Assembly: GCF_019468465.1 (NCBI RefSeq)
Contig: NZ_CP080519.1
Location: 3,673,001 to 3,737,000, forward strand
Reading direction: 5' to 3'
Length of the DNA stretch: 64,000 nucleotides
Origin: Amycolatopsis sp. DSM 110486
Lineage (GTDB): Bacteria > Actinomycetota > Actinomycetes > Mycobacteriales > Pseudonocardiaceae
Position 1 is the first letter of the stretch. Every line of letters starts with the position of its first letter. Below the pieces are notes generated by a model, which worked only from the letters and a program-made list of their open reading frames with translations, ran no database searches and had not been told where the DNA came from. The position numbers and the translations under genes were made by a program. Positions 1-64,000 of the stretch are shown here, one piece after another.

Positions 1-1
1 G

Positions 2-115
2 ACGGAGCGCGTCTCGGAGATCGCGTTCGCCGCACAGGTGCGGGTGCTCGGGCTGGCCGAGGAACAGCAGAACCTGGAAGAGCTCTTCTTCCGCCTCACG
101 GGAGGTCCGCGATGA
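2..115 (+). CDS. ABC transporter ATP-binding protein, C-terminal end (partial)
   Basis: An open frame enters from the left edge and ends in TGA, encoding 37 residues that finish with NLEELFFRLTGG. A tail of the form LEE-FF-LT is typical of the C-terminus of ABC-2 type exporter ATPases, where it follows the nucleotide-binding domain. The stop overlaps the ATG of the next gene as ATGA, which implies translational coupling with that membrane permease. Walker motifs lie outside the window, so the family call rests on the short tail and the downstream permease. The exported substrate cannot be inferred. Confidence 0.6.
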   Translation, partial: TERVSEIAFAAQVRVLGLAEEQQNLEELFFRLTGGPR

Positions 116-894
116 TCCCGATGCAGACGCCTGTGCAGCAACAGCCGGCATGGGCGACCGGTGCTGCGAAGCGCGCCTCGTTCGGCGCGGTGGTGGGTGT
201 CGAGCTGCGGAAGTTCGCCGCCACGCCGGCCGACAAGATCCTGCTGATCGCCGGACCCATCGCGGTGGTGCTGCTGTCGATCCTGTTCATGGTCGACCCG
301 TTCAACCCGGTGACCATGCGCAAACAGCTGGGGACCGTGGTGACCACCATCCGGTTGGCGGCGATCCTCGTGGACGTCGCCCTGGTGAAGCTCATCGCGA
401 GCGAGTGGCACTACCGCAGCGCCCAGCCCACCCTGCTCGCCCAGCCCTCCCGGCTGAGGTACGTGCTGGCCCAGGGCGCGATCGCCGCCGGTGCCTGGGT
501 GCTCGTGGCCGGCCTGCACATCCTGATGACCTTCACCTACTTCGCTGGTGTGCTTGACGACCACGACGCCGAGAACCTGCTGACGATCCGGGTGGGCACC
601 ACGATCGGAGTGTGCCTGCTCGGGTCGTTCCTCATGACCCTGCTGGCCGTCTCGATCGCGTGGCTGATCCCGAACACCGCCGGCGCGATCGCCGCCTACT
701 GCCTGATCTCGATCCTGTTCGTGATCGTGCAGGCCAATCAGGACTTCGCAGGCTGGGTCGATCCGGTCGAACCCGCGCGACAGCTCGGCGGGCTGTCCAC
801 GCACGGCCCGATCGCGCTGGCCACATCGCTGGTGCTCTGGCTCGGGGTCACGGCGCTCGGCGTCACTCGCGCTGCGCGGCGGGAAGCCGCCTAG
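112..894 (+). CDS. ABC-2 type transporter permease
   Basis: This 260-residue protein has about six hydrophobic segments separated by short loops. The first is near residues 43-62 (ILLIAGPIAVVLLSILFMV), and others lie around residues 120-145, 163-185 and 190-207, with a last one near the C-terminus. This is the usual size and layout of an ABC-2 exporter membrane subunit that pairs with the ATPase ending just upstream. Start and stop overlap with that gene (ATGA), so the two form one operon. The tail overlaps the end of the opposing lipoprotein gene by 4 bp. No substrate-determining feature is recognisable. Confidence 0.75.
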   Translation: MIPMQTPVQQQPAWATGAAKRASFGAVVGVELRKFAATPADKILLIAGPIAVVLLSILFMVDPFNPVTMRKQLGTVVTTIRLAAILVDVALVKLIASEWHYRSAQPTLLAQPSRLRYVLAQGAIAAGAWVLVAGLHILMTFTYFAGVLDDHDAENLLTIRVGTTIGVCLLGSFLMTLLAVSIAWLIPNTAGAIAAYCLISILFVIVQANQDFAGWVDPVEPARQLGGLSTHGPIALATSLVLWLGVTALGVTRAARREAA

Positions 895-1523
895 CGGACA
901 AGGGAGCCGCCGCCGGGATCGACCGCGGCGAAGTAGTCGCCCGCCATTTTGCGCAGCGGCGGGCAGTACTTGTCGGCGGCGCGGCGGTAACCGTCGATGG
1001 ACGAGTCGTCCGCGCCGCCTTGGTGGAAGGTGTCGAACGCCAATGGCTCCGCGGAGCCGGTGTTCACGATGAGGGAGCAGCCGTTCATCCCGGCCGAAGT
1101 CACGGCGTAGTAGCGCCCGAGCAGGATTTCTCGGCGGAAGTGGCTGCTCAACCCCGATTCGGACATCCACGCGGACTGCCACGGGTCGGGTTGGCGGCTG
1201 TCGGCGGCGTCCGTGTGCACGACGAGTAGCCCATCGGCCGAGTTGATGTCGCAGGCCTTGACGTTCGGGTCGAAGGTCGGCTGGCTGGTGGCACCGAGTG
1301 CGGCGAGCAGAGCAGGGTTGCGCTCGAACTGGGTGCAGCTGTCGGGGAACACGTTGGGCCGGGTGGTCACCGTCGGCAGCTTGTCGTAGGCGATCGAGTC
1401 GGCGGGCAGGGTCGGCGCCGGCTTGCCCGGGGCCGGACCGGGCGCCACGGCGCAGCCGGTCAGAGCGAGGGCAGCGGCGAGTACCGGCAGAACGGTGAGC
1501 GATCGACTACGCACGGCGAGCAC
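891..1523 (-). CDS. DUF3558-type secreted lipoprotein
   Basis: The 210-residue product begins with a short basic stretch and a hydrophobic segment ending in the lipobox LTGC (Cys24), so it should be lipid-anchored on the outside of the membrane. The mature part has a proline-rich linker and four further cysteines in short motifs (SCTQF, KACDI, GCSLI, KYCPP), as in the DUF3558 family of actinobacterial lipoproteins. Function is unknown. ATG at 1523 is used here; a GTG three codons later would leave an equally good signal peptide. It is convergent with the ABC permease and is the gene immediately downstream of leuS on the same strand. Confidence 0.65.
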   Translation of the reverse strand: MLAVRSRSLTVLPVLAAALALTGCAVAPGPAPGKPAPTLPADSIAYDKLPTVTTRPNVFPDSCTQFERNPALLAALGATSQPTFDPNVKACDINSADGLLVVHTDAADSRQPDPWQSAWMSESGLSSHFRREILLGRYYAVTSAGMNGCSLIVNTGSAEPLAFDTFHQGGADDSSIDGYRRAADKYCPPLRKMAGDYFAAVDPGGGSLVR

Positions 1524-1593
1524 GTTACCGGCCCGGGCACGAGACCCGGGCCGGAACGCGCGAATTCACCAGCACTGAAACACCAGCGCCGAT

Positions 1594-4491
<2,898 letters not shown>

Positions 4492-4531
4492 CGCCGTCTT
4501 CCTCCGTGATCGGACCACTCCAGAAACAACT

Positions 4532-4563
4532 CGACCCCTCAAGCCCGAAGGCATGAGGGGTCG
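4532..4563 (-). terminator. Predicted attenuator terminator of leuS
   Basis: On the minus strand a 10-bp perfect inverted repeat (CGACCCCTCA paired with TGAGGGGTCG) is extended, after one mismatch, by GCC/GGC and closed by a UUCG tetraloop. It is followed by AGTTGTTTCT, a weak U-rich tract. It lies between the leader peptide and the leuS start, about 40 bp before the ATG, so it must end transcription inside the leuS transcript unless prevented. This is the position of a transcription attenuator. An alternative antiterminator fold was not worked out. Confidence 0.75.
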
Positions 4564-4593
4564 CCGCGCCGGCCGGGCCAAGGGTTGGCCGAG

Positions 4594-4632
4594 TCAGCGC
4601 GGCAGGCCAAGGAGCAGCCGAGCCGTGTTCAT
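4594..4632 (-). CDS. Leucine-rich leader peptide upstream of leuS
   Basis: A 12-codon frame reads M-N-T-A-R-L-L-L-G-L-P-R-stop. It has three consecutive leucine codons (CTG CTC CTT) and a fourth two codons later, ending about 30 bp before the terminator hairpin. The arrangement matches leader peptides whose ribosome stalling on scarce charged tRNA controls attenuation. There is no Shine-Dalgarno sequence; instead a TAAAAT lies 6 bp before the ATG, so the message is probably leaderless. The frame is too short to prove by composition, but leucine codons placed before leuS and a terminator are unlikely to be chance. Confidence 0.65.
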   Translation of the reverse strand: MNTARLLLGLPR

Positions 4633-4638
4633 ACACTC

Positions 4639-4644
4639 ATTTTA
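4639..4644 (-). promoter_or_regulatory. Putative -10 element of the leuS transcript
   Basis: TAAAAT on the minus strand, 6 bp before the ATG of the leader peptide, in otherwise GC-rich DNA. The spacing would put the transcription start at the A of the ATG. No convincing -35 box is visible. Confidence 0.5.
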
Positions 4645-4653
4645 ACGTGGTGG

Positions 4654-5844
4654 TCAAAGCTGTTCCGACGGGACTGCCAAAGCGATGACCTGCGTCACCT
4701 GCGTCGCGGAGAAGTTGTTGTCGCTCACGAAGACCAGGCTGCGCTCACCGTTCGGCAGCGCCGGGCCCCAGGTCATGCCCTCGACGTTGTCCACCGCGGA
4801 AACGTAGTCCGACAAGTCGGCGATCAGCTTCTTCTTCACCGGCTTCACGCCCTTCGCGCCGGCGAGCGATTTCACGTTCAGCACATTGGTCGCGCCGGAC
4901 GTGTCGATCTCGTACACCCGCACCTTGTTACCCACACCGGTGACGAACGAGCGCTCCATCATGAGGAACTTCGTCGGGTCGAGCTGGTTCACCGCGAGCA
5001 TCGAGGACACGCCGGTGTCGGCGAACGCGCCGGCCGGCACCGAGGTCGCGAACAGCTTCTCCTGCGGGTACGCGTACTGCGCGAGTACCTGGCCCGTCCG
5101 CGCCTGCAGGGTGACCCGCGAAAGCGCGCCGGACGTCGGGGTCGGCGGCGGGCCGTCCTGCAGCAGCGGCGCCTCGACCTCGCTGGCCAGCAGCGCGCCG
5201 AAGCCGGTGTAAGCGAGGCCTTCGAGCACGTAGTTGCGGCGCGGGCCGGCGTCGGCGGTCATCTTCTCGTCGGCCGGCAGCGGCAGGTCACGCACGTAGC
5301 GGCCGTCCCGGGTCGCCTCACGGATGGAGGGCTGGATGAACGAGTCCGCCAGCCGGTCGCCTTCCTGCGACCAGGTGTACCCGCCGGTCCACGGGTCCAC
5401 GCGCAGCTCTTCGGGGTCGATCGTCTGCTCGTTCTGCGGCGCCGTCGGATCGTTCTGCGCGAGCGGTGGGTACGGCGTGCCGTCGGGACGCAGCAACGGC
5501 TTCGTGCCGGTGAACGTCACCGGGCCGAGGTGGTGGGCGTCGAGGGAGAACTTCGCCGTGTAGAAGCGGGCGGGGTTGATCGCGGAGCGGTCGTCGCAGA
5601 TGAAGGCGTAACCGCCGGTGCGCGGGTCGAAGTCGATCGACGACAAGCCGCCGACGGTGGTGCCCTGGAACTGGAGGGCGTTGGGCACGAGCTGCTCGCC
5701 GATGAGGCGAACGGGGCGGGCGTGACTCTCCGAAAGAACCTCAGCGCTCGCGGCCGGAGCGGCGAGCAGGGAAAGGGGCAGTGCCCCGATCAAGGCGGCG
5801 GTGAGCACGCGGCGTCGCTGGGACGAAGACATGGCGTGTAGCAC
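4654..5844 (-). CDS. Secreted esterase-like protein of the phytase-like family
   Basis: The 396-residue product has a signal peptide: basic SSQRRRVL, a hydrophobic core of AALIGALPLSLLA, and a likely cut after AASA near residue 34. The mature region resembles the phytase-like/esterase-like beta-propeller family, with blades such as GLSSIDFDPRTGGY, LEGLAYTGFGALLASE and VEGMTWGPALPNGE. A hydrolytic activity on phosphate or carboxyl esters outside the cell is assumed from the family name only. GTG at 5844 is used because TACCCT lies 8 bp upstream, which would suit a leaderless message; an ATG four codons later (5832) is an alternative. It is divergent from the SdpI-like gene, with the two promoters in about 50 bp. 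Confidence 0.75.
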   Translation of the reverse strand: MLHAMSSSQRRRVLTAALIGALPLSLLAAPAASAEVLSESHARPVRLIGEQLVPNALQFQGTTVGGLSSIDFDPRTGGYAFICDDRSAINPARFYTAKFSLDAHHLGPVTFTGTKPLLRPDGTPYPPLAQNDPTAPQNEQTIDPEELRVDPWTGGYTWSQEGDRLADSFIQPSIREATRDGRYVRDLPLPADEKMTADAGPRRNYVLEGLAYTGFGALLASEVEAPLLQDGPPPTPTSGALSRVTLQARTGQVLAQYAYPQEKLFATSVPAGAFADTGVSSMLAVNQLDPTKFLMMERSFVTGVGNKVRVYEIDTSGATNVLNVKSLAGAKGVKPVKKKLIADLSDYVSAVDNVEGMTWGPALPNGERSLVFVSDNNFSATQVTQVIALAVPSEQL

Positions 5845-5885
5845 AACGGACGAGGGTATCCACCACGTTGCCGGGAGGTCACGCT

Positions 5886-5891
5886 TATCCT
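5886..5891 (+). promoter_or_regulatory. Putative -10 for a leaderless SdpI-like gene
   Basis: TATCCT, 6 bp before the GTG at 5898. There is no Shine-Dalgarno sequence in front of that GTG, so initiation at the first base of the codon is plausible. No clear -35 is visible. Confidence 0.4.
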
Positions 5892-5897
5892 CAGGGG

Positions 5898-6317
5898 GTG
5901 TTCGCTATCGCGCTCGTCCCGATCGTGCTGGGTCTCGTCGTCGGCTGGGGTGGCTTCCTCGGCTTCCGCGAACGGCTGACCCGCGAAAGCGGTACTGGTG
6001 TCCGCACGGCGGCTTCGCTGCGCAGTGACGCCGCCTTCAAGCTGGCCAACCGGGTGGCGAGCGTGCCGACGCTCGCGGGCGGCGCCGTCGGCGTGATCGC
6101 CGGGCTGGCGGGCCTCGCCACCGGCACCACGGCCGGGATCGTCGCCGCGGCTTTTGTTGGTGTGCTGGGCATGCTGGTGCTGGTCGTGGGTGGCGGAGTG
6201 CTCGGCGCCCGCGCCGCGCTGACCGTGCCCGCTCCGGCTCCGGCCGCGCCCGCGGGCTGCAGCGGCTGCGCGTGCGGCTCGGGTGGCTGCGGCGTGTTCC
6301 AGAAGGCCGACAGCTAG
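5898..6317 (+). CDS. SdpI-like membrane protein with a cysteine-rich tail
   Basis: The product is 139 residues from GTG at 5898. Hydrophobic helices lie near residues 1-20, 60-85 and 88-112. The loop GVRTAASLRSDAAFKLANR matches the conserved segment of SdpI-family proteins, typified by the Bacillus immunity and signalling protein against the SdpC toxin. The start is supported by TATCCT, 6 bp upstream, which fits a leaderless message; an upstream TTG at 5868 is possible. Unusually the C-terminus carries five cysteines in CSGCACGSGGC, spaced like a metal-binding knuckle. The stop overlaps the end of the opposing yqgE by 4 bp. The role is unknown. Confidence 0.65.
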   Translation: MFAIALVPIVLGLVVGWGGFLGFRERLTRESGTGVRTAASLRSDAAFKLANRVASVPTLAGGAVGVIAGLAGLATGTTAGIVAAAFVGVLGMLVLVVGGGVLGARAALTVPAPAPAAPAGCSGCACGSGGCGVFQKADS

Positions 6318-6886
6318 TTCCGCTGCAGGTCGCCCGGGTGGGTGGCCAGCAACGCGATCGGCACGCCCTGGCGACGCAGCACCTGGCCCCAAAGGTCACG
6401 GTTGGGCGAGGCCAGGATGTCGCTCGGCAGCGCGGGCACGATGACCCAGTCGTCGCGCTCGATCTCGCCCGCCAGCTGCCCGGAGTCCCAGCCCGAGTAG
6501 CCGGCGAAGACGCGTACGCCACGCACCTTCGGCACGAGCGCTTCCGGGTCCGTGTCGAGGTCCACGAGCGCCACCGGCCCGCGCACGGCGATCACGCCGG
6601 GCACGCTCGCCGCTGTCTCGCCCGTGCGTAGCGCGGCCAGGCACAGAGCCGTTTTCTTCTCCACGGGACCGCCGACGAACACCGACTGCGGCTCCGCCAC
6701 GTGCCCGCCCCAGTTGGGGAGCACGTCGTGCACCGGGACGTCGCTCGGGCGGTTCAGGACCACGCCGAGCGTGCCCTCGTCGCGGTGATCGATGACGAAC
6801 ACCACGGTCCGCTTGAAGTTCGGGTCGAACATCGTGGGTGCGGCGACCAGGAGCGTTCCCGGTTCAACCTCGGCGTCCGCTGGCAC
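6314..6886 (-). CDS. YqgE/AlgH family protein (UPF0301)
   Basis: This 190-residue protein matches YqgE/AlgH throughout. The N-terminus has GTLLVAAPTMFDPNFKRTVV, followed by VVLNRPSDVPVHDVLP, VFVGGPVEKKTALCL and RVFAGYSGWDSGQLAGEI. These are the conserved blocks of the family, which folds into a compact alpha/beta domain of unresolved function. GTG at 6886 has GGGAGG 9 bp upstream. In M. tuberculosis the homologue (Rv0038) also sits beside an MFS gene and near leuS, so the context is conserved. No signal peptide or membrane helix is present. Confidence 0.9.
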   Translation of the reverse strand: MPADAEVEPGTLLVAAPTMFDPNFKRTVVFVIDHRDEGTLGVVLNRPSDVPVHDVLPNWGGHVAEPQSVFVGGPVEKKTALCLAALRTGETAASVPGVIAVRGPVALVDLDTDPEALVPKVRGVRVFAGYSGWDSGQLAGEIERDDWVIVPALPSDILASPNRDLWGQVLRRQGVPIALLATHPGDLQRN

Positions 6887-7091
6887 GCCGCCAATCCTCC
6901 CACTTCCCGCCCCGAGAATTTCGTCGGCACGGGAACACCAACCACTCGTGCCCCGTTGGGAACAGTAGGCCGGCGCACTCCGTGTCCCCCGGGCTCACTG
7001 AAGAACAGCCTTTGTGGAATACCAGTTCGGCTGGAGCCACACTGCGCCAAGCCGCCGAGAGGCGACCAAGTGCGCCGGCCGCCAACCTCCC

Positions 7092-8390
7092 TCAGCCGTG
7101 CCACGTCCGCGGTCGCAGCGGCAGGCCCGATGTGCCCTCGTCCGGAGTCCGCACCGCCAGGACCTGGTTCACGCCGATCTGGTTGCTCTCGAACGCGAGC
7201 GCCGAAGCCGCCATGTACATCCGCCAGACGCGGGCGCGACCGGCTCCGGCGAGCCCCGTGGCCCGGTCCCAGTCGGCTTCCAGATTGGCGACCCAGCGGC
7301 GCAGGGTCAGCGCGTAGTGCTCGCGCAGCGCTTCGACATCGCGCACCTCGAACCCGGCGCGCTCCAGCTGCGTCACGGTCGTGCCGACCGGCGCGAGCTC
7401 GCCGTCGGGGAAGACGTAGGCGTCGATGAACCCGTCCAGCTGGTACTCCGACTCGTCCTCGCGCGGCCGGCGGCCGATCTGGTGGTTGAGCAGTTTGCCG
7501 CCCGGACGAAGCAGGGCGTAGAGGTCGCGGGCGTACTCCAGGTAGCTCTCGGCGCCGACGTGCTCGGCCATGCCGATGGAGGAGATCGCGTCGTAGGGAC
7601 CGTCGGAGACGTCGCGGTAGTCCTGCACGCGGATCTCCACGCGGTCGGTCAGCCCCGCCTCCGCCACGCGCTTGCGGGCGTACGTGGCCTGCTCCTCCGA
7701 GAGCGTCACGCCGACGACGTGCACGCCGTGCTCGCGCGCCGCGTGCAGCGCCATCGAGCCCCAGCCGCAGCCGACGTCGAGCAGGCGCTGGCCCTCGCGC
7801 ACACCGAGTTTCCGGCAGACGAGCTCGAGCTTGTCGCGCTGGGCCGTCTCCAGGGTGCTGCTTTCGGACCAGTAGGCGCACGAGTAGACCATCGACGGCC
7901 CGAGGACGAGCTCGTAGAAGTCGTTGCCCACGTCGTAGTGGTGGCTGATCGCCCGCTTGTCGCTGCGCCGGGTGTGCCGGTGGCGGGGCCGGCGCACCTC
8001 CTCGGGCGGCCGCGGGGGCGGCAAGGGCGGTCCGGCGAGCTTCAGCAGCTCGCCGATGGCGCCCCGCACCTCCGGGTCCCGCAGTGCGCCGAGAACACTG
8101 CCGCCCGCCGCCTCGTCGCGCTCCCAGATCAGCCCCGAAATGGCCCCGAGCGCGGTGTAGAGGTCCCCTTCGAGGCCGAGGTCGCCGGACACCCAGGCGC
8201 GGCCCAGGCCCAGCTCGCCCGGCTTGAACAGCAGGCGACGGAGGGCGCGGCGGTTGCGCACCACGAGCACGGGCGCGCCTTCCGGACCGGCCTGGGAGCC
8301 GTCCCACGCTCGGATCTGCAGCGGGAGCTCAGCTCCGAGCAGCTTCTCTGCGGCACCCACCAGCCGCGACGCGGCGCCGGTCATAGCCAC
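7092..8390 (-). CDS. Cyclopropane-fatty-acyl-phospholipid synthase family methyltransferase
   Basis: This 432-residue SAM-dependent methyltransferase of the CFA synthase type has a long N-terminal region (about 160 residues) that includes the family segment ISHHYDVGNDFYELVLGPSM. A Rossmann methyltransferase core follows, with SAM motif I LLDVGCGWGSMA and downstream VVGVTLSEEQ and SSIGMAEHVG. Such enzymes add a methylene group across cis double bonds of membrane acyl chains. The substrate here is unknown. GTG at 8390 follows a purine-rich AGAGG; ATG at 8384 is the alternative. It is divergent from the MFS gene. Confidence 0.88.
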   Translation of the reverse strand: MAMTGAASRLVGAAEKLLGAELPLQIRAWDGSQAGPEGAPVLVVRNRRALRRLLFKPGELGLGRAWVSGDLGLEGDLYTALGAISGLIWERDEAAGGSVLGALRDPEVRGAIGELLKLAGPPLPPPRPPEEVRRPRHRHTRRSDKRAISHHYDVGNDFYELVLGPSMVYSCAYWSESSTLETAQRDKLELVCRKLGVREGQRLLDVGCGWGSMALHAAREHGVHVVGVTLSEEQATYARKRVAEAGLTDRVEIRVQDYRDVSDGPYDAISSIGMAEHVGAESYLEYARDLYALLRPGGKLLNHQIGRRPREDESEYQLDGFIDAYVFPDGELAPVGTTVTQLERAGFEVRDVEALREHYALTLRRWVANLEADWDRATGLAGAGRARVWRMYMAASALAFESNQIGVNQVLAVRTPDEGTSGLPLRPRTWHG

Positions 8391-8562
8391 ACCCCTCTCC
8401 CGAAGACGACAGTCGGACGTCTGTCCTCTACGTAAAACGCTTTCACACCCTTTCGCAGTCCCCCATAGGCGTCACAGCTCAGTAAAATCCCGCCGGTTCA
8501 CTGGGCGAAGTGCGCTCATTAGGACCTTCTGGGCCGTTCACGCCGTAGCTACGCTGGCCCCC

Positions 8563-9861
8563 GTGACGATCAGCGCGACAACGGAGCGGATCGGGCCGAG
8601 GCTCCTGGTCCGTGATCGCGAGTTCCGCAGGCTGCTCTACACCCGGTTCGCCGCGCAGTGGGGCGACGGCGTGTACCGGGCGGGCCTCGCGGGTGCCGTG
8701 CTGTTCAACCCCGAGCGCGCCGCCGACCCGCTGGCCATCGCCGAGGGCTTCGCGGTGCTGCTGCTGCCGTACTCCGTGGTGGGACCGTTCGCGGGCGCGC
8801 TGCTCGACCGGTGGGACCGCCGGCGCGTGCTCGTGTTCGCGAACCTGCTGCGGGCAGTCGCCATCCTCGCGTCGGCCGCCGCGGTGGGCACGGGTCTCGG
8901 CGGGCCGGGGCTGTTCTCCCTCGCGCTGCTGGCCGAGGGCTTGTCGCGCTTCATCGGCTCGGGTCTTTCGGCTTCCCTGCCGCACGTGGTCCCGGCGCCG
9001 AGCGTCGTGTCCGCAAACGCTTTCGCGACCACGCTCGGGTCGGTGCTGGCCGTGGTCGGCGGTGGGTGCGCCATCCTGCTGCGCGTGGTCTTCGGCGCGG
9101 GCAACCTCGGCTCGGCCGAGACGACGGCGTGCGCCGCGCTGGGCGCGCTCGTCTCGGCGCTGATCGCCCGGCGGTTCACGCGCGGGGTGCTCGGGCCGAC
9201 GGTCGTCGACGAGCCACCGAACCCGTTCCTCGCCGTCGCCCGCGGTCTCGCGGACGGCGCCCGCCACGCCTGGCGCGCGCCGAGCGTGACGGCCGGGTTC
9301 ATCGCGCTGTTCGCCCACCGCGCGGCCTACGGCATCTCGCTGCTGGTCACCGTGCTGCTGATGCGCAACTACTTCACCGACAACGGAGTCTTCCGCGCCG
9401 GCCTGCCCGGGCTCGGGCAGATGGCCGCGCTCGCCGGCGCGGGCATCCTCGTGGCCGGGCTGCTCACGGCGCGGCTGATCCGCGGCTTCGGCCGGCTGCG
9501 CGCGATCCTCGGCGCGCTGCTGGTGGCCGCCGTCGCCCAGTCGGCGCTCGGGCTGCCGATGGTGCTGCCGCTGGCGTTGCTGGCGTCGTTCCTCATCACC
9601 GGCGCGGGTCAGGTGCTCAAGCTGTGCGTCGATTCGTCGATCCAGCTCGACGTCGCCGACGAGGCCCGCGGCCGCGTGTTCGCCCTGTACGACACGCTGT
9701 TCAACATCACCCAGGTGGCCGCCGTGGCCATCGGCGCGGTCTTCATCGCGGACAACGGGTACTCGCCGGGACTGATGATCGCGGCCACGATCTGCTACTT
9801 CCTCGGCGGCGCCGGTTACCTCGTGGCGCGCCGCCGCGCGGTGCCGGACCGGCCGAACTGA
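8563..9861 (+). CDS. Major facilitator superfamily transporter
   Basis: The protein has 432 residues from GTG at 8563, with about 11-12 transmembrane segments. The MFS signature between helices 2 and 3 appears as GALLDRWDRRRVLV. The frame is open upstream for over 300 bp, but that part is basic and overlaps the divergent methyltransferase, so it is not taken. TACGCT lies 7 bp before the GTG, consistent with a leaderless transcript. It resembles the efflux-type MFS next to yqgE in mycobacteria (Rv0037c). Substrate is not predictable. Confidence 0.85.
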   Translation: MTISATTERIGPRLLVRDREFRRLLYTRFAAQWGDGVYRAGLAGAVLFNPERAADPLAIAEGFAVLLLPYSVVGPFAGALLDRWDRRRVLVFANLLRAVAILASAAAVGTGLGGPGLFSLALLAEGLSRFIGSGLSASLPHVVPAPSVVSANAFATTLGSVLAVVGGGCAILLRVVFGAGNLGSAETTACAALGALVSALIARRFTRGVLGPTVVDEPPNPFLAVARGLADGARHAWRAPSVTAGFIALFAHRAAYGISLLVTVLLMRNYFTDNGVFRAGLPGLGQMAALAGAGILVAGLLTARLIRGFGRLRAILGALLVAAVAQSALGLPMVLPLALLASFLITGAGQVLKLCVDSSIQLDVADEARGRVFALYDTLFNITQVAAVAIGAVFIADNGYSPGLMIAATICYFLGGAGYLVARRRAVPDRPN

Positions 9862-9915
9862 TTCGCTGCCGCAAACCGTTGAGCCGAACGGGGTCAGTGA
9901 TCGTCTCATTGGCAT

Positions 9916-9921
9916 TAGAGT
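9916..9921 (+). promoter_or_regulatory. Putative -10 of the TNT/ARH cluster
   Basis: TAGAGT, 5 bp before the GTG at 9927 that opens the accessory cluster. There is no Shine-Dalgarno sequence, so a leaderless start for the first gene is likely. The following genes are close enough together to share this promoter. Confidence 0.4.
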
Positions 9922-9926
9922 GACGC

Positions 9927-10349
9927 GTGACCCAGCCGGGTGAACCCCGGCGAGTGCAACCGACACGGGGGGCCACCGTGAGTACCGCAGGGGACGACCG
10001 CGCCCTGGAAGCCGCTCCTGCAGTGCTGACGTCTCCGGACGGGCTGGTCCGGGCCACCGTCGGCAGCGGCGGCACGCTGGGCCGGCTGGAGTTCGCTCCG
10101 GACACTTTCCAGCGCACCACTCCCGCCCAGCTCGCGTTCACCGTCCAGGCCCTGGTGCAGCAGCTCGCCGAGGCCCCGTTCACCGACGCCACGCCACAGC
10201 AGATGCCGTCCCCCCGTCCGACGCCGCGGCGCGTGCGCCCGCGTACGGCGCCTGCTCCGCAGAGCCCCGCCACGCAGGGCGCTGTGAAGCCGCAAGGACC
10301 GCTGCCTCCGCGAAGCGCCGTGCCGCAGCACCGGCGCCGCGGCTACTAA
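9927..10349 (+). CDS. YbaB/EbfC-like small protein
   Basis: The 140-residue product has a central segment of about 50 residues (VLTSPDGLVRATVGSGG, then LGRLEFAPDTF and PAQLAFTVQALVQQLA) that follows the beta-beta-helix pattern of YbaB/EbfC nucleoid-associated proteins. In actinobacteria this fold is common in genes beside type VII-secretion and polymorphic-toxin loci. The C-terminal 55 residues are proline/arginine-rich and disordered. It opens a five-gene run with tight spacing (15 bp to the next gene). A role as DNA-binding protein or as chaperone for the cluster is inference. Confidence 0.55.
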   Translation: MTQPGEPRRVQPTRGATVSTAGDDRALEAAPAVLTSPDGLVRATVGSGGTLGRLEFAPDTFQRTTPAQLAFTVQALVQQLAEAPFTDATPQQMPSPRPTPRRVRPRTAPAPQSPATQGAVKPQGPLPPRSAVPQHRRRGY

Positions 10350-10364
10350 CGCCGCGCACCGGAT

Positions 10365-11759
10365 GTGCTGAGACCTGTGGAACCACCAATTTCCGAGTCC
10401 GACCAACACGGCCGGCTGGTCGAGATCGGGCGGCTGATCCGCGCCCACCAGCCCGACGAGGGCGCCCCCGCCGGCATCGGCTTCGCGCAGGTCGGCGACC
10501 ACACCGAGGTCCAGCCGCGCAACACCGAGGCCGGCCCCGAGCTGGTCGGGATGTTCCACGCGCTGCGCGCCGGCATGTACCGCCAGGGCCGCGGCACGTG
10601 GCTGCAGGCGCGGTTCGTGCTCGCGTCCGACGGCACCTTCGACTTCGACTTCTTCGTCGACGGCGAACCCCAGTGGACGACCCCGCCCGACCCCGGTGCC
10701 TACCGCGACGAGCTCGAGACGTTCCCCCGCGAGGACGAAAACATCCCCGACTGGTGGCGGCTGCGCACCGGGCTGCCGCTCGGCGTCGAGTTCCGCCACG
10801 CCCGCCCCGCCGAGGTGGGGGAGGAGCGCGAGCCGCTGGCTGACGAGGAGCTGCCGCTCGTGCTGCAGTACCTCGAACGCGAGGCGCTGGTCGGCGACGC
10901 GCACCGCACCGACGGCACCTGGCTGTGGCCTGAGACCGTGTCCCACCAGCTGCGCCGCCACGGCATCGCGCCGGAGCCGGAGCTCGTCGCGCACATCCGT
11001 GAGCTGGGGTTCCAGCCGCCGTACGTCGAGCACCTGGTGCGCCGCACGGCGGAGGCCGACTTGCTGGGCCGTCCGCGTCCGCGACCCTCCGCCGAGGACG
11101 GGCAGCGCACCGCTGGCGACGTCGCCGCCGAGCTGGAGACCAGCCCCGACCCGGACCTGGCCGACGAGCAGCTGCTGGTGGTCCTCGTGCAGCGGCTCGG
11201 CTCGTTCGGCGTGTGGCCGCAAGCCTACCGGATCGGCGCCGTCGAAGCCGGCAAGTGGTGCCTGACCAGGGGCGACGACGGCTGGACCGTCACCTCGGCA
11301 GCCGGCAACGGCCAGACCTTCGAGCACCTCGCCGACGCGGCCCAGCAGCTGCTCGGCGCGCTCCTGCTGCACCCGGCCCGGCGGACAGGCGGGCGCGAGA
11401 CCCCGCTCGAGACGGCGAAGGAAGTGGACGACTGGCCCATCCAGCCGGCCGCGGGTGACCCGCCCCTCACCCTGCTGCGCAACAAGAGACTCACCCGACT
11501 GTCCGAAGGTACGGTCGTCCTGCGCTTCGGGGAGGAACCGGGCAACCTGGTCCACCACGGCGAGGTACGGTTCGCCACGACGTCACTGCCACTCGAACGG
11601 GAACGAATGGCGCACACTTACCGCCTAAGAAGGTCACTCTACGTGGTCACCGGAGTGACGGTGCCCTGGGCGAACCTGCCGGGCGGAGCAGTGGCATACG
11701 TGTTGCCCAAGCCGATCGCGGAGCACGAGTCCGACGGAAGCCTGGAGAGGATCGAGTAG
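10365..11759 (+). CDS. Multidomain protein with C-terminal TNT-like domain (copy 1)
   Basis: 464 residues. Residues about 15-130 resemble the YezG/DUF600 fold (FDFDFFVDGEPQW, then ELETFPREDENIPDWW). A middle module, DGTWLWPETVSHQLRRHG to ELVAHIRELGF, is shared with the larger paralogue at 15150. The last 95 residues match TNT, the NAD+ glycohydrolase domain of the tuberculosis necrotizing toxin: SEGTVVLRFG, then AHTYRLRR and GVTVPWANLPGGAVAYVLP. The arginine of RFG (about residue 387) and a histidine (about 417) are kept. The residue expected to be Gln in the GG-x-Q-Y segment is Ala (about 444), so activity is uncertain. No signal peptide. Its stop directly abuts the next gene's GTG. Confidence 0.65.
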   Translation: MLRPVEPPISESDQHGRLVEIGRLIRAHQPDEGAPAGIGFAQVGDHTEVQPRNTEAGPELVGMFHALRAGMYRQGRGTWLQARFVLASDGTFDFDFFVDGEPQWTTPPDPGAYRDELETFPREDENIPDWWRLRTGLPLGVEFRHARPAEVGEEREPLADEELPLVLQYLEREALVGDAHRTDGTWLWPETVSHQLRRHGIAPEPELVAHIRELGFQPPYVEHLVRRTAEADLLGRPRPRPSAEDGQRTAGDVAAELETSPDPDLADEQLLVVLVQRLGSFGVWPQAYRIGAVEAGKWCLTRGDDGWTVTSAAGNGQTFEHLADAAQQLLGALLLHPARRTGGRETPLETAKEVDDWPIQPAAGDPPLTLLRNKRLTRLSEGTVVLRFGEEPGNLVHHGEVRFATTSLPLERERMAHTYRLRRSLYVVTGVTVPWANLPGGAVAYVLPKPIAEHESDGSLERIE

Positions 11760-14006
11760 GTGGAAGCGGCGGAAGCGATGGAGAAGGTCGTGAACTGGCT
11801 ACGCGCTGTGCACGGCCCCCAGATCGCCGGTCCTGGTGGGCTGCGGGTCGACCACGACCGCGTGCTGCGCATCCCCGAAGGCTGGTCGATCCCGTACAAC
11901 ACCACCGCGTACCTCGACGACGGCCGGCCGGACAAGGAGCTCTTCCCGCCGCCGTCGGTCGTCGTGCGTGAGCCGGACGGCGAGCTGCGCCAGGCACCTC
12001 CGAACCCAGGAGGGCTGAGCATCCCCGTGGCCTTCCCCGGCCAGGAGAGCTGGCGCGAAGTCGTGGACCCCGAGTACGTCAAGGCCGGGTTCGGCGAGCT
12101 CGGCGTGCCGCTTCAAGCCGTGGCCGGCTGGGTCAAGGTCGACAACGAGGGCCGCCAGACCGGCGACGAGCGCGAGAACCCCGAGTACAAGGCCGGTCCG
12201 ATCCGCCGCGGCTACCCGAAGCCGGAGAACACGCTGGAGACGCTGCTCGCGTTCGCCAGCGTCGGCTGGCTCACGCGTGAGCAGCTGCTGATCGGCCTGC
12301 TGCGCTGCGATGTCTTCGTGCCGCTCGACCCCGAGACCGGCGCCACGGATCGCTTCTACTTCTCCGAAGAGCGCAACGAGCTGCGCGTCTTCAGCGCGAC
12401 GCGCCACTTCCCGCCGCGCGAGCACTCCTGGTGGCGCGTGGACCTCGCCACGCTGGCCGAGTTCGAGCACCCGCCGAACCTCGTGATCAACGGCGGCCCG
12501 GCGACGTTCGAGGACGTCTCGGGCGACGATCTCTCCACCATCGCCAAGCGCTTCCCGCGCCACGAGCCGCGCATCGATCGGCACGGACGCGGCCCCGAGG
12601 CCGAGGAAGACCTCGAGCGCCTCACCAGCGACACCGCCACGCGCATGGGCCTGTCCGAGCCGGTGGCCGTGCCGCTGGTAGCGGCCGAAAACGCGCGTCG
12701 CCACGGCTTCGAGCTCACCGCCGAGGAGTGCCAGCGCACGGTGCTGGGCCAGTCGTGGCTCAACCGCCTCGCGATGGCGGAGCCGCCGCGCAGCAAGCCG
12801 AACGACTGGCGCGCCAACGGTCTCGTGCCGGGCTGGGACAACCTCGGCCGCGTGATCCCGCGCCTGGACACATTCGGCAAGTACCCCGACCGCGACCTCG
12901 AGAACTTCCGCTACGGCTGGCAGCGCGTCGCGGGCGCGTACGTGGGCTTCGCGCTCGGCGAGGCGCTCGGCATGGCCGTCGACCGGATGCGGCTCGACGA
13001 GATCGTCACGCAGTTCGGGGCCGAGGGCGTGGCCGACCTGCCCGTCGCGTTCGACCAGGCGGGCCGCATCGGCTCGCTGACGCAGCGGCTGCTGTTCTAC
13101 ACCGAGGCTGTGATCCGCAGCCCGCACCGCGAGCAGCCGGAGTCGCGCGACGTCGAGCAGCAGTTCCCGTCCGTGGTGCGCGGCGCGTTGATGCGCTGGC
13201 TGCACACGCAGGGCGCGCCGTACGACGACGCCGACGGCTGGCTCGTGAAGGTGCCCGACCTCCACGTCCGCCGCACCGCCGACGACGCCGAGCTCAACGC
13301 CTACCACGCGGCGGTCACCGGATCTCCGCAGGCAGTGCCGCTGACAGGCCCGACGTCGTTGATCGCCGCGCTGCCCGCCACGCTCATCGCCGCCGGCCCC
13401 GGCACGGGCTTCAGCGGCGGCGTGCGCCAGGCCGTGCGCGACCTCGTCGGCGTGACGCACCCGCACGAGGACGACCTGGCGGTGGCGACGTACCTGGCCT
13501 GGCTCTTCGAGCCGGTGCTCACGAAGGACGCGTTCAGCTATCCCGTGTGGAACCTCTCGCGCGAGATCCTGACCGAGCACAACACCACGTTCGTCAGCGG
13601 TCCCGAGTGGGCGCCGGTGAAGGCGATGGTCGCCGAGTCGGTGCCGTTCTTCGGCGAACACGGGCTGCCGGATCTGCGGATGCCCGAGCTGATCGGCGAC
13701 GGCCAAGGCACGCTTTCGGTGCTCGGGCGCGCGTTCGCCGCGTTATCCGGGTTCGAGAACTACCCCGAGCAGGCCCTGCTGCGCGCGGTGAACCATTCCG
13801 GGCGCAGCGCGCTGACCGGGGCGATCACCGGCGCGTTGCTCGGCGCCCGCGTCGGCGTGCCCGGGCTGCCGCAGAAGTGGATCGAGCAGCTCGAGCTGCG
13901 GCACCTCATCGAACAGGTCGTCACGGACGCGTTGTGGCACTTCGATCGCCGCTCCGCGATGAGTTTCCTGGGCGAAGAGTGGGTGCAGCGCTACCCGCGG
14001 CACTGA
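11760..14006 (+). CDS. YrhB/SseB-like domains fused to a degenerate ADP-ribosylglycohydrolase
   Basis: 748 residues. The N-terminus (about 5-85) resembles the YrhB/Imm35 immunity-type domain (GLRVDHDRVLRIPEGW, then YNTTAYLDD). Residues about 155-275 look like an SseB N-terminal-type domain (LLRCDVFVPLDPETG, ELRVFSATRHFPP, LVINGG). From about 382 the protein is an ADP-ribosylglycohydrolase fold (GAYVGFALGEALGMAVD) closely related to the next gene. Both metal-binding motifs are lost: the TDDTQM position reads GSLTQR (about 437) and the NHSGDSDST position reads NHSGRSALT (about 678). It is therefore probably a pseudoenzyme that may bind but not cleave ADP-ribose. GTG at 11760 abuts the previous stop; ATG at 11778 is an alternative. 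Confidence 0.65.
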   Translation: MEAAEAMEKVVNWLRAVHGPQIAGPGGLRVDHDRVLRIPEGWSIPYNTTAYLDDGRPDKELFPPPSVVVREPDGELRQAPPNPGGLSIPVAFPGQESWREVVDPEYVKAGFGELGVPLQAVAGWVKVDNEGRQTGDERENPEYKAGPIRRGYPKPENTLETLLAFASVGWLTREQLLIGLLRCDVFVPLDPETGATDRFYFSEERNELRVFSATRHFPPREHSWWRVDLATLAEFEHPPNLVINGGPATFEDVSGDDLSTIAKRFPRHEPRIDRHGRGPEAEEDLERLTSDTATRMGLSEPVAVPLVAAENARRHGFELTAEECQRTVLGQSWLNRLAMAEPPRSKPNDWRANGLVPGWDNLGRVIPRLDTFGKYPDRDLENFRYGWQRVAGAYVGFALGEALGMAVDRMRLDEIVTQFGAEGVADLPVAFDQAGRIGSLTQRLLFYTEAVIRSPHREQPESRDVEQQFPSVVRGALMRWLHTQGAPYDDADGWLVKVPDLHVRRTADDAELNAYHAAVTGSPQAVPLTGPTSLIAALPATLIAAGPGTGFSGGVRQAVRDLVGVTHPHEDDLAVATYLAWLFEPVLTKDAFSYPVWNLSREILTEHNTTFVSGPEWAPVKAMVAESVPFFGEHGLPDLRMPELIGDGQGTLSVLGRAFAALSGFENYPEQALLRAVNHSGRSALTGAITGALLGARVGVPGLPQKWIEQLELRHLIEQVVTDALWHFDRRSAMSFLGEEWVQRYPRH

Positions 14007-14034
14007 CGCCGCGAGGCTTCGAAAAGATGGGGTC

Positions 14035-15108
14035 ATGGAGGCACAGCGGCTGAGGGGCTGCCTGCTCGCGGGCGCCATCGGCGACGCGCTCGGCGCGAAG
14101 ACGGAGTTCGATTCGATCGAGCGGATCCGCGAGCTCACCGGGCCCGCCGGCATCACGGACTTCATCCCCGCGTACGGCGGCGAAGGGCGCTTCACCGACG
14201 ACACGCAGATGACGCTCTTCACCCTCGAAGCGCTCATCCGCGCCCACGCGCAGCAGCGGCGGACCGGCAGCGCCGACGTCGTGCAGTCCGTGCAGCTGGC
14301 CTACCAGCGCTGGCTGCACACGCAAGGCGTGCCGTGGGAGCGGGCGCGCGGCCCGCACTCCGCGCTCGCGGCGCCTGACGGTGAGCTCGTGACGCACGCC
14401 GCGCTGTTCAGCCGCCGCGCACCGGGGCTCACGTGCTTCGGCGAGCTGGAGGCCTACGGGCGATCGGGCGTGCGCGGCAGCGTCTCGCGGCCGGTGAACA
14501 ACTCGAAGGGCTGCGGCGGTGTGATGCGGGTGGCGCCCGTCGCGCTGTGGTCCGCCGACCCGGCCGAGGTGTTCCGGCTCGCCGCCGAGTTCGCGGCTCT
14601 GACCCACGGTCACCCGAGCGGGTATTTGTCGGCCGGCGCCTTCGCCGTGATCGTGCAGCAGTTGCTGGCCGGTTCGCCGCTGCTCGACGCCGTCGCTGTG
14701 TCCAGAGCCGAGCTGGTCCGCCACCCCGGTCACGAGGAGCAGGAAGCCGCGCTGGCGCAGGCCCTCGCGATGTCCGGCCCGCCGACGCCGGAGCGGCTGG
14801 CCGAGCTGGGTGAGGGCAACGTCGGCGAGACGGCGCTGTCGATGTCCGTGTACGTCGCGCTGACCACCGAAGATCCGGATTCCGCGCTGCTCGCGGCCGT
14901 GAACCACAGCGGCGACAGCGATTCCACGGGTTCGGTCTGCGGCAACCTCGTCGGCGCGATGTACGGCGAAGCGGCGCTGCGCGTCAGCTGGCTGGAGCGG
15001 CTCGAACTGCGGGACGTGATCGCGCGGCTGGCGGACGACGCGCTCGCCGAGTTCGGCCCCGACTCACCGAGTGACGAGGGTTGGTTCACGCGTTACCCGG
15101 TCGACTAA
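14035..15108 (+). CDS. ADP-ribosylglycohydrolase family protein
   Basis: A 357-residue single-domain ARH enzyme that removes ADP-ribose from protein or small-molecule acceptors using a two-metal centre. The first motif, GRFTDDTQMTLFTLEALI (Thr-Asp-Asp at about 53-55), and the second, VNHSGDSDSTGSVCGNLVGA (about 286-305), carry the metal-ligand aspartates, so activity is expected. GAIGDALGAKTEFD gives the family N-terminus. It follows the degenerate homologue by 28 bp, which suggests tandem duplication and divergence. Neighbouring TNT-like domains act on NAD+ chemistry, so the cluster as a whole probably concerns NAD+/ADP-ribose; the actual substrate is unknown. Confidence 0.88.
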   Translation: MEAQRLRGCLLAGAIGDALGAKTEFDSIERIRELTGPAGITDFIPAYGGEGRFTDDTQMTLFTLEALIRAHAQQRRTGSADVVQSVQLAYQRWLHTQGVPWERARGPHSALAAPDGELVTHAALFSRRAPGLTCFGELEAYGRSGVRGSVSRPVNNSKGCGGVMRVAPVALWSADPAEVFRLAAEFAALTHGHPSGYLSAGAFAVIVQQLLAGSPLLDAVAVSRAELVRHPGHEEQEAALAQALAMSGPPTPERLAELGEGNVGETALSMSVYVALTTEDPDSALLAAVNHSGDSDSTGSVCGNLVGAMYGEAALRVSWLERLELRDVIARLADDALAEFGPDSPSDEGWFTRYPVD

Positions 15109-15149
15109 GTTCTTTCCCGGTCACCGGGGGAATTGGGGAGGAACCTGAC

Positions 15150-17042
15150 GTGCGCTACCGGGTAGAGGCGGGAGACCGCCCGGACGGTTTGTACGCGACG
15201 CTGGACGACCGCACGTTCGCGGCCGAGCGCTCGACCACCGACGGCACGCTGCTGCTGTCCGTACCGCCGGACGAAGAGGCGCCCGCCGGGTTCGACCGCG
15301 AGCACGAGGGTCGCCCGGCGCGCGTGGTGCTGGCCACCGAGGTGCCGGCGACGTTCACGCTGCGCACGTACTGCGAGTACGACGACGAGCTGTTCGAGGT
15401 CGCGCCCGGAGACGGCAAGGAGCTGACGCTGCGCTGGACGCAGCACGACCCGGCGCGCGCCGCGCAGCTCGGCCTCACCGACTTCTCGACGACGGCCGAG
15501 GCCAAGCGCGTCACGGGCCTGTGGCAGCTGCGCCGCGACCAGGGCGAGCCGCGCCCGGAGCTCGACGCCGACCACGGCGCCCTGCTGCGCGCGATCGGCC
15601 GCACGCTGCGCGCCGTGCCCGGCGGCTGGACGCGCGTCGCCGCGCAGTTCCGGCAGGTCGGGGACTACGCGGAGCTGGAGGTCCGCGCGGTCGGCGACGA
15701 AAACGGGCCGGTGTCCGTGTCGCTGCCCGCGCCGCCGAAGCTGAGCGCGTTGTTCGCACGACTGCGCGCGGCGATGTACTCGCCCGACACCGGCACGTGG
15801 TTCCAGGGCACCTTCACGCTCGACACCGAGGCGCAGTTCGACTTCGACTTCGACTCCGAGCACGAGCCCACCTGGCGCGTCCCGCCGAACGACGGCGGCC
15901 GGCCCGCGCCCGAGTCGTACGCCGTGGAGCTCGCGCAGTACCCGCGCCCGCCCAAGGAGCTGCCCGACTGGCTGGCCGCGAAAGCCCACCAGCCCCTCGA
16001 CGTCGCCTTCCGCCACGCCCGCGTGGTCGACGCGCACAACGAGAACGAGCGCCCGGTCGTCAACCGGCCGCCGGTGCCACCCGACCAGCTGCGCGGCGTG
16101 CTCGACTACCTGTTCCGCGCGCCCCTCGTCCTGCATCGCCCGCAGCCGCAGCACGACATCTTCGCCCCGGGCGCGCCGCCCGACGTGCCGCACGCCTTCC
16201 ACACCGACGGCACCTGGGTGTGGCCCGCGGCCGTGCCGCACTACCTGCGCAAGTACGGCGTGCCGCCCGAGCCCGAGCTGGTGGACCACATTCGTGGTGC
16301 CGGCTTCCGTCCGCCGCTGGTGCGCGAGCTCGTCCGCGCGACGGCCGAAGCCGAGATCCTCGGCACCCCCCGCCCGACGCGCTCGGAAACCGAACTCCCC
16401 GACGACGGCCGCCTCGCCCGCGCCCTCCGCGGCGACGACCTGGGCCTCGACCTGCACGCCGCCGAGACGCTGACCTTGCTGCACCAGCGCCTGGTCGAAC
16501 ACGGCGTGCCTGCCGGCGCGTACCGGATCGGCGCCACCGAGGTGCCGCTCGCCGACGTCTGGACCCTGCGCCGCGCCGAGAACGGCTGGGAGGTCTCCCG
16601 CCCGCCGGCCGTCGCGCCCGTGGCCTTCGGCAGCCTGGCCGACGCCGCCCGCTTCCTCCTCGGCACGCTGCTCATGCTGCCCCCGCGCGCCGCCGACGAG
16701 TCCGACCAGCCCGCCGACTGGCCGATCCTGCCGCTACGCGGCGAGCCGCCCCTGAGCTTCTTCCGCGGCAAACGCGTCGTCGTCCTCCCCGCCGGCACCA
16801 CGGTCCTGCGCTTCGGCAACGACGCCGGCAACCTCGTCCACACCTCCGGCACGCGCTTCGCCTCGACGTCGCTGTCCCCGGAACGCGAACGCGAGCGGCA
16901 CGAGTACCGGGTGCAGCGCACGCTGCGGGTGCTCACCGGCATCACGGCCCCGTGGGGCCCTCAACCGGGCGGGGCGACGGCTTACTTGCTGCCGCGGCCG
17001 ATCGCGCAGCACGTGGAGGCGGGGGCGCTATCCCGCGTGTGA
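15150..17042 (+). CDS. Multidomain protein with C-terminal TNT-like domain (copy 2)
   Basis: 630 residues from GTG at 15150, which has GGGGAGGA 6 bp upstream; the open frame extends 23 codons upstream into the ARH gene but lacks a ribosome site. A beta-rich N-terminal region (about 1-140) is absent from copy 1. It is followed by the same YezG-like segment (FDFDFDSEHEPTW), the shared DGTWVWPAAVPHYLRKYG module and a C-terminal TNT-like domain. The latter has LPAGTTVLRFGND, the histidine in RERHEYRVQR, and GITAPWGPQPGGATAYLLP. As in copy 1 the Gln of the GG-x-Q-Y segment is Ala. It overlaps the convergent methyltransferase by 15 bp. Function is unknown; an effector-like or NAD-binding role is inference. 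Confidence 0.65.
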   Translation: MRYRVEAGDRPDGLYATLDDRTFAAERSTTDGTLLLSVPPDEEAPAGFDREHEGRPARVVLATEVPATFTLRTYCEYDDELFEVAPGDGKELTLRWTQHDPARAAQLGLTDFSTTAEAKRVTGLWQLRRDQGEPRPELDADHGALLRAIGRTLRAVPGGWTRVAAQFRQVGDYAELEVRAVGDENGPVSVSLPAPPKLSALFARLRAAMYSPDTGTWFQGTFTLDTEAQFDFDFDSEHEPTWRVPPNDGGRPAPESYAVELAQYPRPPKELPDWLAAKAHQPLDVAFRHARVVDAHNENERPVVNRPPVPPDQLRGVLDYLFRAPLVLHRPQPQHDIFAPGAPPDVPHAFHTDGTWVWPAAVPHYLRKYGVPPEPELVDHIRGAGFRPPLVRELVRATAEAEILGTPRPTRSETELPDDGRLARALRGDDLGLDLHAAETLTLLHQRLVEHGVPAGAYRIGATEVPLADVWTLRRAENGWEVSRPPAVAPVAFGSLADAARFLLGTLLMLPPRAADESDQPADWPILPLRGEPPLSFFRGKRVVVLPAGTTVLRFGNDAGNLVHTSGTRFASTSLSPERERERHEYRVQRTLRVLTGITAPWGPQPGGATAYLLPRPIAQHVEAGALSRV

Positions 17043-17867
17043 CCCACGCGCGGTGATCAGCACGGCGGGGGACCACCAGTAGTCGGCGAGCGGCTCCACC
17101 ACAACGTCGGTGAAGCCCGCGATTTCAAGCTGAGCCACCCACGCCAACGCAGGCTGCTCCCAGTTCGTCCGCTCCGCACCCGCGGCGACGCCGAGCAGCA
17201 CGGGCATCAGAAATCCTTGCGCGACAAGAGAAGCCCGGGCACCGTACTCGGCGACGCCGCGCTCGTATCGCGACACCAGCGACTCCAGAAAGTCCGGCGA
17301 CCCCTCGTCCAGCACGGGGATGTCGAACTCCGCCAACACCAGCGTTTCCGTGCGCGGCCGCAGTTCTCGCAGCACCGCGGCCCGCACCGGGGGCCTCATG
17401 GACTGCATGGCGAACGTCGACTGTGCGAGGTTCCACGTGGAACCGTTCGCCCCGAGGAAGCTCTGCGCCGTCGCCTCGAAGCGGTTCGCGCCGGGCACGT
17501 CGACGGCCGCGAGTAGCGCCGCCGACGGCTCCACCAGGTCGATCCGCCCCGGCCGGAACGACGACTGCGCCAGCGCGGGCTCCACGGCCAGGCCGTCGCC
17601 GCAACCCAAGTCCAGCAACGATTCCGGGCGCAGCGCCGCATATCGAGCAGCCAGCGCAGCGCTCAGCCGCGAGTACAACCCCACGTTCCCGCCACCACGG
17701 ATGAACGCCGTGAACGCCGCCGGCTGGTCGTACACCGGCCCGGACCCGTCCGTCGCGAGGTACGCGGAAAGCTCCGCCCCCAATGGCGAATCAGCCCGCG
17801 AGGCAAGCTCGATCGCCTGAGAAACATCCCCGGCCCGGTAAGCGGCAAGCGCGTCGACAAGGATCAC
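17028..17867 (-). CDS. Class I SAM-dependent methyltransferase
   Basis: The 279-residue protein has motif I LLDLGCGDGLAVEP, the acidic ribose-binding position in IDLVEPSAALL, and a late aromatic patch (DYWWSPAVLITARG). Residues 1-80 form a helical extension before the Rossmann core. Acceptor substrate is not predictable. A perfect 14-bp palindrome of parS type lies inside the frame near 17430, encoding part of TWNLAQ. The 3' end overlaps the TNT-like gene by 15 bp in convergent orientation. It lies just downstream of the histidine kinase on the same strand (22 bp between kinase stop and this start). Confidence 0.7.
   Translation of the reverse strand: MILVDALAAYRAGDVSQAIELASRADSPLGAELSAYLATDGSGPVYDQPAAFTAFIRGGGNVGLYSRLSAALAARYAALRPESLLDLGCGDGLAVEPALAQSSFRPGRIDLVEPSAALLAAVDVPGANRFEATAQSFLGANGSTWNLAQSTFAMQSMRPPVRAAVLRELRPRTETLVLAEFDIPVLDEGSPDFLESLVSRYERGVAEYGARASLVAQGFLMPVLLGVAAGAERTNWEQPALAWVAQLEIAGFTDVVVEPLADYWWSPAVLITARGSHAG
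17430..17443. promoter_or_regulatory. parS-like ParB site within a coding sequence
   Basis: GTTCCACGTGGAAC is a perfect 14-bp palindrome. It differs from the bacterial parS core GTTTCACGTGAAAC by one symmetric change at the position that varies among natural parS sites. It lies about 21 kb left of parB, inside the methyltransferase gene. The other matches in this window cluster at 40.4-41.4 kb. Confidence 0.5.
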
Positions 17868-17889
17868 GCGCTCGTGTCTAGCACCTGAC

Positions 17890-19230
17890 TCAGAACGGCA
17901 CCCACAACGTCACCCGCGTGCCGCTGCCGGGCGTCGACTCCACCAGGGCCGTGCCGCCGACCTCGCCGAGGCGCGCGTTGATCGACTGGCTGATGCCGAA
18001 CCCCGCGGGCCGCGCATCAGGACTGAAGCCCTGCCCGTGGTCGCGCGTGATCACCGCGATTCCGCCGTCGCGTTCCTCCACGCGCACCACGACCTTGTCC
18101 GTGCCGGAGTGCTTCATCGTGTTGCGCAGCGACTCGCGCACGGCGTCGCGCAGCGCGATCTGGCGCACTTCCGACAGCGTGTCCTCGTCGAGCTCCGCGA
18201 TCACCAGCTGCGCGCGCAGGCCGTCGCGCGCCATTTCCGCTGCCAGCGCCGCGAGCTTCTCGCCCAGGGGCCGCGACGCTTCTTCCTCGCGCTGCGCCGC
18301 CGCCGTCTCGATCGTCTGCCGCAGCTCCATCGCCTGGGCGCGGGCGAGCCGCTGCACCTCCACGAGCCGGTCGGCCGACTCGCCGGTGCCGCCGAGTGAG
18401 ATGGCCTCCAGCGTCTGCAGCACGGTGTCGTGGAGCATCCGGTGCTGCTGCGCGCGTTCGGCGAGCCGTCCGTTTCGGATGCCGTAGGCCAGCGCGAGCC
18501 GCGTGCCGAGGCCGAGCAGGATCAGCGCGCCGATGCCGGTGAACAGCACTCCGAACATCGTCGGGTACAGCGACCAGGCCTGCGCGAAGTTCGCCGAGCC
18601 GCTGTTGAGGAAATCGGACAGCAGCCGCACGGGCAGGCTCAGCGCCGCCAGCGCCAGCCCCGACGGGATGCCGATCGCCAGCGTCAGCAAAGCGATGTCA
18701 CCCAGCAGGTGTTTGTCCGCGACCCCGAGCGCGTCGTGGAACACCGACGTGGGCTCGGTCAGGCCGATGACCAGCTGAAACGCCACCGTGATGATCAGGT
18801 CCGCCACCAGCAGCCGCGCCGCGAGGTCGGAGCGGAAGGGCGACGAGCGCAGCATCCAGTAGATCCCGAACGCGCTCATCGCCATCGAGCACAACGCCAC
18901 CAGCGCCACGGGCACCACGCCGGTCGAACCGTGCGCCGACACGAACGCGCCGAACGCGCCCGGCACCGCGACGATCCGGTAGGCCAGCGGCACCAGCACC
19001 ACGTACCGCGCCGCGCGCAGCAGCAGCCCGTCGTTGTACCTGGCGTCCACCGCGCCCGCCATGCGCGAGATCCGCTTGAACGCCCGCAGCGGCGTCGGGT
19101 CGGCGATCTCGTCGGTGAGCCCGGTCGTCGCCGTCGCGAGCGCGGGCGTGCCGCGTTTCAACAGGGTGACGAGGAAGCTCGACGTGCGGGGCGGCCGGCC
19201 GTCCTGGTCCTCAGTTGCCTGCGCCGTCAT
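17890..19230 (-). CDS. Orphan membrane sensor histidine kinase
   Basis: The 446-residue protein starts at ATG 19230 behind GGGGAGATCG. The N-terminal half has about six membrane helices between residues 65 and 265. The kinase part starts with the phosphoacceptor segment HRMLHDTVLQTLEAI (HDxxxQ, typical of HisKA_3/NarL-partner kinases). A GHKL ATPase domain follows, with N-box ESLRNTMKHSG, G1 DHGQGFSP and G2 GFGISQSI. Such kinases normally phosphorylate a LuxR-type response regulator, but none is adjacent. It could pair with a distant regulator. The signal sensed through the membrane domain is unknown. Confidence 0.8.
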   Translation of the reverse strand: MTAQATEDQDGRPPRTSSFLVTLLKRGTPALATATTGLTDEIADPTPLRAFKRISRMAGAVDARYNDGLLLRAARYVVLVPLAYRIVAVPGAFGAFVSAHGSTGVVPVALVALCSMAMSAFGIYWMLRSSPFRSDLAARLLVADLIITVAFQLVIGLTEPTSVFHDALGVADKHLLGDIALLTLAIGIPSGLALAALSLPVRLLSDFLNSGSANFAQAWSLYPTMFGVLFTGIGALILLGLGTRLALAYGIRNGRLAERAQQHRMLHDTVLQTLEAISLGGTGESADRLVEVQRLARAQAMELRQTIETAAAQREEEASRPLGEKLAALAAEMARDGLRAQLVIAELDEDTLSEVRQIALRDAVRESLRNTMKHSGTDKVVVRVEERDGGIAVITRDHGQGFSPDARPAGFGISQSINARLGEVGGTALVESTPGSGTRVTLWVPF

Positions 19231-19416
19231 CGATCTCCCCGGTACGGGGCGCGCCCCCTCCGGCAGCGCCCGGGGCAGCGAGTATTCCCGCTCGCCGGGC
19301 CGCGTTCCAGAGGCCAAAGGGGGATCTTGGCGGATTCGCGATCACGAATTCGACTCGTGTTCGTTCGAAGACCCCACGACGACCCCAGGGTGACCACCCG
19401 TGCCCGCAGCGCGAGA

Positions 19417-20862
19417 TCACTCCGTGGGTGCGATGCCCTCCGACTCGGCCCACTTCTTGAGCTCGGCCACGGCCTCGTCGTGGTCCAGCGGACCGCGGTC
19501 CAGCCGCAGCTCCTTGAGGAACTTCCACGCCTTGCCGACCTGCGGACCGGGCTTGAGGCCGAGCAGCCGCATGATCTCGTTGCCGTCGAGGTCGGGGCGG
19601 ACCCGGTTGAGGTCCTCCTGCTCCTTCAACGTCGCGATGCGCTGCTCGAGGTCGTCGTACGTCGCCTGCAGCGCGGCCGCCTTCTTGCGGTTGCGCGTGG
19701 TCGAGTCGGCGCGCACGAGCTTGTGCAGCCGCGTCAGCAGGTCACCGGCGTCGGTGACGTAGCGGCGCACGGCCGAATCCGTCCACTCGCCGTTGGCGTA
19801 GCCGTGGAAGCGCAGGTGGAGGAACACGAGCTGCGAGACCTGCTCCACGATCTCCTTGGAGAACTTGAGCGCCCGCAAACGCTTGCGCGCCATCCGCGCG
19901 CCCACGACCTCGTGGTGGTGGAAGCTCACGCCGCCGCCGGGCAGCAACTCGCGCGTCTCCGGCTTGCCGACGTCGTGCAGCAGCGCGGCAAGCCGCAGCA
20001 CCAGGTCGGGCTCCGATGCCGGCTCGTGCGTGGTCTCCAGCTCGATCGCCTGCGCCAGCACGGTCAGCGAGTGCTGGTAGACGTCCTTGTGCTGGTGGTG
20101 CTCGTCGATCGCCAGGCGCATGCCGGGCAGCTCGGGCAGCACGTGATCCGCGAGGCCCGTGTCCACGAGCAGCTCCAGGCCCGGCCGCGGGTCGGGGGCG
20201 AGCATGAGCTTCGACAGCTCCGCCTGCACGCGCTCGGCCGTGATCCGCTCGATCTCGCTCGCCATCGACGTCATCGCCTCGACCACGCGCGGCGCGGCGG
20301 TGAAGCCGAGCTGCGAGGAGAAGCGCGCGGCGCGCAGCATGCGCAGCGGGTCGTCGGCGAACGACTCCTGCGGCGTCGCCGGGGTGTCGAGCACCTTCAG
20401 CCGCAGCGCGTCCATGCCGTCGTGGGGGTCGATGAACGTCTTCGTGACCAGGTCGATCGCCATCGCGTTGACCGTGAAATCGCGGCGCAGCAGGTCGCCC
20501 TCGATGGTGTCGCCGAAGGTGACCTCGGGGTTGCGCCCGACACGGTCGTAGCTGTCGGCGCGGAACGTGGTGATCTCGAGCGTGGTGCCCTTCTTGGTGA
20601 CCCCGACCGTGCCGAACGCGATGCCGACGTCCCACACGGCGTCGCCCCAGTCGCTCACGATCTGCAGCACACGGTCCGGCCTCGCATCGGTGGTGAAGTC
20701 GAGGTCGTTCGAGAGCCGGCCGAGCAGCGCGTCGCGCACGCTGCCACCGACCAGGTAGAGACTGTGGCCGGCTCGCGCGAACCGCTCGGCCAACTCGTCG
20801 GCCAGGGGGGACACTCGCATCAGTTCCGTCACCGCGTTCTGCTGGGCGACCAGGTTGTTCAC
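19417..20862 (-). CDS. cca: CCA tRNA nucleotidyltransferase
   Basis: Adds or repairs the 3'-CCA of tRNAs in the cytoplasm. The 481-residue protein has the nucleotidyltransferase signature LYLVGGSVRDALLGR (GG at 39-40) and catalytic NDLDFTT (Asp53/Asp55). The RRDFTVNAMAID block and the nucleotide-recognition region DDPLRMLRAARF follow, then a C-terminal HD domain with LHDVGKPETR near residue 293. This is the bacterial CCA/poly(A) polymerase family. It is needed here because tRNA-Ile in this window lacks an encoded CCA. The location beside a Nudix gene and murJ matches M. tuberculosis pcnA (Rv3907c). It is divergent from the Nudix gene. Confidence 0.95.
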   Translation of the reverse strand: MNNLVAQQNAVTELMRVSPLADELAERFARAGHSLYLVGGSVRDALLGRLSNDLDFTTDARPDRVLQIVSDWGDAVWDVGIAFGTVGVTKKGTTLEITTFRADSYDRVGRNPEVTFGDTIEGDLLRRDFTVNAMAIDLVTKTFIDPHDGMDALRLKVLDTPATPQESFADDPLRMLRAARFSSQLGFTAAPRVVEAMTSMASEIERITAERVQAELSKLMLAPDPRPGLELLVDTGLADHVLPELPGMRLAIDEHHQHKDVYQHSLTVLAQAIELETTHEPASEPDLVLRLAALLHDVGKPETRELLPGGGVSFHHHEVVGARMARKRLRALKFSKEIVEQVSQLVFLHLRFHGYANGEWTDSAVRRYVTDAGDLLTRLHKLVRADSTTRNRKKAAALQATYDDLEQRIATLKEQEDLNRVRPDLDGNEIMRLLGLKPGPQVGKAWKFLKELRLDRGPLDHDEAVAELKKWAESEGIAPTE

Positions 20863-20963
20863 TTCATCCCACCATTAGCTGACAACGGGGAGTGGCGTCC
20901 ACTACTACGGACGCCGTCGGACACGGACACGGAGAGCCAGCGTACCTGGGCAACCGTTTGCTC

Positions 20964-20969
20964 TAGCAT
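20964..20969 (+). promoter_or_regulatory. Putative -10 of the Nudix-murJ run
   Basis: TAGCAT, 6 bp before the ATG at 20976, with no Shine-Dalgarno sequence between. This fits a leaderless message for the Nudix gene. No good -35 box is seen. Confidence 0.4.
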
Positions 20970-20975
20970 CGCAGC

Positions 20976-21482
20976 ATGCCTGGATCCGCCGGCCGCGCCG
21001 GAGCGCCGAAGCCGCGCAGAAGGCGCAGGCGGCAGCGGGGCAGGCGCCTGACCACGGTCGACGAGACGTCGGCCGGCGGACTGGTCATCGACGCCGGGCG
21101 GGAACACGCGGTGCTGATCGGCCGCCTCGACCGGCACGGCAGACTGCTGTGGTCGTTGCCGAAGGGCCACATCGAGGACGGTGAGACGGTGGAGCAGACG
21201 GCGATGCGCGAGGTGAAGGAAGAGACGGGCATCTCCGCGCAGGTCCTGCGCCCGCTGGGCACCATCGACTACTGGTTCGTGGCCGAACGACGCCGCGTGC
21301 ACAAGACCGTGCACCACTTCCTGCTCGAGTCGACGGGTGGCGAGCTCTCCGACGAGGACGTCGAGGTCACCGAGGTCGCGTGGGTGCCGCTGGCCGAGCT
21401 GGAGACGACGCTGGCCTACGCGGACGAGCGCAAGCTGGTCCGTAAAGCCAAAGAACTTTTCGCGCACGACGAGCGCGCCTGA
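20976..21482 (+). CDS. Nudix hydrolase (MutT4-like)
   Basis: A 168-residue protein with a complete Nudix box at residues 64-86 (G-HIEDG-E then REVKEETGI), the metal-binding catalytic motif for cleaving nucleoside diphosphate derivatives. A basic arginine-rich stretch (residues 12-24) precedes the fold. In M. tuberculosis the positional homologue is MutT4 (Rv3908), divergent from the CCA enzyme as here. Substrate is not assigned: it could sanitise oxidised nucleotides or act on other dinucleotides. Fourteen base pairs separate it from the next gene, implying an operon. Confidence 0.88.
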
Positions 21483-21496
21483 GAGGGAGCACCCGA

Positions 21497-23662
21497 GTGA
21501 AGCGGCCCGCCGCCTTCTTCCTGTCCCTGCTGGTCTTCGCAGCAGGCGCCCTTCTCGGCGCGCCCGCGCAGGCCCAGGACGCCGCCAGCCCCGAGCCGCC
21601 GCGCCTGCGGCTCGATCTCGACCAGCTCAACCCGCGCGTGATCACCACGTCCACGACGACGCTGACCGTGTCCGGCACCGTGACGAACATCGGCGACCGC
21701 CGCATCGCCCGTCCGCAGGTGCGGCTGCAGGTCGGCGAGCACCTGACCGGTGACCGCGAGCTGAAGGGCGTGCTGGCCGGCGAGCCGATCCAGGACAGCC
21801 CGCTCACCGACTTCACCACGCTCACGGAGACGCTGGAGCCGGGGCAGACCGCCAAACTCGCCGTCACCGTGCCGCTCACCGGCAAGAGCGCGCTCCAGCT
21901 CAGCCGGCCCGGCGTGTACCCGATGCTGGTCAACGTCAACGGCACGCCGGAGTTCGGCGGCCCCGCGCGGCTCGCGGCCGTGAGCCTGCTCATGCCGGTG
22001 CTGTCCGCGCCCGGGAAACCGACGTCGCCGGGCAAGCACGCCGACGTCAGCGTGCTGTGGCCCATCACCGACAGCTCGCCGCACGTGCTGTCGTCCCCCT
22101 ACGGCGGCCGGCTCACGCTCACCGACGACACCCTCGCGGCCGAGCTGAGCCCCAACGGCCGACTGCAGTCCCTCGTCACGGCCGCCCGCGCGGCCCAGCA
22201 GTCGGACCCGAACGTCGGCGAGTCCTTGTGCTTCGCCGTCGACCCCGACCTGCTGCGCACCGTCAACGCGATGGCCGGCGGCTACGTCGTCGCCGGCGCA
22301 CCGGGCAAGGGCTCGCAGCTGGCGCAGGACTGGCTGGCGCAGCTGCGCACGCTCGTCAACGGCCGCTGCGTGATCGCCCTGCCCTTCGCCGACGCCGACC
22401 TCACCACGCTGGGCAAGGTCCGCTCCGCCACCGGCACGCCCGACACCGGCCTGCTGAGCACGGCGCTCAGCGGCGAGGCGACGATCCGCGATCTCCTGCA
22501 CACGCAGCCGCGCCCGGGCGTGCTCTGGCCCGACGGCACGCCCGACGACCAGGCGCTCACCGCGATGTCGGCGGCCGGCGTGCACACCGTGCTCACCGAC
22601 GGGTCGAAGCTGCAGGCCGACGCGCCCGTCACCGGCCCCGTCTCGCTGCCGGGCGGCCTGCGCGCCCAGCCGATCGACAGCGTCATCGCCGGCGCCATGA
22701 CGGGTTCCGCGCCCAACCCGCAGACCGCGACCACCGTCGGCGCCGCGACGCAGCCCGCGATCGCGAGCCAGAACGGCCTCGCCGCCATCGCGTTCGAAGC
22801 CGGCCTCGGCCGCACCGGCACCGAGCCGGGCACGCAGCTGCTCGTCGCGCCGCCGCGGCGCTGGGACGTGCCGGTGGGCGAGCTCACCGCGTTCCTCCAG
22901 CACGTGGGCCAGTTCCTCGGCCCCGGCGGCGTCGCCACCGCCACGCCCCTGTCCGACCTGCTCGACCAGAACGCGTCGGGCACGGCGTCGTTCGCGGCCG
23001 GCACCCACGACCAGCCGCTGTCGGGGGGCGGGGATGTCGCCGACGCCCTGACGGACCTCGACGGCCAGGCCGCCGGGCTGCTCTCGGCCATGCGGATGGA
23101 CACCACGCACCGCGTGCCGCCCGAGGACATCGTCGCGCCGGTGCGCACCGCCCTCGTGCGCGGCGCGTCCACGGCCTACCGCGTGCCCTCGGGCAGCACG
23201 GCCGGCGCGAACGCCGACGCCGAGCTCGCCGCGATCCGCGACCAGGTGACCGTGGAACAGCCGAAGCAGACGATCGCGCTCGCGTCCGGTTCGTCACCAC
23301 TGCCTGTGTTCGTGAGCAACGGCCTCCCGGTGGGCATCACCGCGCAGATCGCGCTGAAGAACGAGGTCGGCATCCGCCCCGAGCAGGTGCAGAACTGGTT
23401 CATCCCGGCCAAGGGCGGCCAGAACGAACTGCTGCAGATCGAGGCCCTGCGCGCCGGCCGCCTCAGCGTCGATGTGTCCTTGACCACCCCGGAGGGCACG
23501 CAGCTCGGCAGCACGGCGCGCTTCGAGCTGACCTCGACGGAGTACGGCCCGATCACGATCATCATCACCGTCGTCGCTGGTTGTGCGCTGCTCCTCCTGG
23601 CGTCGCGGCGGATCTACCGGCGGGTCAAGGAAGGCCGGGCCGCGAGGGCCGAATCGCGCTGA
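21497..23662 (+). CDS. DUF6049-type secreted, membrane-anchored protein (Rv3909-like)
   Basis: The 721-residue protein has an N-terminal signal peptide (FFLSLLVFAAGALLGAPAQA) and a C-terminal membrane helix (ITIIITVVAGCALLLLASR) followed by a short basic tail. Most of the protein is therefore outside the cell. The extracellular part starts with an Ig-like beta domain and continues with a long alpha/beta region. Function is unknown, but it sits immediately before murJ in many actinobacteria, including M. tuberculosis. This suggests a role in cell envelope assembly with the flippase (inference). GAGGGAG lies just upstream of the GTG/ATG start region. Confidence 0.8.
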   Translation: MKRPAAFFLSLLVFAAGALLGAPAQAQDAASPEPPRLRLDLDQLNPRVITTSTTTLTVSGTVTNIGDRRIARPQVRLQVGEHLTGDRELKGVLAGEPIQDSPLTDFTTLTETLEPGQTAKLAVTVPLTGKSALQLSRPGVYPMLVNVNGTPEFGGPARLAAVSLLMPVLSAPGKPTSPGKHADVSVLWPITDSSPHVLSSPYGGRLTLTDDTLAAELSPNGRLQSLVTAARAAQQSDPNVGESLCFAVDPDLLRTVNAMAGGYVVAGAPGKGSQLAQDWLAQLRTLVNGRCVIALPFADADLTTLGKVRSATGTPDTGLLSTALSGEATIRDLLHTQPRPGVLWPDGTPDDQALTAMSAAGVHTVLTDGSKLQADAPVTGPVSLPGGLRAQPIDSVIAGAMTGSAPNPQTATTVGAATQPAIASQNGLAAIAFEAGLGRTGTEPGTQLLVAPPRRWDVPVGELTAFLQHVGQFLGPGGVATATPLSDLLDQNASGTASFAAGTHDQPLSGGGDVADALTDLDGQAAGLLSAMRMDTTHRVPPEDIVAPVRTALVRGASTAYRVPSGSTAGANADAELAAIRDQVTVEQPKQTIALASGSSPLPVFVSNGLPVGITAQIALKNEVGIRPEQVQNWFIPAKGGQNELLQIEALRAGRLSVDVSLTTPEGTQLGSTARFELTSTEYGPITIIITVVAGCALLLLASRRIYRRVKEGRAARAESR

Positions 23663-23723
23663 GTCCTCGGGGGACCGGGTATCGGAGGCCGTTCCCGATT
23701 ACCCTGGGTCGACCGCTGCCACA

Positions 23724-26123
23724 ATGGCAGGGACCCTGGCACCGAGGATTGGGCGCGCGTTGGACAGAGAGCCGGGCTTACCACCCGAGCGTGCGAGTCG
23801 TCCTCGGCGCGACGGCGCGCCTCCTCGTCGCGGCGAACGCACCGAGCAGCCGCGCCGCGCCGCCCGCGAAGGCCGGCGCCAGCCGCCGCCCCAGGGCCAG
23901 GTGCCGCCCGAACGTCGCCAGCCGCCGCCGCCGGCCAACGGCCGCACGCGCCACCTGCCGGTCCCCGCCGAAGAGCGCCCCCAGCGCCCGGCCCCCGACG
24001 AGCACACAGAGCGGCCGAAACGCCGCGTACCCCCGCCCGTTCAGCAGGGACAGCCGCGTCAGGCGTCTCGCGCCCAGGCGACCCCGCCGCCGCCCACCCG
24101 ACGGCAGGCCGTTCCGCCGCCACCTCAATCACCGCCGCCGCAGGGCCGGGCGCCACTGCCACGGCCGGCCGCTTCGCCCTCCGGCCCCTTGCCGCAACCC
24201 TCCGGTCCGCCTTCGGGACCTCAGCCGCTGCCACCGACCTCCGGACAGCACCCGGTGCCGCCGACCCCCGCGCCCCACCGTGGCCGCGGTCCGCGTCCGG
24301 GCTCGCCGGTCCGCCCGTGGCAGGAGGAGGCGCTGCGCGACCCCGAGGCCACGCGCTTCATCCCGCGCACCGCCGGCGTCCCGATGCCCGCGTCGCGGTG
24401 GCCGCTGGCCGACCCCGACTCGATGCGTCCGTACGACGCGCTGGCCACGCAGGTCATGCCGCGGATCGGCGACGCGCCACTGGTGCGGCCGGTCGAACCG
24501 GGCAGCACCGGTGAGCAGCCGGCCACCTCGGCGAAGGCGCCCTCGCTCGCGAAATCGAGCGGGCGGATGGCGATCGCGTCGCTGATCAGCCGCATCACCG
24601 GCTTCCTCTGGAAGCTGTTGCTGGTGGCGGCGATCGGCGCGGGCGTGGCCAACGACTCGTTCAACGTCGCCAACACGATGCCGAACATCATCTTCGAGCT
24701 GCTCATGGGCGGTGTGCTCGCCAGCGTGGTGGTGCCGCTGCTCGTGCGCTCCCAGGACGACGAGGACGGCGGCGAGGCTTACACGCAGCGGCTGATCACA
24801 GTGGCGTTCACGCTGCTGCTCTTCGGCACCGTGATCGCGGTGGTGTGCGCGCCCGCGTTCACCTCGCTGTACGTGGACGGCTCCGGCCAGGCGAGCTCGG
24901 GGCTGACCACCGCGTTCGCCTACTTGCTGCTGCCGGAGATCTTCTTCTACGGCGTGTTCGCGCTGCTCTCGGCGATCCTCAACGCCAAGCACATCTTCGG
25001 CCCCACCGCGTGGGCGCCGGTGGTCAACAACATGGTGGTCATCTTCACGATCCTGGTCGTGTGGATCATGCCGGGGCAGATCGACACCGAGCACGTGTCG
25101 ATCACCGACCCAAAGGTGCTCACTCTGGGCCTCGGCGTCACCGCCGGCATCGTGGCGCAGGCGATCATGCTGGTCCCGCCGCTACTCAAGTCGGGTTTCC
25201 GGCCGAAGTGGCGCTGGGGCATCGACAGGCAGATGAAGGAGTTCGGCGGCCTCGCGCTGTGGATCGTCGGCTACGTGGCCGTGAGCCAGGTCGGCTACAC
25301 GATCACCACCCGGGTACTCACCAACGGCACCCCCGGCGGTGTCACGGCCTACGCCAACGCGTGGCTGCTGTTCCAGCTGCCTTACGGCGTCATCGGCGTC
25401 TCGCTGCTCACGGCGATCATGCCGCGGATGAGCCGCGCGGCCGCCGACGGCGACCACAAGAAGCTCATCGGCGACCTGTCCTACGCTTCGCGGATCTCGA
25501 CGGTCACGCTCCTGCCGATCTCGGCGGTGATGACGATCGTCGGCTCGTCGATCGGCATCGCTCTGTTCACCATCGGCAAGGGCTCGGTCGAGAGCGCCGA
25601 GCGACTCGGCGGCGCGCTGGCGATCTCCGCGTTCGCGCTGCTGCCGTTCGCGTTGGTCCAGCTGCAGATGCGCGTGTTCTACGCGATGAAGGACGCTCGC
25701 ACGCCCACCCTGATCATGGTTGTGATGACGCTGGTCAAGGTGCCGCTGCTGTACCTGTGCCCGGTGCTGCTCTCGCCGGACAACGTGGTGCTCGGCGTGA
25801 TGATGGTCAACGCGCTCACGTACGTCGTCGGCGCGATGCTCGGTCAAGTCTGGCTTTGGGTCACGCTCGGCAACCTGCGCAGCAAACGGGTGCTCGGGGT
25901 GATCCTCTTCACGGTCGTCGCGAGTGTCCTCGGTGTCGGGGCCGCGTGGCTCGTGGGCCAGATCGTGCCCGACTCCTTGGGGCTCAAGCTGCATGCGTGG
26001 ATCACGCTCTTCCTGCAGGGGATCGTGGGCATCGGCGTGTCGTTCGGCGTGCTCATGGCCCTGAAGGTGGAGGAGCTGAGGCCGGCGACGTCGAGGATCA
26101 CCCGATTGATCAAGCGCGGGTAA
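23724..26123 (+). CDS. murJ: Lipid II flippase MurJ with proline-rich N-terminal extension
   Basis: MurJ/MviN exports lipid II across the membrane for peptidoglycan synthesis. The 799-residue form begins with about 270 residues of proline/arginine-rich, presumably disordered cytoplasmic sequence. The conserved MurJ core of about 14 helices follows, starting MAIASLISRITGFLWKLLLV and including DSFNVANTMPNIIFELLMGG. ATG at 23724 is used; TTG at 23760 is also possible, and neither has a strong ribosome site. In M. tuberculosis MviN the flippase is followed in the same polypeptide by a pseudokinase and an extracellular domain. Here the protein stops after the flippase and those domains are encoded by the next gene. 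Confidence 0.9.
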   Translation: MAGTLAPRIGRALDREPGLPPERASRPRRDGAPPRRGERTEQPRRAAREGRRQPPPQGQVPPERRQPPPPANGRTRHLPVPAEERPQRPAPDEHTERPKRRVPPPVQQGQPRQASRAQATPPPPTRRQAVPPPPQSPPPQGRAPLPRPAASPSGPLPQPSGPPSGPQPLPPTSGQHPVPPTPAPHRGRGPRPGSPVRPWQEEALRDPEATRFIPRTAGVPMPASRWPLADPDSMRPYDALATQVMPRIGDAPLVRPVEPGSTGEQPATSAKAPSLAKSSGRMAIASLISRITGFLWKLLLVAAIGAGVANDSFNVANTMPNIIFELLMGGVLASVVVPLLVRSQDDEDGGEAYTQRLITVAFTLLLFGTVIAVVCAPAFTSLYVDGSGQASSGLTTAFAYLLLPEIFFYGVFALLSAILNAKHIFGPTAWAPVVNNMVVIFTILVVWIMPGQIDTEHVSITDPKVLTLGLGVTAGIVAQAIMLVPPLLKSGFRPKWRWGIDRQMKEFGGLALWIVGYVAVSQVGYTITTRVLTNGTPGGVTAYANAWLLFQLPYGVIGVSLLTAIMPRMSRAAADGDHKKLIGDLSYASRISTVTLLPISAVMTIVGSSIGIALFTIGKGSVESAERLGGALAISAFALLPFALVQLQMRVFYAMKDARTPTLIMVVMTLVKVPLLYLCPVLLSPDNVVLGVMMVNALTYVVGAMLGQVWLWVTLGNLRSKRVLGVILFTVVASVLGVGAAWLVGQIVPDSLGLKLHAWITLFLQGIVGIGVSFGVLMALKVEELRPATSRITRLIKRG

Positions 26124-26205
26124 CGATTGATTCACGACTGACGACGCTTCCTCCAGACCTGATCCGGGTACCCTCGGGGCGGGAGCGCGACGCGGGAGAG
26201 AAGCG

Positions 26206-27804
26206 GTGGACACGAGACGGAGCGAACAGGCAGGGGAGGCCAACCGTGCGGGCATTCGTGCCCAGGGCGGTTCGCTGGCCCCGGGCCGGGTCGTCGGCGA
26301 CGGCCGGTACCGCCTGCTCGCGCAGTTCGGGGTGGACGAACGAGCCGCCGCGCACCTGTGGCGGGCACGGGATGGGCAGCTCAAGCGCGATGTCGCGCTG
26401 ACGCTGCTGGTCGGTGATCCGGCGGATCCGGAGGCGGCGAGGCTGGCCCGGCGAACGCTGGAGCGCGCGGCGCACGCGTCGAAGTTCGGCCACGGCGGGG
26501 TCGCGCGGGTGCTCGACGTGCTGAGCCTCGGCAGTGGCGTGACCTCGAACGAGGGACTTCTCGGCGTTGTCGTCGCGGAGTGGACCAAGGGCAGCGACCT
26601 GGTGGACCTGGTCGCGCAGCGGCCGGTGGCGCCGGCCGCGGCCGCGCGCATGGTGCAGGCGCTCGCCGAAGCGGTGGAGCACGCGCACCAGAACGGCCTG
26701 GTCCTCGGTCTGGACCACCCCCAGCGGCTGCGCCTGACGCCCAACGGCGCGTTGAAGCTGGCGTTCCCCGGCCCGCTGCCGGACGCGACGCTGCGCGACG
26801 ACGTCAAGGCCCTCGGCGCCGTCCTTTACCTCCTGCTCACCGGACGCTGGGCGCTGCCGGGCGGGCCGCCCGCGATCCCTGCGGCGCCGTTGACCCCGCA
26901 GGGCCACGTCGTGCCGCCGCGGACGCTGGTCCCGGCCGTGCCGCCCGAGCTGTCCTCGCTGGCCGTGCGCACGATCGAGGACGGCGGCAACGGCGGGATC
27001 CGTACGAGCTCGGCCATCCTGCGCGTGCTCGACCAGGCCGCCGAGGCCGAGGAGCGCACGCAGCTGATCAAGGCCGTCGGCGAGAACGCCACGAGCGAGG
27101 CCGACGGCACGATCTGGACCACGAAGAAGCCGGTGAAGGACGTCGCGCGGCGGCGGAAGCTGGCGTTCGGCGTGACCGTGCTGGTGGTCGCCACCGTGCT
27201 GATCCTGGCGTGGGGCGGGTTGATGCTGATCAATCTGTTCCAGGGCGACTCCAAAGCGAGCGGTCCGACGATCAACGTCGCGGCGCCCTCGTCGAGTGCC
27301 GCACCGCCGCCCGCGAACTCGGCGGCGCCCCCGCCGTCGTCGCCGGCCGCGCCGAAGCTCGGCCAGGCGGTGGAGCCGAAGGCGGCCACGATCTACAACC
27401 CCAAGGGCTCGGGCGACAACTCCGGCCGGGTGAAGAACACGATCGACGGCGACCCGGGCACGGTCTGGCGCACCGACCAGTACCAGCAGCAGCTGCCGAC
27501 GCTGAAGCCCGGCGTCGGGTTCGTGGTGCAGTTCGACGACCCGGTGAAGCTCGCGCAGGTGAAGATCGCGGCCGACAGCCCCGGCACGAAGATCGAGATC
27601 CGCTCGGCCGACACCAAGAACCCGAAGCTGGACGACACCAAGGTGGTCGGCACCGGTGACCTCAACGGCACCGACACGACGATCGACCTCCAGACGCCGA
27701 CGGAGAGCCAGTACTTCGTCGTGTGGATCACCCAGCTGGGCGACGACAGCGACGGCGGCTTCATCAGCGAGATCGGAGACGTGAGCTTCCTGCCTGCGGG
27801 GTGA
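26206..27804 (+). CDS. Membrane pseudokinase with discoidin-like outer domain (MurJ partner)
   Basis: 532 residues. Residues about 20-290 have a Ser/Thr kinase fold (GRVVGDGRYRLLAQFGVDE). Catalytic residues are missing: the ATP-lysine position reads VALTLL, the HRD loop reads LGLDHPQRLRL and no DFG is seen, so it is a pseudokinase. A membrane helix lies near residues 325-347 (GVTVLVVATVLILAWGGLML). A Pro/Ser/Ala linker and a C-terminal beta domain like a discoidin/F5-8C fold (NTIDGDPGTVWRTDQY) follow outside the cell. These match the C-terminal part of mycobacterial MviN, whose pseudokinase, once phosphorylated, recruits FhaA. GTG at 26206 follows GGGAGAG. Confidence 0.82.
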   Translation: MDTRRSEQAGEANRAGIRAQGGSLAPGRVVGDGRYRLLAQFGVDERAAAHLWRARDGQLKRDVALTLLVGDPADPEAARLARRTLERAAHASKFGHGGVARVLDVLSLGSGVTSNEGLLGVVVAEWTKGSDLVDLVAQRPVAPAAAARMVQALAEAVEHAHQNGLVLGLDHPQRLRLTPNGALKLAFPGPLPDATLRDDVKALGAVLYLLLTGRWALPGGPPAIPAAPLTPQGHVVPPRTLVPAVPPELSSLAVRTIEDGGNGGIRTSSAILRVLDQAAEAEERTQLIKAVGENATSEADGTIWTTKKPVKDVARRRKLAFGVTVLVVATVLILAWGGLMLINLFQGDSKASGPTINVAAPSSSAAPPPANSAAPPPSSPAAPKLGQAVEPKAATIYNPKGSGDNSGRVKNTIDGDPGTVWRTDQYQQQLPTLKPGVGFVVQFDDPVKLAQVKIAADSPGTKIEIRSADTKNPKLDDTKVVGTGDLNGTDTTIDLQTPTESQYFVVWITQLGDDSDGGFISEIGDVSFLPAG

Positions 27805-27822
27805 TCGGCATCTCCCACTCAG

Positions 27823-27828
27823 TAGGCT
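27823..27828 (+). promoter_or_regulatory. Putative -10 of sigM
   Basis: TAGGCT, 7 bp before the GTG of sigM, with no Shine-Dalgarno sequence. This is consistent with a leaderless transcript. A separate SigM-dependent promoter could not be recognised. Confidence 0.35.
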
Positions 27829-27835
27829 CTGCCGG

Positions 27836-28498
27836 GTGACGGCTGCAGCTCCCACGGACGCGGATCTCATAGCGGCGCACGCCGCCGGTGACCCGCATGC
27901 GTTCAGCGAACTCGTCCGGCGGCACCGTGATCGTCTGTGGGCGGTGGCCCTGCGGACGCTGCGTGATCCGGAGGAAGCCGCCGACGCGTTGCAGGAGGCG
28001 TTCATCTCGGCCTTTCGCGCGGCGGGAAACTTCCGCGCCGAGTCGCAGGTGACCACGTGGCTGCACCGCATCGTCGTCAACGCGTGCCTCGACCGCATCC
28101 GCCGCAAGCAGGCGCGTCCCACCGTTCCCCTGCCCGAGGCCGGCTTCAACGAGCCGGCCTCGCCGCGCGACTCGATGTCCGAGAAGGAGACGAGCCTGCT
28201 CGTGCGCGAGGCGCTGGAGCAGCTGCCCGAGGAGCAGCGCGCGCCGATCCTGCTCGTCGACGTCGAGGGCTACTCCGTGGCCGAGACGGCGAAGATGCTC
28301 GGCATCGCGGAGGGCACGGTCAAGAGCCGCTGCGCGCGAGGACGGGGCAAACTCGCGAAGGTTCTGGGGCACCTGCGGAACCCGGATGCGAATGCGAACG
28401 TCCCAACTCACGAAAGCAAACGCAGGAGCGCCACTTCGGACGGGTCCCGGAGTGCCGGGCGAGCCGACCGCTCGCCGGGGAACGGGGAGGCACGATGA
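27836..28498 (+). CDS. sigM: ECF RNA polymerase sigma factor SigM
   Basis: The 220-residue sigma-70 family protein has region 2 (FSELVRRHRDRLWAVALRTL, then EEAADALQEAFISAFRA and TWLHRIVVNACLDRIRR) and region 4 (LPEEQRAPILLVDVEGYSVA, then GIAEGTVKSRCARGRGKL). Position between the murJ locus and trxB matches SigM of M. tuberculosis (Rv3911). The C-terminal 35 residues are basic and disordered. The stop overlaps the ATG of the following anti-sigma gene as ATGA, so the pair is translationally coupled, as usual for ECF sigma/anti-sigma pairs. Confidence 0.9.
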   Translation: MTAAAPTDADLIAAHAAGDPHAFSELVRRHRDRLWAVALRTLRDPEEAADALQEAFISAFRAAGNFRAESQVTTWLHRIVVNACLDRIRRKQARPTVPLPEAGFNEPASPRDSMSEKETSLLVREALEQLPEEQRAPILLVDVEGYSVAETAKMLGIAEGTVKSRCARGRGKLAKVLGHLRNPDANANVPTHESKRRSATSDGSRSAGRADRSPGNGEAR

Positions 28499-29295
28499 CG
28501 GACGAGAGTCGGGGGGTCGGCGGGACCGTCGGTCCGCCTTGGTCTGTCGACGTGCTGGCCGACCTCCACGCCGGCGTGCTGGACGAACACGAGGCGGCGC
28601 GGCTGTGGCCGCGGGTGCAGGCGGACCCCGAAGCGCGCGCGATCATCGAAGCTCTCGAGGCGACCACGGCCGATCTGGCCGCTCTGGCTCACGAGCCGGC
28701 GCCGCCGATGCCGGCCGAGTTCGCCGCGCGGATCGACCACGCGCTGGCCGCGGAAGCCGCGTCCCGGCAGGTCGCCCCCTTTCCGGCGTCCGGTTCCGCT
28801 CCGGCACCGGCATCGCTTGAGCCCGGCGTGGCGCCCGTGGTGGACCTCGCGGCAGCACGGCGGCGGCGGAACAAGCGGCTCGGCTGGGGCGCGGGGATCC
28901 TGACGGCGGCCGCGGCGGCGATCGTCGCGATCGCCGTGACGGTGCCCGGCCCGGCCCAGGAAACCGGCACTGGCGTGGCCGCTCCCGCGCCGGCGGGACC
29001 GTCCGTGGGTAGCGACGGCAGCGGGGCGGAAGCGCTGCTGGGCGGAGCCATGGGCGTACGCGACTTCGGCCCGCTTCAGGACGAGCAGCGCCTCGACGCG
29101 TGCGTCAGCGCGGCCGGTCTGGACCCGGACGTGCGGCCGGAGGGCATCCGGCCGGTGACCGTCGAGGGCAAGCCCGGCGTGCTGGTCATCTACACGACGG
29201 GTCAGCTCGCGCAGTTCCGCCTGGTGGCCTTCGGGGCCGACTGCGGGCCGGGTCACGCCGACAAGCTGTTCGACAAGGTCGTCGGCAAGAAATAA
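28495..29295 (+). CDS. Membrane-bound anti-sigma factor for SigM
   Basis: 266 residues. An N-terminal helical domain of about 100 residues ([20 protein letters not shown]) resembles anti-sigma cytoplasmic domains. A membrane helix lies near residues 126-149 ([20 protein letters not shown]) and the C-terminal 110 residues would be outside the cell. The zinc motif HxxxCxxC of ZAS anti-sigma factors is absent. The ATGA overlap with sigM supports the assignment. By position it corresponds to Rv3912 of M. tuberculosis, the predicted SigM antagonist. Release of SigM by proteolysis of this protein would be the expected mechanism but is inference. Confidence 0.8.
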
Positions 29296-29334
29296 CCGCT
29301 GGTCGGGACGGGCGAGTAGCGGCCGTCACCGTCG

Positions 29335-29360
29335 GGAACACCGCCACCTACCATCGTGTT
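29335..29360 (+). promoter_or_regulatory. SigR/SigH-type promoter of trxB-trxA
   Basis: GGAAC (29335-29339), 18 bp, then GTT (29358-29360) matches the GGGAAY-N18-GTT consensus of thiol-stress sigma factors (SigR in Streptomyces, SigH in mycobacteria). It sits 40 bp before the trxB start. trxBA is a classical target of these regulators, so disulfide-stress induction is expected. Confidence 0.7.
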
Positions 29361-29399
29361 GAGACCAGAGCACAGGTCACTACGAGCGGAGGTTCACGG

Positions 29400-30392
29400 G
29401 TGGCTGCCGAGGAAATCAGGAACCTGATCGTCGTCGGGTCGGGTCCCGCCGGTTACACGGCTGCGGTTTACGCGGCTCGCGCGCAGCTCGAACCGTTGGT
29501 GTTCGAGGGCACGCAGTTCGGTGGTGCGCTGATGACGACCACGGAGGTCGAGAACTTCCCCGGCTTCCGCGACGGCATCCAGGGCCCGGACCTGATGGAA
29601 GAGATGCGCAAGCAGGCCGAGCGCTTCGGCGCCGAGCTGCGCGCGGAGGACGTCGAGTCGCTGGAGCTGACGGGCGACGTCAAGTACGTGGTCGCGAACG
29701 GCAAGCGGTACGCCGCGCGCGCGGTCGTCCTCGCGATGGGCGCTGCGGCGCGCTACTTGAACGTGCCCGGTGAGCAGGACCTGCTCGGCCGCGGTGTGTC
29801 GGCCTGTGCGACGTGTGACGGCTTCTTCTTCCGCGACCACGACATCGCCGTGGCCGGCGGTGGTGACTCCGCGATGGAGGAGGCGACCTTCCTGACGAAG
29901 TTCGCCAAGTCCGTCACGATCGTGCACCGCCGTGACGAGTTCCGCGCGTCCAAGATCATGCTCGAGCGCGCCCGCGCGAACGACAAGATCAAGTGGCAGC
30001 TGAACTCCGAGATCACCGGGGTGGAAGGCGACGGCACCGTCAAGGGCCTGAAGGTCACGGACACCAAGACCGGCGACGAGAAGACGCTGGACGTCACCGG
30101 TTTCTTCGTCGCGATCGGTCACGACCCGCGCAGCGCTCTGGTGCGCGGCCAGGTCGACGTCGACGAGGACGGCTACGTGGTGACGCAGGGGCGCACGTCC
30201 TACACGAACGTGCCGGGCGTGTTCGCGGCCGGTGACCTCGTGGACCGCACCTACCGTCAGGCCATCACGGCGGCGGGTTCCGGGTGCAGCGCGGCCATCG
30301 ACGCGGAACGATGGCTGGCGGAGCACGGCGACGAGAACGCCCACGAGGCGTCCGAGCTGGTCGGCGGCGGCTACGGCGCCGGCACCCACTGA
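29400..30392 (+). CDS. trxB: Thioredoxin-disulfide reductase
   Basis: A 330-residue FAD/NADPH flavoenzyme that reduces thioredoxin. GTG at 29400 has GGAGG 9 bp upstream; the frame is open further upstream but overlaps the anti-sigma gene. The FAD-binding motif [16 protein letters not shown] is at the N-terminus, the redox dithiol CATC near 138-141, the NADPH motif [10 protein letters not shown] just after, and the second FAD motif [15 protein letters not shown] near the C-terminus. It forms an operon with trxA (32 bp apart) under a SigR/SigH-type promoter. It corresponds to trxB2 of M. tuberculosis. Confidence 0.97.
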
Positions 30393-30424
30393 CTTTCCGA
30401 TACCGACCACCCGAAGGAGAAACC

Positions 30425-30751
30425 ATGGGCAACAACACCGTCAAGGTGACCGACAAGTCGTTCGTGGACGACGTCCTGACCAGCGAAAAGCCGGTCCTGG
30501 TCGACTTCTGGGCGACCTGGTGCGGGCCTTGTAAGATGGTCGCCCCGGTGCTCGAGGAGATCGCGGCCGAGAACGGCGAGAAGCTGACCGTCGCGAAGCT
30601 CGACATCGACGAGAACCCGAACACGGCGCGTGACTACCAGGTGATGTCGATCCCGACGCTGATCCTGTTTCAGGGTGGCAAGCCGGTGAAGCAGATCGTC
30701 GGCGCGAAGCCGAAGGCGGCTCTGCTGTCGGATCTGAAGGACGTCCTCTGA
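30425..30751 (+). CDS. trxA: Thioredoxin
   Basis: A 108-residue thioredoxin with the active site WCGPC (Cys33 and Cys36) in [19 protein letters not shown], the cis-proline loop SIPTLILF, and the usual fold length. ATG at 30425 follows AAGGAG at 7 bp. It receives electrons from the reductase encoded immediately upstream and reduces cytoplasmic disulfides. A strong hairpin terminator follows at 30776. Position matches trxC (Rv3914) of M. tuberculosis, between trxB2 and cwlM. Confidence 0.97.
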
Positions 30752-30775
30752 TCGAGGCGGCGCTGTCCAGCTACT

Positions 30776-30819
30776 GAGAACCCGGGCCTGCGGGAATCGC
30801 CTCGCGGGCCCGGGTTCTC
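30776..30819 (+). terminator. Terminator after trxA
   Basis: A 13-bp perfect stem (GAGAACCCGGGCC with GGCCCGGGTTCTC) encloses a GC-rich loop that can itself pair. No T-tract follows, as often seen for terminators in high-GC actinomycetes. It lies 24 bp after the trxA stop. Confidence 0.8.
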
Positions 30820-31031
30820 GCACGTTCGGGCGAAGTGTCCGTGGCCATGATCACGCAGGTGCACGGGCGTGTCCGTCCTGCGGCGGCTTGCGCACTCCCG
30901 GGCACACCGACCGGGCCTGCGCGCTCACCGAGAGTTCACAGGGCACAATAGGTGCCCTGGGCTTACACCCACACAGGTTTTCTGTTTTCGCATCGAGCCG
31001 GTTTCGGTGCCCTAGGAAGAGCGAGGAGTGC

Positions 31032-32180
31032 ATGCGGGTACTCCGCCGCGGTGACGCCGGTCCGGACGTCGCCGAGATCAGGTCGATCCTTGCCGGGATG
31101 GACCTGCTCCCGCCGGTGGCGGGGACCGAGCAGTACGGCACCTTCGACGCCGCCGTCGAGCACGCCGTACGGGCCTTCCAGCAGCGTCGTGGGCTGATCA
31201 CCGATGGGGTGGTCGGCCCCGCCACGTTCCAGGCGATGAAGGGCGCGAGCTTCCACCTGGGGAGCCGTCCGCTGCAGTACATGCTGTCCTCACCCGTCCA
31301 GGGCGACGACGTGTTCGCGCTGCAGGAGCGCCTCACCGAGCTCGGCTTCGACGCCGGCCGCCCCGACGGGTATTTCGGCCCCCAGACCGAACGCGCCCTG
31401 CGCACCTTCCAGCGCGACATGCGCCTCGAACCCGACGGCATCTGCGGCCCGGCCACCATCCGCGAGCTGCACCGGCTTTCGTCGCCCCGCGCCCGCGGTG
31501 GCCGCCCCGTCTTCCTGCGCGAACAGGAACAGGTCCGCCAGGCCGGCCCCCGCCTGCGCGGCAAGCGCATCGTCATCGACCCCGGCCACGGCGGCGAAGA
31601 CCTCGGCGTGGTCGCCGGCGGCCTCCGCGAAGCCGACATCGCCTGGGACCTCGCCCGGCGGCTGGAAGGCCGCATGCAGGCCACCGGCATGGAAGCCCTG
31701 ATCTCGCGCGGCCCCAACCACAGCCCCACGGACTTCGAACGCGCCCGCTTCGCCAACGACGCCGGCGCGGACCTGTTCCTGTCGCTCCACAGCGACAGCA
31801 ACCCCAGCCCCCGCGCCCAGGGCATCGCCAGCTTCCACTTCGGCACCGGCAACGGCACCACGTCCACCGTCGGCGAACTCCTCGCGGGCTTCATCCAGCG
31901 CGAGGTCGTGGCCCGCACCGGCCTCCGCGACTGCCGTACCCACTACAAAACGTGGGAAATCTTCACCCGCACGCGCTGCCCCGCCGTCCGCGTGGAGATC
32001 GGCTACCTCACCAACCCGGACGACAGCCGCAAACTCGGCGACCCCGCCTTCCGCGACATCGTCGCCGAGGGCATCCTCATCGCCGTCAAGCGCCTGTACC
32101 TGCTGGGTGAAGGCGACCAGCCCACGGGCACCTTCACCTTCGCCGACGTGCTGGCGCACGAGCTGGCCAAGGCTGAGTAA
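31032..32180 (+). CDS. cwlM: CwlM-like peptidoglycan amidase-family regulator
   Basis: 382 residues from ATG 31032, with GAGGAG just upstream. Two peptidoglycan-binding modules come first (about 1-70, FQQRRGLITDGVVGPATFQ, and 80-150, RTFQRDMRLEPDGICGPATI). An amidase_3 domain follows with IDPGHGGEDLG, the Glu of LREADIAWDL, FLSLHSDSN and VRVEIGYLTNP, so the zinc-ligand positions look intact. There is no signal peptide, so it stays in the cytoplasm. In mycobacteria CwlM is a cytoplasmic protein that, when phosphorylated, activates MurA rather than cleaving the wall. Location after trxA is the same (Rv3915), so the regulatory role is the better guess. Confidence 0.88.
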   Translation: MRVLRRGDAGPDVAEIRSILAGMDLLPPVAGTEQYGTFDAAVEHAVRAFQQRRGLITDGVVGPATFQAMKGASFHLGSRPLQYMLSSPVQGDDVFALQERLTELGFDAGRPDGYFGPQTERALRTFQRDMRLEPDGICGPATIRELHRLSSPRARGGRPVFLREQEQVRQAGPRLRGKRIVIDPGHGGEDLGVVAGGLREADIAWDLARRLEGRMQATGMEALISRGPNHSPTDFERARFANDAGADLFLSLHSDSNPSPRAQGIASFHFGTGNGTTSTVGELLAGFIQREVVARTGLRDCRTHYKTWEIFTRTRCPAVRVEIGYLTNPDDSRKLGDPAFRDIVAEGILIAVKRLYLLGEGDQPTGTFTFADVLAHELAKAE

Positions 32181-32217
32181 CTCGTTTTCTACTTCACAAC
32201 CCCCGCATCTTCGCGAC

Positions 32218-32250
32218 TGAGCCGGGCCCTCCCTCCCGAGGCCCGGCTCA
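32218..32250 (+). terminator. Terminator after cwlM
   Basis: An 11-bp perfect inverted repeat (TGAGCCGGGCC with GGCCCGGCTCA) with an 11-nt loop, followed by CGTCTTTCCC. It lies 37 bp after the cwlM stop and closes the conserved cca-cwlM block. Confidence 0.75.
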
Positions 32251-33793
32251 CGTCTTTCCCTGCCGCCACTACGTCTTTCGGTCACTGCCCTCCACCACCT
32301 GACTCGCGCTGCGGTTCGCCTGCCCCGGATTGCTCGCCCTTGGCCGCTGGGCCGCGCGCAGTGGCATCTGGCACGACTGCGCGGCTGCAGGTCGCCGGGC
32401 TCGGCCATCGGCTCTCCGATACCGGCCTCCTGCCGCGACGGGCCGTTCTGCCGCCGCGGATCATCAGTCGCGGCTGAGCTCTGATTACCAACCACTGATC
32501 GCAGCTTCCCTCGACTCGCCACGGATCACCGAGGTGTGGGCCATCAGGCCAAGTTCCGATCACTGGCCGCCGATCGCTGCCCGGCCAGGGGACACAGGCC
32601 TCAACCCCAGTCACCGACCACCGGCCGCGACCTCCGATGACAGAGCCCTATCGCTTTCCGCAGCCCAGGTCAGTCGCCAGGCAATCCCACCGATTTCTGC
32701 AACCAAGCGCACTGCCCGGCCGACGCTGGGCACATGCTTTGTGGCGCCGGGCGCCGCCACCAAGGACCAGCCACTCGTTCCTGCGCCCAGGTGCAAGCCC
32801 TGCCATCGGCAGTAGTTCGCACTCAGCAGCCGGTGCGCTGGGTCCGGTTTCTGTTCACCGGCCCTGAACTCTGACGAATCCTCGATGCTCAGCAATGCGT
32901 CATCGCGGGCCCGCCGCCGCCGGGGCGCACCGCTCGTCGTCGAGGCCAGTCGCTGCGCAGAGACCCGGGCCGGGTTCCGACCGCTGCCCAGCGAGCTTCG
33001 ATCAGCACTCGTTGGTCGATGGTCGCGAAGGCCGATCCGCTGGTCGGCGTCCACTGCGTGCTGGGGCCCGGTCGCGAGACCGGCTCCCCAGGTTTGTAGC
33101 TGCGTACTTTTGGTCGCGGGCCGTTGCTCGCTGGTTGCCAACTCAGACCGACGCAGTCAATGGCTCCAACTCGGGGCCGCGAGGAGTCAGCCGTCAGAAT
33201 GCGTCGGCGCCGTTCGGCAGCCCTGGGTTGATGCCGCCGTTGGGCCCGGTTGGCGCAGCGAAGGCCCTTCGAGCTCGAAGTCGCCCAAGTCAGGACATAC
33301 GGGAGCGGCCGGAAGTCACCGGCTCCTACCGCCGATCCGCTGCCGCTCCAGCCAAGGGTGCACGGCCCACCCAAAGCTCATCGCCGACGCCGAGCGGTAT
33401 CCACCACACCCCAACCCGGCCGGACCCACCGTCACCGCAGCCTCGCGCCCCGACGTCCGCCCAACCCCGCACCCGGCCGTAGCACCTTCGGTGGACTTAC
33501 CCACACCCACTCTGGGTAGTCGCTCACATTCGTCGCAACCAGCCGCACCCAAGGCGTGACGCACCGCCCACCGCTGGCGCCCTGTGCATAACTGCGGCCC
33601 AGACCTCACCCCAAGCGGTGCACGGGCCAACCCAGGTGGAGTAGTCCACCGCCAACCCCGCAACCGGAGCCACGCAACCGCTTCGACAGCCCCAGCCGAC
33701 CGCCACAACCTATTGCGCCCGTCCCGCCGGGGACACACCACACCTTGGGGCAGCCCCCGCCCTCCTCGGGGGGCGTCCCCAGATCCAGTCTAC
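32251..33793. other. Gene-free region, C-rich on the top strand
   Basis: About 1.5 kb with no reading frame that looks like protein. Open frames occur in several overlapping phases and strands, with arginine/proline/serine-rich low-complexity translations and no ribosome sites. Short words recur (for example CCGATCCGCTG twice). No tRNA, insertion sequence or CRISPR repeats were recognised. It may be degenerate former coding sequence or structural DNA near the origin. Confidence 0.5.
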
Positions 33794-33867
33794 TCATCCA
33801 CAGGTTTTCCACCGCGCCTATCAGGGATCTGTGGATAACTCGGGGTTTCTTCCACAGTTGTGCACAG
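33794..33867. promoter_or_regulatory. DnaA-box cluster
   Basis: Within 75 bp there are CATCCACAG (33795), TTTTCCACC (33805), TTATCCACAG in reverse (33829-33838), TTCCACAG (33850) and TTGTGCACAG (33858-33867). TTATCCACA is the classical strong DnaA box and TTGTGCACA a known actinobacterial variant. AT-richer DNA with GGGTAAATCGGGTATTTCGGG follows. The cluster is 16 kb from oriC and upstream of a small gene. Confidence 0.65.
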
Positions 33868-33995
33868 CTGGGTAAATCGGGTATTTCGGGCTGGGTAAGA
33901 CCGTGGTAGGCGAGCGTCGCGAACATCTTTCGGGGGTGTGTCGAAGGGGTGGGGTCGGCGGCGACGTTCGGGGTGACGGGACAAGGAGGACTGCC

Positions 33996-34238
33996 ATGGG
34001 TGGCACGAAGTTGACCTCGGACGATGCGGTGCGTACGGCAACTGGGCAAGGGTTCGGTGAGTGGGGTGAGGTGCTCGACGCGTGGGGAGCGCGTGGTCAG
34101 GGGCACAGGGAGATCGTCGGCCGGCTCGTCGAGGAGCATCGGTTAGGCAATTGGTGGGCACAGACAGTGACCGTCGAGTACGAGCGGTCCCGGGGGTTGC
34201 GGCCGCGCACGGGGGTCGGGACGGGCTGTTCACGGTGA
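33996..34238 (+). CDS. DUF4287 domain protein (first half of a split gene)
   Basis: 80 residues from ATG 33996, behind a strong AAGGAGGA. The sequence (SDDAVRTATGQGFGEWGEVL, HREIVGRLVEEHRLGNWWAQ, TVTVEYERSRGLR) matches DUF4287. Related actinobacterial proteins continue directly into an SRPBCC domain. Here the frame diverges after RGLRPR and ends in TGA at 34236, while the SRPBCC part continues in another frame. The two overlap as GTGA. The pattern fits loss of one G in the GGGGG run near 34211, or two coupled genes. Function unknown. Confidence 0.7.
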   Translation: MGGTKLTSDDAVRTATGQGFGEWGEVLDAWGARGQGHREIVGRLVEEHRLGNWWAQTVTVEYERSRGLRPRTGVGTGCSR

Positions 34239-34543
34239 GTGCGAGCCGGACGATCGAGGCGAGCGTCGAGGATGTGTACAACGCCGTGGCCGAACCGACC
34301 GCGAGGGAAGAGTGGCTCGACGGCGATCAGCTCAGCACCAGAACGATGCAACGGAACAGGTCGGCGCGGTTCGAGTGGGGCGACGGGGCTACGCGGGTCA
34401 ACGTCGGGTTTGTCGACAAAGGTACGAAGACTCAGATCGCCCTGACGCACGAGCGCATTGTCGACGAAGAGACAACCAACGACTTCAAGGCCTACTGGCG
34501 CGACAGCCTCACCAAGCTCAAGAAGCAGCTCGAGAGCAGCTGA
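34235..34543 (+). CDS. SRPBCC/AHSA1-like protein (second half of a split gene)
   Basis: 102 residues from GTG 34235, overlapping the previous stop (GTGA). The sequence ASRTIEASVEDVYNAVAEP, then REEWLD, RFEWGDGATRVNVGFVDKG and AYWRDSLTKLKKQL follows a START/SRPBCC ligand-binding fold. Codons upstream of the GTG in this frame (HGGRDGLF) also align with the linker of intact DUF4287-SRPBCC fusions, which supports a former single gene. The 3' end abuts the opposing GNAT gene without a gap. Ligand unknown. Confidence 0.7.
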   Translation: MSASRTIEASVEDVYNAVAEPTAREEWLDGDQLSTRTMQRNRSARFEWGDGATRVNVGFVDKGTKTQIALTHERIVDEETTNDFKAYWRDSLTKLKKQLESS

Positions 34544-35221
34544 TCAAGCCCGCCCGAGACTCGGCTCCGCGGTCGTGATCGTCACCTGGCCGAGCAGCCG
34601 CTCCAACGCCGCCTCGACGTCTTCCTTCCAGGTGATCGCCGAACGCAGCTCCAGCCGCAGCCGCGGCCACTTCGAGTGCGGCCGCACCGTCTTGAAGCCG
34701 ACGCTCTGCAGGAAAGCCGCCGGCAGCACGCACGTGTGCTGGCCCATCGGGTCGAGCTCGTCGGGCACGGCGTCGCCGAAAGCCTCGATGGCGCGGACGC
34801 CGCGTTTGGTCAGGTCCTTCGCCACGGCCTGCACGAGCATCCGGCCGAGGCCGCCGCCGCGGAACTCCGGCAGGACCTGGAACGCGGTGAGCAGCACGGC
34901 GTCGGCGCTGGGCGGCGACGTGGGGAAGGCCAGGGAGCGCGGCACGGCGTTCGGCGGCGCGTACAGCACGAAGCCGACCGGCAGCGTGTCGCTGTAGACG
35001 ATGCGGCCGCAGGAGCCCCACTCCAGCAGCACGCTGGAGACCCAGGCTTCCTTCTCGACCTCGGTGGAGCCGAACTCCTCCGCCTGGGCCTTGAGATGCG
35101 GCGCGAGCTCCCAGTAGACGCACCGGCGGCAGCTCTTGGGCAGGTCTTCGAGGTTGTCGAGTGTGACGCCCACCACGCGACGCGACACCTGAAACCTCCC
35201 CGAATCCCTCACGACCGGCAT
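34544..35221 (-). CDS. GNAT family acetyltransferase
   Basis: The 225-residue protein has an acetyl-CoA-binding motif of GNAT type: LLTAFQVLPEFRGGGLGRML (R/Q-x-x-G-x-G/A form), preceded by the strand PVGFVLYA and followed by VAKDLTKRGVRAIEAFG. A cysteine-rich segment SCRRCVYWEL at residues 30-39 is typical of a group of actinobacterial GNAT proteins coded near cwlM and parB. It may correspond to Rv3916c of M. tuberculosis by position, which I could not verify. Substrate unknown. It is divergent from the aminotransferase gene. Confidence 0.72.
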   Translation of the reverse strand: MPVVRDSGRFQVSRRVVGVTLDNLEDLPKSCRRCVYWELAPHLKAQAEEFGSTEVEKEAWVSSVLLEWGSCGRIVYSDTLPVGFVLYAPPNAVPRSLAFPTSPPSADAVLLTAFQVLPEFRGGGLGRMLVQAVAKDLTKRGVRAIEAFGDAVPDELDPMGQHTCVLPAAFLQSVGFKTVRPHSKWPRLRLELRSAITWKEDVEAALERLLGQVTITTAEPSLGRA

Positions 35222-35321
35222 CCGCTCCCTGCAAGAGCGTAGGAACGACCGGAAGAGCCACTCGAAGAATAGGACGATGTGATGAGCGCCGGAAGAGCAG
35301 GGACCAGGAAGAGGCCCTGGT

Positions 35322-35327
35322 TACACT
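35322..35327 (+). promoter_or_regulatory. Putative -10 of the aminotransferase-ddl operon
   Basis: TACACT in an otherwise GC-rich spacer, placing the transcript start near 35334 and giving a short leader of about 38 bp before the ATG at 35372. The -35 is not clear. Confidence 0.4.
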
Positions 35328-35371
35328 CGATGGATCTACCCGTAGGTACCACCGAGCCCTCAGGTGTGTCG

Positions 35372-36691
35372 ATGACCGAGAACCGCCCCGTCAAGCCGCA
35401 AGCCGGCCGCCACAATCTCGACCCTCACCTCGACCGGTACGCAGCGCGCACCGCCGGGATGACCGCTTCGGAGATCCGGGCCCTCTTCGCGGTGGCGAGC
35501 CGGCCCGAGGTCGTGTCGCTGGCCGGCGGCATGCCGAACCTCGCCGCGCTGCCGCTGGACACGCTGTCGGCGCAGGTGGCGGAGATCATCGCCGACGAGG
35601 GTCTTGTGGCACTGCAGTACGGGTCGGCCCACGGCATCCCCACGCTGCGCGACCAGATCTGCGAAATCATGGCTCTCGAGGGCATCAAGGCGCACCCGGA
35701 CGACGTCGTCATCACCGTCGGTTCGCAAATGGGCCTCGACATGGTCACTCGCCTGTTCTGCGACCCCGGTGACATCGTGATCGCCGAAGGCCCTTCGTAC
35801 GTCGGCGCGCTCGGCTCGTTCGCGGCGTACCAGGCGAAGGTCGTGCACGTCGCGATGGACGACCAAGGGCTCGTGCCCGACGGGCTGCGCGAGGCGCTGC
35901 GGCAGGCCGAGAAGACGGGCCGGCGCGTCAAGTTCCTTTACACCATCCCGAATTTCCACAACCCCGCCGGCGTCACACTCGCTGTGGAACGTCGTGCGGA
36001 GATCGTGGAGATCTGCCGCGAGCACGGTGTGCTGATCGTCGAGGACAACCCGTACGGGCTGCTCGGCTTCGACGGCCAGACCTACCCGGCGCTGCGCTCG
36101 ATCGACCCCGACAACGTGGTGTACCTCGGCTCGTTCTCGAAGACGTTCGCCTCCGGCCTGCGCGTCGGCTGGGTGCTCGCGCCGCACGCCGTGCGTGAAA
36201 AGCTTGTGCTGGCAGCGGAATCAGCGACGCTGTGCCCGCCCACGTTCAACCAGATGATCGTCTCGCGCTACCTCGCGACGCACGATTGGATGGGCCAGAT
36301 CAAGAAGTTCCGCGAGAACTACCGCGAGCGCCGCGACGCGATGATCTCGGCGCTGAACCAGTACCTGCCGCCGGGCTGCTCGTGGACGATGCCCGAAGGC
36401 GGCTTCTACGTCTGGGTCACCGTGCCGGAAGGTGTTGACACCAAAGCGATGTTGCCGCGTGCGGTCACCGCGCGCGTGGCGTACGCGTCGGGTACCGGCT
36501 TCTACGCCGACGGTTACGGCTCGCGCCAGATGCGCCTGTCGTACTGCTACCCGACGCCCGAACGGATCCGCGAAGGCGTGCGCCGGCTCGCGGCGGTGCT
36601 GGAGTCCGAAATGGATCTCAGCCGCACCTTCGGTAGCGTGAAGGCACGCACCATCTCGGGGCCCGAAACCCCGTCGCCGGACACGGTCTGA
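35372..36691 (+). CDS. PLP-dependent aminotransferase (fold type I, MocR/AAT-like)
   Basis: 439 residues from ATG 35372. The aminotransferase core has SLAGGMPNLAALP, ALQYGSAHGIPTLRDQI, the N-x-P-D-type block FLYTIPNFHNPAGVTL, VEDNPYGLLGF and the PLP-lysine in LGSFSKTFASGLRVGWVLAP. No winged-helix DNA-binding domain is present, so it is an enzyme rather than a MocR regulator. The family includes 2-aminoadipate and branched-chain aminotransferases, and the substrate is open. Upstream in-frame starts exist (GTG 35279, ATG 35330), but a TACACT element overlaps that stretch. It lies 33 bp before the Ddl gene, so the two are probably cotranscribed. Confidence 0.85.
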   Translation: MTENRPVKPQAGRHNLDPHLDRYAARTAGMTASEIRALFAVASRPEVVSLAGGMPNLAALPLDTLSAQVAEIIADEGLVALQYGSAHGIPTLRDQICEIMALEGIKAHPDDVVITVGSQMGLDMVTRLFCDPGDIVIAEGPSYVGALGSFAAYQAKVVHVAMDDQGLVPDGLREALRQAEKTGRRVKFLYTIPNFHNPAGVTLAVERRAEIVEICREHGVLIVEDNPYGLLGFDGQTYPALRSIDPDNVVYLGSFSKTFASGLRVGWVLAPHAVREKLVLAAESATLCPPTFNQMIVSRYLATHDWMGQIKKFRENYRERRDAMISALNQYLPPGCSWTMPEGGFYVWVTVPEGVDTKAMLPRAVTARVAYASGTGFYADGYGSRQMRLSYCYPTPERIREGVRRLAAVLESEMDLSRTFGSVKARTISGPETPSPDTV

Positions 36692-36724
36692 CCGGTCCGC
36701 AGCAAAACCTAAGGAGTTCCCACG

Positions 36725-37669
36725 GTGGTCGACCGTACCGTTGCCGTGCTCGCAGGCGGGCTTTCCCACGAACGCGACGTCTCCCTCCGTTCGGGCCGCC
36801 GGCTTTCGGCCGCGCTGCGCTCCGAGGGGCTCACAGTGGAGGAGTGGGACACCGACGCCGGGCTGATCGAGCGCCTGCGTACGCAGCGTCCTGACGCGGT
36901 TGTCGTCGCGCTGCACGGCGGTGAAGGTGAGAACGGCTCCGTGCAGACGGTGCTGGAAATGCTCGGCGTGCCCTTCGTCGGCACGAGTTCGCAGGGCTGC
37001 CGTCGCGCGTGGGACAAGCCGACCGCGAAGGCGTTCGTACAGCAGGCCGGTTTCTCGACGCCGGACTGGATTGTGTTGCCCCACAGCACTTTCCGTGAAC
37101 TCGGCGCGCAGTCGGTGCTCGACGCGATGGTGGAGCGCCTCGGACTGCCGATGATCCTCAAGCCGGACCAGGGTGGCTCGGCGCTCGGCACGCAGGTCGT
37201 GCGCGAGGCGTCGGAACTGCCCGCGGCGATGGTCGGCTGCTTCGCATACGGCGACACCGTGCTGGCGGAACGCTTCATCGACGGGGTCGAGGTGGCCGTG
37301 ACCGTCGTCGAAGGTGAGCACGGCGCCGAGGCGCTGCCGGCCGTCGAGATCGTGCCGGAGAGCGGCGTCTACGACTACACCGCCCGCTACACGGCCGGTC
37401 TCACCGACTTCTTCACGCCGGCGCGCATTTCCGAAGACGCGGCGAAGGCCGTCGGCGAGCTTGCCGTGGCGGCGCACCGCTGGCTCGGCTTGCGCGACAT
37501 CTCGCGCACCGACGCCGTGATCACCGCCGACGGCACGGTGCAGTTCCTCGAGGTGAACCTGTCGCCGGGTCTCACCGAGACGTCGACGGTGCCGATGGCC
37601 GTCGAGGCGGCGGGGAAGTCGCTCGGGTCGGTGTTCGCGGATCTCGTGGCACGGGCCGTCGCCCGCTGA
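36725..37669 (+). CDS. ddl: D-alanine--D-alanine ligase
   Basis: 314-residue ATP-grasp ligase joining two D-amino acids for the peptidoglycan stem. Blocks include VAVLAGGLSHERDVSLRSG, VALHGGEGENGSVQ, ILKPDQGGSALGTQVV, the omega-loop YDYTARYTAG and the metal-binding EVNLSPGLTETSTVP. The tyrosine of ARY corresponds to the omega-loop Tyr of D-Ala-adding enzymes, arguing against a D-lactate ligase. GTG at 36725 follows AAGGAG. The usual LEVNT reads LEVNL, a small departure. It may be a second Ddl, since the main ddl often lies elsewhere. The 3' end abuts the opposing DinB-like gene. Confidence 0.88.
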   Translation: MVDRTVAVLAGGLSHERDVSLRSGRRLSAALRSEGLTVEEWDTDAGLIERLRTQRPDAVVVALHGGEGENGSVQTVLEMLGVPFVGTSSQGCRRAWDKPTAKAFVQQAGFSTPDWIVLPHSTFRELGAQSVLDAMVERLGLPMILKPDQGGSALGTQVVREASELPAAMVGCFAYGDTVLAERFIDGVEVAVTVVEGEHGAEALPAVEIVPESGVYDYTARYTAGLTDFFTPARISEDAAKAVGELAVAAHRWLGLRDISRTDAVITADGTVQFLEVNLSPGLTETSTVPMAVEAAGKSLGSVFADLVARAVAR

Positions 37670-38281
37670 TCACCGCGCTCGGTAGAGGTCGCGCAGCAAC
37701 GCGATTTCGGCGCCGTGGTGCAGCACTTCCTGGTTGACCCACCACACGATCTCGAGGAACGGCTCGTCGGGATCGCTGCCGTGGGGATAGGTGCACAGGC
37801 CCACGGTGTCGAGTGCTGCGTCGTCGACGCTCAGCAAAGCTTTCCGCCACGCAGCTGCGCCGGTTTGGAACGCGGCGGTCGCGGTTGCGGCGTCGCCGGT
37901 GTCCACGTAGTCGTCGCGGGTCAGCGTGTGGCTGCCTGACGTGTGGTCGGCGCGCTGGATCAGCATTTCGCTCAGGTGGCTCAGCCGCCACGCGATCGTC
38001 GTGACGGGCGCCGGCGACGGGTGGGGGTGGGGAGCCGAGTCGCGGCCCCACTCGCCGCGGCCGGCGAGGAACGTCGCGCGCGGCCCCGGCCCGTCGGAGC
38101 GCCGCCGCACCGACCAACAGTCCGGCGTCGGCTCCCACCGGAGCTCGTCGTCGGTCATCGGTTCGACGGAGACGGGGGTTCCGTCGCCGCTGTCGACCGC
38201 CGGCCCGTCGAGCCGATCGACGAGTCGCTCGTACGCGAAGACGAACTGACTCAGTAGCGGAGCCAAGCGCGGAGGGATCAC
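37670..38281 (-). CDS. DinB-like superfamily protein
   Basis: 203 residues from GTG 38281, behind GAAGGAG. The sequence pattern is that of DinB/YfiT four-helix proteins: FVFAYERLVDRLDG, WRLSHLSEMLIQRADH and EVLHHGAEIALLRDLY, with histidines placed as potential metal ligands. Family members include thiol-dependent transferases using mycothiol or bacillithiol, but the function here is not known. A compact hairpin sits directly before its ribosome site. It lies downstream of parB on the same strand, separated by 154 bp. Confidence 0.72.
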   Translation of the reverse strand: MIPPRLAPLLSQFVFAYERLVDRLDGPAVDSGDGTPVSVEPMTDDELRWEPTPDCWSVRRRSDGPGPRATFLAGRGEWGRDSAPHPHPSPAPVTTIAWRLSHLSEMLIQRADHTSGSHTLTRDDYVDTGDAATATAAFQTGAAAWRKALLSVDDAALDTVGLCTYPHGSDPDEPFLEIVWWVNQEVLHHGAEIALLRDLYRAR

Positions 38282-38293
38282 GGAACGCTCCTT

Positions 38294-38322
38294 CGGGAGA
38301 GCTGGTTCCGCCAACTCTCCCG
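38294..38322 (-). terminator. Hairpin between parB and the DinB-like gene
   Basis: CGGGAGAG pairs with CTCTCCCG, extended by TGG/CCA after a mismatch. It lies 114 bp after the parB stop and immediately before the GAAGGAG of the next gene. There is no T-tract. It could end parB transcription or control access to the ribosome site. Confidence 0.45.
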
Positions 38323-38435
38323 GATTCCGCGCCGCACGACCGCCGATTTTTCCCGCGCCCGCGGCGACCACCCAGAGTGCTGGTCACTGTCCCGGTGAGC
38401 AATCATCACCGTGACGAAACGACCCGGGGTGATCC

Positions 38436-39455
38436 CTAGTCGGTTTCCTCTGTCCGATTCGCCGTTTTTTCGTTCGAGTTCGCGTCGATGAGCGAGACGA
38501 TGCGTTCAAGGTCGTCGACCGAGCCGAACTCGAGAACGATGCGGCCCTTGCGGCGACCGAGGTCGACCTTCACGCGGGTGTCGAAGCGATCGGAGAGGCG
38601 GTTGGCCAACTCCTGCAGGCCTGGTGCCTGAATCGGCTTGCGGGGAGCGGCCTTCGGCTTCGCCGGCTTTTCGTTCTTCTTCAGCGTGACGGCTTCCTCG
38701 GTGGCGCGCACCGACATGCCCTCCGCGACGATCCGAGCCGCCAGCTCTTCCTGGCTCTCCGGATCTTCAAGCGACAGCAACGCCCGCGCGTGCCCGGCCG
38801 AAAGCACGCCCGCGGCTACGCGGCGCTGCACGGCCAGCGGCAGTTTGAGGAGGCGGATCGTGTTGGTGATGACGGGACGGCTGCGGCCGATGCGGCTGGC
38901 GAGCTCTTCGTGCGTGACCGCGAACTCGTCGAGCAGCTGCTGGTACGCGGCCGCCTCTTCGAGCGGGTTCAGCTGGACGCGGTGGATGTTCTCCAGCAGC
39001 GCGTCGCGGAGCATGGACTCGTCGGCGGTCTGCCGGACGATCGCGGGGATCGCCTCGAGCTCCGCCTGCTGCGACGCCCGCAGGCGCCGCTCGCCCATGA
39101 CGAGCTCGTACTCGCCGTCGCCCAATTCGCGGACGACGATGGGCTGCATGAGCCCGAACTCGCGGATGGAATGTTCGAGTTCGGCGAGCGCTTCTTCGTC
39201 GAAGAACTGGCGGGGCTGCTTCGGGTTCGGCTTGACGGCGCTGACCGGGATCTCCCGGTAGACCGCGCCGGCGACCTCACCGCTGACGGGAGTCGCCGCG
39301 CCGTTGGCCGCGAACCAGCCCTTCTCCTCACGCGCCGCCTTGTCCGCGGACGTGCCACCTTCGACGGCGGAGGGCGCCGGGCCGGCCGTGGTGGCCGGCC
39401 CGGTCGGGATCAAGGCCGCGAGCCCTCGCCCCAGCCCTCCTCTGCGCTCAGTCAT
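38436..39455 (-). CDS. parB: Chromosome partitioning protein ParB
   Basis: 339-residue CTP-dependent DNA clamp that loads at parS. After a variable N-terminus ([17 protein letters not shown]) come the CTP-binding region ([20 protein letters not shown]), [21 protein letters not shown], the helix-turn-helix around [21 protein letters not shown], and a C-terminal dimerisation domain ([16 protein letters not shown]). The start at 39455 overlaps the parA stop as ATGA, so parA and parB are coupled. Several parS sites lie within 2 kb upstream. In the cell it organises the origin region for segregation by ParA. Confidence 0.97.
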
Positions 39456-40390
39456 GCGGTACTGCTCCTTCCTTCGGTCGCGCCACGCTCCGCGATCTCC
39501 TTGGCGGCGTCGAGGTAGCTCATGGCGCCGCGTGAACCGGGGTCGTAGGAGAGCACGGTCTGACCGTAGCCAGGCGCCTCCGAGACCTTCACACTGCGCG
39601 GGATGACGGTCTTCAGGACAGTGTCGCCGAAGTGGTTGCGGACCTCGTTCGTGACCTGGTCGGCGAGCTTGGTGCGGCCGTCGTACATCGTCAGCAGGAT
39701 CGTGGAGACGCGAAGCTCGCGGTTGAGGTGCTGCTGCACGAGCTCGATGTTGCTCAGCAGCTGCCCCAGACCTTCCAGCGCGTAGTACTCGCACTGGATC
39801 GGGATGAGCACCTCCTGCGCGGCCACCATCGCGTTGACGGTGAGAAGGCCGAGCGACGGCGGGCAGTCGATGAAGACGTAGTCGACGCCGATCTGATCGA
39901 GGACCTCGGACGAGAGCGCCTCCTTGAGCCGCGTCTCGCGGCTGGCCATGGAGACGAGCTCGATCTCCGCACCGGCGAGGTCGATCGTCGCGGGGACGCA
40001 GAACAGGTTCGCCGACTGCTCGCTGACGGCGGCCGCCTCAGCGAGCGACACCTCGCCGATGAGCACCTCGTAGATCGACGGCGTGCCCGAGCGGTGGTCG
40101 ATGTCGAGCGCGGTGCTGGCGTTGCCCTGGGGGTCCAGGTCGATCACCAAAGTCTTCAGCCCGTGCACGGCAAGTGCGGCGGCCAGGTTGACGGTGCTCG
40201 TTGTCTTGCCGACGCCGCCCTTCTGGTTGGCGACCGTCAGCACCCGGCGATGGGTCGGGCGGGGGAGCATGCCCTCCTTCGGGTGCAGGACGCTCGCGGC
40301 GCGGACGGCTTCTTCGGCGATCGGCGTCCAGCCCAAGTCGTGGCCGGTGCTCGCAGGGTCGGACGGGCGGGGATTCACCGGTCTCGGCAC
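39452..40390 (-). CDS. parA: Chromosome partitioning ATPase ParA
   Basis: A 312-residue Walker-type ATPase with the deviant Walker A motif KGGVGKTTS at residues 57-65, [25 protein letters not shown] and a C-terminal region [15 protein letters not shown]. It binds DNA non-specifically with ATP and moves ParB-bound origins. The N-terminal 45 residues before the ATPase core are an extension common in actinobacteria. GTG at 40390 is used; a later ATG (residue 41) is possible. A parS-type site lies 41 bp upstream of the start, between parA and rsmG. Confidence 0.96.
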
Positions 40391-40430
40391 CTCCTCTTGA
40401 TAGACGACTCGTTGGCGTTCGGACCGCGGT

Positions 40431-40444
40431 GTTTCACGTGGAAC
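40431..40444. promoter_or_regulatory. parS site between rsmG and parA
   Basis: GTTTCACGTGGAAC, one mismatch from the palindromic parS core GTTTCACGTGAAAC. It sits in the parA upstream region, where ParB binding could also affect parAB transcription. Confidence 0.75.
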
Positions 40445-40465
40445 GTCGCGGCCGCACTCGTACGC

Positions 40466-41146
40466 TTAGCTCCGCCTGCCGCGTGGCCGTGACGGCTTCG
40501 GTGGCAGGCGGCGGATCATCACGACCGTGCTGGGGACCTCGAGCACTGCCTTCCCACACTCGGCGAGTTCTGGATCGGCACCGCCGGCCTTCCGCACAGC
40601 CACGCGGTCCCGCTCGATTTCCTCTCCCGCGCTGGCCCCCTTGAGCGCGACCAGACGACCTTCGGGGCGAACCAGCGGAAGACACCAACCCGCGAGGCGA
40701 GCGAGAGGAGCAACAGCGCGAGCGGTGACGACGTCAGCACCACCCAGCTGCTCACGCACAGACCGCTCCTCGGCGCGTCCACGCACGATGGTGATCGGGA
40801 GTTCCAGCTTCTCGGCGACCTCGGCCAGCCAGTCGACCCGGCGGGCCATGGGTTCGAGGAGAACGATAGCGAGGTCCGGTCGAGCGATCGCCAGCGGCAC
40901 ACCCGGAAGCCCAGCCCCCGACCCGACGTCCACCACGCGCGCCCCGTCGGGAATCTGCTCCCCGATCACAGCCGAGTTCAGCACGTGGCGCTCCCACAAC
41001 CGCTCCACCTCACGCGGCCCGATCAGCCCCCGCTCGACCCCATGCGTAGCCAGCAACTCCACGTACCCAGCCGCCCGGTCCACCCGCTCGCCGAACACCT
41101 CCGCCGCCGCGGTCCGCACCATCGCGGTGGCGCCGTCCAAGCTCAC
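40466..41146 (-). CDS. rsmG: 16S rRNA (guanine-N7) methyltransferase RsmG
   Basis: 226 residues from GTG 41146, with GAGGAG upstream. It methylates G527 of 16S rRNA. The SAM site VVDVGSGAGLPGVPLAIARP and the family blocks LNSAVIGEQIPDGA, LEPMARRVDWLAEV and VVTARAVAPLARLAGW are present. The frame stays open 50 codons upstream, but that stretch contains DnaA- and parS-type DNA motifs and does not resemble protein. The order rsmG-parA-parB is the typical bacterial arrangement. Loss of this enzyme gives low-level streptomycin resistance in other bacteria. Confidence 0.95.
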   Translation of the reverse strand: MSLDGATAMVRTAAAEVFGERVDRAAGYVELLATHGVERGLIGPREVERLWERHVLNSAVIGEQIPDGARVVDVGSGAGLPGVPLAIARPDLAIVLLEPMARRVDWLAEVAEKLELPITIVRGRAEERSVREQLGGADVVTARAVAPLARLAGWCLPLVRPEGRLVALKGASAGEEIERDRVAVRKAGGADPELAECGKAVLEVPSTVVMIRRLPPKPSRPRGRRS

Positions 41147-41169
41147 GAAACCCACTCCTCGGTCCGCGC

Positions 41170-41183
41170 GTTTCACGTGAAAC
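41170..41183. promoter_or_regulatory. parS site upstream of rsmG (exact)
   Basis: GTTTCACGTGAAAC, an exact match to the consensus palindrome, 24 bp before the rsmG start. Together with the two sites at 41280 and 41325 it forms the core ParB loading region. Confidence 0.9.
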
Positions 41184-41237
41184 GCGCTCGTTCGATTGTC
41201 CCCGATGCCGAGCCCAAATCGAGCCGACAGACCGCAA

Positions 41238-41275
41238 CTGTGGACAACTCCACTCAGGGAGCCGAGTGTCCACAG
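41238..41275. promoter_or_regulatory. Two DnaA-box-like sequences next to parS
   Basis: CTGTGGACAA (41238-41247, the reverse of TTGTCCACAG, the preferred actinobacterial DnaA box) and GTGTCCACAG (41266-41275). They lie between two parS sites, in opposite orientations. Confidence 0.6.
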
Positions 41276-41279
41276 CCGT

Positions 41280-41293
41280 GTTCCACGTGAAAC
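41280..41293. promoter_or_regulatory. parS site
   Basis: GTTCCACGTGAAAC, one mismatch from the consensus at a position known to vary. It is located 134 bp upstream of rsmG. Confidence 0.8.
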
Positions 41294-41324
41294 CACGACG
41301 ATGGGTGGCGCTCAGGGGGGCGCC

Positions 41325-41338
41325 GTTTCACGTGAAAC
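41325..41338. promoter_or_regulatory. parS site (exact)
   Basis: GTTTCACGTGAAAC, exact palindrome. It is the rightmost of the cluster and marks the left edge of the gene-free region. Confidence 0.9.
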
Positions 41339-41339
41339 G

Positions 41340-43860
41340 CCAGGCTTGTAATTCGTACCGAGCAAGCCTCGGAGGTTCGGTCCACGCGAAGGATCGAGTC
41401 GTGGTGCGCCAGATCGATCGGGTGCGGCAACTCGCCCGACGCTGCGTAGCCAACGGGCGGGCAGGGTCGACAAGCGCGCAAGCGAACTGACAGGCGGCGA
41501 AGTACTCCACCGCTAGGCGGGCGAGCCGGAGGATGAGGATCGTGGCCCGGCACCGCCAGGACAGGCCGACATGGCACCCATAGGCCCGCCGTCGGGCGCC
41601 GCCAATAGCCGAGGGATCCTCCCCGGCGAAAGGGTGCGAACGCTTGGGCAAGGGGATAGGCCGACAGTGGAGCAGGCGGCTTCGGCGGCGGCTCCAAAGG
41701 GGCCACCGAGAAACCGACACGGGGAACGGTCTGTCAGGCGAACCGGCAGCAGGCCCACGAGCGAACACGCCGCCGCACGAGGCGACCGGCCGACCGATCT
41801 GCGAATAGCGCAGCAGGCAAGCGCAGCAGCCGGCTCGGAATGCAAGCGGGCAAGCATGGAGGAGTGGCCGGAAGGCGACGGCACGGACCGCTCGCGAGCT
41901 GAACGGACGAACCAAGGAACACGAAGTCGCGCCCGGGGTCGAAGGTCATAGGCCGCCCTTCTTTGCCCAGCCTCCTCGGCTCGCAGCCCTCGCTTCGGCG
42001 CGCAAGCTGAGAAGTTCGGCGGGCACGGCGCAGCGGAGTGGTCGTGACACTGGTGCGGCTATCTGTTCGGTCGAGCGGCGGCTCCCGGATGAGTCAGGGC
42101 GCCCGAGGGGACGACGCTCGATCGGTCCGAGCGCGCGGCGGCGGCTTAGTGCAGGGCCGCGGCGGGGCATCCGCTCTAGCGGCTGCCTGGCGTGGGGACG
42201 TCCGGGCAATCGCTCGACTATGCCGGCGGACACCCGGCGGCCCGCGACGCGACCGCGCTCGCCGAGCGGTAGACGAGATGTGGGTCGCCGCGAGCGCGAG
42301 CCCGCGGGTCCGACCTCCGGAGCAGCCCGCGACCAGGCGGCTCGATGAGCCGCGTTCCCCGGAGCGGACTCTGCCGCCTCAACGTCCGGCGCCGAGCGAA
42401 ACCGGCGGGTTCGGACGAGCTGGCTGGGTGAGGGTCTTAGCGAATACGGGTCTCATGGTGACGGCCCGGCGGCGCCGACCGGTGTTGTCTGAACCGACCC
42501 GGCCGGCCCAGGCGGGCGGACGACCGCAGCCGAGCCACTCCGAGCGCGCCCACCGAATGGGGGGCAGCGGCGCCACGGCGGCGGTCCGCTGGGTCGGATC
42601 CGCTTGCACCGGGCGCACCCGGGAGGCCGCTGGGCAGCGGGAGGCGACAGGTTCCAGCGAGTGCTGGCTGAGGCAAGTTCAGTCGGGGACCGAGGCGTGT
42701 GCAGATGTGCGCCGGGCACCACGTTCGGTCGATTGCGACGACAGCGCCGGAACGAGTCCGGGCGGCTTGGGTGGGCGCAGACTCGGTGAGTGCGGAGTCG
42801 CGATGGAGACGTTCGGTTGGCCGAGCGGACTTCTCCGTGTGTGCGTGGGTGGCGCGTTCGGGTCGGCTGGGAGGGCGGCAGCGGAGAACCTCGCCTAGAT
42901 AGTCGGTGGATGGATATGGAACCTCGGCGGAGTGAGGTCGCGTCGCCTGAAGGCCCGCGGGCGGTAGAGCCGCGTTGCCACGGGTGCGCTCGCGTGGCGA
43001 GTTCAGTCGACTGAGTCGGCAGAACCCAAGAAGCTCCGCGCGCTGGGTGGTGGATGGCTGGGGCGTGGGGTCGCGGCAGGAGCTGGGCGGGGGTTGAGCC
43101 GTCATGCCCGGAGTGCGCGCGGTGGGTCGGGTGGGTGCGCCGGAGCATGGTCGGTCAAGTTGGGCGGTGGGTTGGTGTGGGGCCCCGGCCGGCTCGGGCC
43201 CGGGTGTGGAGGCCGGTACCAGCTGGCGATCCGCGACGGAGTCAGCCTTGGTGCTCGGGCAGCCGGAGTGGCTCTGGGGGAGGCCGCGGTAGGTAGTTGG
43301 GGGTGGGGATGGAGCCGAGCCGCGGTGAGGTCGGGGCGCTGCGGAGCGAGCGGACGGAGCGGGTGCGGAGCACGGGCCGTGCAGTCCGACGCCCCGTGAG
43401 CCGCGATGTCCGGAGCGGGGTCAGGCGGCGCGAGCAGGTGCGCGGTCCAGGGCGCGGGAGCGGGGTTCGGACCAAGGTGGCAGGGCTGCAGCTGCAGCAG
43501 CTGGTTCTGGCCAATGTGGCGAGGCGGCAAGTGCCCGAGCGGATCCGAGCCGCAGTTGCGAAACGGCACTGCGATCAGCACCAGATCGGGCCCAAGTCAC
43601 AACGGCAAGGCGATCGGTACGAGAGGGGGTTCAGGCCACGGCGTCACAGCGACGAATGCGGCAGCCGGTTCAGGCCAAGAACTAAGGCGAAGGGGCGGCA
43701 CAGCGTTGGGGCACGGCAGCAAGCGCTGAAGCAGATCCGGGCCACTGTGCCAAGGCGATGGGCACGGGAGGGGTTCGAGCCACGGGCCTAAGCGACCGCG
43801 GCAGCAGCGGGTTCAGGTCGCAAGGGCACAGCGATTAGCGCGGCAGCCGATCCGGGCCAG
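41340..43860. other. Gene-free region, G-rich on the top strand
   Basis: About 2.5 kb without a credible gene. Open frames here are arginine/glycine/serine-rich, overlap in several phases on both strands, and lack ribosome sites and recognisable domains. The top strand is visibly G-rich over long stretches, opposite to the C-rich gene-free region at 32.3-33.8 kb. From about 43480 words such as GGCAAGGCGATCGG and GCGGCAAG recur, as if this were an eroded continuation of the repeat array. No transposase remnants, tRNA or CRISPR repeats were recognised. Confidence 0.5.
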
Positions 43861-43866
43861 GGCGGC

Positions 43867-44610
43867 AAGGTGACGGGCGTGGGGATGAGCATGAGCACGC
43901 GGTGTGGCCGCCCAACGCGGGAGCCGGTTCGGCGCATGGCGGCAAGGTGATCGGCGTGGGGAGCCGCTCCGGCGCACGGTGGTGAGGCGGCCCAGCGCAG
44001 GAGCCGGCGGGCGTGCGACCGTGGAGAGCAGGTCCTGGCATGTGATGAACCGATGAGCGTGGCGGCTGCGTGCGGGGCACGGCGGCAAGCGCGGAGGCCG
44101 AGCCGGAGCACGGCCGCGAGGCGACAGGTGTGAGGAGCCGTTCCGGGCACGCGGCGAGGAGACCGAGCGCGAGAGCCGGCGACACGCGGCCGTAGAGGAC
44201 GGGCCCAGCACGTGATGAGGCGATGAGCGCGGCAACAGCGTGCGGGGCACGGCCGCGAGGCGACAGGTGTGGGGAGCCGTTCCGGGCACGCGGTGAGGCG
44301 GCCCAGTGTGGGAGCCGACGGCACGCGGCTGTGAAGGACGGGCCCGGCACGTGATGAGGCGATGAGCGCGGCAGCAGCGTGCGGGGCACGGCGGTGAGGT
44401 CGCCCAGCCCGGGAGCCGGCGGCGGGCGTGGACGTGAGGAACGGGTCCGGGCACGTGATGAAGCGATGAGCGCGGCAGCAGTGCGGGGCGCGGCGGCAAG
44501 CGCGGGAGCCGGTTCGGGGCACGGCCGCACGGCGGCAAGGCGACCGGCGTGAGGAGCCGTTCCAGGCGCGGCGGTGAGGCGGCCCAGTGCGGGAACCGGC
44601 GGCGCGCAGT
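43867..44610. repeat. Tandem array of degenerate ~139-bp repeats
   Basis: A GAGGCGACAGGTGTG-type unit start recurs near 44118, 44257, 44396 and 44537, that is at 139, 139 and 141 bp. More diverged copies begin near 43867 and 43944. Each full unit contains GAGCCGTTCCGGGCACGCGG, then a CCCAG...GAGCCGG block, then GGACGGGCCC-GCACGTGATGAGGCGATGAGCGCGGCA-CAGCGTGCGGGGCACGG. Copies at 44118 and 44257 are closest to each other; later copies carry internal deletions. The array is purine-rich on the top strand and open in all three minus frames, which is a composition effect. No function is known. Confidence 0.7.
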
Positions 44611-44641
44611 ACGGCGGAACGAGCAAGAGAGCGGAGACAAA

Positions 44642-44677
44642 AGAAGCGGCCCACCGGAAGTCCGGCGGGCCGCTTCT
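44642..44677 (-). terminator. Terminator of the rpmH-rnpA-yidD-yidC-jag operon
   Basis: On the minus strand an 11-bp perfect stem (AGAAGCGGCCC with GGGCCGCTTCT), with an inner CCGG/CCGG pairing, is followed by TTTGTCTCC. It is 83 bp after the jag stop. It insulates the repeat array from the operon. Confidence 0.8.
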
Positions 44678-44760
44678 GCTCAGTGCTTCGCATTACTCAG
44701 TGATGCGTCCAGATCACCCGCAGCAAGCCGTGACGGCCGCAAGGATGGTGTCCAGGAGGC

Positions 44761-45336
44761 TCAGCCCTCCGGGAAGATCACCACGCGGCGCTTCGGGTCT
44801 TCGCCCTCGCTTTCGCTCGTGACGCCGTCCACGGTGGCCACCGCGTCGTGCACGACTTTGCGTTCGAAGGGGCTCATGGGCTGCAAGCGGACGCGCTCGC
44901 CGCTGGACAGGACGGACTCGGCGGTGGAGCGGCCGAGTTCGCGGAGCTCTTCGCGGCGGTCGGCGCGCCAGCCGGCGATGTCGAGCATGAGGCGGCTGCG
45001 GGAGCCCGTCTCCTGCTGGACGGCGAGGCGGGTGAGTTCCTGCAGGGCCTCGAGCACGGTGCCGCGGGGGCCGACGAGCTTTTCGAGGTCCTCGCCGCCG
45101 TCGATGCTGATGATGGCGCGGCCGGCTTCGACGTCGAGGTCGATGTCGCCGTCGTAGTCGAGCAGGTCGAGCAGGCGCTCGAGGTAGTCGCCGGCGATGT
45201 CGCCTTCCTGCACGAGCAGGTCGTCGCCGCCCTGCTTCTCGTCGGCGGCCTCGGCGGGGGCACCCGCGGCGGGTGCGGCCGAGGCCGTGGTCTCTTCGTC
45301 CTGATCGGCGTCGATCGTGTCGACCGTCTCCGACAT
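44761..45336 (-). CDS. jag: Jag/KhpB RNA-binding protein (KH and R3H domains)
   Basis: 191 residues. After an acidic, alanine-rich N-terminus (about 1-45) comes a Jag-type KH domain (GDYLERLLDLLDYDGDIDLD, then LIGRRG-type loop LVGPRGTVLEALQELTRLAV). A C-terminal R3H domain follows with MSPFERKVVHDAVA. Such proteins bind RNA and influence cell shape and division in other bacteria. Two consecutive ATG codons (45339 and 45336) are available; the second is better spaced from GAGGAG. The gene follows yidC by 28 bp, the usual order, and is the last of the leftward operon. Confidence 0.92.
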   Translation of the reverse strand: MSETVDTIDADQDEETTASAAPAAGAPAEAADEKQGGDDLLVQEGDIAGDYLERLLDLLDYDGDIDLDVEAGRAIISIDGGEDLEKLVGPRGTVLEALQELTRLAVQQETGSRSRLMLDIAGWRADRREELRELGRSTAESVLSSGERVRLQPMSPFERKVVHDAVATVDGVTSESEGEDPKRRVVIFPEG

Positions 45337-45364
45337 CATTCGTCTCCTCTCCGAACCGGACGCG

Positions 45365-46558
45365 TCAGCGACGCTTCCGGCCCGACTTCCTGGTCGAGTC
45401 CTTGAGGAGCCCCGGAACCCCGGTTCCGTTCTCCTTGTTCGATCCGTTCTGGGCCGGCTGCTGCGCAGGCTTCGACGGGGTCGCATCGGTGTCCGGCTCG
45501 GACGGCGTGGACTGCGAGGCAGCCTCGGCCGAGGCGTTCTTCTTGCTCTCCACGCCACCCGAGGAAGACGGGGACTTCGTCTGCGCGAAACCGTGCGCCG
45601 AACCCGCCTTGCTCACCTTGCCCTGCTGGTCACCGTTGCCGGACGGGTTGTTCTTCTTCTGCTGCACAGGCTTCTGCCCGACCTTCGGAGCCGTCGGCTT
45701 CTGCCCGGGCTTCGGCCCGAGCGACGCTCGCTTCTCCGCGGCCTCCGCCTTGCGCGCGGCCTCTTCCTTGTCGATGCGCGTGTACACGAGCCGCTGCTGC
45801 ATCAGCGTCCAGCCGTTGTTCGCCAGCCAGTAGAAGAGCAGGCCGAGCGGGAACAGGGCACCGAACACGAGCACGCCGAGCGGGAAGATGTACATCGTCA
45901 GCTTGTTCATGATCGCGGTCTGCGAGGTGGCCGACGCGGCGTTCTGCCGGGCCACGGAGTGCCGCGCGGTGAGGTGCGTGGCGATCGACGCGATGATCAT
46001 CAGGGGCAGCGCGACCGGGAGCACGTTCCAGTGGAACCCGGGAGCCGCGACACTGCCGCTGACCACGCCGACGCCGTTGTAGACCGCTTCACCCAGGTTG
46101 ACGCCGAAGAGCTTCGCGGTGACGTACGACTGGACATCGTGCTGGTTGAAGAAGTAGTTCTCCGTCTTCACGCCACCGCCGGGCGGCAGGATCGTGAACG
46201 CGCGCAGCACGTGGTTCAGACCGATGAACACCGGGATCTGAAGAATCATCGGCAGGCAGCTGCCCAGCGGGTTGACGCCATGCTCGCGCTGGAGCTTCTG
46301 CATCTCCTGCGCCTGGCGCTGCTTGTCGTTCGCGTACTTCTTCTGGAGCTTCTTCATCTCCGGCGCGAAGTCTTGCATCTTCTTCATCGACCGGACCTGG
46401 TTCACGAACGGCTTGAACATGATGCCGCGGACCGTGAACGTCAGGAAGATGATCGCGAGGATCCAGGAAATCGCCGATGCTTCCCCGAACGCGAACCCGA
46501 ATACCTTGTGCCAACACCACAAGATGAAGGACACGGGGTAGTAGATGAAATCGAGCAC
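45365..46558 (-). CDS. yidC: Membrane protein insertase YidC
   Basis: The 397-residue Oxa1/YidC-family insertase helps integrate membrane proteins with or without SecYEG. GTG at 46558 follows the yidD stop by 4 bp with GAGGAG, so the genes are coupled. The core is ILAIIFLTFTVRGIMFKPFV (with the hydrophilic-groove Arg), a cytoplasmic helical hairpin (MKKMQDFAPEMKKLQKKYAN), NPLGSCLPMILQIPVFIGLN, and later helices to FPLGLLFYWLANNGWTLMQQ. The last 110 residues are a Lys/Ser/Pro-rich cytoplasmic tail that probably contacts ribosomes, as in other Gram-positive YidC proteins. Confidence 0.95.
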   Translation of the reverse strand: MLDFIYYPVSFILWCWHKVFGFAFGEASAISWILAIIFLTFTVRGIMFKPFVNQVRSMKKMQDFAPEMKKLQKKYANDKQRQAQEMQKLQREHGVNPLGSCLPMILQIPVFIGLNHVLRAFTILPPGGGVKTENYFFNQHDVQSYVTAKLFGVNLGEAVYNGVGVVSGSVAAPGFHWNVLPVALPLMIIASIATHLTARHSVARQNAASATSQTAIMNKLTMYIFPLGVLVFGALFPLGLLFYWLANNGWTLMQQRLVYTRIDKEEAARKAEAAEKRASLGPKPGQKPTAPKVGQKPVQQKKNNPSGNGDQQGKVSKAGSAHGFAQTKSPSSSGGVESKKNASAEAASQSTPSEPDTDATPSKPAQQPAQNGSNKENGTGVPGLLKDSTRKSGRKRR

Positions 46559-46562
46559 TGAG

Positions 46563-46895
46563 CTACTCCTCGATCGGTGTTTCAGGCAGGTGGTGGCGCC
46601 ACGAGAACTTCTCGGGTACCGGATCGCGGCCCGGCGGTGTCCACGGGCCGCACCGCCCCAGCCGGCGCAGCGCGAGGTAGGAGCCGCGGCCGGCACCGTG
46701 CCGGGTCAGGGCTTCGACTGCGTACGCGCTGCAGCTCGGGTAGAAGCGGCAGGCCGGCGGCAGGAAAGGCGAGATCGCCTTGCGATAGAACTTGATGGGG
46801 AGGAGCAGCACCCACGCGACCGGCCCGGGGCGGCGCGGGGCCGTCTCCCCGGTGACGTCGGTGCCGCCGTGGGTGTGCTCGGGAGTGGCTTGCAT
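46563..46895 (-). CDS. yidD: Membrane protein insertion efficiency factor YidD
   Basis: 110 residues. The family core is [20 protein letters not shown], then [20 protein letters not shown] and [22 protein letters not shown], with the three conserved cysteines. YidD is a small membrane-associated protein thought to assist YidC. It begins 5 bp after the rnpA stop and is followed 4 bp later by yidC. The N-terminal 25 residues are variable. Confidence 0.93.
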
Positions 46896-46900
46896 TGCCG

Positions 46901-47332
46901 TTACACCGCTGATCCGTGGTCGGGGGCCGCGTCCTGCTGACGCGGTTGCCGGGGAGCATCTTCCCCGGCGGCGCGGCGGGACGAGGTGAGTCCGAGCCGG
47001 CGCAACGCCGCGTCGAGATCGGCGCCGAGCTCCGCGCTCGAAGCGGACGCCGCCGGAGGTAATGCCCGTACGACCAACGAGCTGCCCGGGGGCAGTGTTC
47101 CGAGTCGGGCCGAAACGAGATGACGCAGTTGCCGGGTCACTCGATGGCGGACCACCGAGTTCCCGACGGCCTTGCTCACCACAAAACCCGCCCTGGCCGC
47201 ATCGGGTGCGGCCGCGGACGGGTCCGTGGTCAACGCGTGGACGACGAGGCGACGCCTGCCTGCCCTGGAGCCCCGGCGGAGAACGACCCGGAAGTCTTCA
47301 CTCCGCCGTAGACGTGCGGCTGCGGGCAGCAC
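46901..47332 (-). CDS. rnpA: Ribonuclease P protein component
   Basis: A 143-residue protein that binds the RNase P RNA and assists 5' processing of tRNA precursors. [43 protein letters not shown] (the RNR-like motif appears as [13 protein letters not shown]) and [12 protein letters not shown] are the family landmarks. Compared with short RnpA proteins it carries a C-terminal tail of about 30 polar residues. GTG at 47332 lies 21 bp after the rpmH stop, the near-universal arrangement. Confidence 0.94.
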
Positions 47333-47353
47333 GGCGCGCCTCGACGAGCCGGA

Positions 47354-47497
47354 TCAGGCGGACAGCGCGCCGCGGCCCTTGCGACGACGAGCCCCCAAGA
47401 TGGCCCGGCCGGCACGGGTCCGCATGCGGAGGCGGAAACCGTGGGTCCGCGCGCGTCGGCGGTTGTTCGGCTGGAAGGTGCGCTTACCCTTGCTCAC
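47354..47497 (-). CDS. rpmH: 50S ribosomal protein L34
   Basis: A 47-residue, very basic protein: [20 protein letters not shown], then [27 protein letters not shown]. This is a full-length L34. The start is GTG at 47497, with an AGGAG 8-12 bp upstream. It is first in the leftward rpmH-rnpA-yidD-yidC-jag operon and divergent from dnaA, as in most bacteria. Confidence 0.97.
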
Positions 47498-47949
47498 TGC
47501 TACTCCTGTGTCTCGGCCGTCGGGCGACGGATTTTCGGCCGTCTACCGGCATGTCGTGCGGGCGCACGGCAGTCTCTGGTGTCTCCTACCAACGTGTGGC
47601 CTCGTCACGACGAGCGACGACATACGTGGGCACGCGAAACGCACCCGTCGCTTACGGGAGACCTTACGAGGGTACGCACCCCGGTCGGGAGCCGTGTAGG
47701 CACCCCCTCCGCCACGCTCGGCGACCGGGCCGTGACCTCGCCTTCGCCCACGCCGGGACACCGAATGGCAACACGCCGTACACCGTGAAATGCTTGCGCA
47801 CAATGGTGCCTTGTGGCAGCGGGCGAGGCTTGTTAGCGTGCCTCTTCCGGGTCGCCCGGTCTCGAGGCGCGCGGCGGTATCGCCACCGGGGTGTGGAGGC
47901 GCCCACGGCGAACGCCGAGCCCGCAGGTGGCGTGGCTGCGGGCAGCCGT
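47498..47949. other. rpmH-dnaA intergenic region, rpmH-proximal part
   Basis: About 450 bp between the divergent rpmH and dnaA genes. It must hold the rpmH operon promoter and at least one dnaA promoter. On the minus strand TACCCT near 47673 is a possible -10; none of the boxes is clear enough to assign. No coding sequence is supported. Confidence 0.4.
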
Positions 47950-47988
47950 ACATTAGTGCACAGCTGTGGACAACTATGTGGATATTCG
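47950..47988. promoter_or_regulatory. DnaA boxes in the dnaA upstream region
   Basis: TTAGTGCACAG (47953), CTGTGGACAA (reverse of TTGTCCACAG, 47964) and TATGTGGATA (47976) follow one another within 35 bp. They lie about 110 bp before the dnaA start. This is the expected arrangement for DnaA autoregulation. Confidence 0.7.
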
Positions 47989-48096
47989 CTGTGCCCGCGC
48001 GCAGGTCGGTCCAAGATGACGTCCAGGGGAGTGTTTTGCGGGCGTGGTTGGGGTGATTCCGCCGTTCACGCCGACGAGGGGAGGGGAGCCAGACAG

Positions 48097-49815
48097 GTGT
48101 CCGAGCACCAGCACAATCTGGGCGTTATCTGGGAGCAGGTGGTACGGGAGCTGTCCGACGGCACCCTCTCGCCGCAGCAACGAGCCTGGATGCGGGTGAC
48201 GAGGCCCATCGGCCTGCTCGACGGCACCGCCCTGCTGGCTGCCCCCAGTGACTTCGCGAAGGAAGCGATCGAACGCGCGCTGCGAGGTGCGATCACCGAC
48301 GCCCTCTCCCGCCGGCTCGGCCGCGCCGTGTCGCTCGCCGTGAAGGTCGACAGCGCCGAGGCCATCGCGCCAGCGCCGCGCTACGTGCCCGCACCCCCTC
48401 AGGTGGAAAACGGGCACCCCGACAACGGGCGCATCGACAACGGGCGCCTGGAACCCGGTCACCTCGACCCCACGCACGTGGAGAACGGACGGCCCGACAA
48501 CCGCCGTCTCGAGAACGGCCGCCTCGACAACGGTTCCGTCACGCAGCAGCGTCCGCCGATCGACGGCGCCTCCATGGCCGCCGCGCGCGCCGCCCGGCCC
48601 GAGCCGCCGCGCCAGCGCCCGGTGCCGCAGCCGGCCCCGCTCGAGGAGTCCGACGACCCGAACGAAGAAGTGGACGAGGAAGGCGAAGCGCTCGCCGCCG
48701 TCCACGAGATCTGGCCGACGTTCTCCGGCCAGCCGATCGCCGGGCAGCCCTACACCGCGCCCGCGCAGCCGCAGACGTCGAAGACGAAGCTCAACGAGAA
48801 GTACACCTTCGACACGTTCGTGATCGGCGCGTCCAACCGGTTCGCCCACGCGGCCGCGGTGGCCGTGGCCGAGGCGCCGGCCCGCGCGTACAACCCACTG
48901 TTCATCTGGGGTGAGTCCGGGCTCGGCAAGACGCACCTGCTGCACGCCGTGGGCCACTACGCGCAACGGCTGTTCCCCGGCATGCGCGTGCGCTACGTCT
49001 CGACCGAAGAGTTCACCAACGACTTCATCAACTCGCTGCGAGACGACCGCAAGGTCGCCTTCCAGCGGCGCTACCGCGACATCGACATCCTGCTCGTCGA
49101 CGACATCCAGTTCCTGGAAGGCAAAGAAGGTACGCAGGAAGAGTTCTTCCACACCTTCAACACCCTCCACAACGCGAACAAGCAGATCGTCGTCAGCTCC
49201 GACCGCCCGCCCAAGCGCCTCGAGACGCTGGAGGACCGGCTGCGGACGCGGTTCGAGTGGGGCCTGATCACCGACATCCAGCCGCCCGAGCTCGAAACCC
49301 GCATCGCCATCCTGCGCAAGAAGGCCGCGCAGGACCGGCTGGCGGTCCCGGGCGAAGTACTGGAGTTCATCGCGTCGCGCGTGGAGGCGAACATCCGCGA
49401 ACTCGAGGGCGCGCTGATCCGCGTGACCGCGTTCGCGTCGCTCAACCAGCAGGCCGTGGACACCTCGCTCGCCGAGATCGTGCTGCGCGACCTGATCCCC
49501 GACTCCCATGCACCGGAGATCACGGCGCCGACCATCATGGGCGTCACGGCGGAGTTCTTCGACGTGACGCTCGACGAACTGTGCGGGCCCGGCAAGACGA
49601 AGGCGCTCGCCACCGCGCGCCAGATCGCGATGTACCTGTGCCGCGAGCTCACGGACATGTCGCTGCCGAAGATCGGGCAGACGTTCGGCGGCCGCGACCA
49701 CACGACCGTGATGCACGCGGACAAGAAGATCCGCAAGGAGATGGCCGAGCGCCGGCGCATCTACGACCAGGTGCAGGAGCTCACGTCGCGGATCAAGCAG
49801 CGGGCTCGGCAGTAG
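48097..49815 (+). CDS. dnaA: Chromosomal replication initiator protein DnaA
   Basis: 572 residues from GTG 48097 ([15 protein letters not shown]), with GGGGAG upstream. Domain I spans about 1-90. Domain II, about 95-220, is long, and at residues 103-147 it contains a run of degenerate repeats around D/E-N-G-R/H. Domain III has Walker [14 protein letters not shown] near 272 and Walker [13 protein letters not shown]. The DNA-binding domain IV has [14 protein letters not shown]. The protein opens oriC and binds DnaA boxes including those upstream of its own gene. A strong terminator follows. In-frame codons reaching back to 47062 cross rpmH and rnpA and are not part of the gene. Confidence 0.98.
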
Positions 49816-49829
49816 CTTCGGAGCTTCAA

Positions 49830-49865
49830 GGAGGGCGTCGCCTACGGGCGGCGCCCTCCTTTTTT
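49830..49865 (+). terminator. Terminator after dnaA
   Basis: A 13-bp stem (GGAGGGCGTCGCC with GGCGGCGCCCTCC, one G-U pair) with a TACG loop and TTTTTT directly after. It lies 15 bp past the dnaA stop and protects oriC from dnaA transcription. Confidence 0.92.
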
Positions 49866-50700
49866 ATGGGCGACGTGACGACGTACTCACGACGGCGCTC
49901 GCGAGGCCCGCAATCCGGCACTGAGCCCCGCTGTCCGTCCACAGAGACTCGTCCACGCCGCACCCCGCGCTCGGCCCAGCACCCAAGCGAGCCCGGTTTC
50001 CCCTACCACACAAGACCTTCCACAAGGCCCCGGGTCCAACGTGGACGAAGCACCCGTACACAGGCGAAGCAGCGAAGCAAGCGGCGTGTGCCGTCGCCCA
50101 CGTACGCACGCGTACGCAGCCATCCTCAAACCCATTGATACACAAGGAGTTTTCCCCACCCTGTGCGCAGTTTGTGCACAACTCCAGCAGATCCAGGAGC
50201 TGCGGCGACGCCGAATCGGTCCACATCCCGCCCACACGAAATCCACAGACTTTCCACAGGGCTGTCCACGGGGATTCCACAGGTTGCCCACACGTGATCC
50301 ACAACGGGAGCCCGTCACTCTCCAGGGCGATTCGGACCCGTTTCCGCACCCACAGAACCTGGGTACAACTGCCCTCACACCTGGGGACAACCATGGGGAC
50401 AACTGGCCCGAGATGTGGATGGATCGCGGCCGAGACGAAACCATCCACCGATCGCCCGAACCATCCACCGATCCACCACCAGGACTCTCCACACCCCGCC
50501 GCGCCCTCCGACCTGGGCAAACGAGCTCTGTCCACACAACCCACAGCCCCTATTACTGCTACTGCTCTTAGATCTTTTGAAAGAAAGAACAAAACAAAAA
50601 CAGGCGATGGACGAAGTTGGGGACAAGCGGTCGAGCCTGTCTCCTTGTCGACAAAGTCAAGGGGAGGCCGAGGTGACGGGACCCCCGGTGACGGCCTAAC
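49866..50700. other. oriC: Chromosomal replication origin oriC
   Basis: The roughly 1-kb dnaA-dnaN spacer holds many DnaA boxes in both orientations: TTGTGCACAA (50172), ATCCACAG (50240), TTTCCACAGG (50251), CTGTCCACG (50262), ATTCCACAG (50274), TTGCCCACA (50284), GATCCACAA (50296), TGGGGACAA (50382 and 50394), TGTGGATGG (50414), CTGTCCACA (50528), TTGGGGACAA (50617) and TTGTCGACAA (50645). An AT-rich stretch lies at 50549-50603. Location between dnaA and dnaN and the box density make the assignment secure. Which boxes are bound first is not shown by sequence. Confidence 0.93.
50549..50603. other. AT-rich element, candidate DNA-unwinding site
   Basis: From CCTATTACTGC through GATCTTTTGAAAGAAAGAAC and AAAACAAAAACAGG this is the most AT-rich 50 bp of the spacer, flanked by DnaA boxes at 50528 and 50617. 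It is the best candidate for initial strand opening. Confidence 0.65.
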
Positions 50701-50863
50701 GTGGATGCCTGCACCTGGTTCGTTCCTGCGCGCCGATCCCGGCACGCCGAAACGGGCCGGCCCGGTGGGGACTCGGTCGCGGCGTACTCGGCGCAGTACT
50801 CGTGAACCGCCAGCCGCCGACCCTTCACGAGCCGAGGGGCTCGGCTGTCGAAAGGATGCGCGC

Positions 50864-51997
50864 ATGAAGATCCGCGTCGAGCGCGACGGGCTTGCCGACG
50901 CCGTCGCCTGGGTGGCCAGGAGCCTCCCGTCCCGGCCTCCGGTGCCGGTGCTGGGCGGTGTGCTGCTCGACGCGGGTGCGGACGGGGAGTCCGACGCGCT
51001 CACCGTGTCCGGGTTCGACTACGAGGTCTCCGCCACGGTGGGCGTCCCCGCGACGATCGCCGACGGTGGCCGCCTCCTGGTCTCCGGTCGCCTCCTCGCC
51101 GACATCACCAAGGCGCTGCCCGCGCAGCCGGTGGAGATCTCCGTCGACGGCGCCCGCGCCACCATCACGTGCGGCAGCGCGCGCTTCTCCCTGCCGACGA
51201 TGCCCGTCGAGGACTACCCGCAGCTGCCGTCCCAGCCTGCCTTCGCGGGTGAGCTCACCGGCGACACGTTCGGCCAGGCCGTGACCCAGGTCGTCACCGC
51301 CGCAGGCAAGGACGACACGCTCCCGATGCTCACCGGCATGCGCCTGGAGATCTCGGGCGAGACCCTCACGCTCGTGGCCACCGACCGCTTCCGCCTCGCC
51401 ATGCGCGAGTTCACGTGGAAGCCCGCGGAGGGCCTGGCCGACGCCGCGGTGCTCGTGCCCGCGCGCACGCTCGCCGAAGCCGCGAAGACGCTCGGCGGCG
51501 CCGGCAGCACCGTGCGCCTCGCGCTCGCCAGCGGCGAAGGCCTGCTCGGCCTCTCGGGCAACGGCCGCTACACCACCACCCGCCTCCTCGACGCGGAGTT
51601 CCCGCCCTACCGGCAGCTGCTGCCGGCGACGCACACGTCGCGCGCCGTGATCGAGGTGTCGGCGCTCGCCGAGTCGATCAAGCGTGTGTCGCTGGTCGCC
51701 GAACGCGGCACGCAGGTGCGGCTGGAGTTCGCCGACGGGTCGCTGCGGCTTTCCGCCGGCGGCGACGACGAGGGCAGCGCCGAAGAAGAGCTGCAGGTCG
51801 ACTACGAAGGCGAACCGGTCACCATCGCCTTCAACCCCGGCTACCTCGTCGACGGGCTCGGCGCGCTGCACAGCGACCGCGCGGAGCTCACCTTCACCAC
51901 CCCCAACCGGCCGGCGCTCATCAAGCCCGCCGACGCCGAGGGCAACGTCGTCCCCGGTTATCTCTATCTGCTGATGCCGGTCCGGCTCCCGGGCTGA
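50864..51997 (+). CDS. dnaN: DNA polymerase III sliding clamp (beta subunit)
   Basis: The 377-residue beta clamp begins [21 protein letters not shown] at ATG 50864, with AAAGGA 8 bp upstream; open codons upstream run through oriC and are ignored. Three repeated clamp domains are visible, with [11 protein letters not shown] in the first, [12 protein letters not shown] and [11 protein letters not shown] in the second, and the C-terminal [12 protein letters not shown]. It encircles DNA and tethers polymerase and repair factors. The order dnaA-oriC-dnaN is standard. Confidence 0.97.
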
Positions 51998-52044
51998 CCG
52001 GCGCGTCACAACCGCGGATTTTCGTTCCTACATAAGGGGATCTC

Positions 52045-52935
52045 ATGGTTCAGCTCGGTCTCGTGGGCCTGGGCAAGATGGGCTTCAACATGCGCGAGCG
52101 GCTGCGTGCAGCCGGGCACGAGGTCGTGGGCTACGACCGCAACCCGGCCGTCGCCGACTCCGAGTCGCTCGCCGACCTGGTGTCCAAACTGGACGCGCCG
52201 CGCATCGTCTGGATCATGGTCCCCGCCGGCGAGCCGACGCGGCAGACCGTGGTGGAGCTCAGCCAGTCGCTGTCCGAGGGCGACCTCGTGATCGACGGCG
52301 GGAACTCGAAGTTCACCGACGACAAGCTGAACGCGGATCTGCTGGCGGCCAAGGGCATCGGCTACCTCGACTGCGGTGTCTCCGGTGGCGTGTGGGGCAA
52401 GGTCAACGGCTACGGCCTCATGGTCGGAGGCGCCGGCTCCGACGTCGCCCGTGCGATGCCGATCTTCGACACGCTGCGTCCGGAAGGCCCGCGTGAAGAA
52501 GGCTTCTCGCACGCCGGCGAGGTCGGCGCCGGCCACTACGCGAAGATGATCCACAACGGCATCGAGTACGGCATCATGCAGGCCTACGCCGAGGGCTTCG
52601 AGCTGCTCGAGGCCGCGCACGTCGTGAAGAACGTGCCCGAGGTGATCAAGGGCTGGCAGCGCGGCACCGTCGTGCGTTCCTGGCTGCTCGACCTGCTGGT
52701 GCGCGCGCTGGAGGAGGACCCGGAGCTCGACGACCTCGAGGGCTACGTCGAAGACTCGGGCGAGGGCCGGTGGACGCTGGAGGAGGCCGTGAACAACGCG
52801 GTGCCGGCGCCGGTGCTCTCGGCCGCGCTGTTCGCCCGGTTCTCCTCGCGGCAAAAGGACTCCGCCGCGATGCGCGCCGTCGCCGCGCTGCGCAACCAGT
52901 TCGGTGGTCACGCTGTGAAGAAGGCCGGGAGCTAG
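52045..52935 (+). CDS. gnd: 6-phosphogluconate dehydrogenase, decarboxylating (short, GndA-type)
   Basis: 296 residues, the short form lacking the long C-terminal domain of the classical enzyme. The NAD(P) motif [16 protein letters not shown] opens the protein; [30 protein letters not shown] and the catalytic block [20 protein letters not shown] follow. It oxidises 6-phosphogluconate to ribulose-5-phosphate in the pentose phosphate pathway; short forms are often NAD-dependent. It lies between dnaN and recF, a placement shared with many actinobacteria. AAGGGG lies 6 bp upstream of the ATG, and recF starts 13 bp after the stop. Confidence 0.92.
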
Positions 52936-52948
52936 CCTCCCCCCGCTC

Positions 52949-54103
52949 GTGTATCTGCGACATCTCCAGGTCACCGACTTCCGGTCCTGGCCGCAAGCCG
53001 ACCTCGCCCTCGAACCGGGCCCGGCCGTGCTCGTCGGTCAGAACGGCCGGGGGAAGACGAACCTGCTCGAAGCGATCGGCTACGTCGCGACCCTGGGTTC
53101 CCACCGGGTCGCGACGGACGCCCCGCTGATCCGGCACGGGTGCGAGCGCGCGCTCGTGCGCGTCGCCGTGGTCAACGACGACCGCGAGCTCACCGTCGAG
53201 CTCGAGATCACGGCGGGACGAGCCAACCGCGCCCGCGTGAACCGGGGTGCGGTCGGCAAGCCGCGTGACGTGCTCGGGATCCTGCGCACGGTGCTGTTCT
53301 CCCCGGAGGACCTGGCGCTCGTGCGTGGGGACCCGAGCGAGCGCCGCCGGTTCATGGACGAGCTGCTCGTGCTGCGCGCACCTCGGTACGCGGGCGTGCG
53401 CGCGGACTACGAGAAGGTGCTGAAGCAGCGCAACGCCCTGCTCAAGACCGCGGGCAAGCGCCGCACCGGCAAGGAGGACCCGTACGCGCTCTCGACGCTC
53501 GACGTCTGGGACGACCACCTGTCGGTAGCTGGCGCCCAGCTGCTGGCGGCGCGACTGAACCTCATCGCCGACCTCGGGCCGTACGCGGCGGAGGCCTACA
53601 TGGGGGTCGCGCCGGACTCGCGGCCGGCGTCGATCGCGTACAAGTCGTCGCTCGGCGAAGCGCTGCCGCCGGGCTACGGCGTGGCCGGGGGCGAGCGGGC
53701 GGACGCGGAAGTGCTGCGCGAGCTGCTGCTCAAGGCGCTGGCCGACGTCCGGCGCAACGAGCTGGATCGCGGCATCAGCCTCGTCGGCCCGCACCGCGAC
53801 GAGCTGGATCTGATCCTGGGCGAGGCGCCGGCGAAGGGGTACGCGAGCCACGGCGAGTCGTGGTCGTTCGCGCTGGCCCTGCGGCTCGGGAGCTACGAGC
53901 TCCTGCGTGGCGAAGCGGGCGAACCGGTGCTGCTGCTGGATGATGTGTTTGCCGAGCTCGACCGCAAACGGCGGGCGCGGCTCGCGGAGGTCGCCGCGGG
54001 TGCCGAGCAGGTGCTCATCACGGCGGCGGTGGACGAGGACGTGCCGTCAGAGCTGGCCGGGAGCCGGTTCGTGGTGGCGGATGGCGAGGTCAACCGTGCC
54101 TGA
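52949..54103 (+). CDS. recF: DNA replication/repair protein RecF
   Basis: A 384-residue SMC-like ATPase that helps load RecA at gaps. [14 protein letters not shown] opens the protein, with Walker [14 protein letters not shown] at residues 30-42, the ABC-signature-type region [16 protein letters not shown] and Walker [19 protein letters not shown] near the C-terminus. GTG at 52949 is used. The stop overlaps the proposed start of the DciA-like gene by 8 bp, so they are probably cotranscribed. Confidence 0.95.
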
Positions 54104-54845
54104 GCCCTCGACCCCAAGATCAAGTCGGCCACGGCGGGTGACCGCGGTCACAGACGTTACCCACCGATCTGGGGACAAACCTGTGGACAGTGTGGATAAA
54201 CCCGGGAATGGGTTATCGCCGCGCGTGACGAAACGGCCTGATGAGGGCCTTGACACCCCCCGAACGGGCAATCACCCACGTGGGACGCGTGATTCAGGTA
54301 CCGAGCGTGATGTGTCCGCTGGGCCGAACGGGAAGCCCTCCGGACGGGACTTGGCGCACGCCGCGCTCGAGGCCGCGAAGGCCAAGGCGAAGGAACGCGG
54401 TGCTCCGCCGAACCTGCGCCGCGGCCGGATCACGGGCGGCGGGGGCCAGAACCCGCGCCGTCGTCGCTGGTCAGGGCCCGGGGCCGACGCGCGCGACCCG
54501 CAACCGGTCGGCCGGCTCGTCTCGCGGCTGGTCTCCGACAGCGGCTGGCAGGACACGATGACCAACGCGCGCGTGTTCGGGCAGTGGGCTCGGCTCGTGG
54601 GCGAGGACGTCGCCGAACACGCCCAGCCGGTGAGCCTCAAGGACGGCGAGCTGACCGTCCGCGCGAGCTCCACGGCGTGGGCCACGCAGCTGCGGCTGCT
54701 GCAGAGCAAGCTCATCGCGAAGATCGCCGCGGGGGTCGGCAACGGCGTCGTGAAGCGCATGCGGATCCAGGGTCCGACGGCGCCGAGCTGGCGGAAAGGA
54801 CCACGGGTCGTGCCGGGTCGCGGGCCTCGAGACACGTACGGCTGA
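54096..54845 (+). CDS. dciA: DUF721/DciA-like replicative helicase loader
   Basis: 249 residues from GTG 54096. The conserved core is in the second half: [60 protein letters not shown] and [12 protein letters not shown], the DUF721/DciA domain. In other bacteria DciA delivers the replicative helicase. The N-terminal 90 residues are low-complexity, and at 54169-54199 the DNA encoding them carries consecutive DnaA boxes, so the true start may lie downstream. GTG 54138 and later codons are alternatives. The homologue in M. tuberculosis is Rv0004, also between recF and gyrB. Confidence 0.82.
54169..54199. promoter_or_regulatory. DnaA-box cluster at the recF-dciA junction
   Basis: TGGGGACAAA, CTGTGGACAG and TGTGGATAA follow one another within about 30 bp, all in the same orientation. 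They fall in the 5' part of the dciA reading frame (encoding [11 protein letters not shown]), or just before the gene if a later start is used. Confidence 0.6.
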
Positions 54846-54987
54846 CTCCGGTTGCGCGTCGGCGGGTGAGTTCCCCGAGAACCGCTTGACAACCCGCGAG
54901 CTACGACCTGACTCGCCTTCGAGCGATTTCGCGGCTCTGTGACGCAGTGAGGGGTGTCCTTGCCGCATGTCAGCACGCGCGGGCAAG

Positions 54988-54993
54988 TACACT
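54988..54993 (+). promoter_or_regulatory. Putative -10 of gyrB
   Basis: TACACT followed by GGAGGAG in the 200-bp spacer before gyrB. It would start the transcript near 55000 with a leader of about 43 bp. No strong -35 is seen at the right distance; a TTGACA at 54888 lacks a good partner. Confidence 0.4.
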
Positions 54994-55003
54994 GGAGGAG
55001 TAG

Positions 55004-57010
<2,007 letters not shown>

Positions 57011-57058
57011 CCGTCCGCCACTCCAGCCAGCCCCGACTCTTTCCCCGAGAAGGAACCC

Positions 57059-59680
<2,622 letters not shown>

Positions 59681-59715
59681 GCGGCGCCCCACGCACGGGT
59701 AAGGACTGACTCTTC

Positions 59716-60381
59716 GTGACACCATCCGAGAAGGCAGACGGCACGTCGTCGAGCCCACCCTGGCAGCGCACCGCCAAGGACGGCGGCGGCGATTCGGAGG
59801 CGACGGTTTCGACCGGGATCGCCACCGAGGATGTGGTCTACTCGGATCATGAGCAGGACGGACCGCGCGTGAGCGAGACCGACTACCCCGCCGTGAGCGG
59901 CACGGCCGCGCCCCGGCTCTTCGGAGCCGAGGGCGCGCCCCCGGCCGCCGCCGACGTCCCCCCGGCCGGCCGCACCCGCCCCACCCCGAGCGCCCTGCGC
60001 CGCCCGGGCCGCGGCCCCCGCCGCGCGTCGCTGCAGATCAAGCGCTTCGACCCCTGGTCGGTGCTGAAGCTGTCGCTCGTCCTGGGCGTCGCCATGTTCT
60101 TCGTGTGGCTGGTCGCCGTCGGCGTGCTGTACACGGTCCTCGACGGCATGGGCGTCTGGGACAAACTGAACGGCACCTACTCGTCCCTGGTCGGCGGCGA
60201 GGGCGCCAATGCGTCCACCGAGCCCCTCATCAGCGCCGGCCGCGTGTTCGGCATCGCCGCCATCCTGGGCGCGATCAACATCGTGCTGGTCTCCGCCCTG
60301 GCCACCGTGAGCGCCTTCATCTACAACGTGTCCGCCGACCTGGCCGGCGGCCTCGAAGTCACCCTGTCGGAAAGGGAGTAA
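59716..60381 (+). CDS. DUF3566 membrane protein (Rv0007-like)
   Basis: 221 residues. A disordered, proline-rich cytoplasmic part of about 100 residues is followed by two membrane helices (KLSLVLGVAMFFVWLVAVGV and ILGAINIVLVSALATVSAFI), with an amphipathic stretch between (VLDGMGVWDKLNGTYSSLVG). This is the DUF3566 architecture found after gyrA in actinobacteria (Rv0007 in M. tuberculosis, studied there as a cell-division/envelope-associated protein). GTG at 59716 lies 35 bp after gyrA. Molecular function is not known. Confidence 0.85.
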   Translation: MTPSEKADGTSSSPPWQRTAKDGGGDSEATVSTGIATEDVVYSDHEQDGPRVSETDYPAVSGTAAPRLFGAEGAPPAAADVPPAGRTRPTPSALRRPGRGPRRASLQIKRFDPWSVLKLSLVLGVAMFFVWLVAVGVLYTVLDGMGVWDKLNGTYSSLVGGEGANASTEPLISAGRVFGIAAILGAINIVLVSALATVSAFIYNVSADLAGGLEVTLSERE

Positions 60382-60431
60382 CCCGGTTGCAGGGCCCCTC
60401 CGGGGGTCCTGTAAAGTTCCCTTCGTTCGAC

Positions 60432-60505
60432 GGGCCCATAGCTCAGGTGGTTAGAGCGCTTCGCTGATAACGAAGAGGTCCCAGGTTCAAGTCCTGGTGG
60501 GCCCA
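60432..60505 (+). tRNA. ileT: tRNA-Ile (anticodon GAT)
   Basis: A full cloverleaf is visible: acceptor GGGCCCA/TGGGCCC, D arm GCTC...GAGC, anticodon stem CTTCG/CGAAG with loop CTGATAA (anticodon GAT at 60466-60468), variable loop AGGTC, and T arm CCAGG-TTCAAGT-CCTGG. Discriminator A at 60505. The 3' CCA is not encoded (CCC follows), so it depends on the Cca enzyme of this window. In M. tuberculosis tRNA-Ala follows closely; here none follows in the window. Confidence 0.97.
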
Positions 60506-60513
60506 CCCAGTCA

Positions 60514-60553
60514 GCCCGGTCATGTTTGCGGAATACGCAAACGGTGACCGGGC
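60514..60553 (+). terminator. Terminator after tRNA-Ile
   Basis: GCCCGGTCA pairs with TGACCGGGC, with an inner GTTTGCG/CGCAAAC stem around a GAATA loop. It begins 9 bp after the tRNA. There is no T-tract. Confidence 0.75.
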
Positions 60554-60562
60554 GGTGTTGTA

Positions 60563-60583
60563 TCTGGGGGCCGAGCCCCCAGA
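60563..60583. repeat. Perfect GC hairpin (dispersed-repeat-like)
   Basis: TCTGGGGG-CCGAG-CCCCCAGA, an 8-bp perfect stem, followed by CCCCC. Hairpins of this shape recur at gene ends in actinomycete genomes. It may serve as a bidirectional terminator between the tRNA and the convergent gene at 60737. Only one copy is seen in this window. Confidence 0.45.
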
Positions 60584-60589
60584 CCCCCA

Positions 60590-60736
60590 CGGTGCGATCG
60601 GTGACCATTCCTGCATGGGTGAGTTGACTGGCGACCTTGTGTTGAGTGGGTGAGTTCCGCTTGGTGAGCTGACTGCCTGGGTAAGTGGCGCGGTGGCCTT
60701 TCTGTGTTGGTGAGTTGCGGGCAACCTCGATGTAGG
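60590..60736. repeat. Short spaced GGTGAGTT repeats
   Basis: GGTGAGTT or close variants occur at 60618, 60649, 60663 (GGTGAGCT), 60680 (GGTAAGTG) and 60709, mostly about 29-31 bp apart, with an intermediate copy. They fill the space between the tRNA terminator and the next gene. They are too irregular for a CRISPR array. No function is proposed. Confidence 0.35.
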
Positions 60737-61876
60737 TCAGCGAGTCGGGTGGCTGCCGGTGCGCGTTGCTCCTCTGACGAGGGCGTGTGCTGCCTTGAGC
60801 GCAGCGGTGACGTTGGGGGCATCGAGCCAGGCAGGACGCAGGTACTCGTCCCAGGTCGCGATTTGCTGAGCGATTGTCAATGCCTGCCTGTCGTCGGTGC
60901 GCTGGAGTAGCTCGGCAAGCTGCAAGTACTGCCCGATTTGGCACCCGGCGGACGTCGCTGCCAGTGCAGCCGTGTTCTCCGCGACGCACTGACCACTTTG
61001 TGGGTAAAGCGCGGCGAGGCAGGCAAGTATGTATTGGATCGCGGGTGGCTCGATGGTCCATCGGGCCAGTAGGGCAGGCACCTGCTCGCCGACGACGCGA
61101 TGCACGTCCTGTGTCCACTGCGCCGCAGCAGGGAAACGGCCCTGCGCTGCAGCGCGGTCGGCATCGCCGAGGAGGCCGGCCGCCCAGTAGTCTGCTGCCG
61201 TGATCAGCCACAGGTGAAGTTCGAGCCGCCGCGCCGCCGGTAGTGAGCCCGCGGCAGCCAGTTGACCGATGAACGGCAGCGCCGGAGCGGTCGCGGAGTA
61301 GCAGGTGCCCTGGTGAAGCAGGTCGTCGCCGAACAGTTCGTCAAGAACTGCGTCCCACTCACTGCTGTTCTGCCCGAGCGCGCGGATCAGCTCCGGGACG
61401 TCCTCGGCAGACCCGTGGGCGTGTGTCAGCTGCGCCCAATCGACGTCATCGAGTCCGGCCGGATCAATGACGCCGTCGACGATGCTGTCCGGGCCAAGGT
61501 CCAGCGCGCGTTTCGGCGGCGCCGGAGTGATGACCACATCGGGGACCGGTGGCCGTGCGCCTGGGTTGGTGTGCACGATCGGCCCGTCCTGGTACTGGTG
61601 CAGCATGTCCGGGTCGCACCGGCTTCCACCGCGGCGATACCCGCCGAAGTCGCGCGCCACCACCGCTGCGGCCAGCGCGTCAGCGCGCGCACGGTCGGGG
61701 ACGACGAAATTGTGTGTGCCTGAGCCCGCCGACCAGCCGGCCATACCTGCTGTCTCCTTCGACGTCGGATGCGTCCCGGTACGACTGCCAGGTGTGCCCA
61801 CCACCGCCGGTTCACAGTTGGGCACCTGGTCGTACAACAGCAACGCGGGCAGGGGCAGCTGGTTGTCGGCTGCCAA
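60737..61876 (-). CDS. HEAT-like repeat protein of unknown function
   Basis: 379 residues. The N-terminal 120 residues look disordered (proline-rich, VPDVVITPAPP). The rest is helical and contains the segment VLDELFGDDLLHQGTCYSAT followed by PALPFIGQLAAAGSLPAARR, which recurs in actinobacterial HEAT-type proteins with a W/L-HQGT-Y-AT signature. Several such proteins sit in immunity or toxin-neighbourhood genes, but no function is established. ATG 61876 is used; a later ATG (residue 45) is possible. It is oriented against the surrounding genes beside a tRNA gene, so acquisition at this tRNA is possible. Confidence 0.55.
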   Translation of the reverse strand: MAADNQLPLPALLLYDQVPNCEPAVVGTPGSRTGTHPTSKETAGMAGWSAGSGTHNFVVPDRARADALAAAVVARDFGGYRRGGSRCDPDMLHQYQDGPIVHTNPGARPPVPDVVITPAPPKRALDLGPDSIVDGVIDPAGLDDVDWAQLTHAHGSAEDVPELIRALGQNSSEWDAVLDELFGDDLLHQGTCYSATAPALPFIGQLAAAGSLPAARRLELHLWLITAADYWAAGLLGDADRAAAQGRFPAAAQWTQDVHRVVGEQVPALLARWTIEPPAIQYILACLAALYPQSGQCVAENTAALAATSAGCQIGQYLQLAELLQRTDDRQALTIAQQIATWDEYLRPAWLDAPNVTAALKAAHALVRGATRTGSHPTR

Positions 61877-62008
61877 CGAGCGAGTTCGCTCGGTGACGTG
61901 GTCGCGCTGGTGAGTGGCGCGTTTGGCGACACTGGGTGGTTAGGTCGTTACCGAACTGTCGAAGTGTGAGCACGGTGTGGGGACACGGCGTTTCTAGCGT
62001 CGTGAGCC

Positions 62009-63475
62009 ATGGTCGAACTGAAGAAAGTCAGAGTTGCGGCGGTTGTGGTGGCGGTCGTGGCCGTCGGGGCTGGGGTGGTGGCGCCGGCGGGGGCGGCGGA
62101 AGAGGGTCTGAAGTGGGAGCCCTGCGCGAAGGTGGCGAACAACTGGAGCGATCCGGGCGACACGAAGTCCGAGTGTGCGATGTTGGCGGTGCCGATGGAT
62201 TACGCGAAGCCGCAGGGGCGCAAGGTCAAGATCGCAGTGAGCAGGAGGAAGGCGGCGGATCCCGCGAAGCGGCGCGGGGTGCTCGTGGCCAGTCTCGGCG
62301 GGCCCGGGCTGGGCAACATCGAGGATCCCAAGGCGTTCAGCACCATGGGGCTCGGGGCGCTCGCCGCCGATTACGACGTGGTCGGGTTCGACATGCGGGG
62401 CACGGGATACAGCGACAAGATCGACTGTGAGTGGCAGGACGGCCCGGCCGTGCCGGTGACGGCGTCGGCGAAAGAAAAGGCGAAGGCCGGCTTCGACGCG
62501 TACACCGAGTACAACAAGCGGTGCACCGCGATCGACCCGGCGTTCGTCAAGCAGCTGACCACCACGAACAACGCCCGCGACCTGGATTCGCTGCGGGCCG
62601 CGCTCGGCGCACCGAAGATCAGCTTCTACGGTGTCTCCTACGGCACCGCCATCGGCACCGTGTACCGGTCGATGTTCGACAGCCACGTCGACCGGATGTG
62701 GCTCGATTCGGTGATGCCGCCGGTGATGGACCTGTCCGCCATGGACGGTTCGGTCGACGCGGTCGCGGAGAAGGGGTTCGGCCGGTTCGTCACGTGGCTG
62801 GCCCAGCACGATGCCGAATACCACTTCGGCACGACCGCGGATGCTGTCAACGCAGCGCTTTTCGCGCTCCGCGACCAACTCACGCAGCATCCGCGGGTCG
62901 TCGACGACACCACGGTGCTCGATCGCCAGTGGGCCACCGGCCAGTTCGCTTCGCCGCAGTCCATTTGGGATTCCGCGGCGGATGATCTCGCCACCGTTCG
63001 CGACGGCGGTGTCCCGGCGTCGGCGCACCCGGCGGCCGGCGCGCGCCAGGTCTTCGGTTTCGACGTGAATCCCCGCGGGCTGAACAGCGTGCAGTACAAC
63101 GCGATGTTCTGCAACGAGGGGACCGGCGGCCGCGATTTCGAGCAGGCGTGGGGCGAGGTGCAGGCGCATCAGCGCGAGTACCCGGCGACGGGCGGCAAGT
63201 TCGAGATCGCCGCTTTCTGTGGTGGGTGGCCGTTTCCGGCGCAGCCGTGGAAGCCGGTGAAGGGGAGCAGTGCGTTCGAGGTGTCCGGGCACATCGATGA
63301 AGGGGAAACGCCGTATTCGTGGGCGGTCGACACGCAGAAGGCGGTCGGTGGCTCGCTGCTGACTGTCCTGGATGGACAGCACGGGTCGCTGGACAAGATT
63401 CCGTGTGCGGCCAAGGCGGTTGACTTCTTCCGCACCGGTCACACCGTTTCCGGTTCCTGCGCGGGAATCCGGTGA
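62009..63475 (+). CDS. Secreted alpha/beta-hydrolase, tripeptidyl-aminopeptidase-like
   Basis: 488 residues with a signal peptide (basic VELKKVRV, hydrophobic AAVVVAVVAVGAGVVAPAGA). The fold has GVLVASLGGPGLGN (oxyanion region), DYDVVGFDMRGTGYSD and the nucleophile elbow YGVSYGTAIG with Ser near 209. The C-terminal TAP-like domain contains SLLTVLDGQHGSL with the likely catalytic His near 457. This is the family of Streptomyces tripeptidyl aminopeptidases and related proteins (SlpD/SlpE). Extracellular peptide hydrolysis is the likely role. It is followed 11 bp later by a secreted protease gene. Confidence 0.85.
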   Translation: MVELKKVRVAAVVVAVVAVGAGVVAPAGAAEEGLKWEPCAKVANNWSDPGDTKSECAMLAVPMDYAKPQGRKVKIAVSRRKAADPAKRRGVLVASLGGPGLGNIEDPKAFSTMGLGALAADYDVVGFDMRGTGYSDKIDCEWQDGPAVPVTASAKEKAKAGFDAYTEYNKRCTAIDPAFVKQLTTTNNARDLDSLRAALGAPKISFYGVSYGTAIGTVYRSMFDSHVDRMWLDSVMPPVMDLSAMDGSVDAVAEKGFGRFVTWLAQHDAEYHFGTTADAVNAALFALRDQLTQHPRVVDDTTVLDRQWATGQFASPQSIWDSAADDLATVRDGGVPASAHPAAGARQVFGFDVNPRGLNSVQYNAMFCNEGTGGRDFEQAWGEVQAHQREYPATGGKFEIAAFCGGWPFPAQPWKPVKGSSAFEVSGHIDEGETPYSWAVDTQKAVGGSLLTVLDGQHGSLDKIPCAAKAVDFFRTGHTVSGSCAGIR

Positions 63476-63486
63476 AGGGGGCTGTG

Positions 63487-64000
63487 ATGCGCAGGCTCGG
63501 TGTGGCGGTGGTCGTGACGGCCATCGGACTGGTGCTCGCGGCGCCGCAAGCCGGGGCCGCGACCGTGGATTTCGCGGGCAGCCTCAACGTCGACGGATGC
63601 TCGGGGTCGCTGGTGCGGATGCCGACGTCGGCGGACGACGACAAAGCGTTCGTGCTGACCAACGGCCATTGCTACGAAGGCCCGGGGCCGGTGCCGGACG
63701 AGGTGCTGGTGGACAAGCCGTCGCAGCGGGTCGCGACGGTGCTCGACGCGGCCGGCAACGGCGTGGGTCTCGTGCAGGCGGTGAAGGCCGTGTACGTGAC
63801 CATGACCGGCACCGATATTTCGCTGTACCAGCTGGACTTGTCCTACCGCCAGCTCGAGCGGAAGTTCCACGTGCGGCCGCTCACGGTGTCGGCGAAACGG
63901 CCGAGCACGGGCACGGACATCCGCGTGGTTTCGGGCGGGCTGAAGAAGATCTTCGCCTGCAGCGTCGACCAGCTCACCTATAGCGTGTTGGAAACGGGGT
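63487..64000 (+). CDS. Secreted trypsin-like serine protease (partial)
   Basis: The frame starts at ATG 63487 and runs off the window (171 codons seen). A signal peptide (LGVAVVVTAIGLVLAAPQAGA) is followed by a chymotrypsin-like fold: CSGSLVRM, the catalytic His in VLTNGHC (His61), and a probable catalytic Asp in TGTDISLYQL (Asp110). The Ser lies beyond the edge. The two cysteines CSG...GHC are placed for the usual disulfide. It probably forms a small secreted-protease operon with the preceding hydrolase. Confidence 0.8.
   Translation, partial: MRRLGVAVVVTAIGLVLAAPQAGAATVDFAGSLNVDGCSGSLVRMPTSADDDKAFVLTNGHCYEGPGPVPDEVLVDKPSQRVATVLDAAGNGVGLVQAVKAVYVTMTGTDISLYQLDLSYRQLERKFHVRPLTVSAKRPSTGTDIRVVSGGLKKIFACSVDQLTYSVLETG

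Follow-up and report, generated by a model that had tools for sequence, protein, structure and literature searches.

Five open reading frames, g1 to g5, lie on one strand (9978..17042, +) of the window, by which is meant the whole 64,000-nucleotide stretch of the soil bacterium Amycolatopsis sp. DSM 110486 that was analysed, and all five frames are present as annotated earlier (Table 1). The site is oriC-proximal, about 30 kb from dnaA, and lies between conserved neighbours, the MFS gene on the left and the MT, HK and CCA genes on the right, much as the earlier note had described it. The MT protein, which has no match in Pfam, is presumably methyltransferase-like, going by the look of its sequence. 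None of the five proteins was matched by PADLOC at E <= 1, so that a known defence system is not indicated, and a literature search for the locus found no description among the matches listed.

Table 1. Genes of the locus and its flanks (positions in the window).
Feature	Position	Strand	Description
MFS transporter	8602..9861	+	Conserved left flank; outside the system
g1	9978..10349	+	Shortened YbaB/EbfC-like; frame open from 9927
g2	10365..11759	+	EsaG/YezG-like N-terminus (residues 9-105), middle segment, C-terminal pseudo-TNT domain (366-464)
g3	11760..14006	+	Imm35 (4-100); T7SS-associated domain (96-258); ARH (392-705)
g4	14035..15108	+	ADP-ribosylglycohydrolase (ARH), Pfam E 1.9e-69
g5	15150..17042	+	Longer paralogue of g2; C-terminal TNT domain without the Asp/Arg pair
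MT	17028..17867	-	Presumed methyltransferase-like protein; conserved right flank
HK	17890-19317		Histidine-kinase-type protein; right flank, after MT
CCA	19417-20862		CCA-adding-type enzyme; right flank, after HK

The domains first proposed for these genes are those recovered here: Pfam finds TNT in g2 and g5, Imm35 and ARH in g3, and ARH in g4, and model comparison gives the N-terminal part of g2 a YezG/EsaG fold (DUF600, Imm36). The middle segment of g2 is common to several relatives, one of them named SseB-like, and gives weak matches in fold comparison. In g3, Imm35 scores 78.3 bits against a cut-off of 27.5, the T7SS-associated domain scores under its model's cut-off, and the ARH part has lost its metal-binding residues and does not keep the TDDT and GDxDxT motifs. 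In g4, on the other hand, these motif positions are intact in all 61 genus copies, and the protein is an intact-looking member of a family able to reverse ADP-ribosylation; one degenerate and one intact ARH is also what the earlier note had seen. (The motif count for g3b took in 42 copies, by a start-position filter, of the 56 loci with g3b, and the motif is partly ill-aligned there.) The YbaB likeness of g1 is clearer in a full-length relative than in the gene itself: the one in A. coloradensis (L007:29-640) matches Pfam YbaB at E 8.3e-13 and 48.8 bits, whereas g1 reaches 13.8 bits (E 0.07), below the cut-off of 25.5. By-eye comparison with this relative shows g1 to lack the N-terminal helix and the C-terminal part.

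Are g2 and g5 NADases? Both score well on the Pfam TNT model (PF14021; 68.7 and 84.8 bits, respectively, with a cut-off of 27), and the AF2 model of g2 (pLDDT 88.9) has the TNT fold by Foldseek and VIA-align, which was the structural check proposed earlier. For the CpnT TNT (with IFT) and the fungal TNT NADases, an Asp/Arg pair (DRxG/QRxL) and a catalytic Gln are reported as needed for activity or stability (PMC6398120, PMC7955114), and residues of this set are missing from g2 and g5. Across the genus, the equivalents of Asp128 and Arg148 are each kept in 0/154 g2/g5 TNT domains and that of Gln194 is absent from 138, whereas Asp, Arg and Gln are each retained in 32/32 other TNT domains checked. 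The window's genome has a TNT protein of this second kind, with its active-site residues kept (G000 C1:4637518). (The 154 leave out the g2 of G066, which ends before the TNT domain; damage is visible in this gene and in the g2 of G021, a member of the window's clade, where it looks degraded.) All 154 copies do have the RFG-motif Arg. The 16 domains that keep the Gln include the window's g5; it is found in the g5 of 14/17 genomes of the window's clade as against 1/63 elsewhere in the genus, which fits continued use of that site. Judged by these residues, the g2 and g5 families are unlikely to cleave NAD+, but activity is less surely excluded for g5 than for g2, since the window's g5 holds the Gln. 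The position of AfNADase Phe137 was dropped as evidence of inactivity; 29 of the 32 other genus TNT domains carry Leu there.

In 56 of 80 genus genomes, the same oriC-proximal site is occupied by a type VII (WXG100) polymorphic-toxin operon, and in other species the complete operon is surrounded by the flanking genes seen in the window. The connection that the earlier note suspected, with T7-like secretion and with immunity modules, holds up. The typical gene order is YbaB, WXG100, giant toxin, p155, g2, g3, g3b, g4, g5, and the toxin combines WXG100_2, ADP-ribosyltransferase (ART), papain-fold and RelA/SpoT-type alarmone synthetase domains; the A. coloradensis type of toxin has two ART, two papain-fold and one synthetase domain. 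(G059 is scored among the 56 although its toxin looks fragmentary and decaying. WXG100 was left out of operon counting; it is present in 42/56 toxin-positive loci, some of the retrieved stretches stopping short of its position.) Exactly g1 to g5 without toxin is found in 5/80 genomes, and the commonest unit adds WXG100, toxin, p155 and g3b, so the five genes do not make up a fixed unit.

Relatives have both a WXG100 partner and a WXG100_2-headed toxin at the locus, but neither was found there in the window or in its 17-genome clade. The g5 tree shows this clade as a single, fully supported group (SH-aLRT) that lies within toxin-positive ones. One event in its ancestor would have removed WXG100, toxin, p155 and g3b, one of two g3-like genes; YbaB is shortened. 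All 17 members have detectable g2, g3 and g5; g4, scored as present at >50% identity so that the ARH part of g3 does not count, is absent from 12. Away from the locus, WXG100_2 is matched ten times in the window's genome and a papain-fold toxin once, and the single other Imm35 found in the genome adjoins that papain-fold match.

Which genes would protect against which warhead? Among 90 loci, p155 and the synthetase domain never occur one without the other: 58 loci have the two and 32 have neither. The number of papain domains equals the number of g3-like genes in 62/66 toxin-bearing loci, the mismatches being L020, where the retrieved range is cut, L061, which lies at a contig end, the fragmentary L022, and L092, which has an extra g3-like match. 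A numerical link between ART and g3, which holds in 56/66 loci, was dropped in favour of the papain link; the motif pattern for the toxin ART (104/105) is lax. The pairings draw on related genomes with few independent events, and tree-based pair tests were not significant. Papain fold with Imm35 proteins and alarmone synthetase with p155 are offered as candidate pairs, and no toxin warhead could be paired with g2 or g5.

The remaining g1 to g5 are under purifying selection. Across eight hand-picked toxin-less genome pairs, dN/dS is 0.04–0.35, similar to eight toxin-bearing pairs, likewise picked by hand, and to the flanks. The values for g1 are 0.09–0.35, and those for g3 go down to 0.04, which is strong constraint for an immunity protein.

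Why keep these genes once the toxin is gone? The best explanation, and probably the right one, is that g1 to g5 are what is left of a type VII polymorphic-toxin operon, retained as a putative orphan immunity locus against the toxins of relatives. What is found agrees with orphan immunity: immunity-family genes are present in a genome where neither the ART nor the synthetase domain of the toxin has a match at E <= 0.001, toxin absence being judged by queries with these two domains. The retained proteins would protect against toxin-bearing relatives: Imm35 would let g3 bind the papain-fold warhead, and the ARH fold of g3 might let it bind the ART as well, g4 would strip off ADP-ribose put on by the ART warhead, and g2 and g5, with the EsaG/YezG-like domain modelled in g2 and their disarmed-looking TNT domains, would be binding or adaptor proteins. 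That the retained proteins carry EsaG/YezG and ARH, both immunity folds, supports this explanation. Against it, cover in the clade would be partial, because g4 is so often missing and p155 and g3b went with the toxin, and a g5 standing alone may have another role; the Gln kept in the clade's g5, the degraded-looking g2 of G021 and the strong constraint on g3 also weigh against it. The locus has the appearance of a toxin operon's immunity half, more than of the T7-like effector set that was one suggestion of the earlier note, whose overall reading is partly supported. A further proposal, made tentatively, is that the NAD+-cleaving TNT fold has been disarmed and joined with an EsaG-like domain, giving genus-core immunity or adaptor proteins, g2 and g5, that outlive the toxin.

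It is less probable, though worth weighing, that these genes have a toxin-independent housekeeping role in ADP-ribose/NAD signalling and that the toxin operon simply formed around g5. This gene is matched in 80/80 genus genomes (the matches in G006 and G019 each have one in-frame TGA), is found without g2, g3, g4 or toxin in 5/80, and has relatives in Saccharomonospora, Prauserella and Qaidamihabitans; the strong constraint on g3 and g5, the Gln kept in the toxin-less clade and the closeness to dnaA would all agree with such a role. However, the other genes follow the toxin: g2 and g3 are present in 56/56 toxin-positive genomes and g4 in 55/56, as against 19, 17 and 6, respectively, of the 24 others. 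Outside the genus, two loci have a toxin with p155, g3 and g4 behind it and with no g2 or g5 seen within 20 kb, and Imm35, EsaG and ARH are immunity folds.

An active NAD+/ADP-ribose system, with TNT NADases under ARH control serving in defence or as T7 effectors, is very unlikely. It draws on the TNT profile and fold matches, the intact motif positions of g4, the conserved RFG Arg and the Gln of the window's g5, but is set aside because of the active-site residue counts in the g2/g5 domains, which the other TNT domains of the genus throw into relief; the missing WXG100 and toxin head and the lack of a PADLOC match also speak against it. Least probable of all is a functionless, decaying remnant. 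The shortened g1, the lost toxin, the frequent absence of g4 and the degraded g2 of G021 have the look of decay, but all five frames are open in the window, the dN/dS values are low, and g2, g3 and g5 persist throughout the clade.

An orphan immunity locus has partial parallels among known systems. For EsaD-EsaG of S. aureus, a T7SS immunity fold and esaG copies kept in toxin-less strains are reported (PMC9484751), which is the likeness to the present locus; there, however, the copies are tandem repeats of one gene, whereas here the proteins are varied and multi-domain, and in two of them, g2 and g5, there is a TNT domain that lacks the Asp/Arg pair. Imm35 is described as specific to papain-like Tox-PL1 and at times fused to ADP-ribosyl glycohydrolase (PMC3482391), just as g3 joins Imm35 and ARH and the relatives' operon has papain-fold toxins; the toxin-less state and the genus-wide fixed site do not figure in the available part of that description. 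Compared with Tre1-Tri1 and the ART-ARH pair of Listeria (PDB 6dre, 8za7), the present locus differs in having no toxin, a g3 in which an ARH devoid of metal ligands is joined to Imm35, and an intact-looking ARH in a gene of its own, g4. AaEAS of Amycolatopsis azurea (WP_005154424.1) is reported as a T7SS-linked toxin with a C-terminal alarmone synthetase that produces (p)ppGpp and is inhibitory to E. coli, and behind its gene lies a small ORF presumed to give immunity (PMC12691689), as p155 lies behind the toxin here. That description concerns the toxin rather than a toxin-less set; likened by description and not by sequence, AaEAS could belong to this locus or to a paralogous one.

The genus thus offers a natural series at one chromosomal site, namely toxin with immunity, immunity alone and g5 alone, together with one inferred toxin loss after which the other genes were kept across a 17-genome clade. 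Taken together, these make it directly testable why immunity outlasts the weapon. A caution also follows for annotation: proteins of the genus labelled 'TNT domain-containing' take in two families for which NAD+ cleavage is unlikely.

The earlier note's five-gene cluster is present and does lie near the origin, since dnaA falls within the same window. Counted from its first ATG, the dnaA frame is 917 aa long, and its ATPase domain begins only at residue 577; translation may in fact start downstream of that ATG. Profile searches with the five proteins placed a TNT domain at the end of the paralogues g2 and g5, Imm35 plus a weaker ARH match in g3, and a strong ARH match in g4. The match of g1 to the YbaB profile was under threshold, and comparison by eye shows a YbaB protein minus an N-terminal helix and the C-terminal part. 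An NCBIfam model for T7SS-associated proteins matched g3 under the model's cut-off, and a PADLOC search with the five proteins gave no match. These genes, read earlier as an uncharacterised NAD+/ADP-ribose system, are probably an orphan immunity locus remaining after the loss of a toxin; this is the best-supported account, and all functions in it are ones that we infer.

Coordinates of the cluster and of other features discussed
Feature	Sequence	Positions	Strand
Cluster g1-g5	window	9927-17042	+
dnaA ORF	window	47062-49815	
Second WXG100_2-headed papain-fold toxin	G000 (genome of the window), beyond the window	C1:1063934-1065865	
Protein with g5-like N-terminal part	G000	C1:4637518-4637775 (L116:9488-12871)	-
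Protein with three ARH domains	fetched locus L034	8999-14272	
ARH-matching ORF	fetched locus L036	5918-11155	

What stands at this site in related genomes? Matches of the window's proteins put its genome in Amycolatopsis. The sample comprised 80 genomes of this genus, with the locus fetched for 79 (about 20 kb requested each, less at contig ends) and the window itself used as the 80th, and each locus was searched with the window proteins and parts of the A. coloradensis operon. The A. coloradensis toxin (2351 aa) has a WXG100_2 head followed by two ART, two papain-fold and one RelA/SpoT-type synthetase domain. The intact order is MFS flank, YbaB, WXG100, toxin, p155 (a small gene), g2, g3, g3b (a second g3-like gene), g4, g5, methyltransferase-like gene, HK and CCA. 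A g5 match was found in 80/80 genomes (with one in-frame TGA inside it in each of G006 and G019), as was a TNT match at E < 1e-30. Toxin domains occur at the locus in 56/80, counting G059 with its fragmentary-looking toxin, and the synthetase domain in 52 of these 56. Toxin-positive genomes carry g2, g3 and g3b in 56/56 and g4 in 55/56, the other 24 carry g2 in 19, g3 in 17, g3b in none and g4 in 6, and the exact g1-g5 set occurs in 5/80, these genome counts not being independent of one another. In G059 a 933-aa ORF matches the ART and papain domains only in part and has no Pfam match; further toxin loss is perhaps under way there. Separately, g2 looks truncated in G066, and in G072 six p155-like copies follow the toxin in tandem.

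The window's clade accounts for 17 of the 24 toxin-less genomes (five with g4, twelve without); five others retain only g5, one has g2, g4 and g5, and one g2 and g5. A tree of g5 alone (80 rows, quick method) unites these 17 with full SH-aLRT support and nests them among groups that bear the toxin, which suggests a single toxin loss for the clade. The toxin label requires five changes on this tree, versus a shuffled mean of about 21. The synthetase and ART domains, used as queries, gave no match in the window's genome at E <= 0.001, and T7SS EccC gave three matches above the family cut-off. A toxin of A. azurea has been shown to make (p)ppGpp and inhibit E. coli via its C-terminal part (PMC12691689), and this lends support to the view of the lost toxin as a weapon.

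Pairing of warheads with candidate immunity genes was followed over 90 loci (the 80 and ten others), which are related and record few events. Both p155 and the synthetase domain are there in 58/90 and neither in 32/90, and by this joint presence and absence p155 is likely the partner of the synthetase warhead. In 62/66 toxin-bearing loci there are as many g3-like N-termini as papain-fold domains (56 with two, six with one); of the four mismatches, two are loci where the fetched range or the contig stops short, one is fragmentary and one has an extra hit. Agreement with the ART number is found in 56/66. The window's genome has just one further Imm35 match, some 250 bases away from its sole papain-fold toxin match (the second WXG100_2-headed papain-fold toxin of the table). 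A nearby WXG100_2 match has the same open frame length, 650 aa, as this toxin match. The pairing of Imm35 with papain-fold toxins agrees with Zhang et al. 2012 (PMC3482391), where Imm35 is termed Tox-PL1-specific and ARH fusions are noted. As a member of the ARH family with intact motifs, g4 would remove ADP-ribose. Tree-based tests of two pairs (toxin with g4, synthetase with p155) gave no significance, and locus comparisons allowed no warhead partner to be assigned to g2 or g5.

Have the remaining genes been kept? dN/dS was estimated for eight toxin-less pairs chosen by hand and eight toxin-bearing pairs. Among the former, it was 0.09-0.35 for g1, 0.11-0.34 for g2, 0.04-0.18 for g3, 0.09-0.21 for g4 (four pairs) and 0.11-0.24 for g5, with 0.09-0.13 for the MFS flank (seven pairs) and 0.12-0.36 for the methyltransferase-like gene; values in toxin-bearing pairs were similar. 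The g1-g5 set has therefore mostly been retained, an exception being the clade member G021, where g2 is apparently degraded. Such retention indicates no particular function. Orphan T7SS immunity genes are already known from S. aureus (PMC9484751), likewise as immunity without toxin. Among the literature matches listed, as far as their excerpts go, no description was found of a single-site genus-wide series, of a mix of disarmed-looking enzymes at one locus, or of TNT domains in EsaG-like-domain proteins.

Outside the genus, two loci (L023 and L024, 20 kb each) have toxin, p155, g3 and g4 but lack g2, g5 and the oriC flanks. Four genomes from a different genus of the family (L025-L028) have p155, by coordinates, inside the toxin ORF at its C-terminal end, adjoining a weakly matching synthetase domain, and in L025 toxin, p155 and g2 fall within a single 2687-aa ORF; these are possibly toxin-immunity fusions, the frame having been checked in L025 only. 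The L034 protein, about 1,750 aa long, carries three ARH domains and a T7SS-associated domain (140 bits), and the ORF in L036 is of similar length. Finally, another protein of the window's genome, about 1,130 aa long, is g5-like in its N-terminal part, and its TNT domain retains the active-site residues.
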